Source: Branchiostoma floridae
Taxonomy: Eukaryota > Chordata > Leptocardii > Amphioxiformes > Branchiostomatidae
Direction: 5' to 3'
DNA length: 64,000 nt
Assembly (NCBI RefSeq): GCF_000003815.2
Contig: NC_049991.1
Coordinates: 12,124,955-12,188,954, forward strand
Under the pieces are notes generated by a model, which saw only the letters and a list, made by a program, of their open reading frames with translations, ran no database searches and had not been told where the DNA came from. Positions 1 to 64,000 of the stretch are shown piece by piece; the stretch's first letter is position 1; each line of letters opens with the position of its first letter. Made by a program: the position numbers and the translations under genes.

Positions 1-359
1 TGAATAAATCAGAAATATAAATTCACCTTCAGGTAGTTGCTGAACTACAAAATCAGTATTTCGGTCTTTGGGGATGTCCAACCGGTACCGACACTTTGTT
101 TCTCCAAGGAGGTTAAAAATCAAACTTCCTAGTTCCGGGTGCCGCTGTCAGTTTCCGCAGGTGCTTTCAACAGAAGTTTCCTCTTGATATGGCGAAATGT
201 CCCTGTGCCCACCTTCGCTTCACTTGGAACCAAACTCAGGTCTATTTTGGGAAATTATTCGTCAATAAAGAAACTATGATGTAACTTTTACCCCGAACAC
301 ACCATTGTAAATTGTGAATACGATCCCCTGTGTTATTTACAGGTATGACTCACCTGCGC

Positions 360-540
360 GTGAGGTTTTGGGGTCAGCCAATCACGAAAGCGCACCGAGC
401 GTGACGCGCCTAGTATAATTTCCCGAAATAGGCATGACGTAAGGTACCGAAGTGGTTTCGTTCAATTTCGTAACCAATCAGAATCCGACCTTGTCCGTTC
501 GTCATCTGTCGTCATCCAATCAGGAACAAAATCAAACATG
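360..540 (+). promoter_or_regulatory. Putative promoter of the MCL1-like gene (three CCAAT boxes)
   Basis: Three CCAAT boxes stand at 378-382, 474-478 and 516-520, and a CRE-like TGACGTAA lies at 435-442. Spaced CCAAT boxes of this kind typically bind NF-Y in TATA-less animal promoters. They lie just upstream of the first exon of the MCL1-like gene. No TATA box is obvious. The transcription start cannot be placed from sequence alone. Confidence 0.5.
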
Positions 541-687
541 CCGAAGAGATCGTTCACAGTTCGGCATTGTTCGGAAATGGTCGGACGTACTACGCAACCA
601 CACCCGAGACTGCTGACTAAAGCTGGGGAATTTTACTGTTCAGGTCCTTCTTCTTTCCTTCTCGTCCGGACAGGTAGGGAGGTGAAA

Positions 688-863
688 ATGTCGGCGGCTT
701 CTCCTCAACCTCCACCAACAGGGTTATCACCAACATCAGGCTGTCCTGGACTTTCGCAACTGCTAGGAAGGCAGCAGAAAACGGTCGGACTGAACGAATT
801 TGGAAGCCTTTTTCATCTGGGCGAGAACAACAACAAAATTCAACATGGCCGCCTGGTCCAGAG
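688..863 (+). CDS. MCL1-like: MCL1-like exon 1 (N-terminus)
   Basis: Encodes 58 residues rich in Pro, Ser and Gly, plus two bases of a serine codon completed in exon 2. The donor is AG|gtaagg at 863/864. There is no recognisable domain here, so both start choice and frame rest on the fit to the exon 2 acceptor. Confidence 0.6.
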
Positions 864-3097
864 GTAAGGAAATCAGTTGTCTCGGGACTTTAAATCTAAG
901 TTTGGGAAGTGTAGGGATGTACACAAGTCGCCAGGCTAGTTTTACAGTTCAAATTCGAAGTTTATCTTATGTATCCGACATAGCTCTGGACATATGTACC
1001 TGCACGTATATTACGTTTTTTTGGACACGTACGCCAAAATGTTATGCATAACGTTTTTTGTGAACCTTCGTTCAAAGCATATCTTGCTGTTTGGCTGAAT
1101 TTAAAACTTCCATGTTGGAAGGAGAACTCGTAAAAGTATATCTAGAGTAGGATACTAGTATATCTGTAAAGAATTGGAACCATTTCTTCTAAAAAGTATT
1201 AAAAATGAGAACAAAAGTCCTGTCACTCAATTTATGGAACATAAACTTTTAAAAAATCCAGTTGTTTCTGTTCCTCATTTTCGCATGCAACAGACACATA
1301 AAGCTGTTGTCAAACACACATTGTGATATTGAACTTTGTCGTGATCATAGATTTAGAGAACACTCAGATCACATTATGGCTACTACAAGGTTTGGCCAGA
1401 TATGAAAATATGAAGCCTTTAGTTTGAAATTAAATGAAATGTGTCAGCATCATAAATTTGTTTCCCTGTCAAGTTTCGAAAAACAATATAGTAATGCTTT
1501 ATACATTTTCTTCTGATTTGTTGTATTAGGAGATTGAATAGTTTTTTCTGTAAATTGACCATGTACTGCCCAAGTTTGACCCCCACTAACCAAGAATCTT
1601 TCTGTTCCAGTCATCCTGATGCAGAGAACCCCATTGCAGCAGAAGCTGAGGAACTAGCCAGGTTCTACATCCAAACAAAAATCAGTAACAGGAAACCCAG
1701 CCCACCCAGCAAGACAGCGGCAACTCTACAGAGAACAGCAGACGAACTCCTGGAACGGCACCAGTATTTCTTCAACGGCATGGTCAACAGGTTACAGATC
1801 TCACCTGAAACAAGCTACACAACCTTCAAGAATGTAGCAGATGAAATGTTAAAGGACCAAACAGTCAACTGGGGCCGTGTCGTCGCCCTGTATGCCTTTG
1901 CCGGAAGAATAGCCGTCCACTGTAGAGAGCAAAACCCAGAGGTGGCTGAAACAGTCGGGGAATTTCTGGGAAAATATGTTGGAAGCAACCTTGAAGGTTG
2001 GATCAAAGAAAATGGAGGATGGGTGGGTATTCATGCTTTTGTCCAAGGAGATCAGCTTGTCTTTGTTTGTCTTGACTGTTGTTTGTACATCTTTGTACTT
2101 TTTCTTCCATACACTTCTCAGAACTCTTGAAAGATATACATGTACAAACTACCACAGCAAGACAGAAAAAGACAAGCAGATTATATTCATACTGCATACA
2201 GTCAGTCTCCGTAGTGTACTACTATACGTAGATCACGTGAATGGTAATTAGATACCTTGAGAAAAACACTCATATTTCTGAACAGAGGAAGTAGCCCATT
2301 TCCTCATTTGTATTTACTTATTGTGTAAAAAATCCACTTGAAAACTTGAAAGACTCACCCACCTTAAACTAACAACCTGATCCTCTTGTTGGTGCCCCTA
2401 ATATGGTCAGGTTCCCAAATCAGCCAAGGTGAAAAAGGATGTTTATGTCTAACAGAACTTTTCTTTTTGGAAAGTGGGAGTTTTCTTTGGTGCTGCTCCC
2501 TATTTTTTTCTGCAGTAAAGTCAAAATGAAAGGTCAGTTGACAGTTCGCAGTTTGAGAGTTGATGAATATTGCTGTCGCAAAGGAGGTAAAACCCAAAGA
2601 AGGTAAAGTAAGAAATTATACCAACTGTTTCCATTTTATTCTGTTTGGCTGGATGAGATGAAAAATTTTACTTAACACCAAAATAACTTTTAATTATTGG
2701 AATATGCGTCAAAGATTAGTTACTAAGAAATCCTGGGATGTTGACTTGCTGACTACCATACTGTATAACAGTTGAAGGGAAGTCATCCCATAGGTCAATG
2801 ACCTAAAAGTCAACATTTCCAGGTAAAAGATGACACATGTCCTGAGTTAGGGTCACTGATCCTGGGCAAGTCTGGGCTTGGTGATCCCATACTGCTCAGT
2901 CAGCCCTAATTACCTGCCATAGAATTCTTTACGATGTTTTGTACATTCTTTACATGTTGCCTTGCCTTTTTCTGCAGGAAACCTTGAACAATGTGTTCCG
3001 GAAGGATCAACCCGTGGAAGTCACCCTTCGGAACGGACTTATCTTCACTGCAGCTGCGCTGGGCGCTGCCGCAACTGTTCTCAAGCTCATCTCCTGA
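688..3097 (+). CDS. MCL1-like: BCL-2 family apoptosis regulator, MCL1-like (3 exons)
   Basis: Coding exons are 688-863, 1611-2022 and 2978-3097, giving 235 residues. BCL-2 family proteins control mitochondrial outer-membrane permeabilisation. Visible motifs: a BH3 segment around residues 97-107 (LQRTADEL), BH1 with NWGR at 145-148, BH2 ending in GGW at 194-196, and a hydrophobic C-terminal tail at about 216-234 typical of a mitochondrial or ER anchor. The intron falls straight after the BH2 tryptophan, where many BCL-2 family genes are split. The BH3-to-BH1 segment resembles MCL1 more than BCL2 or BOK, but orthology is inferred. Exon 1 is joined in the frame that gives phase 2, which leaves two in-frame starts: ATG 688 (chosen, A at -3) and ATG 538 (adds 50 residues). 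The N-terminus lacks a long PEST-type region. Confidence 0.87.
864..1610 (+). other. MCL1-like intron 1
   Basis: AT-rich intronic sequence with a pyrimidine-rich 3' end. I see no other gene or clear repeat in it. Confidence 0.7.
1611..2022 (+). CDS. MCL1-like: MCL1-like exon 2 (BH3, BH1, first half of BH2)
   Basis: Acceptor ttctgttccag| at 1610/1611 and donor TGG|gtgggt at 2022/2023, phase 0. It carries most of the BCL-2 fold: helix with AEELARFYIQTK, the BH3 helix, NWGR of BH1 and the BH2 core ending in GGW. Confidence 0.9.
2023..2977 (+). other. MCL1-like intron 2
   Basis: Intronic sequence of 955 bases. Short open frames on both strands show no recognisable domain and no consistent coding signal. 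Confidence 0.7.
2978..3097 (+). CDS. MCL1-like: MCL1-like exon 3 (end of BH2, membrane anchor)
   Basis: Acceptor tttttctgcag| at 2977/2978; stop TGA at 3095-3097. The exon encodes 39 residues, beginning ETLNNVF, with an Ala/Leu/Val-rich hydrophobic stretch close to the C-terminus flanked by Arg and Lys. This is the tail-anchor arrangement of BCL-2 proteins. Confidence 0.88.
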   Translation, partial: ETLNNVFRKDQPVEVTLRNGLIFTAAALGAAATVLKLIS

Positions 3098-5520
3098 ACC
3101 AGTGATCATGCATTATCTGTTCCAAGTTGCTTTACACAGCATACAAAGACTTTCACTGTCAAATGGATCACTATACTGACTGTAATCCAAGTGTCTGCTA
3201 GAATTGGTTTTCTCACTAGAGATAGGCAGGAAGATTTTGCTGTTGAACCGTTTGGCATGTCCTAGGGAAGTATATCTACAGAATGAAGTATTTTCACCCG
3301 TTGGGCAGGGATTCTGTGGCAGCTATAGTGCAAAATTAGAGGAACTTGATTGATTGTGGAAGGAACCTGTGTGGATATTTCATTCCATGTGGCTTCCATA
3401 GGCATGCTGTGTGATTCAACGGCAAAGAAGTGTCCGTGCTTGTCTCTGGTGATGAAATCTCAAGCATTAAGTAGTGAATCATAAGTCACATAGAAGTTAG
3501 TCAGACAGGCTTTACTACACATATTGTAATTACCTGCTGTATCCAGATTTGTAGAGTTAAGTTTGGGAAATTGTAAAGAAGCTACCCCATGTCTGATGAT
3601 CTTGAATCATGCCAGGAAAAGTGCTATCTACAGTGCCATCTTGCATGCAGAGAGATGTTTCTGAAAAACAAGCTCAGAAAAGTCCTTCTTACAAAAGCAA
3701 TATACCACAGATCATGATCTCTTTTGCAGACATGAGGTGGCATCTCTTATACTGTACCATTATTACAACACATAAGTTGAACATAGCACAAAGTGCCTTT
3801 TGTTTATATGTTAACAGATGTATCTATCATTGCTTATTAATTTCTGTGCATAATTTGTATATGGTGTATATTCCACCAGGTCCATCCTGTAGATATGATG
3901 CATTTGAGTGGTCATGTTGCATGTGGACGATGATATCAAGGTTATTTCTACTCAGATGAAAACAGAAGCTTGTGTTTGCACATGTATCTTACAGTCGAAG
4001 CCTAGATGTGTAACAAGAGGCCAATGCTGTACAGCTGCAGGAGTATTTAGCAAATTTAACCAAGCAGCTTTCCATTGATTCATTACAGTCCTAAGATTGG
4101 AAGTCAGAAACTCAGAAGATACTGTATTTTGAGGATCAAAGAAAGACAAGTCCAAAGAAAGACAAGTCCTTGAAGAAAAGTCTACTTTGTAATGACGTCT
4201 TTTGTACTCGTATGATATGCTGTGAATTTGTAAATTGTACTTATATGGTATCAGTGAACTTGCAAGTAAGGGAGAACTGCCATTGGTGCTGGAAACTGCC
4301 TTATATAGTTATTTCAAAATGTGGTTATTAACCTCCATCATCGGTCTACAAAATACCTTCTGTGCTAAGATGAAGCAGTCATATCCGATCTTGCCAAAAC
4401 GTGCACAGTCCAAGTTCCAGTACAGCGCACACTGGTCTGTACAGGTGAATGCAGTGTAAGACTGTAACTCTGTGGTAAAGACTTGAGAACAGTTTGAACT
4501 CGTTTGTACAGGTGTTGACTTGTGTACTGTCCTGTTACAGTGGCTGAGTGTGTGTGCTTATATCTGAAGGCCAACCAAGGGGATAGGTGCAGATGAAGGT
4601 AAAGGGAATGGTCCAGGCCTGTGCAGATCTTCTGAGTTTCCTGTGTGTGTTCTCTGAGAGAGTGCAAGCAGGAGACCGCACTGAGGATCTGAGCTTTGCC
4701 TGGAAACTGTAAGTCGGTAGATGAAGGTAACCAGAAAGGAACAGAGTAGTACACATTGTAATCAGGAAACCTGTAAGGGGTGGGTGTCACTTGTGTATGG
4801 CCTAATTATCACATACTATATATTCCACTTTTTCTCAAGACAAGCTTTCAGTGGAATTTTTTCTTATCATGATGACTCATTCTATTGACAATCTCAATAC
4901 AATTGATTTGTTTACTTTCAGGAGTAGCGTGGGTGACTCACCAGTCTGGGACAAAAAGAAATGATGCAAATTGTTAGTCCTACTGGTAACCACCAGACTC
5001 AGGCTCCCCCAGGCAGCAGGATCATTACATTGCACAATTGTGTGCTACTTTTAGAGCTTTATCCATTTCGCTAATGGCTAAATTTGTTTTGAACATCATT
5101 TCAAAATTCTTTTGACAGAAGTATGGCAGCTTGGTTCACAAAAACTGTTCAGTATTACAGAAGACATACTTCATATTATAAGGAACACAAGGTAGAATAG
5201 TGTCAGTAAGCCACACATTTCACTGAATTGTTCTACACAGAAGGTATATTTGTAAATCAGGCCTGTGATGAGGTGGAATATCATGGGATAGCAAACTGCA
5301 AATACCAGTAGGAAATATTAGACAGACTGGCAACATACTGCACAGAAATGTTGCACACAGGAGTGTGTCAATTAATGAAGATGACTTCACAAGCCCAAAA
5401 GGGTATTTGTTTATGGAAAAATGCTCGATGTTGCCAGTGAAGCCATCTTCATTTGTGTTACGGCCTTTGAAGAAGACTATTAGTTTAAATTTAACCTCCT
5501 CCTTGGTGACTTCTACTGTA

Positions 5521-5616
5521 ACCAATACAACTTTTGGTATGTAGATGGTCACTAACCAGGGAGGCGGTTAATTTTTCTCAGGTTTGGTTCTTTTGTTATA
5601 GAAGATGACGTGCACA
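5521..5616 (+). repeat. 96-base direct repeat, copy 1
   Basis: Matches 6045-6140 in the same orientation at about 89 of 96 positions by eye. Both copies start ACCAATACAACTTTTG and end GATGTGCACA or GATGACGTGCACA. It lies in the putative 3' UTR of the MCL1-like gene. Confidence 0.85.
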
Positions 5617-5645
5617 TTTTGTTTTGCTTTTTAAAGATATGTTGA

Positions 5646-5651
5646 AATAAA
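5646..5651 (+). promoter_or_regulatory. Polyadenylation signal AATAAA, MCL1-like gene
   Basis: AATAAA followed within 30 bases by a GT-rich stretch (gtggtactggtggc, then tgttgttgtgg), the usual layout of a cleavage site with a downstream element. Confidence 0.5.
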
Positions 5652-5670
5652 GTATATGTGGTACTGGTGG

Positions 5671-6880
5671 CTGATTGTGACACGTGTTGTTGTGGTCATT
5701 TTGTTGTAGTATAAGATTACTTTTCGAACCACAAAGATTATGTTAAGTTGAATTAGCAGGAGGAATAATTCAAATAAAATGAAGTAATACACAGTAATAG
5801 ACCAGCAATACCTCTCACACACATAAACACACATTTCTGCAATGAATACTTTTAAAAAAAAGCAAGTGCTGCAAAACATCAATACTAGTATCTTAACTTC
5901 AATATACAAATCTTGCCTGACAAATGATGAAAATGTTCGTTACACCAAATGTTTTGATTTACACTTAATTTATTTGTTTGTTTGGCTAATTTACACACAC
6001 AGCCAGGGCTGCTCAACTAGCCTGTGGCTATTACTAATACTTTAACCAATACAACTTTTGATACATAGATGGTCACTTACCAGGGAGGAGGTTAATTTTT
6101 CTCAGGTTTGGTTCTTTTGTTACAGAAGATGATGTGCACAAATGGCTAGCCCAGATGACCAAAACAGAATACAAATGGAATCTGACAAGGACAGGATACT
6201 TTTCAATAACAATATTCTAAGTTCATGAAAAAAGAACTTTTGTATAAACATTATGTAAGATAGTGTACATAGTATCTACAATGGAATCTACACCAATATT
6301 TATCAACAATATTGACAGCGAGAGGTCACTACTCATGCAAGGTCTTTGAACCCTAATTTTAATTTCTTCTACCCATTCTTTGTTTTGCAATGAAATCTCT
6401 TCTAACCCTTTTTGTAATTAAATGATGAAACTTCTTTTACAAAATCTACAGGAGGAATTTGTGTGGGTGCAGGTAATGAGTGGGTGGTGTGGGCAAACTT
6501 CCTTATATGGAACAATAACCGTCAAACTAACAGGTGACTCCAGACAGATTATATTTCTAAACATCAGTAAACATCAGAGTAAAATGTTTTTTGAGTGCTT
6601 GATGTTGCCGACATTCCCATATTTTCTATATCAACATATAATTAAACGATCTGCTAACGAAATGAAGCCGACCAAGGCTTATACACAAACAAACAAACTT
6701 TGCAACTACTCAATAGTCTCACTGTCAGTCTCTGCAGTTACCAACCAGCATACACGTACACACATGTCTCACCATACCATAGTAACCGAACAAGTTTGCG
6801 CTCTTTGGTTCGGGTACGAAGGTGGAATGTTGTCCCAGGTAACCAACAATAGTGCACCAGACATGTCCGTACGTGTGAAG
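5671..6880. other. Intergenic sequence
   Basis: Apart from repeat copy 2 at 6045-6140 I see nothing recognisable. The 176-residue open frame at 6422-6952 has no domain, no coding-like composition and runs into the next promoter-like region. Confidence 0.6.
6045..6140 (+). repeat. 96-base direct repeat, copy 2
   Basis: Second copy of the 5521-5616 repeat, 524 bases downstream and beyond the predicted polyadenylation site. No coding frame or terminal inverted repeat is apparent. It could be a local segmental duplication or two copies of a short dispersed element. Confidence 0.85.
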
Positions 6881-6889
6881 GTGCGCCAT

Positions 6890-7202
6890 CTGACATGCGC
6901 ACCTGTACCCACCTGTCGTGACGTCACAAGTCCGGAAGTGGTGGGCAGGTGAGGTAGGCGGGGGACGGCCCAACACGGTTCCTTTTCTGGGAAAGTATTG
7001 CATCAGAAGGAAAACGGCCAGCAAAAAAGGAACGGCGAATGACAGGACCCAACCCCTCGCACCTTGCCATACGTCATTGGCGCCAAGTAAAGCTGGTGTG
7101 AGCTTGGGGCTTCCCTGACACTGCTACGGGAACTCTTCAGAGGGAGGACACGTACCTGATTTGCCGCGGGATTGATTGAGGCTATATCAGTTAGATTTTG
7201 AG
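6890..7202 (+). promoter_or_regulatory. Putative promoter and noncoding first exon of the BH3-like gene
   Basis: A palindromic CRE, TGACGTCA, is at 6919-6926, followed by an ETS-type CCGGAAGT at about 6931, in sequence more GC-rich than its surroundings. A donor-like GAG|gtaggt at 7202/7203 and an acceptor-like accaccag| at 7838/7839 would remove a 636-base intron and join a 5' UTR exon to the exon with the ATG at 7860. The exon model is inferred. Confidence 0.4.
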
Positions 7203-7859
7203 GTAGGTGTACAGAAATTCAGTTGGCAGAGGTATCGGTGGTTTAGATGTCATTGTCAAGAGAAGGTATATCTCTGATATCATGATCAATGTATTGGTTG
7301 AACGTTTATTTTTGTAAGATAACGTTAAAGGCGAAAGTGAAAATGAGCCAACCGCACGCGTGTGTCACATGTAGTAACCTTATACGCTATCATATAAAAG
7401 CTGATCATGACTATACATATTCGTTGCCTTTTTTTTCTTTTATATGATGCCTCATCGTATACAGGTTAGGTACGGTTTTAGCTCTTTTACGGGTAGGCGT
7501 GGTCACAGACTCGGTCGACAAGCTCGCATGTAACCGTATGATGCCGGTTCTCATGGAATGAATAACTAATGTGAGCCGTTGTGGCACTTTTATACTTCAA
7601 TTTGAACGTTCGTACATGCGATAGACCAGAGCAAAAAGTACCAATAGTTGCATTGTCAAATACAGAACGTCTATTTATTTCTCGGAACCTCCATCAGTTC
7701 ATGACAGGAAGTTACGATTTTTCAAATGGGAGCGTCTGTTTGTCCACACTGTACTTGAATATCGTTATACATTAATGTAATGTATACAAAGTATGGTTTT
7801 CTCATGGAGATTAATGCCCCGTATCCATTTACCACCAGGTTGTACAAGGTTGTAAGGCC

Positions 7860-8213
7860 ATGGGTTTCAACCAAACATCCAGCAAGTGGGAAACTCAGCG
7901 GAAGAATATCACAGGGACCGAAGAAAAGAGTGATGGGGCCAGCAATACCAGTAACACCGGCACAGCACCGACAATAAGGCAAGAATTCATTCAGGTCAAC
8001 ACGGTACAGATTCGTGCCCTGGACATTTCGATGGGGCGGGCTGGATTGAAACCTTCTGTGGAAGTAGAAAAACATTGTGGTATCATTCTCAGGAACTTGG
8101 GAGACGATCTTTTTAACAGGTCACTGAGTGCCCTTAACCTTGAGGGACTTGCGCCACCTAGTGACAACGACAGAAAACACAGAGGAAGACCCCGGTCTGC
8201 ACACCAACTATGA
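7860..8213 (+). CDS. Candidate BH3-only protein, 117 residues
   Basis: BH3-only proteins bind BCL-2-type guardians or BAX/BAK through one amphipathic helix. Residues 73-87 contain ILRNLGDDLFNR, matching the BH3 pattern: hydrophobics at L77, L80 and L84 around the invariant G81-D82. Outside it the protein is polar and Ser/Thr/Asn-rich, as expected for a disordered BH3-only protein. There is no BH1, BH2 or membrane anchor. The start has an excellent context (ggccATGg). An AATAAA at 8526-8531 would end the transcript. It lies about 4.8 kb downstream of the MCL1-like gene on the same strand. Cautions: an AACAG|gtcact site right after the motif could be a splice donor, and a similar-length open frame overlaps on the minus strand, so the coding status needs transcript support. 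Confidence 0.5.
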   Translation: MGFNQTSSKWETQRKNITGTEEKSDGASNTSNTGTAPTIRQEFIQVNTVQIRALDISMGRAGLKPSVEVEKHCGIILRNLGDDLFNRSLSALNLEGLAPPSDNDRKHRGRPRSAHQL

Positions 8214-8525
8214 ACGAGGAACTTGGCAACTCGACAGTCATCAAATGTTCTCATTGCTATAACCCTAGCAAATATATATCTATTACTGCCAGGAAGTGCA
8301 ATATGACAAATACTTCACCGTATGCTCACTCAGATATATTTTTGAGTGTGGTATAGCGCACCTTATTGTCTGGTTCGCTAACTACTCAATTTGGTATTCG
8401 TATGATAAATGTAATCAAACATTAATGCTTTAAGCTTAAAAAAAATAAGATCTACTTAGCTGCTCTGCTCTGCGGCGTTGAAGGAAATGTTTTAAGAAGG
8501 CAAGTTCACATGCATGTGTTGTCTC

Positions 8526-8531
8526 AATAAA
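8526..8531 (+). promoter_or_regulatory. Polyadenylation signal AATAAA, BH3-like gene
   Basis: First AATAAA downstream of the stop at 8213, giving a 3' UTR of about 330 bases. Confidence 0.4.
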
Positions 8532-8539
8532 ATTGTCAG

Positions 8540-9386
8540 TAAACAAACTTTCAATCTGGTGCTGTAAATGGAAAAAAAACCGTTTGACAACGTATATAAA
8601 GTTAATGTTACTGTCTTTATGTGTCTGAACATGGGAGTTTTTACCTTTGCTCAACTTGGTTAGCTTAGATATTGGTCATACTTAGGATGGATGCAAATAT
8701 GTGCATAGATGGGATGGAGGGATGCACAGATGAATGGAACCGAAGCTGTCTAAGATCTCATTACCTGAACTCTCTTGAAATATACAAGACATTTCTAACG
8801 TTATATCCATACGAACATTTGCTATTGAAACTAGCGTTTGTGTAAAAGTGTTCTACGGAGACATGTTCTCTCCACGTAAGTTATACGTTAACACGAGGTA
8901 GAGAAACAAAACCTAAACGGAACAACATATGACAGCGCTGGTGCCATAAAGGTCGAGGACTTCTACCTAATAAACAGTTACATGTTACCTTACTCGAATT
9001 CTGTCTCATTTGTCTGTCAAGACGGTAAATCCGGGGTAGTACATGTATATATTAAACATTGACAATTCCCACAGCATTCACGCCGCTGATTTCTTATCAT
9101 GCCTAAAGTAGTGGTCATCAGCTCACAACAACAACTCGTAAACCTTGGCGTTACCACTGGACACGTAACTTCGAACGTTGACTAGGCAACGGACGATAAA
9201 ACAATAATGGTGTGGTCAGAACGCGTTCGAATGAATAGTTTCTAAGCAACGGACGATTCGGACATACACAGTGAATGTTCCGACTTCCACGACCTTGAAC
9301 AAGGCCGCCAAGGAAGACTTTGTTTACCTGAAGTTGTTATTTGACAAAACGAGGAAGACGTAGGCCACTGAAAGATACGTTTCAAG
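8540..9386. other. Intergenic sequence and 5' region of the next gene
   Basis: No coding or RNA gene recognised. The last 200 bases hold two similar ACGGACGAT motifs (near 9188 and 9248) within a direct repeat of the form gcaacggacgat; their meaning is unknown. Confidence 0.5.
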
Positions 9387-9563
9387 ATGAATTTACGGTC
9401 AGGAAAAAGTGTAGACAGTGTTCTGGACAGGGAGCAGACTAAGAGAAAAGCAAACAGACCTCGTCCAACACCTGCCGAGAGCCAATGTGAGGAACAACAG
9501 CTTTTGCTACAAGTCGTTGTGGCGGTGGCTCTCATTTTCATCGGACTGGTACTGTACGTTGAG
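9387..9563 (+). CDS. Membrane-protein gene exon 1 (basic N-terminus and membrane helix)
   Basis: Encodes 59 residues ending LVLYVE. The open frame would run on to 9608 into the flank of the transposon, but the donor at 9563/9564 keeps the frame with exon 2. Confidence 0.6.
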
Positions 9564-10671
9564 GTTTGTGTTGTCATGATGTGGAGTAACTTTCATTGTT
9601 GTGGATAGGGCTGGGTATCGGTACAGCGTACCGGTACAAAACCGGTTTTTCTTATTGGACCGGTCCAGAAAAACCGGACCTGAAAAAATTAGGTGGACCG
9701 GATGTTGGACCGATTAGAAAATTAACATATTTTTTTATCAGTCATTCACACGTTTTGGCGCCTGCAGGTGGAAGAAAATAACTAGAGTGAAGTAGAGTAG
9801 AGTTTATAGTAGTTTCTACCAAGTTTTACAGCCATTCGTACAGGTGCAGTTAACGTTGTAGGATTTTAAAACGCCAGTGTAGGTCTAATACTCCACCAAA
9901 CAGATTTCTTTGTAGTGAAATGGACCATTGATATGAGTCATACTGAATCAGGTCCAGGTTCAGGTCCGGACCTGGACCTGATCCTCTGGACCTGAACCGG
10001 ACCTGGACCTGAATTTTCTGTACCGGTACCCACCCCTAGTTGTGGATAAGATCATTTTGCAGCTATTGTGGCTTCATGTGTCGGGAAACGTGAGTATTCA
10101 GATTCTGTTTTTTGCCTAAAGCTCGGATTAAATGATAGGCTAGCCACTCAGTACCACGGACAGGGTTTGTTATGGTCAACAGTTTTGACATGATGGTAAG
10201 CATCACAGAAGAAGTTTGTTCTCCGAAAATCATGAGTAGAGTGAGTCACATACATTCTATATTCCCATTCTGTTACAGTGGAACAACCTGTGGTTTGGTC
10301 GTACTACCGCCCAAAATTTGGCTTTGATGGCGCCAGTCCCATCGGACAAGGCGAAGACAGGTTACACCCTGCCGTCCAGCGGCAGTACTGCAGAGGACTA
10401 TGCCCGAATCATGGAGGCGCTGATTGAGCACCATCCCCAGAGTGTCCGACCGTTTGTGGAGGCTATGGGAAAAGATCTACTCAAGGAGGTCGCCACTGAA
10501 CTTATCCGGAAGGACGCCAGTCTTCTAGAGCTTCTGTCCGAGGCTATGAATCTTCCTCCTGACGCGGAGGGGCAGTGTTCCTTCAGAGTTACCGGATCAG
10601 TCCCTGGAGAGATAGAGGTCTGGTGTGTAGAGGGTCCAAGTATTGGAACTGTAAATCATCAGGAACTATAG
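9387..10671 (+). CDS. Small single-pass membrane protein, possibly COA1/TIM21-like (2 exons)
   Basis: Exons 9387-9563 and 10279-10671 join in phase 0 to give 189 residues. The N-terminus is basic (about 1-35), followed by one hydrophobic helix at about 36-57 (LLLQVVVAVALIFIGLVLYV), then a soluble domain with a helix ending in HHP and a later strand pair (FRVTGSVPGEIEVW). A membrane helix, a helix ending in an HP motif and a V.GS..G.I.V strand pair is the arrangement of COA1 and TIM21 mitochondrial inner-membrane proteins, so a role in respiratory-complex assembly is conceivable. The similarity is faint and I would not transfer the name. The donor GAG|gtttgt is weak. The intron holds a hAT-type miniature element. 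AATAAA signals follow at 11260 and 11293. Confidence 0.6.
9606..10038. mobile_element. hAT-type miniature inverted-repeat element (MITE), 433 bp
   Basis: The ends are inverted repeats: TAGGGCTGGGTATCGGTACA at the left, and the complement of TAGGGGTGGGTACCGGTACA at the right. Identical 8-base target duplications, GTTGTGGA, flank it at 9598-9605 and 10039-10046. Terminal TAGGG and an 8-base duplication are hallmarks of hAT elements. The interior has CCGG-rich and GGTCCAGGT/ACCTGGACC subrepeats and no transposase, so it would depend on an enzyme encoded elsewhere. Confidence 0.88.
10279..10671 (+). CDS. Membrane-protein gene exon 2 (soluble domain)
   Basis: Acceptor ttctgttacag| at 10278/10279 is strong. 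The exon encodes 130 residues starting WNNLWFGRTT and ending at a TAG at 10669-10671. Its codon use and GC content look coding, unlike the flanks. Confidence 0.7.
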   Translation, partial: WNNLWFGRTTAQNLALMAPVPSDKAKTGYTLPSSGSTAEDYARIMEALIEHHPQSVRPFVEAMGKDLLKEVATELIRKDASLLELLSEAMNLPPDAEGQCSFRVTGSVPGEIEVWCVEGPSIGTVNHQEL

Positions 10672-11300
10672 ACTAGAGATTATGGCGATTCCCTTTGTGG
10701 TCTCCTATTTTTTGCGATTGACAGACAGAGACCATAAAAGTTAAGTCCGTTTGTGCAAGGAGGTTAACGGTTATATCGGTTTGTGTTAGGAGATAAGACT
10801 CCAGAAGAAGTCAATGCACAATATGTTACGCGGGTGACTTGTATTTTGTTGTACTCAACTCGAGATAACAGAGAAAAAGAAGTTCATCACACAAAAATAT
10901 GAGTCGGTGAAAACAATTATATCGCTTTGTTTTCATTGCAGTAATTTAATCTCTGTAGTCACTCAGGTAATACGTACATTTCAATGTTATCGAGATATTA
11001 GAATGCTCCTCGTTTCTGAAGAACGATCGGAGGTGTATAATTAATTGTACACATTGACGCCAGTTCAACCTCGAGCCTCAAACGAGTTTCTAACTCAGTT
11101 CTTTTCATCGCCTTTGTCTGGTGACGTTGGAAAGTGTGGTGTCCATTGTTTTTCGCTAGATGTCGCTGCTATGCATTGTAATGTTACTATCCTGATCGAG
11201 CAAAGGCACAAACACGGATCGACGCAAATTTGGTACAGATTAAATGAAGATTTTAGATGAATAAACAATTGTATGTACTGTTTTTTTATTACAATAAAAC
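10672..11300 (+). other. 3' UTR of the membrane-protein gene
   Basis: Noncoding sequence ending in two AATAAA signals at 11260-11265 and 11293-11298, separated by a T-rich tract. The stop-to-signal distance is about 590 bases. Confidence 0.55.
11260..11298 (+). promoter_or_regulatory. Paired AATAAA polyadenylation signals
   Basis: AATAAA at 11260-11265 and 11293-11298 with gtatgtactgttttttt between them. They close the upstream gene about 320 bases before the fringe start codon. Confidence 0.55.
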
Positions 11301-11404
11301 TTAACAGTCCTCTGGGTTGGGCTGCTCGATGTGGAATGCTCACAGAAAACTTGTATTACGATTTTTCTTGTAAAGACGGCACAAAGGAAGGTCCCCTCGT
11401 TAAA

Positions 11405-11616
11405 TACCTCAGTGGACTCGTCCAGTTCCTGACCCGGAAGTACGTCACACCGTCCCGTACAGGGCAGGGAGGAGAAGGAGGACACTACAACCAGCCCGCA
11501 CATGAAGTCCCAACAGCGACGGGCACGCACAGACGGACCGGCACGGTCCTATACATGCGGTAACAGAAGTTCACAGGCTCTCAGGCGGTGCTGAGTTGTA
11601 GGAGAGGTCCGGGAAA
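11405..11616 (+). promoter_or_regulatory. Putative fringe promoter and 5' UTR
   Basis: Sequence turns GC-rich, with an ETS-like CCGGAAGT followed by ACGTCA near 11434-11447. It lies directly upstream of the fringe ATG at 11617, which has A at -3 (ggaaaATGag). The space between the upstream polyadenylation signals and this region is only about 100 bases. Confidence 0.4.
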
Positions 11617-12042
11617 ATGAGGTTGTCGTGCCGGAGGCTGGCCCTCGGGCTGAGCGCGGGCGCATTTCTGTGTTTGTGGCTGTTCCTGACGGGGTTTCAG
11701 CAGGACCTGGCGGCGGGGAGGATCGCAACTCAAGGGGACGGGTCTTCCGGCAACGAGCGATGGGCGTTAGGGAAACATCCTCGGAAGATCTCCAGTGTCG
11801 GCAGGTCCGTGGAAGACGACGACCGAGACAGTGACATCAGAAAGACGTCCAGGACTCAGTCGAAACACAGTAGACCCGGGAACAGAAGCCCTTCGTCAGG
11901 GCAGAACACAGTGTCCGTACCTGACCGCATGAGGAAGACCGAGCTCCATGACATTTTCATCGGTGTAAAAACAACAGAGAAGTACCACAGACACAGAATG
12001 GACCTTCTTATGGACACATGGGTGTCTCTTGCCAAGGATCAG
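11617..12042 (+). CDS. fng: Fringe exon 1 (anchor, stem, start of catalytic domain)
   Basis: Residues 1-142: signal anchor, a low-complexity stem rich in Ser, Arg and Asp, and the first catalytic segment ending in WVSLAKDQ. Donor CAG|gtatct, phase 0. Confidence 0.96.
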
Positions 12043-15000
12043 GTATCTCAACTTTTAACTTTAGTCTTTTTCATGTCTTGCGTTAGAATATCTTGTGCGT
12101 TTAATAAGAGTGTTGATAATTTACTTTTTTGCCAAAAATGGTTTTACGAGCCGGCCCAACATAACAATATATGGTGCACTTTAAATTCTTTCTGGAAAGC
12201 TGTGATAACGTTATACTTTGCTACTCCTCATAGAACTGCAGAAAGTTAAACGTGTTAGGACATGCACAGAAGCCGTGTGTTGAACACCTGGAGTCCCACA
12301 CCGATAGTGGTGCAAATTCGTTATATTACAATCTGATAAGAGAAGCCCAAGTTTACACACATGCTAACCTGTCTAATGCAGGTCTGTTGCATATGAATGG
12401 ATCGTAAATATTGAAGCCCTCCTCCCACAACTAGGTGGTAATTGTGTGTTTTTCTGTGTTAGTTTTTCTCATGCTGGTGTGTGCTGAACAATGGTCTCCC
12501 AGCTGTTAGCTCCAAGGTGTGTTTGCCCATCACCTTGCACTTCACAGGTGTTCACTTGTTCACCTTGCCAAGTGGCATAAAAATTTCAGTTGTTGGACAA
12601 ATGCACCGCCCTAGCCTGACTTCCAATAATCTACTTCCTTCTCACCGCTTTGTGTGCAGGTCGGACCTACAACAATCTGGTTAACCTGAGGTTAACACAG
12701 TTTTCATATATCATCCTGGGCATTGTTCACCTTGCTATTGTATGTAAATGCTTTGCGTATAGAGTTCAGCGGTGGGGTCCCGGTGCTTTTACAAGCCAAT
12801 GGCTACAGAGAGAAGTGGTGCGGGTTCCCAGGGCCTTTTCTGACCCTGTCCTCCCCACACAGGACGGGAGGGGTGGTACGTAGGGACGGCACCAACACAA
12901 TACTACAAAACATGCTCACTGTTTGATCGGCCTAAGAATAGTGGGCCTTTCACACTTAATTTCCCACGCCTCAGTCACAAGCTGGTCCTGTCTGAAAATG
13001 CAGCGCCTTGAAGAAATCAGCTGTTTTGGCCTGCATCAGCATTTCTCGCCAACAATCATAAGAAGTGCCCTGGGTTACCCTACCTTGATTCTACCTCTAT
13101 TGTTGGCAAGACTTGGAGTCGTCGTATTGTTTTGGAGTTCTCCTGTGATTCGGGGTGGCGTGTGAAATTGCCTCCTTCGCTCGGGGGCCGGTCGAACAAT
13201 TGTGCCTGCAGGCAGTTGGCAGGGAGAGAATTGTTCAGCGGGGTAGACTACTAGGTGTGTTGTGCAGCACACCCCGAGAGCTTGTCACTTGTTTGAAAGG
13301 AATTTGCTTTCACCAGCTGGAATCTGAAACCACTAAGGCTTGTAATTTTGTTTTTGTACAGGTTAAAAATGTATATGGTCCATATACATTTTTACCCTGT
13401 CTAGTGCCAGTTTGAATGAGATTTTCAGAATTTTTTTTTTTTTTTTCAATTTTCAAATGTCAGATATTAGAGATATCCTTTAATTTTGTTTATTTGTTCA
13501 GACTTCAGCCCCATCCTCACCTCAGGTCAGTCAGGATATATAATTCCATAATACAGATTCGGATACCTTGGTTAACCATGTGTAAAAGTAAAGTGGATAT
13601 ACTAGTAGAGTGATAAGAGGTTGTCTGACAAGGTCCCTCTGGCAAGGTCTCCTGTTAAACTGTGCTGTCTTATCTATGAAGATGTTATTGTCCAATCTGA
13701 AACCTAATATTTAGATAAAGATCCATAAAAAGGTGTGAGGAGGTTTATTAGTCATGTAATACTGATCTTCACCATAGCAATTGTCAATACATTGTATCTT
13801 TTAATCTTTAACCTAAAGACATACCTTCTACATTGAATAAGACACTATGTATGTACATGTACTTGTAGATTTGGACTAGATAGGTTTGTTTGGTTCAGGA
13901 AACTCTGAAAACAACTCCTGTGGCAGGTTTTGGCTGACATCCAAAGCACTCACTACTGTAGCCATTTTTAGAATAAAGTAGGTTTTATAAACAGTCATGT
14001 TTTTTGCGTTGATTGAGGCTACCAACTTCTGTTAGCTGTTGATGTCTTGATACTTTTCCAACAGTTATAGATAGAACAAGCAAAGATATCCCATGGACAG
14101 GGTATGCTATTTGGAAAGGTTGGGACAAGACATATGTACAGTTGATTTGACATCGACCAAATGAAAATATTGTACAGTATTATTACCGTTTTCTAGTGTT
14201 GTTACCTTTAGCGTAAAAGGAGCTTACATGTCCATGGGATATATGTAAAGGGGTGACATGTCCATGGGATACATTATCTGCTGTGAAGGGTAGGGTGACA
14301 TGCTTCTCAAGGGGGGAAACATTGCATTGGCCATATATGGGGACAGTCCCACTGTCTAGTCCTGTGGGATCTTGCATATCTATCTTATCTTCAAGCAGAT
14401 GCAGAAAGGCAATATTGTAATATTTCTCCAGCTCCCAGTTCCAGAAAGGCCTGGTGCTATGTGGAACCAGGAGCTTGAGAAGCGCTACAATTTTGACTTT
14501 TTACATCTGCTTGGAAAATGCCTGCACATGACCAGGGCAGAAAAGAAACAAAACATCAACCAAACATGTGATTGTCATGTGTATATTATGTAATAATTTG
14601 ATTTTCAATACAGCTTTGAGTGTTATTTATGAAGTTAACTAATATCTTTGTCAGTGTATCTCCAAGCTAAGATCTGATATGCCTTGACATTTGTGAAGCT
14701 GTATAGTAACGGTTGGTTGCTAGGGAAAGTCATTCATGGCTGATCAAAGCCAGGATTGCTATTTTATGTTCCTGAAATGAGATGCAAATTGACAAGTCTG
14801 GGCCTAGAAGATTTGTGGGGAACTGTCCATTAAAAAGTTAACAGTGTGTGACAGCATATGGGTAGGTAGAATGCTGGTGCTGGGTCCTGTATTCAGAGTA
14901 CAAAGGGTTTCATCAAATTTCATGCTGCAACTGTTTCCTGCTCACAAAATTTACTCATCAAAAGACAAGGCCTTTTCAGAGGGAGGTAGTGAAAGATGCT

Positions 15001-18000
15001 GGTTGTGATTAATGGAAAATACCCTCATCTCGCATGCAAGGAGAGAAAAGAGTGAAAGCCCCCTGTCTAATACCATTGTTGGCCACCGTTTGTGACACAC
15101 AGAAAAGGCTGGCTGCACACAGTAAGAAATGACAGGGTTCAGGGTTGGGACACAGCCTTCCCACGGACAGGTTTTAGCCAATCATTCTGAGCAATTTATC
15201 ACAGTTTAAGATCATTTCTATTGACAAACAATTCAATGGAATTGTCAAGCAGCAACTGTTATATCTTATCTACATTTTTTAATTAGAATTTTGGTGCACA
15301 ATTCTGAATTCTGAATTCTGAAATTAAGAAAAGACAGTTGAGGGCTTCTTATCTACATGATCAGTACATGTTGAGAAGAAAATTTGCCAGTGTTCCACAC
15401 CTTATCCCAGGTGCAAGTTATCAATGTTATGAAACCCTTCTCTTTTACAGATGACATTGTAGAATGCAAATTATGCTATATAGCAAAGCTGGAGATTTTT
15501 ATCAATTGCTTACTGAAAAGTATAAATGCAAATTTAAAAAGAAATTGTGATTTTCCCTCCCATAGTATTTTGGGACCATGGAAGGGCAGTGTTTTGAAAT
15601 AGATAAATAATGCATGTGGGAAAAAGGATGGGCAGCTGCCCAATTAGGTGGCTAGCTCAGTAGCTGACAGATGGGATAAGACATAAGGGGAGGACATGAT
15701 TTGTAAATGGTGCTTATCAAGGTATGACTAATGGTAGGCTTTGCAATAAGCTTTGGGCAAGTTTTATTTAAAAGAGTTCCTAAATTTGTAGAACCATGAG
15801 GGTTGAACAATGCAGTACTATGATCTTTTGCTTAGGCCACACCAATTTAATTTCTTGGTTCACGGATTCGCTCGCTCCTATTTTTTGGAAAAAAAAATAA
15901 AAATAAAAAGTGCTACTCAGCAAATTTTCACCATTAATGAAACCATTCACCAACTTTCTGGTGTAGCAAATTGGCCTTTATATTATAAGCTCCTTAAAGT
16001 GTGGGTACAGGTGCTGTTACTGTACAAAAATAGTGTTTTTGGACTTTTTTCAAGCTGAAAACTTTTTTCTTTATGTCTTGGATTGGCCGTTACCTTTACC
16101 CCAAGCATTTTACAATTTTCATTTTTATTTTCATTTCGCCCTCTCGCTCCATATTNNNNNNNNNNNNNNNNNNNNNNNNNNNNNNNNNNNNNNNNNNNNN
16201 NNNNNNNNNNNNNNNNNNNNNNNNNNNNNNNNNNNNNNNNNNNNNNNNNNNNNNNATTTGTTCCAGACATGTCGGGAGAACGCAGACATTTTCATTTTCT
16301 ACAAAGGTCTGCCAAAAACATGTGCTCTCACTACATGCCAAATTGCAGGAATTCTACAGCCCAAGTTTACTCAACAAAGTTAATCAATAGTCTGCATGCA
16401 AAGGTTTGGTCAGAACAGGTGATTCTGAGTTTTCTCACAGCACAGTAGCGTGGACTTTGTTGACGGATAAATGAAGAAATGTTGGAATGTCTGTATGGCC
16501 CATACTACAGTAAAGGTGATCACCCAGAGGCAAAATGTAAGACAGGGAACAGGTATGTGGGATTGGTACTGTTTGACATAGATAAATCTTGGCTTGGAGG
16601 CAGATTTGATTATAATTAGGCTGCTGTACATAACAAAGGAATTTAAAATCTTACTGGAAATGTGTAGGGTGAAAAATGGGTAGCTCTTCTTCACAACACC
16701 AAAGAATTTTTCAGACTATAATAAATTGACTGAAATACAGGACCTGTCGCTGATGGTTGGACCAATATTTAAAGCGCAAGGAAACAGAATGACCTGTAGG
16801 ACTTGCCCACATTGGTAGTTTATAAAACAAACCATCAAAGTCCAAAGAACTTCCGTATTCATCACAAAGCTGCTGTAGAACAGAAAGGTGATCGGCTGTG
16901 AGTCTGTTAGAAGGTTTTTATGTAGAATGACCTGTTTGTTGACACAACTGTCTGTGTAAATAGACCAGGCCTAGCCCAGGAGAGATACTGCCACTCTCAC
17001 AATGGGCAGGAGGGATGTTTGGGTGGGCTAAAACAACTCTACTCCTAATGAAAGTATCAATGTAGCAAGATCAACAAACTCTAGCTTGTGTTCAAAGTTT
17101 TCCCCTACCCACCACCACCATTAGGTGAAGGGTTCTTGTGCTCAGGGCTTTTAGTAGCTGATACAGAAGTCTCTGTAGTCTGCCAAATGAAGAACTTTGA
17201 AAGCCTTGCCTTTGTTCTTTGTCTCTTCCACATTGATAAATGTTTCCATTAGTCTAATGGTTGTCCCTAAACTATCAGCACAGACTATATGACCAAAGAC
17301 AAGCCAGGTAAATGTCTGACAATTAGTAGAATATTTTCGAAGAGCCTCTGGCTGAATTCCACTGAAGGTGTACAGTATAGGGCTCAATGTTGGCCACTTG
17401 ATTTTGAGGTAGGGACATTGGTTGGTTTCTGAGCAGAAAGCGGCTTATGCATGTTTATGTTTTGGCAATGCTAATGGGATAAGATTGTGGTTTAGTGGTG
17501 CCAATGGCATTACCCAGATTATGTGGGCTGAATGTTTTGTGTCACAAATTACACTTTGTCCAAGATAAATGGGCGTCTGTACATTTCTGTTTCTTGATAA
17601 TTGTCCACCCAATGTAGACATTTCACCAACCACAAACACCATCACAGATACTTTCAGGCATTAGTTGGCTGACTCACAGTGATTGTGAAGAAAAGGTTCC
17701 ACACCAACAGATACTTTGCCAACAGGTGGCCAAAATATTTGGCAAACAAACAGCATCAAAGTTAATCCTGCATTGTAGTTTCAATTGTATGTTTAAATGT
17801 GAAAGCACAAATGCGATTTTCCTAAACTTTGGCAATAGAAAAATATTGCCATATGCTATGATATAGACCCCTACATCTCCCCTTCCCCCCTCTGCTGAGC
17901 ACTATTCCACTGGCAGATGTGGCTTTCATCAAACCATGGCTAAACAAATTTTCACCCCAGTAGGTCTGAGGAAATTCCTGATTTTGCATGTCTGATGACA

Positions 18001-21000
18001 TGTCCCCAGGAGAGTTCATGTTTCCCCACTACTGAGGCCTAAACAAGCTGGAGATGATATTGAAGGAGCGCTACTCTTGTTGGGCTCTTGTAACCAACTT
18101 ATCGCAGAAACCTGGGGTGATAATTTTGGTCTGGGCTTCTGCAACCTTTCAAGTTTGGCAGAAAATCCACAGGACTCAGATTTGTTCTTATATTCTGTGT
18201 GCTTGACAGCAGAGGGAGACTGGTATGTCAGGCAAGATTGATAACAGATATACATACAGGTGTTCCTGTCAAACCAGGTTGAAACTGTCAGGGTATATGA
18301 CACTGGAAATGCCATGTCTTGACATCTGCTAGACATTAAAGGACCTAAATCCCTTTTAATGGCATTTAAGTGACTATTGATAGGTTTCTTCATAAGATAA
18401 TGGAGCACTGTTTAAATTTTATGTAGAATCATATATACCAATACGTAGTTGGCAATACATTTTTAAGAACTCCAAGTGCCATAGGGGTTAATCATGCGGT
18501 TGTGCAGTTTCTTTATGTTTGTTTTTCCAGTTGTGTGGCTCTTCAGTCCCCGCTGGGCCATGGTATATATAACAGGGACCAGTTCTAGAAGGCCAGAGGT
18601 TAGCCCCTGAGAGTTTTGAAGTGTGCTGTCTGCCAGCATCCCTTCTCTGTGGAATAGGTCGTTCCTGACTGCTGGGATAACCCTGAGGTCCCACCAACAA
18701 TGGGCTCACTTCTGTCCCCATCCCTGCCTGTGTTCTCAGCTGTTCCCATTGGTCCGACCTCGCTGATGTAAACTCCTCCAGGACCTGTCCCACTCCTCAT
18801 GAGATCTACACTTGGCAGCAGGCAAACAAGAACTTCAATGTGTCATGCCAAAAGTTTTTCACAAATGTGCTGGTGAATGGGCTGGGTATTCCCTTTCATC
18901 TTGTTCCTGTGGCCAATATTGGGCTGACCTTCCTGCTATTGAATCAGGATGTGCAGTGGTTCTCGTGGGACCACTTGGACAGTTTACAAGAAGCACAAAC
19001 TTCACTTTCCTACAACTGCTTTGAAGTAGATCCATCTGAAAAGCTTTTAAAGACAGTTTCTAAGACGTATAAATATCAAACTGCCAATTCTATAGCTATA
19101 TAGCATCTATGGCTCGCCAGGTACAATAATGTTAAAATGGCAGTGGGCCTAATAAGGGCACTTATAAAAAGTTGGTTACTAGTCCTATTTATGTTGTAAC
19201 ATTGACATGAGACTGATAAACGAAAACCTATGAACTAAAACTACTGTTTGAAGGTTAGGAAATATTGGACTTCCCCAGATTAACATCTGACATGTGCTAA
19301 AAGTCTGGACTGCTTCTACAAACCAGTTGCTTGTGTGAAATTGAAATTTTGGTTCTTGGCTCCCCATTTAGGAGGACAAAAGTTACTAAGGACCACCCAG
19401 CTTCTCTGTTTGCCTCATCATCAGCCTTTACAAAATACAAAAAGATTGAGAATGGATTCATTTAGATTTGTGTATTTTGCAAACTCTAATTGCTCTACTT
19501 GAAATGTGGGTGTATTCTTTACAGAGTGAGTGACATGAGTACCATTGATGAATAGTACATACAGAACGTGTCCTAATTTTTATGCAAGACATGTCCAGGG
19601 TAATGTACAGCGGCAGATGTTTTGGCTCATGTTTGATATGCCAACAATGCCATAATGAACCAAAAAAGCTTTGTTCTTATCAACACTATTTCAACAGTAT
19701 GCATGCATGCATCAGAAGAAATAAATTCTTAATTGCCAGTATGCCCTCCTTAGTATTTTATCCATGTCTGGTAGATTTAGCTGGAAAGACAATGTTCCAA
19801 TATTATAAAGCGGGAAGATTCTTAAATTACTTGTTTCAGAACCTTTCTCTTGTTTTTTAAAAGGTTTAAAGCATGTTTCTGGTCCCTTTAAATTTTCTGT
19901 TTGCCTCCAGCTTGCAGCAACACAAGCTCTGAATCTTGATGGGTCTTTTAACTCTTCCTCACAAAAGAAGGACTTTGTCCCATTTAAAGACTTTGTGTGC
20001 CTTTCAGTATGCTCTAGGCCTTCCCTTCTCTGCCTTTGACAATGGTCCTTTGAATGTGTTTCTGCTTGCTTGCAGTTTCGCTCTATACTGTTGTGAGTTT
20101 CAAATTCACAAATTCGATGACAGAAAGAATACATCTTCAACGCCATAAAGTCTTCTTACTATTTTCCACTCAGAAGATAAGATTAGAAATAGATTAGATA
20201 GATTCTAATTGTTACTTTACATATAAGTGAAAGTGAAAGGGAGATGAGAAGAGAAGGCCTAAAGGTGAATTTCTTTTGTCTGTAGTGGGTTTCCTCTTCT
20301 GAGGGAAACAGAGATGGTTAACAGCATTGTTTTCTCACCTGTCTGTCAATATCCCAGCCCCACCTGGCCAGCAGGTGGTCTATTGGAGCAGGTGACAAAG
20401 GAACACCCAACAGACAATACCCCATCACCATACCCTTTGTTTTGTACCCTAACAGTTAGACGTTAACTGGACAGAGTTTATCTGTGATAAGATCTAGGTG
20501 TCAATGCCACTGATTAACACCCTCTTTCTAACTAAATCTAAAGACCTGGTATTGTCATCTAGTGCAGTGTATGGGCAGTTTTTGCCACTGGACAAAAGTA
20601 ATATCAAAGTCATTTTTGATATTTCCTCTTTTAGCTTCAATGTGTCTTTGTTCTTGTGTAGCTGTGGATAAAGAGACAATCTTTATGGCCTTGGGCAATT
20701 TATCCCACCAAAGATACAGTGTACTCATGATTGATATGCAGCCAGCTGGATGAATTGATTTTAACTTTCAATACTTCTGCACTTTTCACTTCGAGATTTG
20801 TTCCCTATCTGTCAATTTAGTTACAAAGCAGAAAATTTTAGTCCAACCCTATAGCTCTACCAAAAGTTTTTCTTCATCACCTCATATGATATGTTGGTAT
20901 ATGAAGGGGTGATGATTTTCAATCTGCAGTTTTCTATTTTGAGACTGGAAAGAGAGACGTTGAAATCCCGTCTTTGTCCTCAAAGTTTATGCTTGTAGTT

Positions 21001-24000
21001 TGTTGATGTCTGGAGGCAGTGTGTTTTGAAGCAGAGTATAGCCTTTCTGTGTACGAAGGCTTAGCATAAGATCTCTGCTATCCCAAGGACCAATATTTGA
21101 GCAGGTGAAGCTTGTGATCATCATGTGAAGTCAGTACTATTGTTGGGCCGGCGGTTCAAACAGCTGGGCCGCGTGCTAAGCTGCTTTATAAACTATGTTA
21201 ATTCTCGGCAAGGATTCCTGTTGAAGACCCTCTAATTGGCATTTTTCTGAAGCTGGTTTCCCTTTCCATGGAAAAATACAATGCTGACTTGAAAAAAAGG
21301 TTCACATTAAGTGTCTGTTGTGAAATATTGAAAGGGCATGGGAACCGATTAAAAAGTGATTATTGTGTAGGACTAATAACGGTTTCCAAACTCTGTATAC
21401 GTAGTTGGGAACCACTTAGCTCTTTGCTTGGTCACAGGAGTAATCCTTAAATCCTTCCTAATTGTAGGATCCTTTAGAGAGACTACAGACGCTTTCTGTC
21501 GTTAAGAACGAGCGCATGTCGGACAGAATTGGCAGGACGGAGGAACCTTTTCATTCTCGATTTCTTGGTACAGACAATAGTGTTGGTGGGCGGGCAGCGG
21601 GATGAATAGGGGAGCAGATGTGGTGGAAGTCTGTAAAGGTAAACTAATGAACACAGTCCCTCCTTCAGTCCTTAGTCCCTTTCTGACTGGAAATTTCATG
21701 GTAAAGTCTGTTACTCAGTTACCACCAGGGGAACTAACTGTACTGAATCTGATATCATTGGATACACTTATGTCTAAAGAATTAAGAAAAGTTAACACAA
21801 TATGAAGATTCTTGAAACATTGACACAATCAAGAAGAAACTGTTTGAGGAACATCAAAGATTGTCCCTTGGAGTTTCATGGCATTTACTTGTCAAAACAT
21901 CACAGGTGAGCATTTTGAACCACAAACAGGGTTGTGATGAGCAGATTGACGCTGGTACTCCGAGAGACCACTGGTCTGGTGTGAGACCTCTGTTCATAAG
22001 GCGCCCATTACTAACCTGGAACAATAGCATAATGGCTTTGGAACACGTTTGTGATGGGCGTCCCTGCTGGGTGGGTGGGGGACAGGAGGTGCAGCCAGCT
22101 GCCACCCTGTCCTGGTGCTGGGTCGTGGGGCACACAGACAACAGAGCCAGATCCCCTGCCTGGCAACCTGTACCACTTCTCATCTCCCTATACAATCACA
22201 TGAATCAGGTCCAAGCAAAGCTGGCCGGCCTGGGTTGTGCTTTTTGTGCAGGTTACGCACGTAACCTTTATGTCATGTCTGACGATCCTGTAGGAAGGAA
22301 GTTGTTGAAAGGGCTTCCTTGTTCCCACCAGTTAGAGCTCTACAACCACTTTGCCGAAAAATGTGGAGCATGCCAAATTGTACGCTTCATATCCTGAAAG
22401 TAGAGCTATACCTAACACCCATACTGGAAGGCAGCTGTGTCCCATATACCAACCGTACCTTGGGTTTTGAGGCAGTTACATTTGTACCTGCCTTTTTCCT
22501 TTCTTTTGAACTTGATGTTGGTGTAATCATAAAGGCCAAGTCTCTACATCATACTGGAAATTCCAACCACATGTGGGGGTTCAGCTTTAGATCTGTATCT
22601 CTCCTTGTAACACAACCAGGGCACCCCTCCATTCACAAACTTGCTGGTATTCCCAAAGCCAAGGCCAAAGCTAATTACATTAGAGCCCAAGGTCAACAAC
22701 AATGGTGTGGTGACAGGATGTGTTCTGTGTTGCGGACCCATAGGGTAGCTAGACTTGAACCCCATTAACTGTTGGGTGGTAGTGAAAGAACGTCTCCTCA
22801 TGTCAATGCCACGCCTCATAAATTTTGTCTAGGTATTCAACATTGTTTTTATGATACAGTGCATCTTTTTCATGGCAGACGCATCAGGAAAACACATGTA
22901 GGTCTCCCACACATACAGATTTATAGAAAAGAAATGATAGATTGCACTATGACTGACCTTTTTGTTATTTTGTTTTTCAGACCTTTGTCTTCACTGATTC
23001 TGATGACGAACAGCTAAGAAGCAGACTAGGTAAGCAGTCTCGCACTCAAGATAGTCACCTGATATGTTTGAATTTCTTAAACCTTTATTTGCTGGTAGTT
23101 CGTTTCACTTAAAATATTTTAAGATTCAGACCCCAGCAATGTCCTGATGTCTTATCTTTGTTAGTATGAATGAAAGTATGGTAACCACAAAGACATCTCC
23201 CTACCATCTACGTTTCTCACTGCCAAGCAAAGGTGTACTCAGCAAGCCAGACGTTGCACATACAACACATCAATATTTGGACTAGTTGACACAACTAGCC
23301 TCCAGCCTATGGCCGCACCATGACTGATCTAGACTGTGCATGCCTACTTAGCACAAGTAGTCCCAGAAACCTGTGTGATGACAAGGAAACAACTGGCTGT
23401 TTCAAAAGGCCGGCCGCTTTGTGCTGCTAAAGAAAGGAAATCACAACATGCACTTGTCCTTCCAAAAACTGTGCCTCACAGCCAAAACATGGCTTTGCAT
23501 AAAAGTCCACCCTGGCGACTTCTGGGTCCCATTTGTGTATACAGAGATGGAAGGAGACACAATGTAGAAATTAGCTAAATCTACAAAAGTTTGTCTGCAA
23601 TCAAAGCATTTCCCCTTTGCTGATGTCGGGATCAAGAGCTTAAAAGGTTGATTTAAGCATCTGTGTATCATGCATGCCCCCATCCCTGCCAAACTCTTGT
23701 AGTTATTTTGCCTTTGAAGTTTTGCAGACAGATAGTGGCTAGTTACAAGATTACAACACATCCTTTGTAGACAGCAGTATAGTGTGCCTTTCCTCTTGGC
23801 CTAGCACCCGAAAAGATTCTGCTGACAGAGCTTGGTCGTCTTATTAACAGTTTTTGAACAGGAGCTATTGAATTAAGACAGGGTTTCCTGCCAATTCCTG
23901 GCTGTTAGGGCAAGTAATCTTGAATCCGTCAGAAGAGCATGGAAATGGTTCATGAACAGACAGCAGATAAGGCAGCCTTTGGTTTAAACTTTTTAAGCCT

Positions 24001-27000
24001 ATTAAGGCAGCACACAGATAACAGGTGTCTGCTCAGCTCAAGCAGAAGTTATTTACAAACCTTGCGGCCTGTCTGTCAGGGGTGTATACTAGTACATGGT
24101 ATTTGGAAGTAGGTCATGCTAAAGAGGGACCACCCAATTTCTTAATTGGCAGGAACATGTTCCACTGACAAGATCTTAAGTAAGCACATACGTTCTTCAG
24201 ATAATGCATATTTTATATATGTGTATCAATAGAAAAAGGTGACATCCTTTGTTTTGCTGTCAGTTAAATCATGTAGATGGTGCACTGAAAGTGGCCAGTT
24301 GTTTTTCTTTTGGGATGTTTTTGATCCGAGGGGATGTTCATGATAGATTGAAAGGTAAAGATTAATATGATTTTCTATAATGGGAAGAAGCCTATTGTCC
24401 TCCAGTCATTGACAAATAGATCAGTATCACAGTGGTGACAAGTACTTATACTTTATGCAGGAGGAGAGTAAAATATTTATGATATTTCTTGTTTTCATTC
24501 ATACCTCTCATAAAATGTGACAGGATGACACATGTTGATTGACCACAAATGATATCGCTTGGGATAATGGTTTACTAAGTGCAGTTCTGATAGCTATGCC
24601 CTACTTGTAGTAGGACGCATGTTTTATTTTCCCATGACCCAAGCAGACGCTTTATTTGATATCTGTCCCCAAAGGCAGACATCCTGCTTACTGTAAAGTA
24701 CCTTTTGTGTAATAACACACATCCTTTGCACCTGGCGTGGGCAGTTCTCTGCTATAGACTGGTTTATGGTACTATTGTGTTGCATGTGCTGAACAGTGAA
24801 TCTCACCTGCATGAATTATTCATATGCACTTTTCTGGAGCTTTTAACTGTTAAGAAGGAACTATACAAAAACTTTCAGAAAATTTTGCAAAGGTGCAAGT
24901 GGTGATCAGTGAATGTACTTACACCTGGACAAAGTCAGACTAGGCTTTCTGATCCCTTTACTACAAAGAGGCTTTGTACTTATTAGATCTCAGTGAATCA
25001 GTCATTCTACATCAGGTCTGATCCCCTTGCAGTTTGTCCTTACAGTATCAGACAACAGCAAGGATTTCAAGGACAATGTACAGCACTTTCTGAGACTGCC
25101 CTACCTATACCTGTGTTCTTTCACCAAAAAATTCACCACAGAATATCCAACCTGTTCTATTGTTCATGTGACTGAAGTCCGTAGGTGTATCCAGGGTACC
25201 ATCCGATTTCTACCGGGGCTCCTGGTACTCACTGCCCCTAGAAATCTTTGGGATAGAAGGTAGGGCAGTGAGTGCAAGGAGCACCGGTAGAAATTGGACT
25301 GACTTATAATGTTCAGATTAACTAAATGAACCACTTAGGAAAACAAAATATCAAGGCATTTTTCGATTCACAGGTGGCATTTGTAGCTAGACTGGGTACC
25401 ATCCACCGTAGTAATTCCTAGCTCAATTTCTCTTTGGGTTAGCAATGGAGAATGGTACCCAGGCTAAGTTCTAGTAGGCTCGGACAAACGGCCAAGTGTA
25501 TCCAGTAGAAATCTTATCTGCCAGCACAGGTAACAATCTGGAGTTGTTGTAGTACTGATAACGGCCTATTGTAGTGGCAAGCTTGGGATCTTACCCTTGA
25601 ATAAACAAGACTTAATGTAGGGGCCTTTAGATGGAGTTTATTTAGGTTGTTGGCAGAGGTTCCGACATTATATTTGTGTTGCACAGAAAAGGATCCATTT
25701 ACGATCGTTTGCATAGGGGTGACTCCTGCCCTTTCAACTACAGAAACTCGATCTGTGCCGTTTTGCTTCTACCAGGGGATGACTGTAAGTTTATTTAAGC
25801 AGGTACTTCATAGGTGGGATCATATTACAGACCTGTGCTGTTCGTCATGCGAAAGTCAGGAGAGAAAACAAAATGTAAAGAAAACGCAGCATAACGGAAA
25901 TCAACAAATATCATTCCTTTCCTCCTAGTTGGAAGAAAGGTCCAAGGAATTGAAGGATACCTGGATTTTGGTTAGGAATATGGAAAAAAGCATGTACTCA
26001 GTATACTTATAAGCATTGAAAGTGGCATTTGTCTAGTCAAGGGACTGTAGAGTTGTTAAAAAGTGTTCTCTATTGGAGGAGACAGAAGTGGTCGGTTTTG
26101 GATGGTGGAACTTACTTCAATGAGTACTTCAGAGTCTCTTGACACTACCGATATAGTCTGCAATTGTGACAGACAACTCTGTCCTACAACGATGTGAAGA
26201 ACCGTAGAGCTTTTCCCATGTCAAGGGCAAGGTACTGAAATAATGGAGAGGTCAAAGGAGCAACAGGATTTGGGCCAGTTGTAAGCAGACCATGTATGGC
26301 CCTTGTAAACGCTCGTATTGATTTTCAATCGATTTGACAGCACTTGTATGATATGCTATCCAAAAATAGACTAATTCAATGTTGAGAGGTCTAGAAAACC
26401 AGTTACGTTTGGAATAGAATAGCTGAGAAGGAATTTGACAATGATTTATGCTGAATTCAGAAGAACTCCCTACGTATTACGCTAAATTAAGGGAGGCAAT
26501 TATGCTAAATTTAGTCGCTTTGCTACGAATTACATAGATAAGATGGTTTCCCTACGAATTACGGGAAATAAAAATAGGCTGCCTACGCCTTACGTAAAAG
26601 AGCATGCAAACCCTCTGCCTAAGGTAAAGATCTTTTGTAATCAGCCAACATAGCTTTTGACTCTGAGATAATATTACTTGATACCTTAATCATAGACCAA
26701 TCCAAAGCTTGACCTTTCTCCAAATTAGATTTCTCTCTGCCACGTTTGACCAATTATGGTTATTATTCATTAATTTATGCTTATTAGCAGTATGTTTCCT
26801 GTGCTCCATGTCTGTAAGTCTGGATACCAGACCTCAGCCCGATCTCAAAAATATCTCCCCACATGAAAGATATTTTTGAGATCAGGCTGGGGTCTTGTAC
26901 CCAGGCTACATGTCTGTGTGATACTGTAGCTGTTCCCTGATTGTAGACGTGTTGTCAACTTCACAAAAGAGTGTTTGTTGCTCCTTTCTGTAAGATGTTT

Positions 27001-30000
27001 CATTCTATGTGTGATTTTCACATGACTAATGTTGTATAAAGGCCAATGAAAACATGATAATGAAGTGTCTTGTCAGTACTGTGGATGTTGATGTATTGAT
27101 GAACGTCACACTTGATCTTACTGTAAATAAGACATTTCTTCTGTGTGTTACAGGTGACCACCTGATCAACACCAACTGTTCCAGCTCGCACATGAGGTAA
27201 GAACACCTTGCACATGTCATGTACGTGACACCAGCACCCAAGCTAACTTCCAGGAGTTAACTCATGTTGGAAGATTCTGTGCAATGTACTAGAGCAGAAA
27301 ATTGTAGTTGTGGTGAATCAAGAAAACGGGCAAGAATCACCATGGATAGCTTTTAACTGTTGTCTTTGTTTGTTTGAACCTTTATTTATTCATGATTGCT
27401 CAAATCGGCCTGCTGGCCGCTTTTCATTGAGGTCATGAGGCAAGAATTGTCCATGAAAAGAACTCAATGTTGAAAAGATATCACTTCCTTGTGGCTTGTG
27501 AAGTTCATTTCAAATATTTATGAACATAGTGCAACTTAGACCTACAGTCAAACCTGTACAAGTGACCACCTCTACAAAAGGACCACCTGGCCAATGCGAT
27601 CACTTGTTGGTGGTCCCTTCCATGATTCTTCCCAATGATTGACCACCTGTCCGCAGAGACCTGTTTTTCTTGGTCCCCAGAGTGATCTTCCTTGGAATTT
27701 CAACTGTAACATTATATAATGCTTGTAACACACTCAAAGAAAACCATTTGGGCCTTTTGGGTGAACATGATGAAACTGAGTCTACCAAAAACCTTCTGTG
27801 ATTGGAAAGATTTCTTTAACTATATAGAGAGCAGTTGTCCTCTTACCTTGAGTAACATTGTATGAAGATGTCATCACACCTCAAGGGAATTTGTGAGTGA
27901 ATAGATGATCTCATCCATCTTCTTGAAGTGTGGGAATTTGGATAAGATAATAGAGGTGATCAAACACTTCATTAATATGAAAGGGATTTCATACCATGCT
28001 TAATTAGTTACAGTCTAATCCAAATTAATGGATTACATTACAGACAATGGCAGGATTCTGAAGCAGGCTTACAGGGAATTAGCCAGGTGCTAAGTATGTG
28101 AGATATAATGAGATCTGTGAAACCAAGGAGGTTGAAACACAAAATATTCACAGTCAAAGTGGCAACTTTTTTTTTTCTCTGCCCTTTCCACTACTGTAAG
28201 ATGCAGCTGTCCCCTATCCGAAATTTAGGTACAAGCAGAGGTTAGACTCGGCTGATTTTTGACATTTTTAGGCTTTCTATTTTGCACCGTGTTCTTTATA
28301 AACTTTTAAGAAAACAGTACAAATTAGAAAGCTTGATAAAAATGCCTAAAAACGTCAAAAACAGCAGGAGCCTAGCGTCTGCTTGGAGAGTAGACTTCAG
28401 GTACCCTTCCTCTTTGTAAGGAGTGAATGCACCTGCATCAGTGTGTCCAATCTTCCTGACAAGTTGCTGAGGACTGACAGCAACTGCCAGTTCAGACCTG
28501 AGCCCAGGTTACTGTGTGGTTACATGCCCGGCCCAACCTCTGTGTCTCCAGGGTCTGGGGTGGTGCGTTTAGTGGCTTCTGCTGCAGCCTACAGGGAGAA
28601 GGGGGGAGGTTTGGAGTGTGGCTGCCTCCCCCTCATGTCAACAGGTCATACAGTGAGGAAGTTGCAAGATAGCTACTATGGATATAGAGTTTGGATACTT
28701 GGATCCTTTATTCAGCCCACCAGCTATCATACATAATTTGTAGGTAGCAAATTTTCCTGGACTGGAGACATTAAAACATGACACAAAAATCTAAACAACT
28801 GGTATGCTTAGGATTCAGATTTCGAAAGTTGATTAGATTTGAAACGCTAAGAAAATTTTTTAAGCTAGGAAAAGACATTTTACTAATTCAGTTTTGTAGA
28901 TCTACCATGCAGAACTGGAACTGGAACATTTTTGTTAGTAGGTGAAATTGCAACTGGTTTCCACTTACATCAACATCCAATATTTTAGACAAAACAACTC
29001 CAGCATTGGTGTTGCACTGGGTATGTCATGCATACAAATACTTTTCGGCTCCGGCAAACTCCTGTATTTTCCCAAAACAATCAACTGCTTTCCTTTCATG
29101 TTGAATGTCAAAATTAGGTATAATATCATTTCATGCATTCCCTTTTTCTGAAGTAATGTATTACTGCTACCAGCTGTGAAGTATGGCAGTTTCTGGTTAT
29201 AATCTTTCATCGTGTAATGGTGCGATATTTCCTAACTGTGCAGCTTAATCTGTTGTGGTGTCCCCAGTGACAACTTTTGTTATTGTTCAATCTCAGATAC
29301 AGTCAAAGTTGTCACCACAGCCTCACATGTCCAGTTTGCTTTCCATAGACACAGCCACATTCTTGTCCTGCCTCAGTTTGTCATTTTCATCTGGTATTTC
29401 ATAACAGCTGCAGCCTAAAACATCAGACCCCAGACAGTACACATTCACACCTGAAGTTTAGCCGCCTGTGGGTCATTTTAGGAACTGCAACTGTCTCAGC
29501 TTATTTTTCAAATTTGTTAAATGAAACCATTTTTTACAGTCTCATTTGTTTCTCTCTGGACTTTTTACCTTTAGTCAAGAGGGTAATATTTTGCTAGCCT
29601 GATTAAATCTCGCTTATAGCAGCCCGCCAAACATCCGCCGGCGGGGAGGGGCCAGTTAGAGCCCTGGACAGCGGAGTTTGTGTTACACAGACTAATATTT
29701 TGCTAGTTATAATGTTACATTGCCATAAGAATTGCTGTACAAAATTTGACTTCCGACACACACCAAGACAAACGAACACTGAGATGGAACAATACCTATT
29801 ACAGAGTTCTGTTACACTACCTAAAAGTTTTGACTAGCAGTAGCCAGTGTAGGGAAGTGGCACAGCCTACCAGTACTTGCCCTTTGACCTGGACCTGTTG
29901 TCTGCCCTGGCAGCAGCAGGGGTGTGTGACAAATTGATTAGAATATGGAGAAGATTGGAAGTTGGTGATTGACAACCATGAAAGCATGAAGGTGGCATTG

Positions 30001-33000
30001 ACTTGACCAGGGTCAGTGTAATTTTGATGTAGATAACAAGGCATATTGTTCGCAATACTCGGATGGTCAGTAATTGATGTATCACGGATTCTATGGGCCA
30101 GGAGGTCAGCTGTGTAACAGTGGCTACTGGACAAAACAATCAACAGGTAGCTCCCAAATACATCAAATGCATGACACACTTGTTGTTTAAACTAAGGTAG
30201 GTGGTTATATAGGTGTATCTCGCTAACCTGTAAATTGCTGCCTTTTACCCAACCTTTTGCAATCTGACAGTCCGACACGACTTCTCTCACTGATTATGCA
30301 AATTACCGACAATGAATGTGCAATCACCTCAGTCATCAGGGCATAATTTCCCACCATTTGTCTGTACTTGTTCCTGTATGAGAGTTATCCAGGGGTGCCC
30401 TGGACAGAATGGGAGGCAGTTTGTTTGCAGGTGTTGCCCTCCCACCAAACCAGATGTGCAGTTATTGTTAGAGAGAGAATGATTAGAGGGTCATTTGGTC
30501 ATGCACCTATCAATGCACAGGGGAATGGTGGATGGGGAGGGGAATGTCTTTCCATCTTTATGTACCACAGTAAACTTTGGTTACACATGAATGAAAAAAT
30601 AGAACAGCTGTCAAACTTGCCCAAGAAGAACAGGTGGTCATTATTAAACTCCAAGCAAATACTACAGTAGCATAAGATAATATCAAAAACTGCCAGAGGA
30701 GTGAAACTGGCTTTAGTAGTGTGTCTTGCTTCTGGCAAATGGACACCTCTTGGCTGACTACACTCCTTAGCCAGTTTGGTCCTATTTTATGCCATCGTAG
30801 GATTTGCTTGGAGATTACGGTCATTATGGGATTGATTATCTAAGGGACCACCAAAAAGTGGTCGTATTCACCAGGTGATCTCTATGTAGAGGTGGTCAGT
30901 TGTAAAATGATTTGTAAAATTCAAAATCACAATGGCAGGGTTAAAGTCAGAGATTGAAGTAGCAAGTATAGATCTAATGTGATGTTCAACTCCATTCAAC
31001 AGCGTCAGTGAGGACTCAGGACCAGCAGATATATGGTGATGAAATAAGGGACACAGTTATATGCAGCAGTACCTCAATTACTTAGTAACTTTTAGTGATT
31101 GCTGTTATATTCACAATCAATCTTATGCTTCAAATCTTAGTTTGTGCACATAGAAAAAGAAAAACACCATAAAATGAAGGCAACTGTGCTATTGTCTCCT
31201 CTTCCCCTTTTGATAGTTGCACTGAGGAGATGCCCCATAACAAATTGTTCTGACAGAAAACACTTGGAGGTTACCCTGAAAGGTTTCCTGGGCCATTGTG
31301 GAGGGGAGACAAAGTGAATATTTCTCTACTTTCAGTAGAATTTGATTAATCAAAATGTTTGATTAATTGGGACAATATGTTGTATGGGAGGGACTTGGTA
31401 AGGTTAATCAAAATGTGTTTTTTTAAGTTGCTCTCATAATTGTGCTTTCAACAGTGGTGAAATTGAAGGATTTAGCTACATCAGAGAATGTTACTCTAGC
31501 AAAAAACTCATTAAGTATGATGTCAAGCAAGCTTAACTTTGTTGTGTTAAGAAATACTCCAGAATATCTGTAAAAACAATTTGTTGAGAGCTGGTGCTAA
31601 CCACCAAAAGAAAACCATAGTGGGAATGTAGCTATTTCATGGATATTGATAGTCAAAGGAAAAAAAATCTGTCACCCAAAGCCGTCGTAGATGAAGTTTG
31701 AGTTGAGAAAGGTTCATGTAGTCTGTGTGACTCTGTGGCATTCTTGTTCTTGGAGCAATAACGAATGATTTATGGCATGTTGAGACTAGGTTGGTGAATG
31801 GTTATCGCACAGTGTTTACAAGTTCAGGTATTTCCTGTTCCGACCTAATGTTGCATGTTTGTCTAGCCTGACTACTTCGGTATGTTCTCACGCTTGTTAG
31901 TACTTCTGGTGGAAGTACCAGCACTAGTAGCAGAGAGAAGTCCCAAGATTATGTGTGAATGCCACATCGTGATTAAATTGAAATCATAGGTTACAAGGCA
32001 AGGGTCCCTGCTTTCAAATCTCTCCACCCACACAGAAATTATTCTTTTCATTAGCAACTGTATGGGAATTATCATAAGCCATGGGCTTTGGGTTCAACAA
32101 GGACGTGATTTAGATGTCCTTGGGTTAAATCTGTCTACAGAAGTTTTCTTCATGGTAAGCCGAGTGGGATGATGTCATAAGAGAGCAATGACAGAGGCGC
32201 CCATTCCAACAATGCTGCGTGACGACAGTGTGACAAAGGTGTTTCAACTGGTGTATTGTGAGGAAAGTCCTAGAAACTAGTGTCGGGTCAGGTCATGCGC
32301 TGTGTACTGCATGACAGTGACTCATCATCTGGTCTTAAGATATCACTCAAATAACTTAATTGTACACTTGTTACGCAGGTGAAGTCGCGTGGCGCAGCGG
32401 CGGCATTTGTGCCTCGTGACCGAGAGGTTGCAGGTTCGAATTCGACTGCGTGTCACCGATCTTGTGCCCTTGGGAAAGGCACTTAACACGACTTTCCTCA
32501 CTATGCTCAGGTGAAAATGAGTAGCAGGTGCAATGGCCTAGTGGGTAGAGTGTTTGCCTTGCATTCGGAAGGTCGTGAGTTCAATCCCGGCCGAGTCATA
32601 CCAAAGACTATAAAAATTGTACATGCTGCTTTCTTTGCTTAGCACTCAGCATTCGGGAAAGAGTATGGAAGTTGAACATACACCACTACCAGTGGACTAG
32701 CCCCCTGCTGTAGTGATTGCGTTGTGTGTGGTCCAGGGCTAATGAAACAGAGATGGGCACCGCCCTATGTGCCAGAAATGGGCACCGCCCTTGGCGCGGG
32801 AAGGGTTTAACTTTAACTAACACTTATTACTGCTTTTATTAAATCTTCTTTCTCTCCATCACTTACAGCATATCTCCATATAGGTGTCAGTATGATACCC
32901 CTGTTTCTGACCATTGCCTTTTGTGTTCCCTCCAGGCAAGCACTGTGCTGTAAGATGGCTGTGGAGTATGACATGTTCCTGCAACAAGAAAAAAGGTCAG

Positions 33001-36000
33001 ACAATGTTCCCTTCTATTCTGTGGCACCACAGTGTTAGGGACTGTACGGCATTTAGTGAGGGTCGGGTCAAAATTTTTTTGCTAGGCCCTCCCCCCAGGT
33101 CAAAATTTTTTTGCTAGGCCCTCCCCCCAAGTCAAAATTTTTTGCTAGGCCCTCCCCCCTCCTATCAACTTTGAAAAAATATTCAAGACGCCAATTAATT
33201 ACTGCGCTCCCCTTTGGAAATGTGCTTTGCGTCATACTTTTTCACGATTTTCATCGCGAAGCGATCTCTCACCCCCTAGTAAAAAGGGAAACTGAATGGC
33301 TCAAAATATCTGCTTGATAGAGCGATAAATATCTGATTCATAGAGGCATAAATATTTGCTTTTAGACTAAAATTATTTCATTGCTTTGATATCCAAACAA
33401 AACCTAAAAAGCATGCACCTGGATTTCTAGTAGATTTGCGCCCCGAAGCGGCGCGCGCCCCGCCCCCTTATTTTACGCATTGCTTTGGGGTCTGCGCGGC
33501 TTGACGGAAACTATTTTCAATTTACATATATTTTTGACTTTTTCTTTGTTCTGTGGTGGTAATAACTAAGCTTTATCTGACAGTAAATCGGGCAGAAAAT
33601 GACAACAAAAACGACAGCAAGATTCGACTAACCAAAACTGTAGTGGGGAGGGGGACGCCGAAGAGTGACGCTGATTTTTCCGAGGCAGAGTCGACCGTCC
33701 GCCTCTCTCTAGGTGCCGGCTGGCATGAGAACGCAGACTTGCAGGAGATCTAAAAATGCCATGCTTTTTTGCCACGATTTCCTGCATTGCATTTTGATGG
33801 GCATTTTGCTGGTTCAATCAAATTTCTATTACAAAAGCACGAGGGTTTCAAGTTTTTGAGATTATGACGTCCCCGTGTCTGGCGCCAAAGGCACGAAGCA
33901 TCGCAAGGTAGTTCCGGGGAAATTTTGAAATCTTGACCCTCTTAAATTTAAAAGCGAATTCCTGCAGTTTGAGGGATATATTTTGCTGGCAAACAAAGCA
34001 AAGTTTAATGGCATTTTTTTTTAAATACAAAATTAAATCCCCCCCGAACACATTATCACGATGTCGGCCACCAAAGGCGCGAGGCCGGTCACGTCAAAAG
34101 GGATCCAGGGGAATTTGCAAATCATTACCCTTGAGCTCTGAAACGCCATTTCATACTTTTTGAGGGCCCTAGGGGAAAACTTTGTTGGCAATCTAGAGTT
34201 AAAAATAACATTTCTGTGGGTGAAAAAGGTTTTCGAGGGCGATGCATAGGCCCTGCCCCTTACGCATTTTCACTGCTGTGTTCAGCACCAACCTTTGAGC
34301 GCGCGATCCCTTGATTAATTGCGAAGGTCCAGAAAAATTTTGAAATCTTGACCCTCTGAAACGCCATTTCTTGGATTTTAAGGGACAAGTTTTGCTGGTA
34401 GACCAAACTATTTTTTTTTGCTTGACCCTCCCCCCAAGTCAAAAATTTTTTGCTAGGCCCTCCCCCTGGCTCAATATTTTTTTGCTTGGCCCTCCCCCCT
34501 CTGGCGACCGGCCCTCCCCCCTCGCTAAATGCCGTACGGTCCCTAAGACAGCCTACTTGTGTGTCCTTTCAGTACAGTTAGAATCTTATCATGGAACTAG
34601 CTCTATATGTTACCTTGATGTAAACTTCTGTTCATGGCCTTTTGAACCTTTGAAAGAAAAAGATGGCAAACATTCATGAACTTGTTAGTTTGCTGAATCA
34701 GGAGTCTTATCATAAAATCACACAATTATATTATATATTATTATTAGCTAACAGTGAAAACTATTTTGAAAGTATCTTCACATGGAAGAAAGGTCCTTCA
34801 AAGGTTAGCATGACAACAGGCTGAAAAATGAAGTGATCTACTTGTACCAGTGAGTGGTCTGTGATTCCCTGCATGGTGCCCAAACATTCATGTTCTGCCT
34901 ATTCACTTCATGGATGAAGTCATTGGCCCGAATGCCTTTGGTGGCACCCAGTTGCCATGGCAATGTCAACCAATCAAATGTCAAACACAGTTTCTTCCCA
35001 TCATTACCAATGGACACAGGCAGTCCTTTGTCTTGTTTTAAGAGACAACAGAGCTTCAAACTAGTCACAAGGAAGTTGCAGAAGTCAGATGTCACTGATA
35101 GGAATGTTGGTTAAGATCCTCACACTGCAGCTGACCCATGTATGCGGGCACCTTCGGCAGATTTGTATCATATTCCTGAAAGAAATTCGGAGAATTTGAT
35201 GGACAAGTTGTCATGAGAGACCTTCATGGGAAATCTTTGGCAAACAAACTGTTGGTCATTTGTTGCTTGGCTGGCATGTGCATGCATACTTGGCAGGCAC
35301 CACGACAGCCACCGTATCCCACCGTATCGCCTTTCGTATTCAGCGCCACTTGTCGCCATGTATCCGTTACACAACTGGTGCAACAAGAGAACCCAAGAAA
35401 AGGAACAACTTATAGAGTTGTATCTTTACCAGGAAAGCAAAAAAACAACAGGAATGCACATTCAAGACACACTTAGCAATCAGGCATCTAATTGAGATGG
35501 TTCAGCTGCTGGAAAGACATGTATGAAAAATCATCAAATACATAGAGGACTCTATCAAGACTGATGTTTTAATGTACAGCAATTTGAAGGACTGATCTAA
35601 AGTGCTAATGTAATGAGTAAGGAAGTCATCTGGTAGATATGCAGGTTAGATAAGACAGCAACTGAAAGACAAAAATTATAATGAAGCTGTAGCAAAGTTA
35701 AGAAAACTAAAAGGTCTAGAATATTTAACATGTCAGAGATAATGAGATGGCTATTGATGAGAGTTATCTTGTCATTCTTTACAGAAGCATCTTAAAGAAG
35801 TGACAAATCTTTTAAGATGTAGGTTGTTATCATAGTGAAACAAGCTAGTGTGTGCTCACGCATGTAAGCCCTTTGTAAGGCCGGTTCATCATCTTACAGT
35901 CCAGTGTAAATAGCCCAGGTGAAGCCTGACAAGGCTGTTATTACATGTTATTGGGAGGTAATCCTGTCTGGATGAGAGGTAACTCTGAGTTTGATCTGGG

Positions 36001-39000
36001 GGATGGGCTCACAGCTCATACCACAGTGGCAATAGTCCTAGCATGGCCCTTAGGTAAGCATGACCGTTTAGCCAGTCATGCTAGGTACATTCCATACTGC
36101 AAGCCTTGTGGAAAATAGGATGGGTGGCTGAGGTAGGCTCATGGGCATTCAATCCCATACTCCATGGAGAACTTGCAGAGTAGCACAAATGTCTGTAGTG
36201 GGACTTTTGTTGATGCAAATACTTGTCCATGAATGCGGCAACTAATGTTGGCCACAAGACGTATTATATATCAATCCAAATTTCAAACATTCATGTCTTG
36301 TAAGTTGTGAATTGGAAACCACCCATCAGAAAAGAAACAAAAACTAAAGTATGCCAATCTTGTGTTGTCTCAATTTTGCTTTACGGCTGTGAGTCATGGA
36401 CCCATGAATACTTCTCAGACCAGAAAACTGGACAGTTCCTTCACCAGGATGCTATGTGTTGTATACAACAAAGTGAACAAACCTTGGTGGGAACACTCAG
36501 CAAACAAAGAACTCTATGGGACTCTTACACTAATCTCTACTGTAGTTATGTCATCATCGGTCGACGTGATCAAATGTAGACATGTTCGCACATGTCTACA
36601 CACGACGGGGTTATACCGCCCCTTACGGGGTGACATACCCTTTCGTAGGCTAATTACAAGACGGGGATGCGCCAGGTCTCCCGTCCGGGTGAATGATGTA
36701 ATTCACCATGTGGCTGATACGAGACAGAGGTTCGCCAGGCCTCCATCCGGGTGATTTGAAGTGAATCACCAACTCCTGACAGAAGGATTTGCACCAATAC
36801 ACACCGCACCATCGCACGTGTGGGGGTTCTTTAACGTGCATGGGGTATGGCTCTCCCCATACACGGGACCTCCATTTAACGTCCTATCCGAGGGACGACT
36901 CATTTTTTCACTTGAGTAAAGTGAGGAAAGTCGTGTAAAGTGCCTTTCCCAAGGGCACAAGACCGGCAACACGGTAGGCGGATTCGAACCGGCGACCTCT
37001 CGATCACGGGCCGAATACAATACCACTGTGCTACGCGGCCCCACCGTGGCACAGTTATGTAAGTTGTGTAATATATGTTCCTTTTCTGTAAAGCTCCTCT
37101 ATTATTGCCAGATTGAACATTAGCAAAATTACACCAGTTTGCTTACATTAAAACTGGATAAACATAGCTATCCTAAAGCTCCCCTTGCTTCAGTTAAACA
37201 TACCCATTTCCTTAAAAGCACATCTTCCGCAACTGTCAGTCAATGGCGTCTGGCGTTATCAGAAATCCCCACAGTGCTTTGTTTCTCATATCTGATTAGC
37301 TGGGAGCCCTAATGAGTATGCCCCGTGGTATCATTACATCCTTGTCCCCTAGATATCTGACATGTTGTCTACCCAACCCACAGAACACTTCCTTAACAAG
37401 GAGAATGAAACAGCCCCCTGCCCAGGGCAGCATTCACATGGCCTTTTTTGTCTCACGTGCCCAGTTGAACTTGACCATTGTTGAGATTCCAAGAATTTAT
37501 ATGGTGAATGGTGAGGCAGTGCAGTGATGGTCGTCCAGTCTTTCCCAAATGTGTGCGGTGGGCCCGCGACTTGTGAGGTGAAGGAGACTGACTAGTCGTG
37601 GACTGTTCTGGTGTTCGTTTCCCACACCCTGTGACTTGTACACAAGTACAAGGAAAGTGTCTACAGCATTGCCTTCCATCAACTTGCAGCGAGAATCAAA
37701 TGCAAGCAGTTACATGTACCAAATGGCAACCAACTTAATGATAATGATCTTTGATACAAAAACAGCCAAATATGATAATTTCTGATCAAGGATCTCTGTT
37801 GGGGACAATTGATATTAGTTACATGACCACATAGGTGACCTGTGAAAGACCTTGTACAGCTATATGGTACATGAAATGAGTTGCAGGGAGGACCCCTGTT
37901 TACTTATGTCAGTACTGCAACACATAGCTCATGATCAGTGTACCACATAGAACAATGAATTAATATCTTCGGAAGACATCCTCTTTGTATCTAAAGTAAT
38001 TAGTCTTTTGATTTAGGATCAAGGATTTTCAAATGTTATATCATTATATCATTATTACTACTGCTGCTGCTTCAAAGTACAAGTAACTGCTTCTTTATGT
38101 TCATTTACAAGTAAATTCTACAATGAAATCATGTTCGGTACAGTCTACATACATGTATATGCAGCTCCTCACAGTGCCTGTTGTGAATATTGCAGGTGGT
38201 TCTGCCATGTGGACGATGACAACTACCTGAACGTGCATGAGCTGGTGAAACTGCTGAACCAGTACAAGCACACAGACGACATCTATCTCGGCAGGCCCAG
38301 CATAAACCACCCCATGGAGACGTATGATAGGCATGAAAACATGCAGGTCAGCATTTTGTATCTTCCTAGTCAATTTCACACGGAGTTATGGCAACTGTTG
38401 AACTCCATGTGAAAAACTTTCAGTATTTCTAGAAGTCCTTCCTTTGCTAATTCACCTTTATTTGCAGAGTAACTTATATCTGTTGTACCTAAAACAGGAT
38501 ATTTCGGGATATCATGTTGATGGACAGTGGTTTCAAATTGCATTTTTTTCATTAAGATGCAGTTTGAGACCACCGTCCGTCGACTTGATATTCCAAAATA
38601 CCCTGGTGTTAAATACAACGAGTTAATGACTTAGGTTACCCCACGAATAAAGGTGAACTAGCATTACTTATCATTACTTAACATTAGGAAAAATAAGTAT
38701 TGCTCATAAAAAGAGAGTTGTATCTGTGAAATTACTATATCATAACTCCATGTACATATATATTATAGTCATTAATACAAATGGATTTATCTCACTTCGA
38801 TTTATCTTATTTGTACTTGCAGAAAGTGAACTTCTGGTTTGCCACTGGTGGTGCAGGCTTCTGCATCAGCAAAGGACTGGCCTTAAAAATGATTCCTTAT
38901 GCAAGGTAGGCAAATGTACAGAAATAGATAAGATACCTGCATTTAAACTGGTTTCTAATGATAGATGATGGACAAGGCCAGGGACAACACATCCACATAG

Positions 39001-40708
39001 AAAAATGTACATAATGACTCATTGTTCCTAAAGTCTAAAGACTTGGAGTAAAAGGTAATGTACTAGAAGTTCATCAAAACATGACCTTAGTATCAAAGTA
39101 CAATGTAGAAGAAAAATTATTATTTTCGGTGCGATATTTTTTTTCTTCTTCATCCTTTTTTTAGTAGACCTTATTTATCCCAGGCTTCATGCATTCTTGT
39201 AAGTGAATAGCAAGCTAATGACATTCAATGTGTCATGTACCAGACCAGAAATTGTTTGCAGCCACTTAAGCTGATTTCTTCTATTGAAACAGGGGATCTC
39301 AAACTCTGAAAAGATAAGATTACAAGAATAACTTCCTGGTATCAAAGACTAATGCCTCACATTTCCTCATATTTTCCTTCAGTGGTGGGAAATTCATGAG
39401 TTCCTGTGAGAGAATACGACTCCCTGATGACTGCACGCTGGGCTTCATCATCGAGAGGTTACTGAGGGTCAAGCTGGTGCAGATCCAACAGTTCCACTCT
39501 CATCTGGAGTGGCTCAAGTTTATCAAGAAGGAAGAACTGCCTCATCAGGTACGATCAATCAATCAATCAATCAATTAATCAATCAACCAGTCAATCAACC
39601 ATTAAAAGATAAACCCAAAAGTTAATTTACTAACCAGAACTTTAAATCCAGTTAAGCTGTTAATTGGTCAATAGATCGTTCAACCAATCCATTAATCAAT
39701 CAATTGATCAAGAAATCAAGAAATAAACCCATGAGTGGATTTTACCGCGCACGCTCCTGTATCTACTGGAGCAATTGTGCAGCCAAACAACTGATTTAAT
39801 TGCAATGTTAGAATAGGCCTCTTGAATGTTGAATGTATTGTAAATTGTATGTTCCCTCTGTGAATGGATGATGAAAGGTCTCAATTTGATGTGACTCAAG
39901 GTACATGTACATGTACTTGCCATTTACTATTCACCTGATACACTTAAATGTTAGCTGAAGAATCTTCTTCTGGCTTTTGTATCCAGTCAAGGAATTATGT
40001 GGCCAAACAGCTGATGAGAAGTAGAATGTCAGATTGATTGTTATACTATGTTAAGCCTGCTGAATGTAGAATCGTATTGTAATGGTACGTTCTTTCCAGG
40101 TTTCCCTGAGTTACGGACTGACTCCGTACCGTGGAAGTGCTAGAAATGTTATTGGCCTTGATGAGGTATTCAGTGAAAGTGATGATCCAACAAGGTAAGT
40201 CATTGTATTTCTATACTGTCTGTTAAGAATTTTGTTTTCCTGTCTCTTTGATAAAAACTGCAACACAACACTAAAGTGTATCATAATAAGAGAGGACAGA
40301 ACAGTTGTGCCTGTGATATGTTGCTTCTGTTAAACCATCGTTCTTGTGATAAAAGTGTTTTGGTTTTGTTTACGACGGACTAGTGGCCCGTGAACATTTC
40401 TGTTCTGTTCTGTCCTGGCCTACCTACCTCCTTTTCTAGGCACTTACATACTGTTCATTGTCAGTTAAAGGGTCCTCTGTCGGAGTTTTTACTCTGGTGT
40501 CTTGTGGTAAATTTCCTAACAATAACTTAAAGATGATTCAGGTGTAGATGAAATCAAAACTGGAGTGTGGCTTTTTAACTTGGTAGGGAGGAAGACCCTG
40601 AATGTCATTGTTCTCATGTCATGTTTGTTTTGCAGGTTTAAGTCCCTGCACTGCCTGCTGTACCCGTATGTAGACCTGTGCAGTGGTCATGTGAGGACAA
40701 GAAGATAG
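11617..40708 (+). CDS. fng: Fringe, O-fucosylpeptide beta-1,3-N-acetylglucosaminyltransferase (9 exons)
   Basis: Coding exons: 11617-12042, 22981-23029, 27154-27196, 32936-32995, 38196-38346, 38823-38905, 39383-39548, 40100-40194, 40636-40708; all junctions keep frame and give 381 residues. Fringe adds GlcNAc to O-fucose on Notch EGF repeats in the Golgi and so tunes ligand choice. Seen: a type II signal anchor (about 8-27), a Ser/Arg-rich stem, the [11 protein letters not shown] start of the catalytic domain (about 110), N-glycosylation site N166-C-S, the metal-binding D199-D200-D201 in [19 protein letters not shown] at 247-259, and RLPDDCT at 283-289, whose aspartate is the proposed catalytic base in manic fringe. 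The C-terminal HCLLYP and final cysteine also match. Length equals vertebrate lunatic fringe. It is equally related to lunatic, manic and radical types by eye, fitting a single invertebrate gene. Confidence 0.97.
13364..13394. repeat. Near-perfect 31-base hairpin
   Basis: Two 15-base arms (TAAAAATGTATATGG and its complement) separated by one T. Too short for a precursor microRNA; it could extrude or bind a dimeric protein. It lies in fringe intron 1. Confidence 0.7.
16156..16255. other. Assembly gap (100 N)
   Basis: Exactly 100 N, a size commonly used as a placeholder, so the real distance is unknown. Frames that cross it are meaningless. Confidence 0.98.
22981..23029 (+). CDS. fng: Fringe exon 2
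   Basis: 49 bases coding [16 protein letters not shown]; acceptor tttttcag|, donor CTAG|gtaagc. The FVFTD motif is strongly conserved in fringe. Confidence 0.95.
25205..25295. repeat. Foldback (inverted repeat) of about 33-base arms
   Basis: Left arm 25205-25237 (GATTTCTACCGGGGCTCC...) pairs with right arm 25263-25295 (...GGAGCACCGGTAGAAATT) around a 25-base loop, with a few mismatches. No target duplication was found. Confidence 0.75.
25388..25466. mobile_element. Short foldback element with GGTACCATCC arms (79 bp)
   Basis: Left end TAGACTGGGTACCATCC, right end the complement of TAGCCTGGGTACCATTC. It shares GTACCATCC.CC.TAGT and CTAGCTCAAT with the foldback at 43250-43348, so the two belong to one family. 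Target duplication not evident. Confidence 0.7.
26471..26600. repeat. Diverged short repeats of CCTACGAATTACG
   Basis: Four related motifs (ctacgtattacg, ctacgaattaca, ctacgaattacg, ctacgccttacg) recur at 30-50 base spacing in AT-rich DNA. The array is irregular and no function is implied. Confidence 0.5.
26816..26908. mobile_element. Foldback MITE, TAGCCTG termini, 9-base target duplication
   Basis: Arms at 26816-26846 and 26878-26908 pair through GATCTCAAAAATATCT-like sequence. The right terminus is the complement of TAGCCTGGGTACAAGACC. Identical 9-base CATGTCTGT flanks lie at 26807-26815 and 26909-26917. No coding capacity. Confidence 0.82.
27154..27196 (+). CDS. fng: Fringe exon 3
   Basis: 43 bases coding [14 protein letters not shown], including the N-glycosylation sequon; acceptor gtgttacag|, donor ATGAG|gtaaga. 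Confidence 0.94.
27540..27680. repeat. GACCACCTCT-type dispersed repeat
   Basis: Begins TACAGTCAAACCTGTACAAG and contains several GACCACCT motifs. A related, inverted segment is at 30838-30905. Repeats with this motif are widespread in animal genomes; the assignment is by pattern only. Confidence 0.5.
28231..28393. mobile_element. Inverted-repeat element of the CTCCAAGCAGAGG family
   Basis: Left arm starts ACAAGCAGAGGTTAGACTC; the right arm, read on the minus strand, starts CTACTCTCCAAGCAGACGC. Both continue into a GACATTTTTAGGC/GACGTTTTTAGGC and GCTTTCTA segment. A relative lies at 49955-50115 and the terminal motif recurs at 44263-44274. No coding sequence. Confidence 0.7.
29595..29694. 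mobile_element. 100-bp TAGCCTG element with 9-base target duplication (copy 1)
   Basis: Starts TAGCCTGATTAAATCTCGC and ends TTACACAGACTA; the ends form a short inverted repeat (TAGCCTG/TAGTCTG). ATATTTTGC is duplicated on both sides (29586-29594, 29695-29703). Nearly identical to 57259-57362. Confidence 0.88.
30838..30905. repeat. GACCACCTCT-type dispersed repeat, inverted relative
   Basis: Contains ATCTCTATGTAGAGGTGGTC and an AAGTGGTC motif, the reverse complement of the 27540-27680 pattern. Confidence 0.45.
32385..32812 (+). mobile_element. Composite tRNA-derived SINE (two tRNA-like promoters)
   Basis: Two RNA polymerase III internal promoters are visible. The first has A box GTGGCGCAGCGG at about 32389-32400 and B box GGTTCGAATTC at 32433-32443. 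The second has A box TGGCCTAGTGGG at 32534-32545 and B box GAGTTCAATCC at 32577-32587. Between them sits GTGCCCTTGGGAAAGGCACT (32464-32483), part of a roughly 38-base core shared with the antisense SINE at 36595-37043. The tail has a GGGCACCGCCC direct repeat. Neither tRNA part folds as a true tRNA by eye. It ends about 120 bases before fringe exon 4. Confidence 0.8.
32936..32995 (+). CDS. fng: Fringe exon 4
   Basis: 60 bases coding [19 protein letters not shown] after a split Arg; acceptor tccctccag|, donor AAAAAG|gtcaga. The MAVEYD motif is diagnostic for fringe. Confidence 0.95.
33035..34546. mobile_element. 1.5-kb terminal-inverted-repeat DNA element, non-autonomous
   Basis: The left end, TTAGGGACTGTACGGCATTT, is matched by the complement of the right end, TTAGGGACCGTACGGCATTT, and the symmetry continues through AG.GAGGG into repeated TTTTTTTGCTAGGCCCTCCCC blocks at both ends (33068-33160 and 34415-34525). 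The interior contains three diverged copies of a unit with TTGACCCTCT...GCCATTTC (about 33935, 34125, 34345). If TA is the target site, the flanks fit a TA duplication; I find no longer duplication. No transposase frame is visible. Confidence 0.8.
36307..36545 (+). pseudogene. Non-LTR retrotransposon (LINE) reverse-transcriptase remnant, frameshifted
   Basis: One frame reads [11 protein letters not shown] (about 36380-36412), typical of the thumb region that follows the LINE reverse-transcriptase palm. After a frame change the neighbouring frame reads [15 protein letters not shown] and NKELYGTL, which continues the same conserved region. The fragment therefore carries at least one frameshift and is truncated on both sides. 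Clade (RTE- or CR1-like) cannot be told from this piece. Confidence 0.75.
36595..37043 (-). mobile_element. Antisense tRNA-derived SINE with composite tail
   Basis: On the minus strand it reads A box GGCCGCGTAGC (complement of 37030-37040) and B box GGTTCGAATCC (complement of 36980-36990), then the core GTGCCCTTGGGAAAGGCACT shared with 32385-32812. The distal part (36668-36775) holds two imperfect 63-base tandem units around CGCCAGG.CTCC..TCCGGGTGA. The outer limit is approximate. Confidence 0.75.
38196..38346 (+). CDS. fng: Fringe exon 5 (DDD motif)
   Basis: 151 bases coding the [12 protein letters not shown] segment, which binds the divalent metal and UDP-GlcNAc, through YDRHENMQ. Acceptor atattgcag|, donor CAG|gtcagc, phase 0. 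Confidence 0.96.
38347..38822 (+). other. Fringe intron 5
   Basis: AT-rich 476-base intron; nothing else recognised. Confidence 0.8.
38823..38905 (+). CDS. fng: Fringe exon 6
   Basis: 83 bases coding [20 protein letters not shown] and the following ALKMIPYA region; acceptor gtacttgcag|, donor GCAAG|gtaggc. Confidence 0.96.
38906..39382 (+). other. Fringe intron 6
   Basis: 477-base intron; nothing else recognised. Confidence 0.8.
39383..39548 (+). CDS. fng: Fringe exon 7 (LPDD motif)
   Basis: 166 bases coding [20 protein letters not shown] through EELPHQ; acceptor ttccttcag|, donor CAG|gtacga immediately followed by a CAAT microsatellite. Confidence 0.96.
39549..40099 (+). other. Fringe intron 7 with a CAAT microsatellite
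   Basis: 551-base intron. A (CAAT)n array at 39554-39600 begins five bases after the donor, with degenerate copies to about 39715. Confidence 0.85.
39554..39600. repeat. (CAAT)n microsatellite
   Basis: About eleven CAAT or near-CAAT units beside the exon 7 donor of fringe. Confidence 0.9.
40100..40194 (+). CDS. fng: Fringe exon 8
   Basis: 95 bases coding [20 protein letters not shown] and onward to SDDPT; acceptor tctttccag|, donor ACAAG|gtaagt. Confidence 0.95.
40195..40635 (+). other. Fringe intron 8
   Basis: 441-base intron. AGGACAGAACAG near 40295 and its complement near 40404 form a weak inverted repeat. Confidence 0.75.
40636..40708 (+). CDS. fng: Fringe exon 9 (C-terminus)
   Basis: 73 bases coding [17 protein letters not shown] to HVRTRR and TAG at 40706-40708. 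The two cysteines match the conserved C-terminal pair of fringe. Confidence 0.95.
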
Positions 40709-42320
40709 TTAAGACTGAGATTATGTTTCTTTTGCAACTGTAAGCAACATACTGGGTCGATTGGACATAGAGAACAGCAGTACAATTGTAACGCTAACAG
40801 TACCAACCACTATGTAAAATGATAACACCACACACAATGAAATGATACTACAAAAAATGTGAAAGGATGAAGTAATTTTTTTTTGTCGCAGATATTGGTT
40901 TTCAGATACATAGAAAAAAGTCAGTATGCAGTTTAAATATGATCATATTTTGTATTACATCAACAGTAGTTGGCCAAGGTCAGCTTGCAATCTTTTTAAT
41001 GTCCAACATTCCATTGCTATATAATGGGTTACTTCTGTAAAAAATGAACAATAAGTGAGATAGATCTATTTCTTAGCACAAATGTTTTTAGCTCATTGGT
41101 AAATAGGTATTAAATGTACATACGATGTAATCTGCAAGCAGAATTATAGGGGACAAAGACAGTGTCCAAATGGCTGAACAGAGGCTGATTAAGTACTGTT
41201 GAGCTCTTTGGTTACTGACTTGCCCCTGATAGATCTGCTTGGAGATAATATGTGATGCACCACAAAAATGCATATATGTTGCAGTGGTTTCGTCTGTTAA
41301 CTTGCTCAGCATTTACAAACATTGTTTTAGACCACTTTTTGTTTTGTTTGATGTACATAAGCTGCATGATTGTCGAAAAGCAGAGATTATCATTTTCTAT
41401 GTATGAAGTTGAGATTAACTGCTGTATGTATAAAGTGCTGTAAATGATTCAGGTTTCATCATGCTTTTTATTACCTTACTAGGCTAGAATAGATGTTATT
41501 ATTATTAAGTATATAGTAACTGCAGGTACATTGCAACTACTTCTGAAAAGGACAGTTCATATTTTTCTGTAGTTTTTCTTACAGAAGGATGCAAATTAGG
41601 CTTTGAAACATGAAAAGCACAAATTAATAGCCAGATGTAAAAATGGGTCCATTTCGAACCTACTAAATCTTATGGTCTGCAATTTGCATAAAGCAAAGTG
41701 ATCTTCATTTGAATTCTGAGATGTTCGCCCTCTATTTTGCCACCCCACTAGTCGTTAATTTAGTTTACCATCCAAAAATGATGGTATCACGAAGCATTTA
41801 CTGCCAGTTTGGCCTCAGGTAAGAGACATGCTGTGATCTAAATTTACCAAATGACATCAGCAACCACAAGCGTTGTTTATAGACAGTCAAGGACTAAATT
41901 TGTGTGTTTCACCCCATCTTTCTTAAATTTTAGAAAATTCTAACCTCATCCGCTGCTTTCTTAAATTTGTAAGAAAAAGGCAGGGCCAGAATATCTGTGT
42001 GGGAAAGATATACTATTTACAACAGAATTACAACATGGGAGTTCTTAGCTACAGAACCAGCATCTGCTGACACGGTCCATTAATGTAAACCAAAGGCTGG
42101 ATAGAAAGTTGATTGTGCAGCTAAGAATTTTATTCATAGAATAAAATGATGTTAACTTTTAAGGGGACTAAGGATTTGTCCATGAACAGAGTTAAAGACA
42201 AATATTTGTGCTACACCAGTGCCTTATAAGGTATACCTTAGAGAAATGCTTGTACATACAGAGGACACTGTGCTGTGATACTGTATTTTATCTCAAATAA
42301 AATGCCCAATATTTGTAATT
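40709..42320 (+). other. Fringe 3' UTR
   Basis: Noncoding AT-rich sequence after the stop. The first AATAAA on this strand is at 42296-42301, giving a UTR of about 1.6 kb. Confidence 0.6.
42296..42301 (+). promoter_or_regulatory. Polyadenylation signal AATAAA, fringe
   Basis: First AATAAA downstream of the fringe stop, in AT-rich sequence. Confidence 0.55.
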
Positions 42321-42883
42321 ATACAAGTTTAATTCCTGAAAGTTTCTATTTCAGGGTTCCTATCACCCACTGAATGTTCACCAAGTATTGACAGCATTTG
42401 TCATGACACTTAGTGATAGTATGGTTGGTTTTTGCAGTGAATGTTCAAGTCATTTTAAGAGAATGAAGTTTCATAATACAATTGCAGGTTTTACATATTT
42501 TTATGAGATCCCAAGACATGGTGGTGTAAGAATGCATCCCACTTTTTTTAGAATGGAATGACAAGAGTGAAAAGAGGTTTATGAAGTGAGTACAGTTGTA
42601 TAAAGCTGCTTAGCACTACTTGTTACCGGCATGAGTGGATGAGTTTTGTAAATATTTTGCATAGTTAAATCCCACGACAGGCACAGTATATGATGCTGAA
42701 ACTTGGTTCATATTGAGCTGCTGATGTCGGATGACGATGTATTTTGTTTATTTATGAGATTAAAAAGTTGATTTTGACACACTAGCGTTGATTATTCCTG
42801 TATGACTTATGTCTTGACTCTTGGTATGAGTGGAAAATGGATGGGTATCATAGCATGAAAGTTCATCTGTGTTGGTAGAATAC

Positions 42884-43114
42884 ATTATAGAAATTGCTAA
42901 ACTTTCTTTCCAACAATGAAATTAATATAGGGACTAAATTTTCTGTCAAACTCCATCGACCTTGTTCACAGAATGACCCTCTCTATCTCCAGCAGTGATG
43001 TCAGGAACATGCCACTTTTGCAGGAAAGTCTATGTCACTTAACAGAGACATAGACTTTATTAAGTCCCTATATTAGTTTCAGTGTTGGAAAGAAAGTTTA
43101 GCAATTTCTATAAG
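42884..43114. mobile_element. Inverted-repeat element with 51-base arms
   Basis: Arm 42884-42934 (ATAGAAATTGCTAAACTTTC...TATAGGGAC) is the near-exact complement of arm 43064-43114. The interior has a second, smaller inverted repeat, AAAGTCTATGTC/GACATAGACTTT, at about 43025-43057. No coding frame; the nested hairpin suggests a MITE. Outer flanks share GGTATCAT/ATGGGTATCAT, so its true ends may lie further out. Confidence 0.75.
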
Positions 43115-43249
43115 AATGGGTATCATGTTGAGAGAAACATGTGGTTGAGTAAGAAGTTTTCTATCAGATGCGATGAATTGGAAATGAAAATTTGTAGAAA
43201 TATGTAGATGGGTTCGAATGGATACAAATGTTTGTCAGGTACTAACTGT

Positions 43250-43348
43250 TATCCTGAGTACCATCCTCCATAGTGACTGCTAGCTCAATAACTAAGCTTG
43301 CTGAAAGTATTGAGCCAGTGTTCACTATGGAGGATGGTACTCAGGCTA
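43250..43348. mobile_element. Foldback element with TAGCCTGAGTACC ends (99 bp)
   Basis: Arms of about 40 bases (CTGAGTACCATCCTCCATAG and its complement) enclose a short loop. Related to 25388-25466. No target duplication found. Confidence 0.8.
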
Positions 43349-44262
43349 GCTACCTTTGTGTTACCATTCTACAGTCTTTCATCAATGTTTCCTTTTCTGT
43401 TTTCTTAATCACATCTTTTTTTTCTTCAATTTTTACATAATCCAAGCCCATGTTTTTCTTTCTATAGCAGATTTTCTGTTTCACTTCCACACATATTTGA
43501 CTATTCTATTTGCAAGAACACAGTAAAACATGAAGCACCAAGCAGCGAGTGCTGGTGTCGTGCACAACATGTTAGAAAACATATTCCACACTGATAAATG
43601 TAATCAGCAGCACTACAGCAGTTCTAGCCTAAGGCTACTTGAGACCAGTGCATGCAGTGTGTGAATATGGACATAAATGAGAAAATCTGATATCAGGGAG
43701 ACTTTGATTTGATTATTAACACCATATAGGCAGTCAATCGGAATGAACCCTGACATTTAAACCACTGCTTTTTATGCTGTCACGAATACTAGTAGTGCGA
43801 ATATTCCTTTGCCAAGAAGGTTGTGCTTTTGAGTTTAAGATTTTGGCCCCCCGTGAGGCTTTCATCTGTACTGCAGGAAAATGTCTTTTTTTGTGTGTGT
43901 TCTGGACAAGGTGCTTTGTGATGGTAGATAGGTCTTGTGCTCATGAAGAAGTGACTAAAGAGAAAATTAGGTCGCATATTATGCGAATCAGGTGATTTTC
44001 CTTGGGTCGCTGAACTTGCATGCTGCTACATTTGGCAGGCACGAATCCGTTAAGGATGACGTTAATTAGCTGTCAGGGGCCAGTGTAATTTCTGCGTAGG
44101 TGCTACATTAAATCATCGGTTTCCCATTTGACAACTGTCTAAAAAGGCTATACTTGAGGAAGAGCTACATGTAATGTAATGTTGGGTTGGGTTGCAAAAT
44201 CATTACGTTTCCTTGCTGCCCAATTTTGTTACAAACTGATACACTCTGGAGGATTTAATATT

Positions 44263-44274
44263 CTCCAAGCAGAG
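44263..44274. repeat. CTCCAAGCAGAG motif, solitary
   Basis: Same 12-base terminal motif as the elements at 28231-28393 and 49955-50115, here without a clear partner arm; possibly a decayed copy. Confidence 0.35.
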
Positions 44275-44917
44275 TTTCAGTCGCGGAGACAGTAGCCATT
44301 ATAATCCCCGCGATCTAACCTCGTCTTGGAGACCAAGGATTTAAGACCCAAGTCCTAATCTCTTATCCATTTCTGACAGAAAGACATGTTGGCTACACAG
44401 GGTAGCTTTCTCTCACTGCTCTGCCTAATACCAAGCAAGGGAACACACTTTTATCATTGAAAGAAATTGAACATATTGATATTCATTGAAATACACATAT
44501 ATATACAAAATATCAACACGAGCAGCCAATATCATTGTCTGGTTAAGCTTTACGCAATAAATGATAGTATTGCATAATTACATACATTAGATCGATCAAC
44601 AGAAAAACCTTTACAGACATGTGTAACCATGGAAATACGTTTAGCAGTCAATATGTCTGCAGTACTAGCAACATAAAACCAAACGTTTTTCTGAACATAA
44701 GTTGCGTCTTCAAAATCAATGGATGCGTCATTCGCAGACGACAGAATCAATAGATGTGTCAATCACATAACAGCTGTTTTTTCTCAGTTGTAAGCTGATA
44801 CAGCATACATTTGTCATAGAAATAGATCAATTTCTTGAGTATTTTCATGTTGTCGTTTACTCGTTCTGTATCAACTCTACTTCTATATGACCGTGTATTA
44901 CCACAGCCTGTCTTTTT

Positions 44918-44923
44918 TTTATT
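44918..44923 (-). promoter_or_regulatory. Possible AATAAA of the FAM181-like gene
   Basis: TTTATT on the plus strand reads AATAAA on the minus strand, 33 bases beyond the stop codon. It is unusually close; a more distal site may be the one used. Confidence 0.3.
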
Positions 44924-44955
44924 TTAAATAACCATTGCAGCAATACAGTCCACCT

Positions 44956-45877
44956 CTAGAACAGGAAAGGCAGTCCTACATCTTCTAAGCTAAATGAGGT
45001 GATATCTGGTCCCAGATCTTGTTGCATCATCGCATCTTGCAGGTTGCGCTCGCTTATTTTCTCCAAATCGGCGCCTGTGCGCTGGTCGTACATGCAGGCG
45101 GGCAGTCTTCTGTAGCCGTCTTCCGTCAACATTTCAAACGACAGTCCGTCACAATCTGGAGCGCTTTGGTCATATGCGGAAGTTGGGGATGTGTGGAGGA
45201 TACCTTCAGTGGATTGGTCAAGGATTGAGTTTAGTTCGATTGGATTAGCCCCGCTAAAGGATGTACCGTTCGAGCCAAAGCCGTAGAAATCCCCGCTATT
45301 TGGCGTGCCCAGAGGAGAGTCCAAGAACACGGACAGATCTGACAGGGAGTCGTTGGAGTTATTGGAGTCTGCTGCAAACGAGTCGAAGCTGGCGAAGTCG
45401 CATGGTTGCTGCATGACGTCATCACTGTTGGCACTCACCATGTCGCACAGCCGCATCAGGTTGTCGATGGCCTCGTCCGAAAGCTCCAACGAGTCCGACT
45501 GGAAAGACATGTCGGAATTCAGAGGATCGCACAGCTGGTCAGGGTCCAGCAGCTGGCTGCTTGGGAAGATGTTGTCGTTCTGGAAACAGTCCCAGTGTTG
45601 TTGACTCTGACGCACGGGACCGGGACTTTCTATGAAGTTGTTGTTGAAGATGGCTGGGTTGATGGCAGGAACGTTGGAGGACGGCGTGGCACCGGAGACA
45701 GCATGGTTCGCTCGCATCTGTTTGAACTCTTTTGACTTGGCGCTGCGGACCTTGGAGTGGAACTGCGGGTAGGCCAGGTGTTTCTTGTGTAGCTGTTTCT
45801 CGATGAATCTGCGGTGGTTCACCTTTCGCTTCTTGAGTCCCGCCAAGCGCCGAGGTTTCTCCAGCGTTCGCATGATA
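44956..45877 (-). CDS. FAM181: FAM181-like exon 2
   Basis: Acceptor cttttcccacccag| at 45878/45877 follows a good pyrimidine tract. It codes the second half of the core and a 270-residue Ser/Asp/Asn-rich tail ending SFSLEDVGLPFLF and TAG (44956-44958). Confidence 0.78.
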
Positions 45878-47300
45878 CTGGGTGGGAAAAGATATGGGTT
45901 GACATCATCTTTGTTATTGATATCTAAACACAACACAGTTAAAATCAACATACAAGATGGGTTTAATAGAAGAAGAAACCAGCCCGACCCCTTAATCAGA
46001 ATAGTAAAAATTCCGGAGGGCACAAGGTAAAACTTAATGTTTACATCCGACTTTTCGGTACATACTGTATTGCACGTTACATAACAATCCTGGCGTGTAT
46101 TGCACTGTTGCTTTTACAAGAGTATTGCACTTAAACGGAAGTTATCTGCTAGAAAATAACAAATAACACAGATGGGGACTCCCACAGAGGTGTCTCTTGT
46201 ACAATATATTACAGACATTGATACTTTTATTCATATGTATGTTTTGTTTTTGCTGTGACCTTTACGCAGCTCGGTTGGACAAAAATGTGCAATAAAGGTC
46301 TTCATTCATTCATTAATTTTACGGCATTAATGTCATCGATGAACAGACACTACGATACATTCCGTATGAAACAAAATAGATTTATATCAATGATTATAGA
46401 CAATGTTTACATCAGTGGCGAATTTGACAATCCTGCAGTCAAAATAATGGTGCAGTCAAAACATTATAAGCAAATTACTCCACATGGAAGAGTTAACCTC
46501 GCAGATAAACACACGAGCAGCTGCTGTAGTTCCCATGTAGTAACCACCTGATGTTATAGTCGCCAAGATTTTCAAACGTTTCTGTAGATTTTGGTTTCTC
46601 TGTACTTTTTCATCGTCAGCCTGATTTTAAAACTTAAAAGCAGGACTTTCCAGAAGTAACTGTTAGTTTTGTATCCAAGGACGCAAAAGTTGACTATATA
46701 CTAAATCAAATGGCAATTGACGCGCCAGGGAAGAGTCATAGACTTAAGCGCTGTCTTTTGTGAAACGTTCCTATTAGTTACATGTTTTTGATAATATACG
46801 CTTTTACACCATGAGCGCATACGACCAACTGATTTGCCTTGTTTTATGCAGACTTTTATGTAGTTAGTACAGTCTAATTCCCACCTGTTTGAAGCCACGT
46901 TCAGAAACATCAAGAGGTCGCACTGTGGATCGGTGGATGCAGACGATGTAGACGCCGGTGCAGTAGTAGTAGTAGTAGTTGTACACGGAGATGCCCCATC
47001 GTTGACAGAGTCTTGTGAGGATGTGCTCCCACACGATTTCTGTGCGCCTTCCTCCTCAGGACAGGTGACAGTGACATTGTTCACGGAGAAACAGGACTCG
47101 TTTGAGGAATACCCAAGTTCGTTGACAGACGAGTCGTTGTTGTCAGTGTTGCCAAAAGATGCGATGGTGTGTATCGACGGCAACTCGTAGCACGAGGAAT
47201 GTTCTGAGGTGGGGAAGAAGAAGGAATTTGCGTCGTCCATGGCGGTGGCTGTCCCTGCCTCCGGAATGCTGATTACGTGGCTGTCGCTCGGTCGGCTCAT
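44956..47300 (-). CDS. FAM181: FAM181-like protein (2 exons)
   Basis: Minus-strand exons 47300-46885 and 45877-44956 join to 445 residues. The junction makes one continuous segment, LLMFLNVASNS followed by IMRTLEKPRR, a basic stretch and then HRRFIEKQLHKK (about 129-165). This parallels the FAM181 core: LLNF.NLASS, ALDK, then a basic VDHRKYLQKQLK stretch. Vertebrate FAM181A and FAM181B are neural-enriched nuclear proteins that bind TEAD factors. The rest is Ser/Asn/Asp-rich and looks disordered, with a seven-Thr tract at 107-113. I do not see the vertebrate TEAD-binding loop. The chosen start (ATG at 47300, G at -3) is one of several in frame; an upstream ATG at 47453 would add 51 residues. 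The exon 2 acceptor is at 45877, chosen because it alone restores both frame and homology. Confidence 0.78.
45878..46884 (-). other. FAM181-like intron
   Basis: 1007-base intron splitting the conserved core. The open frame of exon 2 continues into it up to 46023, but that reading breaks the family alignment. Nothing else recognised. Confidence 0.7.
46885..47300 (-). CDS. FAM181: FAM181-like exon 1
   Basis: 138 residues plus two bases; donor AACAG|gtggga at 46885/46884. Acidic, Ser/Thr-rich N-terminus, a poly-Thr tract from a triplet microsatellite, then DLLMFLNVASN, the first half of the FAM181 core. Confidence 0.75.
46959..46980 (-). repeat. Triplet microsatellite coding poly-Thr
   Basis: (GTA)n on the plus strand, read ACT/ACA-type threonine codons on the minus strand, inside FAM181-like exon 1. 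Likely length-variable between alleles. Confidence 0.8.
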
Positions 47301-49954
47301 CTCTGTCGCGTTGGCGCGCAGGGGATGTCTCGGGGACCAGGAGACACGACACTGACTCCACAAATGCCCGTGCGAACATAACCATTCACGTGGCCCGGCG
47401 GGTGGCTTCCATGTAATTTCGCAATTAGCGTGCTCCGCCTCTGCGCTCAGCAATCTTGTTCGAACTGACTGCCTCTGCGCCGCCCTCTAATCAAGCCTTA
47501 ATCCACTTCTAGTCCCTGGCTATTATTTGATTCTGAGGCTTCCCCAACAATCAAAGAGTTACCATTGGGCAGGGGTAAGCAGATTCGTCGACATCCTCAC
47601 TTGCCGCAGGCGATCGCCGAACTTTAAAGCAATACTACATTCCAGAAAAAGGTGCTATTATGTATATGTCGATACTGTTTCTTGGAATTCGATAATTCAC
47701 TGTATTGGCAACGGTCACGGAGTTGGTACACGACAGCAGGTGTATCATATATAACGAGAATGTACAGATATACACAGAATGCCCTACACATACGTGTGGC
47801 ATGTATGCTCCAAGTGTATTGTCCGAAAAGCTGGGTAATCTTTGTAACTCCCTGTGTGATCTGGAAAGTCACCATACTGCAGTCTGTTAGAAACCTCTTC
47901 CTGGAGTTCTATTGCTCACGTGTGTCTATTGCAGGTGATTTGCATAACGAGTAGCTTTCATTTGAAGAGATCATATCATGACTCAGCGGTGGTTCAAATA
48001 TGGTGCATTCTGTACCATGTTACGACTGAAAAGGAACACTCACGTCCATTATACAACATAACAAGTTTTGCCAGGACCAGTAAGACTTGTTGCTCATACG
48101 TACCACCCGGCACGCCAGGAGAGAAAGAGAATATAAATTTAGAGCATGTTACGTAAAAGACTCACACTATAGGGAGCACATGATGGCTCAGCAGCATTTA
48201 TGATTTAATTACGCACCAGCGTACTTCCCTGTGACGGCCACCTGTGGCCAACTCTGTGGTTAGCCACAGGCACTTGATGCACTAATAACCGCCCATCCGC
48301 TCAACGGATACACAACAGGAAGTGATGCATATAGACATCGATGCTATTTTTTCACCATAATTCTAACATGAAACATTTTCCTTGCACGTGATCCAATTTC
48401 TGAACGTTTTTGTTTGATCAATTGCAATTTCCACGTGAGTTATTAGGGTATTCATCGTTTTTTAAAAGCTTTCTAACTTTATACATAGGTCGTTCTTTAA
48501 CTAATCGCTCGCCTGTGGTGAGATGTAAGTTTAATTGCTGAGTGTTATATACTCATTCAAAGTAAAGTCTGTTGCAAGGTATGACAGAATATATGCTAGC
48601 TTAGACGCCTCAGACCTTGTCACGGGCTCTTGAACACTACCATTTGGCTTATTTTTCCGGGAGCTCGAGAAACGTTGCGATTTTGCCTTTCTACATCTGC
48701 TTGGAAATCAGTGGTTATTCAGTGAGGCGCACAAAAGCCATAGACCTACATGTAGCTTCATCACAAGGAACACTTGTGCAAAGTCATCTATCAACTACAG
48801 CTTACAATACATGGTTACAACACCACCACCATCGATACACCGCCACAGTTCATCACGTATCATAGATATGTCTTATCAGTATACAACTGTGGCACAAACA
48901 GAACGAGCCAAAACATATCTATAGGCTCTGACGACCTAAAAACGATGGAATGTACATGATTATCAGATAGATAACTGAATGTGCCGTTTTCAACATCTCA
49001 TACCCACTTCATTGTTATTGACCACATGTCATAGTACTGTTATGACATGTTGTCATGATGTGTTCTCAGGTTCTTTCAAAAACTATATTCATCATGTCAT
49101 CATACTGCAATTACCCACTTGCGTACTTGTTAGAAGGGCCATTCGTGGACGGTAAATGCGAGCATTGCGATGTGATTGCCGCTAATGACCGGAGAATGAG
49201 AAGTAGGGGTGATTCAGTCATCTTTAAGTAGATGATTATAGTTATCTGGAGGGCACCATTGCTATATTTTCCTGTCGCAGCAAGACATCAGTAACAGATG
49301 CGTGTTCTCACACACGTACACGTACCCATCTTCAAGCAGATGCAAGAGTGATATGCTTGTCCATCCGTGTACGCTGTCCGACACATTCCGATTGGAACTT
49401 CCATAGCACAGCTGGCTTCAGTAACAATAGGAATCTGATAGGAACAATCTGTATTTTACAATCCTAGTGACCTTTTGGATACATAGTATGTATGGAGAAG
49501 ATATTACATAACAAGTAAATGCATTGGACTGGCCTCTTGGCACGAGCACTGTGCAGATGTTAAAGTTCCCATGGATTCATCCTGTAGCATCGATTAGCTT
49601 TGCAACAAGTAATTTTTACCAAACACATTAAACATCGTATGGTAAAAAATAAATCCATTACCATTCTTTCTTTTTCGTTAGGAAATTCTGCTAGGTTGTT
49701 TAAGGAGGGAATGAAACAAAATAACTTCAAGACTTCTTCTTTCAAGAGGTAGGTTGTCTTGTTTTAGAAGATAAAAGAAATTCAGCCCATCCCTTGGCTT
49801 TTCAAGGCGCCCAATGTTACTGGATCAATGGATAGACAAACAGACAAAAGCACTTAGGGAATTGTCCAAAGCCTTTTTACGTTACAAATTAGGATTGGCA
49901 TTTGAATGCGGTGACTCTTCAGAAAGTGACAATGTACAGGTAATGTATAATCCG

Positions 49955-50115
49955 CCTACTCTCCAAGCAGAGGTTCGGCTCCGACTGTTTTTTGTTGTTG
50001 TTTTTTTATGCGTTTTTATAGGGCTTTCTATTTGGTATCGTTTTCTTTATGTTTTGTTCTTTATGAGCGAGAGACATAAAGAAAACGGTACAAAATATAT
50101 TTGTATACTCCGCGA
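49955..50115. mobile_element. Inverted-repeat element of the CTCCAAGCAGAGG family
   Basis: Left arm CTACTCTCCAAGCAGAGGTT, then GCGTTTTTATAGGGCTTTCT and a GGTATCGTTTTCTTTATG block whose complement, CATAAAGAAAACGGTAC, lies at about 50075-50091. Same family as 28231-28393. Confidence 0.65.
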
Positions 50116-50364
50116 TCAGCCACCACTTTGGTGTTAGACAACATATTGATGACCTAATATCACATCGATTTTAGAAAGTTATTTGATGTTATAATTCTTG
50201 ACTCTGAACAGTAGCATTAACGAAATATAAATTCAAATGAGCCTTACAACTTCAAACCCTTTTGTTAGCCATGCCGCGGCATGCGCGGAAAGACCGAATT
50301 TTGGTAGGTAGGTTTGATGCTTTTCTAGCCGCGGCCGGGAGTGGTACTGCAGATAAGGTTTTGG

Positions 50365-50407
50365 TTTGATTTGATTTGATTTGATTTGATTTGATTTGAT
50401 TTGATTT
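50365..50407. repeat. (TTTGA)n pentanucleotide microsatellite
   Basis: About eight uninterrupted TTTGA units. Confidence 0.92.
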
Positions 50408-50779
50408 GGTTGGATGTATATCGCCCAGGCTCATAAGATATAAATATAAAATGAAAGATATAACGCCTAAGGCCATTGAATATCTTCCTAAACAGATTTA
50501 GACATCGTGACATACAATTAGAATAACATAGTCACAGAAAAGATGGACATTTTTGGCGTCACTAGACCAGTAACCAATTTGTTCGCTGTACCACTTTATT
50601 CGCACACTTCTTGTATGAGTAGGTTAAGCATATATCAGACATCATAAACCCTTTATCCTGACAGTCCTGGCTTTATTTGAGGTTTTCTTGAATCTGAAAC
50701 AAACTGGAGATAGGACTCTTCGTGCATTTACCCGTGCCAACGAATGGTGGCGCTTTTACTCTAACTCTGTTGTAGCAAA

Positions 50780-50910
50780 AACCAATGGCAGCCCCTGTCT
50801 GATCGAGAAATGAACAGCATTCTGCATATGAACTTTTCCCGCCATTGGTTGGCTGAGGCAGGAACAGACGATTTTTGAAAGACTTGGCAGCATGTCGGCA
50901 GTGGAGAGGT
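50780..50910 (+). promoter_or_regulatory. CCAAT-containing region with a possible first exon
   Basis: CCAAT (in accaatggc, near 50782) and two ATTGG (near 50853) flank an ATG (50892) in fair context that codes MSAVE before an AG|gtaaat donor. It could be a plus-strand promoter and first exon, but I find no matching downstream exon, so this is weak. Confidence 0.2.
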
Positions 50911-51988
50911 AAATTTCCACAGTTCTTTACGGTAAAATGTCTATGTTTAAGCTATATATTACCTCGTGTTGTGTCATTGGAAGAAATTGTCGTGTCTGGC
51001 AATTCATTTGCGAGGCGTTGCTGACAAATTGTAACAGAAACTTATTTGTGCTTGACGTGTAGAAGATTCGAAAATCCTGGCACATGTTTATCTGTGTTCA
51101 ACAGCGTCACCTGGCAGAAAAGCAACGAGTTGCAGATCGATCGTACGGGCATGGGTGATAGATCATTGTACAGGTTGGTATTCGAATTGCTGTAACATTG
51201 TGTCCTATCCTTTCCTCGGAGACAAAGTATTGTTTTCCTGTGGCTCCATTTTCTATACGTTTACTTCCATTTGGGGTCTTGTGTAATGAGGGCAATAGGT
51301 GGGTTATGCCTGTCCTCTGTACACTGTCATAGATAGATACCTTGCCAATCTCTTCAGACTTTGACCGTTGCTGTTGTATAGCTCATTTATATGTTCTGTA
51401 ACGCGACTGAGTAAGAAGACTGCTGTGAAAACAGTACCCCCAAATTGTAATACTGGAAGCAAAGCAATGGTATGAACGACAAACGGTAGCATGCAATTGC
51501 CAAACTTTGATTTTGTTACGGTCACTGTTCTTGAAACATTGAAAAGTCGTTGAAGAATCATGCCGTTCTTCCCAGTCTATTTTTTAAGGCAAAGTGGATT
51601 TAGCACATTACACTGTATTCTCGACGACCTCCTGCTCAAAAATTGCCTTCTGCATTTGCGTCAACAACAAAGAAGCAATTACAGACGTTTAACAAACTCC
51701 ATTAGTGGAACGTGTTGGAGCATTCTGATAGTACCGATTGAGAAGCTCGCGGACGTCCTCGCATCTGACCCCCTTTACCCTTCGACCAACAGTGTTGTGT
51801 TTACAGTCCTGTGAAGAGGAACGTTCCAGATCTTCGGACTGGTTTCAGCTGAAAAAATGACATTTACAGCCCATTTAAGATACTCGAAGAAGTACAACTA
51901 TCATTCATAGCCATCAAAATCTACATGCAGAAAAACCTACATGTTTAAATGTAGCTGGTACCGAAGAAACGGACTGAGAAAATGTACC
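50911..51988. other. Intergenic sequence, nothing firm
   Basis: Overlapping open frames at 51304-51561 (minus) and 51560-51814 (plus) have no recognisable domain. A last exon or the 3' UTR of the downstream ependymin-related copy may lie here. Confidence 0.4.
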
Positions 51989-52146
51989 TCACATTTTACG
52001 TTTGGTCATCGAAAGAAAGAAAGAAGAGAGCGTCACCTTCTCGTTCCCAGGGTTGGGTGGGCACGGTGGTCTGGGAACGTCGAACACTTTAGGGTCCTTG
52101 ATGCCAAGCGTGACGTCAGTTACGCCAAGAGTGATCAGGCTGGGCT
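51989..52146 (-). CDS. EPDR1-like: Ependymin-related copy B, exon 6 (3' end uncertain)
   Basis: Acceptor gcttatcag|. Codes LGIKDPKVFDVPRPPCPPNP and a tail to TGA at 51989-51991; a donor-like site at 52037/52036 could move the end into an unseen exon. Confidence 0.7.
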
Positions 52147-54386
52147 CTGATAAGCACATGTGATGGGAGTAAAGGGAAACGTTAGAAGACATTAGGCTTA
52201 CTTAAGCACACTCTTGTCTCCTGATCCCAAAGGATGGCTTGATGTCTGATTGTAACCATTGAATTTAACTGACGAGTGCGTTGACTATTATGGTCAAATG
52301 ATCGTAGTTAAGAGTGATACCTTATCTTAGCTTAGGTCTACAAAGTAAGCATTACCATGCAATGATATAGCATACAAATTTACAACAAATATCTTTAAAT
52401 GATGTACAGCAGATATCCACTAACAGTTCCGTTACCTTGTGAGCCAGGTGGACTGATCCGTACCTCGTCCACCAAGATGCACCCATCTCTAGTTATGTCT
52501 ATGACTCCAGTGCCACCGAGGATAGGGTCAACTATAGACCACGAGTCCACGAGCAAACCCTCCATCCCACCAAAGCGGGACGAACCCATGTAGGTTGAGT
52601 TCACTAGGTAGAGACACCGCATTGTTTGAGTGAGTTGATAGCCTGTCTTTTATTAATACACAATCTCTTAATGACCCTTCCCCTCCTAGAGCGGCGGCAA
52701 TTGTAGGACCGGCCGTTAGGAACGCGATTTTAGTCAGGGTAAACGTGAGTTGATAGTAATAACCTGACTACGAGTCTGTCCAGAGTTTAAACGCTGGGAC
52801 TGCCGGTCCCCTCCAGGCTAACTAGTTGTTTCACTGCTTTAGGCAATTCACAACTATGGGTCTAGTCGGATATAAAAACCCCTTAAGACTAACGTCACAT
52901 TTCCAAACTGGGGCCCGACCGGGCTGTTTGTGACATCAGTAGATACTACTTTCGACGAAACCTCTTCCTAAAACCGTTGCTTTCTTAAGCAAGAAGCAGG
53001 ATTACGTCTACATTCTACATTCATCTGATGTGGTTGGAGAAAACTTTCCACAGCCTTGATCCTCTACGGCTCTTTGTCCCCTTAATCACGTGCTTCATTT
53101 CATCTCGATGTATTACTCAAAGAGAACGTCTATAAAGCAGATTTGATAAGACCCAGAGCAGTAAGGGTTAATGATGCCTTTGAGGTGCAGACGACCGTCT
53201 AGTCGGGACCAACGGTGGCAATAGATACGTCGGCGCCGTCAGCAATTTCCATGCCGTTCTAATTGTATTTAATGTAGAAAGTTACAGACTTACTTGGCAG
53301 ACAGTTAAGCATGCCCGTGTTCATCATTCTGCCGACCGTGCAAGTCGTTCCTGTAATGGTGTACTGCTCCATCTAGTCAACAAACATCAATAGCACGTGT
53401 CAACCGGATGGATGTCCCAATCTAAATAAATGTCCAGGTGGTTGCTCGCCTATTGAAATTGTTAAAGTACTACCATTACAATAAGATCGTTTAACAGAAT
53501 TGCCTGATAGAAACAGTAAACTACAGAGGGTGACAATTATCAGGCATTGCTTAATGCCAGTCAATCGCATGTGAACAATTTTTCTTCTGACGATATGATC
53601 AACACAACGGACCTGCAGTAGTGTGTTGTCCAAAGATTACAGTGTATGTCTCGGTATAATACGCGGTTTTAATGGAAATTCTATTGAAAACCCATTTCTT
53701 ACAGAACTGTGTAACAGAGCCAAGGCAGGTGAGCTGTCGCACCTTGTTGTAGTCCATGATGACCTTAGTAGGAGTCGCTATCCCGCGCACTTCCACTGCG
53801 ATCATCTTTCGTGTGAAATCATAGGACTCTCTTGTCGTCACATTCTGCAATCCTTTCATAACAACAGTTTCAACGCAGTGAAACAAATGATACAATTGGT
53901 TCTCGGGATTTATGGACTGGAAAGCAAAAATCTGACACTCATTGAGAAACATGCTTCACGAAGGGCGTGTGCATCATACTGCCGTATTAGACCGCGACAT
54001 AAAGTAAGAGTGCATTTAACAAGAAGGATAGACACAACTTTAGAACACAAAACTTTACCTGGCTTGCCTGACCTGACGTAGCCCTGGATCATGTGGATGT
54101 CACCCTCCCACTGTTTGGGTACACAGCACGGCGCGGGTACTGGGGGCTGTACACGTGTGTCCTCGCTTGGGACTGCGGCCGTACAATGGGTGTGGAGAGC
54201 CGAACACAATCCCAGGATAAAAACTGGCATGCAGATAAACAAATCACATTGTAATCTTAGCTTCCTTATGTTCCATGAGACTAAACATAAACACAAGAAA
54301 CCTTATATTGGACACACATCTAGACATTGTCTGCCCTCTGGCTTAGCCCAACTGTGCTTACCTGTCGTCAGTAGTTTGAACGTCAT
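51989..54386 (-). CDS. EPDR1-like: Ependymin-related secreted glycoprotein, copy B (6 exons)
   Basis: Minus exons 54386-54362, 54223-54059, 53852-53743, 53372-53294, 52603-52436 and 52146-51989 give 234 residues if the last is read to its stop. Ependymin-related proteins are secreted or lysosomal lipid-binding glycoproteins. Seen: a signal peptide at 1-20 (MTFKLLTTVFILGLCSALHT), the diagnostic P-CC-VP-QWEG segment, the glycosylation site NVT, a central SYDF...VIMDYNK segment, TTC/NC cysteines, a FGGMEGLLVDSW motif and GIKDP.VFDVP.PPC near the end. Intron positions and phases (1,1,0,1,1) equal those of copy A. The final exon could instead splice at AAG|gtgacg (52037/52036). The C-terminal tail is therefore uncertain. 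Confidence 0.85.
52436..52603 (-). CDS. EPDR1-like: Ependymin-related copy B, exon 5
   Basis: Codes the FGGMEGLLVDSW motif and ITRDGCILVDE; donor CACAAG|gtaacg. Confidence 0.85.
52894..52924. repeat. Solitary relative of the window-end element
   Basis: GTCACATTTCCAAACTGGGG and CCCGACCGGG match 63820-63849 at nearly every position; found in copy B intron 4. Confidence 0.7.
53294..53372 (-). CDS. EPDR1-like: Ependymin-related copy B, exon 4
   Basis: Codes MEQYTITGTTCTVGRMMNTG and MLNCLP, with both conserved cysteines; donor CCAA|gtaagt. Confidence 0.8.
53743..53852 (-). CDS. EPDR1-like: Ependymin-related copy B, exon 3
   Basis: Codes LQNVTTRESYDFTRK to DYNK. The acceptor tatgaaag| has a poor pyrimidine tract but gives the same phase and spacing as copy A. 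Confidence 0.8.
54059..54223 (-). CDS. EPDR1-like: Ependymin-related copy B, exon 2
   Basis: Completes the signal peptide and codes PVPAPCCVPKQWEGDIHMIQ through SGKP; donor CCAG|gtaaag. Confidence 0.85.
54362..54386 (-). CDS. EPDR1-like: Ependymin-related copy B, exon 1
   Basis: 25 bases coding MTFKLLTT, the start of the signal peptide; donor GACAG|gtaagc, phase 1. Confidence 0.75.
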
Positions 54387-55350
54387 TTTGAAAAGCGAGG
54401 CCAGAGCTGTCCGAGCGCGTAAGCGACCGCAGCAGCGTGTTTTAGTTGTTTTGCTGGCCTTTTCGTGTGTGACTATCACGGTGTAGTGAAGTCATATGTC
54501 ACAAGGTGTTTCTGTTACGGTAATGTGTACAGAGTGTAATGATTAATCCACATGTGTGACGTGTGGTATTAAGAGAGGACCTTTGGTCATCTGAGCAAGG
54601 ATCAAACGATATTTAACACATCTTTGCGAAATTCGTTTGCGTCTGCTTCTTTTCTCCCCGGACGGTAATATCATTTGAAGAAATTGACTAATGGATATGG
54701 CAAGACGACGAGAGACAATAAGGTAGCTTTGTGCTTTTTTAAATCATGTCGAGTTATGCGTTATCTTCTAATAAACTCTACAACACCGGAGGTGTGGACC
54801 ATGTAAGAATGAATAAACTTTAACTTTGGAAGGAGAGCCACTTATCTTTTTATGAACAAAGAACGGTTTACTTCAATAATGCAGAACGACTGATATTGCT
54901 GTTATGTTGATTAAGTGTCAGGTTAATCCACAGCTGTGAAATATGTCTTAACACTTTGAAGTATGAGGTGCAACGGGGAATCACTAGTAATACCGGTTAG
55001 GTCTTGGTCAATCACGTTGAATTTACCTTCGTACATCCTATAACAACCAACAATGATCGTGCGTCGATGAATGTTAGACACCCAGGACGTAAGATATGTC
55101 AAATAGTAGTTACTCAAGCAACTGGATATGATGTTGAAAACGTGCAGAAGTTTCAGATAACATTCAATATCTTTCGTCGGTGTCGAAAGATAGCGGATGC
55201 AACCTAGACGTCTGGCCGTTTCCAAAATTATATTCATTTCCTAGCCTAGGGTAGCTGCTATTTGGCGATGGTCAATCATACTTAAGCCCCTGGGCTCCAC
55301 TGATATGACTCTGAGGAAATTAGAAAGTTGAAGACGATGTTGCAGTAACT
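54387..55350 (-). promoter_or_regulatory. Intergenic region with the copy B promoter
   Basis: Between the start of copy B and the polyadenylation signal of copy A there are about 970 bases, so the copy B promoter must lie here or beyond. No TATA box or motif stands out. Confidence 0.4.
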
Positions 55351-55356
55351 AGGCTC

Positions 55357-55362
55357 TTTATT
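55357..55362 (-). promoter_or_regulatory. AATAAA polyadenylation signal, copy A
   Basis: TTTATT on the plus strand, 276 bases beyond the putative last exon of ependymin-related copy A. Confidence 0.5.
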
Positions 55363-55637
55363 CCCGGCACACTTGACTCGTTTATGGTTGTTATTGCCTG
55401 GTAAAGTCGGGGTCGTCCGCAGACACTTCTAGATGGAGGGGAGACACACGGAGTGCCGTCAGCGCTGATGCAGTACAGGAGTATTATGGATTGACATATG
55501 TTTAAAATTATATCTTAAACTATGTATATAGTTTCAGATTGAGTTCAAGTCAAATCTTCCATTGAGGGCTTCATTAGTGATATCGTCGGTTGTCCATTTC
55601 ATCGATTCATCTTTCCATCTATCCATCAAGCCAGCCT

Positions 55638-55678
55638 TCAAAGTCCAGAGAGCCAGAAGCGTGCATTCAATGCTCCGT
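55638..55678 (-). CDS. EPDR1-like: Ependymin-related copy A, putative exon 7
   Basis: A T-rich tract and cgtttcag| acceptor precede 41 bases that, in the phase left by exon 6, code DGALNARFWLSGL and TGA. Supported by splice signal, phase and a nearby AATAAA, not by homology. Confidence 0.4.
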
Positions 55679-58600
55679 CTGAAACGAAAAAAAAAAACAA
55701 AAACATTTTCAAGCTTAAAACATTGCATAGTGACTAAACATAATGCGCACGTTAGAAGATATAAAGCACTGAAACAAACAGAAGTACAAACTTTAGTATA
55801 GCGATCGAATTGCAAGTATTGAGTATGAATTGAATTGAAAGGTAACCTATGCAAACAAATACATAATTTTTACTTCATGACCTACTCTAACAAACTGTTG
55901 TTAATTCTTACTCAATCATATTCATATATGTGGTGGTCATAATACAATAGAACACCACAGAGTATCTGTTACTTATCCAGTAACCATGGTGAAAGCCGTC
56001 CGGTCCAGGTCATAAACCTCATTTTTTTTGAGGGGAAGAAGAAGAAGAAGAAGAAGAAACGGATCAAAGGCAATATATGTTCCTTCGGCGAAGGTTAACA
56101 TACAAAAAGGTTCTTACCAGTCTGGTTATTGTTAGCAGGGCATGGGGGACTCGGCACGTTGAACACCTGAGGGTCCCTGATGCCCATCGTGATGTCAGCG
56201 TAGGTCAGCACAGTCATGCTCTGAGCTAAAACAAAATAGGATACGACAATACGAATAAACCTACAATTTACTACAAAACCCATTTCTACCAGCAGACCGT
56301 CTATCGGAACCAAAGGTAAACTTTCTACACTAATTTGAATTGATACTAACATTGTGGTTGCAACGTTCATATTGACTCATACTAACGTTCATACTGCCAA
56401 GCCCTGGTATTTTCGGCATATCCTGTTTGCCGTGCCAGGTTATAACCGGGATAGGGCAAAGTAACCGCAAACCCGAAAGTAAGGGGCGTCGACCTTATTC
56501 GAGGGTTTCTTTTCAGAGGTCAGTGGTCATAACCTGGCACTGAGAGCATTTTATTGGGCTGAACTGTGGTAGTTTAAGTATTAACAAGAGTTCGTAGACC
56601 TCAGGCCTGCATGAAATGTATTGGGTTTCTGTAGACCTATTGGGTATTTTTGCCTTTTTGTCTGTGGTACGTGGTTGGAAAAATGAGCTTTTTACCGTGT
56701 TGGTTGTGCACCATGCAAAAGTCTGACTCTGAAATTCCATTTTCTGAATTTGTAAGTTTGGACATGGATGAACATTACTTATTTTGGATTTCTTAAGTAT
56801 GTAACCAACCACAGTACTTTGAAGTTGTTGAGACGCTACCTTTTTTTGTCTCAGATGGCCCATGCACATGTAGTTACTCTGTCACATGATATACTAATAT
56901 CTTCCTATTTCAATGTACTGACCTAATGCAGCTGCTAAGTCTCCTTGGTTTGTGTTCTTCCAATGATATTCATTAAAGATTTATTTCTGGGGTGTTATTC
57001 ACTTGACATCGGAATGTTACTTGCATAATTTGACCAATGATACTTTTATCTGTAGTTCCATAGACATTAGACAATATGAATAGTGGTAGCCCCCATGCAG
57101 CAGCAACAGTTAGTCCCCAGGGTGGTATGATATTTTCATTCAATCCATCCAACCCAAACCTAAATCTCCTGTAGTATCTAAGCCAAATTTAACAGCATAA
57201 TTTACTATGAAAAATGTCCTTGTCAATCCCATTTATAGATGGCAAGCTGCTGGCAATGTAGCCTGATTAAATCTCGCTTATAGCAGCCCGCCAAACATCC
57301 GCCGGCCCGCGGGGAGGGGCCAGTTACAGCCCTGGACAGCGGAGTTTGTGTTACACAGACTACTGGCAATGGAAGCTTTGAAAAGTTCAGAAGCTGTTGT
57401 AGTCAGAGCAAACACCCAGCAAACATCCCCGCAAACCAATGAGCAGTTGCTTAGAAGGGGAATTTCATCATATATTTGCCGCGACAAAATGCAACCAACG
57501 ATACTGAATTTAAAACAGAACAAAGCTAAGCCTCCACCACTTAACCCTGCCTGTACCATAGATTAAGCAGGCCCAAAAACCAAGCGAATATGACTAGCCC
57601 AAAACAACAAATTACCTGTATACAGTATGGAAATGGCATTACCAAAGAAACAAAAAGAAACACAGGACAAATCATACACATACCTTTCTCTTATGCCCAC
57701 ACTCTATACAGTTCTCCTCCACATTAGAAAATTGCATCTTCTTCTGTTTAAGTTCAAGTTCAACCATGATTGCCAACAGGGTAAAGGAACTTGTACCGGA
57801 ACTTAAAACTCAGTACTATACAGCTCTAGAAACACCACAAAGAGTAATAAGCAAACTTCAATTATACCTGACCAACAGATATATATTCTTGTACACTCCC
57901 GTCATCTGGCAAACTGTCAGTGCCACTAAGTAACCTGATACATTGAAGGTGGCCCAGGCCAGATGATGGTTCTACACCCAACCATAATCTGTTTTTAAAA
58001 CCAAGCAGATATTGGGAGGATGCCCCAACCACACTAAAACAGGGTCAACCTATACAGTATCAAGTTCAAGCACTAGGAGGCCCAAAATCAAACCTGACCA
58101 CCAGGACACCACAAACAACTCACGTACCAAATGGCAACACAATGGCACCTTGCGTTCCGGAGATACAGCGCACGCCCCGTGCCCGCACAAAAGGTAACCT
58201 AAAATGTCAAGTTCAAGCACCAAGGGCGCCAAAATCAAAATTGAGCATTATTCAGCCACCGCCGACACATGTGCCAAATATCATCGCGCCAGCACCAGCC
58301 GTTCAGAAGATATAACTCCGGAAACACCCCTCCCGGACACAAAATTCGACCTGCCGGGTCAAGTTCAAACGCGACAAGGCCCAAAGTCAATCCTAGGCAA
58401 CAGGCAACAACCCCCCACCCATGCACCAAAAATCGTCGCAATCGCGCGTATCGTTCCGGACACACAGCGCCAAAAGTGCCCCAAAAACACAAAAAATGCC
58501 ACCTTCAATGTCAAGGTCAAGCGCCAGGAGGCCCAAAATCACACCTGAGTGTCAGGCTACCATCCCCAACCCACGTACCAAAAATCGTCGTGCTCGCACC

Positions 58601-60603
58601 ATCCGTTCACGAGATACAGCGCCCTACATCCCCGGCTACCAAAAAGTTCCCACCAGCATCAAAACCATACCTGCATACATGCAGGTAAAGAGTGAATTTA
58701 CATGACTTGGTTTCAAATAGGAAATCGTTACTTTTTGGTCGGGTCGGCATAAACATTACTGCCAGACCTTGGCCACTTACCCTCCTTATTGGTGATGACC
58801 TCTGCGACTGGGATGCACCCGTCGTGGGTGACATCGACGACAAGGTCACCGCCGAGGCCAGGAGCCGTGACCTGCCACGCGTCCATCAGCAGCCCCTGCA
58901 TCCCGCCGAAGTAAAACGTCTGGAGATGGGTAGCACTTGCTGCAGGAGAATACATGCAGATGTACATTATTCGTGGTACTACTAGAATGTTCACCGTTGT
59001 GCGTATCGTTCTGTTAATCTACAGACAAACTTCCCAGTGGCCTAAGATAGTATCAAAGCTGACCACGGACACTCCTTGGTCAGCTTTGATACTGTCTTAT
59101 CCCACCGGTAAATCTTCCTGGTATGCCTGACCACCTCTTGACCTTTATTGATTTTGATCGATCTTGGAACCGCTAAGACGTTGAGTTACGGACAACAGTT
59201 TTGATATGATATGATTTGATGAATCAAATATTATTTGTTCACAGCTGCCACCAATACACTGAAAGTAAGATGTATTGTCCTGTATACACTTCTTGGAAAT
59301 CAATACGTAGATGAGGCAACCAGTAGTTGTCTTGAGATGGAATAGATAAATTACTGTAGTAAGTACAAGGAATTAATCTGTGATAATGAATTCAGTATAT
59401 TAGAGTGTGACTAATGTCTAACCAACAGTTAGTTATCTAAAGTTATCGAGAGTTTCGTATGCCAATGTCAATGAAGGGTCGATGGTCAGATTTTTCTTTC
59501 AGTTTTACCGTTGACAGGTTTGCTGGCACTTACCTGGAATGCAGTGAAACATGTCCCCGATGATCTTTGTAGCGCTGCAGTTCTGACCCGAGATGACATA
59601 CTGCATCATCTAAACGGAAAGGTCATTTCGAAAGTAAACTTACATGCCCGGGCTTTTTTTATGCTTTTTGCTTTCATTACTTTTATCTTCTTTGTTTCGT
59701 TATGGACCGTTGGGTCTCCGACGTTCTGGCTATGCATGATTTCTGCTCTAGACATCTGAGATTGCTGTTTCAAACATCTGAGGCCAATAAGCCAGATACA
59801 TGAATGACGATAGCAGCAAAATGAGGCAGTTTAAGTCCATACAGATAGCACGATGAGGTCAGACAGGTCAATGTTATTGCCGATACAAATTGTTCCACCA
59901 CATCCGTACGTGGGTTGGGAGATCCGGTATTCTGTGGTAATGAATGAGATGCTTACCTTGTTGTAGTCCTGGATGACCTTAGTCCGTGGCGAGCCCAGAA
60001 GTTCAAGGGCGAGTTTCTTATTGCTGAAGTCGTAGGACTGGCGATAAGTCACATTCACCAGGTCTGCGAATAAAACATTTCAAATGATCTAACAAAGTAC
60101 ACTATTTGTGAACAACTGCATCTGGAACGACTGCTTGCTAGTGTAGATATTTGTCAAATGCATTGTGAATACGTACTCGGTTGTCCTGAAATCACTTGCC
60201 CCATGATCATGTGTTGTAAGCCCTCCCATTGCTGAGGTACACAACAGGGTAGGGGAGGCTGTCTGTCTCCAGCCAATACCGGCATCTTTGGTGGCATCAA
60301 CAACGCTGAGGACATCGCCAGCAAGCAAACCGCTATAGTGAAGATAAAAATATCCAGAAAATGCAGACGAGAGAGGTGATTGACATGATACACCGGGATA
60401 ACTAAAAGATTAATTAAGTACCCGATAAGTTCTCATTCAAGCTGTGCAAAATTTTCTCTAAAAAAAACACGTTTCGGCTGAAATGCAAATTTGACGTCTC
60501 ACAATCACACGTCAGAAAGCCCCCTAACCACAGTCTGAATCCACAGATACCCTACGTGTGACTGTAGTCTATAACACCTACCTATGATCAGTCGTTTAAC
60601 CAT
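55638..60603 (-). CDS. EPDR1-like: Ependymin-related secreted glycoprotein, copy A (7 exons)
   Basis: Minus exons 60603-60582, 60332-60177, 60063-59957, 59609-59534, 58939-58781, 56225-56118 and 55678-55638 give 222 residues, the usual length for the family. Seen: signal peptide MVKRLIIAVCLLAMSSALL, PLPCCVPQQWEG, NVT glycosylation site at about 63, SYDF...VIQDYNK, QNCS and FHC cysteines, FGGMQGLLMDAW, VTHDGC, and MGIRDPQVFNVPSPPC near the end. Secreted ependymin-type proteins bind calcium and lipids; a precise role here is unknown. Exon 7 rests on a strong acceptor and correct phase only. Alternatively exon 6 reads through its donor to a stop at 56095, giving a shorter tail. Introns total about 4.3 kb and contain a MITE and a minisatellite, unlike the compact copy B. 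Confidence 0.85.
56035..56058. repeat. (GAA)n microsatellite
   Basis: Eight GAA units between putative exons 6 and 7 of copy A. Confidence 0.9.
56118..56225 (-). CDS. EPDR1-like: Ependymin-related copy A, exon 6
   Basis: Acceptor ttgttttag|. Codes TYADITMGIRDPQVFNVPSP and PCPANNNQT; donor ACTG|gtaaga. Reading on without splicing gives a stop at 56095. Confidence 0.82.
57259..57362. mobile_element. 104-bp TAGCCTG element with 9-base target duplication (copy 2)
   Basis: Nearly identical to 29595-29694, with four extra bases (CCGC) in the centre. CTGGCAATG is duplicated on both sides (57250-57258, 57363-57371). Confidence 0.88.
58045..58690. repeat. Tandem repeat, about four units of 150 bases
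   Basis: Units start with CAAGTTCAAG-like sequence at 58061, 58208, 58360 and 58512 (spacing 147, 152, 152). Each contains a GGAGGCCCAAAATCA-like block, a CACGTACCAAAAATCGTCG-like block and a GTTCCGGAGATACAGCGC-like block. Units are strongly diverged. Several open frames run through it but none carries a domain. Confidence 0.75.
58781..58939 (-). CDS. EPDR1-like: Ependymin-related copy A, exon 5
   Basis: Acceptor tctcctgcag|. Codes THLQTFYFGGMQGLLMDAWQ through VTHDGCIPVAE and TNKE; donor GAGG|gtaagt. Confidence 0.88.
59042..59100. repeat. Hairpin with arms of about 26 bases
   Basis: AGATAGTATCAAAGCTGACC and its complement, ending ACTGTCTTA, face each other around a loop of under ten bases in copy A intron 4. 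A small foldback element is the likeliest explanation. Confidence 0.75.
59534..59609 (-). CDS. EPDR1-like: Ependymin-related copy A, exon 4
   Basis: Codes MMQYVISGQNCSATKIIGDM and FHCIP; donor CCAG|gtaagt. Confidence 0.85.
59957..60063 (-). CDS. EPDR1-like: Ependymin-related copy A, exon 3
   Basis: Codes LVNVTYRQSYDFSNKKLALE to DYNK; donor AAG|gtaagc, phase 0. Confidence 0.85.
60177..60332 (-). CDS. EPDR1-like: Ependymin-related copy A, exon 2
   Basis: Completes the signal peptide (AVCLLAMSSALL) and codes PPLPCCVPQQWEGLQHMIMG; donor CCGA|gtacgt. Confidence 0.85.
60582..60603 (-). CDS. EPDR1-like: Ependymin-related copy A, exon 1
   Basis: 22 bases coding MVKRLII plus one base; donor ATAG|gtaggt, phase 1, as in copy B. 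Confidence 0.75.
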
Positions 60604-63150
60604 CGTATTAACCTAGGTCAATCCAATATCAGACTTGAAGAGGAACACTGCTGAAGGCGTAGAGAGATTTTAGTTAAAGTCTACTATATATAGGTGCTGA
60701 CTAGTGAACCTCAATGTGCATAACTGTTTTTGATAGGGATAGAGATATGAGGTCAAACCAGTCACATGGTGTTTAGGTATAGAGTGAGGTCAAAACTACG
60801 CCGGAAGGCGTTTAATTATTAACTATCTTCCACTGTCACCAATGCCGTGTGTAAAGATTTGAAGTAGCCTGTTCAGGTCATTGACCGCTTCATGCCTCAA
60901 TGTCAATCAGCACCGCAGGCTGTGTCATGCCATCACCGGCAGCCGACCGTACATGATTCACATGCGTATAATCTCGTGTACATGATTCACGAGATTATAA
61001 AGTCTTGAAAGAGGCTGGGAGGGAGGCTTCCATGATACAGCTTTCCATCCATGAGAGGTCACCTCACTTCAATGATGCATACCCCTCCTTGAAGACATGG
61101 ATACTTTCATCTCCTAGGGACTTTGTGGTTGTTGCTCTTCTTCTGAAAGGTGATTTTTTCTTCTATCTCAATAGCAGACAGATGTATATGAAAGGAGCCG
61201 AAGCAAGTCATCTGCTTTCACAAGACGTTTTGTCACCCTTTTGTCACTTTGGACAAAGTCCATCCAGGGTCAGGATCGTTGAACCAAGTTAATACATGAC
61301 ATTCCATATACCACACCATACGACTTCGACAATAAGTCAAACCGTATCTTGCTGGTGTCAATAACACAGGAATGACTTTGCACCATGCCAATAAATAGTA
61401 GTACCGATATTGTAGTTGGCACTGAGATGTACTTAAGTTGCTTTGTGACAAGTAAACGAGCAATAATTTCTCTACATGCGGTGCTTTATACAACCACTGC
61501 CTGGTAGTATCTAAGCTTTGCTTCCCCCGATAGAAAATACATCACGGTCTATGTCCATTGGTTTTCTGGCGCTGGCGGAAAATTGCCGCTTGTTTCTATT
61601 TTTCATGCAATACAAATTGGCAGATCGATGAGGCGTGGTAGCCTTTGATAAGCACGTTAAATTTGATAATCCTGACAGACGGTCTGATTTGTTCGCTACG
61701 GTAACGGTAGCAAAACCAATATAATGTCCTTGGTAAAAACGAATAGTAAATTGAAAATGCAAGAAGTTATCACGCTGTGTCATTGACCGGATATTGCAGT
61801 ACAGGCCGATCTGTTGCTTTGATACATGAATAAACCTTATATTTCCATGTGTAGTGCCGCAAAGCAGTTTTCATGTATGACTACCAATGCAAGTTGAAAG
61901 AAGGGAAATTTCTTTGGTCAATTATCAAGTCACACAACATAACCTTGGGCGCAGTTGAGTGTCTTCCATGCTGTGCCTGTATACTCGTGGTGTTGCTAAC
62001 AAGATGGGCCTGCCCCTGGGCCTCGACGAGAAAGGATAACACACGAATACATTTCAAGGGTACCCAAGTGAAAGTAGAATCAAATTGTTACATATTTGCT
62101 GCACGTACGTGACAACAACAGCAAGGAAATTGGTTTTCAGCCTTTTCTATTATGTTCCATCCATGGCGGGTGCTTAAATTAGACTTTCAATCCCCTCGGT
62201 TGTGTCTGTTCGTTGTTGTCAGCAACAGTGTCTGCAGACAAAGGAGATCAAAATCTCGGACTGGTGTCTCTGAAGTTGGCAAAGTTCCCATAAAAATCTC
62301 CGAATATGGACTTGTTATATCCTCTCGGCGTGGTTTTTGTTCTCCACACAAAACCTTTTGTGGCCCTGTTACGGTAGCGCTCCAGAAAGATCGGAATTAA
62401 AGTCGTACTTTGGCCGAAGTTTGAAAGCAATATCTGACGTTTGGTTTGTGCGTGGAAGTTAACTTTGCTATTTGCAGACGCTTGCTGTTGGTTCACTACA
62501 GGGAAAACGTCATGGCGTCAGCATCTCAAAGGCTCACCAGACCATTAGCGCCAGTATGACTGTACACTACACTACACTACACTACACTACAGTAATTGTA
62601 AGACTGATTCCTGAAAAATGGTAAAGAGGAACCAAACAGCCCCTGAGTTGGATTCCTGGAATAACGGTTATTACGGGAAATCAATAGGGAGTGCATGAGG
62701 TTCCGGAAATTCAGCAGATGAGAAGCAACCCGGTAGACCTTTAGATGAAGAAGTAGGATCCGATTCGCATCACATAGTATTACAGGGAATCAACTTCTAC
62801 CGATAAAAGTTAACTGCTACATATAACCGCAACAGAGGATAATGAAAAGTGTTAAGCCATGTCAGGATAAATAAAAGTCAAAACGCATCATTGAAGCAGG
62901 GTCAAAAGTAGCATCTTTCTTCATCATCAAGCCCCATCACATCAGTCTGTGTATTCTGAAGGTCAAAGTGAGCGTCTTTTCTCCAAATTAAGGTACCGGC
63001 CGGTGACGTGACATTTGCTTGCTATCCTCAACAAGGTCACAAGATTATATTGGATGTGAACAACAGCTCCTCCCAATACTGATTTAGTTATGTGTATTTG
63101 ATGTTGGCATTGTGTGAAAATTGAGGCCAAAATATCCCCCAAGTGTTTCG
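60604..63150. other. Intergenic region upstream of copy A
   Basis: Copy A's promoter should lie in the first few hundred bases. A short inverted repeat around ACATGATTCACGAGATTATA is near 60952-61000 and a CACTA array is at 62564-62590. No gene recognised. Confidence 0.6.
62564..62590. repeat. (CACTA)n microsatellite
   Basis: Five consecutive CACTA pentamers. Confidence 0.92.
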
Positions 63151-63819
63151 ACTATTCTAAAATTTCTACTCACCTGGACCAAAATTGTCGCCGAAGTTAG
63201 GTGCACTTGCGCTACTCGGACGTAAGAACACAGGGTTTGTGCAAATCAAACATGAACTACTCCAACCTGCCTGTCTCTTCTTTCTCTCACCCTTCCCTGC
63301 CGTCTGTATTTTAGCTGACGAATTCTCCTCATATCAGCCCTTCCCAGACATGAAAGTCGTCATCACGTCCCTGATTCTAGTGAACAACTTACGTTCGAAG
63401 AAAGCTGACGTTTCAATCAATGTCAAGATTTCGAGGCTATTCACCTTCGGTAACTGGTTGGAAAATTGTCCGATTGCCACACATTTAGGACCATGCAACA
63501 ACTTTGCTTTCGACCACTCCCCAACCAATGTCGGTACAAGATTATAATAGTCCATTCTATTCTAGCACCAGTTTTCTCTTCTGATACCATTCCAGCAGGA
63601 TGTGGCTTTCCCGACTTTTTGTTTCAAATCATTAGTCGTAAACACCACCAGGCAACCTCGAGCTCGCCGACCAACTCCCAAACACAGACGACCTTGCTCA
63701 AGACTAAGTCGTAACCATGGTCTTGAGAAGGTTCAGAGGAGATGAGATGGCCGGCCATGTGGGCTTAGGGTCTAGCTGGAGTTTAGCCACAGGGTGCTCA
63801 GAACACTCCTAAGGCTTAG
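63151..63819. other. Unassigned sequence with a possible minus-strand first exon
   Basis: GGTCCAG|gtgagt on the minus strand at about 63177/63176 is a strong donor, but the frames before it are blocked by stops, so at most a noncoding exon. Open frames on the plus strand at 63185-63714 show no domain. Confidence 0.3.
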
Positions 63820-64000
63820 GTCACATTTCCAAACCGGGGCCCGGTCGGGATGTTTTAAGAAACGAAAAATGAAAATGTATACCTATAAATATACACAAAT
63901 CTTGCCAATGAATCATATTTTGACATTTTGTGTATTTTGATGTCTTTTATATCATTCTTTTCGCTTCCGATAGCTGCAGGGCCGGGCCCATGTTTGGAAA
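63820..64000. mobile_element. Inverted-repeat element running off the window end
   Basis: GTCACATTTCCAAACCGGGG followed by CCCGGTCGGG (63820-63849) is mirrored by GGGCCGGGCCCATGTTTGGA at about 63979-63998. A related segment lies at 52894-52924. The right end is outside the window. Confidence 0.6.

Follow-up and report, generated by a model that had tools for sequence, protein, structure and literature searches.

The reading frame at 7860-8213 is probably a coding exon of a BH3-only gene, and together with a diverged paralogue it appears to flank a Bcl-2-family gene in the genome of the lancelet Branchiostoma floridae. The window, meaning the whole stretch of DNA that was analysed, comprises 64,000 nucleotides (C13:12124955-12188954) of a genome of 513,431,437 bases in 431 contigs. 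The frame, its motif, the paralogue, the likeness kept at the protein level and the gene order are all observed in the DNA. A first-pass annotation had proposed a BH3-only gene at this position, a reading strengthened by the paralogue, which carries this motif too and lies across the Bcl-2-family gene. Similarity searches have difficulty finding BH3-only genes, and the set present in the chordate ancestor is therefore unclear. A pair of paralogues beside a Bcl-2-family gene provides exact sequences to test as well as an internal comparison between the copies.

The candidate frame and its BH3 motif

The features at the centre of the analysis are as follows.

7860 to 8213, plus strand: candidate BH3-only coding frame, 117 aa, resting on the paralogue, the motif and the frame-pair tests
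8076 to 8111, plus strand: BH3 core CGIILRNLGDDL, candidate residues 73-84, matrix score 16.4
C13:12123924-12124307, minus strand, outside the window: paralogue, 128 aa, whose ATG lies 648 bases to the left of the window's first base

The frame of 117 residues is present as the first-pass annotation described it, with its ATG in a strong start context (AAGGCCATGG). The segment ILRNLGDDLFNR corresponds to residues 76-87, and the positions of L77, L80, G81-D82 and L84 agree with those given earlier. Following the HP scheme (PMC9171138), C73, L77, L80 and L84 of the core occupy HP1 to HP4 and D82 is the acidic residue. Because an antisense frame of equal length (7722-8075) overlaps the candidate frame, frame length alone is little evidence.

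We scored the motif with a matrix derived from validated human motifs, for which 25 of the 34 rows in PMC9171138 Table 1 were used. The omitted rows are BCLXS (letters identical to BCLXL), CLU, HERC1 and ITPR1 (two motifs), and CASP8, HEBP2, MOAP1, TPT1 and INK4C (odd length or reversed order); omission of CLU, HERC1 and ITPR1 renders the matrix more canonical. The candidate core, at 16.4, ranks second among the 25,095 12-mers from window frames of at least 60 aa, behind the neighbouring Bcl-2 gene's own BH3 (19.3) and ahead of a third-ranked 12-mer scoring 10.8. As background we used 200 kb of the same genome, consisting of 20 hand-placed 10-kb stretches from 2 of the 431 contigs and containing 10,781 N. 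The maximum among its 173,255 12-mers is 12.2, below both cores. 12-mers containing X were skipped in the window and background scans. The score of 16.4 was reached by none of the simulated 12-mers in two sets (0/443,220 and 0/1,730,107) and by none of 50,000 residue shuffles. Compared with the 25 human motifs scored leave-one-out, the candidate core lies above 18 and below 7, while the paralogue core CAETLKHVGDQL, at 21.5, surpasses 23 of them. A 26-aa frame in the left-flank piece L006 (CQVLLQALGDQF, score 13.5) is surrounded by stops and was set aside.

The earlier description of a protein lacking BH1, BH2 and a membrane anchor also stands: a Pfam search of the candidate returned no family at E up to 10, no Bcl-2 homology region is present beyond BH3, and no segment in either the candidate or the paralogue is hydrophobic enough for an anchor. 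In both proteins the strongest amphipathic segment is the BH3. By charge and hydropathy both class as disordered, the candidate narrowly. A single-sequence AF2 model of the candidate is poor (mean pLDDT 52.4, best block at residues 71-80) and places, at low confidence, helices at 67-91 (the BH3), 6-15 and 36-60, so that disorder is not clear-cut. PDB sequence searches at E up to 10, which are weak for short motifs, retrieved no BH3 chain and no NOXA chain. For the whole candidate the matches were limited to two entries of a complex I subunit (E 1.2 and 1.3), its BH3 peptide gave zero matches, and a two-row BH3 profile found just two chains, both unrelated.

The diverged paralogue and alternative readings

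A genome search with the candidate protein found the candidate itself and one other place, C13:12123927-12124235 on the minus strand, with an E value of 0.37. We took the start of the paralogue to be the ATG that gives 128 aa, after a presumed acceptor; an earlier ATG would give 145 aa. In a pairwise BLASTP comparison the two proteins match with E 9e-08 and 37 of 122 positions identical. Their alignment score of 89 was not reached by any of 2000 shuffles, for which the maximum was 54. The same holds with the BH3 core masked (0/2000) and for the segment after BH3 alone (0/2000), where a C-terminal block is common to both proteins. The N-terminal parts, before BH3, show no significant likeness (101 of 2000 shuffles reach the score). 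Directly after the motif, the candidate has F85 following HP4 and is without four residues that are present in the paralogue. Of the 387 frames of at least 60 aa in the window and left flank, the paralogue alone exceeds a score of 38, the candidate itself aside; frames with X were excluded here and from the comparison with 2530 frames below. Pfam reported nothing of the Bcl-2 kind for the paralogue and one weak unrelated match, and no third family member was found by motif or likeness in the 20 kb further left.

Among the 36 possible frame pairs, the sense pair is the best (89), followed by its antisense mirror (59), and the rest of the best six score at most 33. At the DNA level, blastn returned chance-level pieces only and no significant similarity. 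Over 47 aligned codons the two genes differ 15, 15 and 32 times at codon positions 1, 2 and 3, respectively, these codons being hand-picked ungapped blocks, a selection biased towards matches at the first two positions. Taken together, the superiority of the sense frames, the lack of DNA similarity and the excess of third-position differences indicate that the likeness has been kept at the protein level.

We weighed four other readings of the locus. That an open frame and a motif arose by chance and resemble the left frame by coincidence strikes us as very improbable, although several observations point that way. The antisense frame is equally long, the genome-wide E value is 0.37, and the reverse genome search with the paralogue found the paralogue itself and a place on contig C2 without listing the candidate. 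This place (C2:5142395, E 4.36) has a raw score of 76 with the paralogue, near the 89 of the pair; we rejected it as a family member, its GD being replaced by GQ, its sequence by eye a charged coiled coil and its score with the candidate 29. Across 2530 unrelated frames, the highest score with the candidate or the paralogue is 55. Given chance scores of 76 and 55, a score of 89 for the pair would not by itself stand out across an entire genome. Chance becomes unlikely through position, the sole genome match lying about 9 kb away: multiplying 0.37 by the fraction of 513 Mb that falls within about 9 kb on either side gives, by hand, about 1e-5. The motif nulls, the shuffles and the frame pairs likewise argue against it. 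The candidate is thus likely to be real, given that a divergent sister gene carrying this motif lies across the Bcl-2-family gene from it. Descent from the neighbouring Bcl-2 gene by truncation, with BH3 alone kept, would account for the adjacency and for a BH3 motif in both, yet we consider it the faintest of prospects: no similarity extends beyond the motif, and the alignment scores are reached by 1895 and 341 of 2000 shuffles.

Two further readings accept the family and differ in what the candidate does. It could be a decaying, silent former BH3-only gene of which the paralogue is the working copy, which would be in keeping with its lower motif score (16.4 against 21.5), the four residues missing after the motif and its weaker acceptor tract. 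A frame open over its full length and a C-terminal block that has been kept speak against decay, which we judge quite improbable. Alternatively, the protein is real but serves a role unrelated to death, its BH3-like helix engaging a Bcl-2 protein or another target, as in HUWE1 and Beclin-1. BH3 motifs with other roles are on record (PMC9171138), and by BLOSUM core score the candidate is closest to HUWE1 among the 25 human motifs. The paralogue, in contrast, is closest to BAX, BCL2L14 and NOXA, and the candidate is a short protein with no other recognised domain; we accordingly hold such a role to be unlikely. A coding exon of a BH3-only gene remains our preferred reading of the candidate frame.

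The Bcl-2-family gene and known BH3 proteins

Between the two BH3 genes lies the Bcl-2-family gene, whose parts are listed here.

688 to 863, plus strand: presumed first coding exon, from frame and donor; the start may be 538
1611 to 2022, plus strand: central exon with the Bcl-2 domain and NWGR, limits presumed
1714 to 1749, plus strand: the gene's own BH3, score 19.3
2978 to 3097, plus strand: presumed last exon, in phase, ending in GLIFTAAALGAAATVLKLIS-stop

The first-pass annotation had called this neighbour (1561-2130) MCL1-like. Membership of the Bcl-2 family is borne out by a match to PF00452 (E 7.5e-30, covering positions 1-100 of 100 of the profile), with NWGR kept in BH1. The evidence does not specifically favour MCL1, as Bcl-2-like 4 and Bcl-xL score higher by sequence: the best PDB matches are Bcl-2-like 4 (6wgz, HyBcl-2-4) with 90.5 bits and then Bcl-xL with 72.1, no MCL1 entry is among the best 60 of 212, and BLASTP against a human MCL1 piece gives 53 bits. 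Foldseek with a low-confidence model (mean pLDDT 57.9) placed MCL1 (1wsx) first and also returned Bcl-xL, Bcl-2, Bax and BOK. The three exons (688-863, 1611-2022 and 2978-3097) join in phase, and the last encodes a C-terminal hydrophobic stretch that we judged by eye to be an anchor. An intron follows GGW, which we take to be the position of the BCL2 and BCL2L1 intron. On its sequence features the neighbour is Bcl-2-like, and it is probably pro-survival. According to earlier reports, none of the B. belcheri Bcl-2 proteins clusters with Mcl-1 (PMC8998228), B. floridae has 7 multi-motif Bcl-2 genes (PMC2246300), and a B. belcheri BCL-2-related chimera, which may be another gene than the neighbour, bound neither BID nor NOXA in an assay (PMC8282340).

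The candidate resembles BIM, PUMA, BMF, HRK, BIK, BAD and BID in having four hydrophobic core positions and an aspartate without BH1 or BH2. Unlike these proteins, the candidate has no family match, and here two copies flank one Bcl-2-family gene. With NOXA (PMAIP1), also a short BH3 protein, it shares a cysteine at HP1 (C73 in the candidate, C80 in the paralogue). The NOXA core CATQLRRFGDKL is the sole one with an HP1 cysteine among the 25 human motifs used, and it has 6 of 12 residues in common with the candidate and 6 of 12 with the paralogue. However, core similarity is equal or higher to HUWE1 for the candidate and to BAX or BCL2L14 for the paralogue, and no likeness to NOXA was found outside the motif in a comparison that consisted of cores and PDB searches. 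With HUWE1 and BAX closest by score, kinship with NOXA is thus a lead only.

To our knowledge, C. elegans has a single BH3-only gene, and ced-9 is not adjacent to it. The product of that gene, EGL-1, is like the candidate a short BH3-only protein and opposes the Bcl-2 protein CED-9 (PMC8998228). According to the same report, EGL-1 used as a query found no relatives in other branches. Potential BH3-only proteins of Cephalochordata were presented there in 2022, the Figure 5 legend naming both B. belcheri and B. floridae, and our candidate and paralogue may already be among the sequences of that figure. The claim made for those Branchiostoma proteins is of the same kind as ours; gene order is absent from the text passages (PMC8998228).

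How such a protein would act can be proposed by analogy with known BH3-only proteins. The short protein would probably lack fixed structure over most of its length until a partner engages its amphipathic BH3 helix (about residues 67-91). Once the gene is switched on, this helix would bind in the groove of a Bcl-2 protein that promotes survival, inserting C73, L77, L80 and L84 into the four pockets and pairing D82 with the BH1 arginine, which in the neighbour would be that of NWGR. With the groove occupied, killers of the BAX/BAK type would be freed. We infer transcription, splicing, binding, killing and the identity of the Bcl-2 partner. The neighbour, within 5 kb, is the natural first candidate for that partner, adjacency being no evidence of binding.

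Transcript structure, promoters and gene order

Features relevant to transcription are given below.

354 to 687, no strand: presumed shared promoter of the Bcl-2-family gene and the paralogue, donor at 354, CpG-rich
7202 to 7203, plus strand: presumed 5' donor of the candidate, from the first-pass annotation, consensus score 5.2
7838 to 7839, plus strand: presumed splice acceptor of the candidate, ACCACCAG/GTTG, 21 bases before the ATG, weak pyrimidine tract
8526 to 8531, plus strand: presumed polyadenylation signal AATAAA, about 310 bases past the stop

The intron 7202/7839 proposed earlier is possible from the sequence, although by consensus score an alternative donor at 6948 is the stronger (7.1 versus 5.2). 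In each BH3 gene a putative acceptor precedes the ATG by 18 or 21 bases, and the coding sequence occupies a single exon, all splice sites being predicted ones. Among donors for the paralogue, CAG/GTGAGT at window position 354 on the minus strand scores highest (8.1). CpG observed/expected is 1.26 over 330-690 compared with 0.55 for the window. With the donor at 354 and the start codon of the Bcl-2-family gene at 688 or 538, the CpG-rich region of a few hundred bases in between may serve as promoter for both that gene and the paralogue. No word of 10 to 12 bases is common to the two presumed promoters. A CRE at 6919 was dismissed as ordinary (3 in the window, 17 in the 200-kb background). Upstream of the candidate, an E2F-type palindrome (TTGGCGCCAA, 7077-7086) is a single site that occurs once in the window and 0 times in the 200 kb. 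Three p53 half-sites, a raw count, were also seen.

The order along the DNA is an MRTF-like gene, the paralogue (minus), the Bcl-2-family gene (plus), the candidate (plus), frames at 9387-9608 and 10327-10671, and a Fringe-like frame. The Bcl-2-family gene is head-to-head with the paralogue and shares its strand with the candidate, which lies downstream of it. This order invites a broader reading, in which an old linked locus joins killer and guardian: two BH3-only genes with a NOXA-like cysteine core would have remained beside a single Bcl-2 survival gene, one to either side, even as their identity fell to about 30%. One of the two would share a divergent promoter with the survival gene, and the death trigger and its safeguard would thereby be passed on and controlled as a unit. 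We regard this as doubtful, though possible; if true, it would offer an outgroup within the chordates from which to trace how the NOXA-type death signal arose. BH3-only genes are known as a kind, and the arrangement is one we have not seen described: among the matches listed for the lancelet and invertebrate BH3 literature and the bidirectional-promoter literature, no title or abstract opening describes linked BH3-only and Bcl-2 genes. The locus suggests a search strategy, namely to run a BH3 matrix over the flanks of Bcl-2 genes and to demand a second copy.

Several observations concern the surroundings. Exons in the left flank (L003 298-2940 and L006 8010-8832) presumably belong to a myocardin-related transcription factor gene (glutamine-rich, with KKLKYHQYIPP), for two frames of which Pfam gave nothing of use, while the Fringe-like frame at 11617 has a Pfam E value of 8.6e-12. 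Human 22q13 contains MRTFA, MFNG and the BH3-only gene BIK. The MRTF-like and Fringe-like genes around the locus may echo this region. The frames at 9387-9608 and 10327-10671, perhaps one gene, contain a hydrophobic stretch (LLLQVVVAVALIFIGLVLYVE) and have no convincing Pfam match. Near-identical stretches at 5520-5620 and 6040-6140 (accaatacaacttttgg...tgatgtgcac type), noticed by eye upstream of the candidate, are perhaps a mobile or duplicated piece. In the left flank, repeat units at about 4500-5800 of L006 are open in several frames (e.g. HRPTVPLSNSKYNIQ) and have the appearance of a diverged tandem array.
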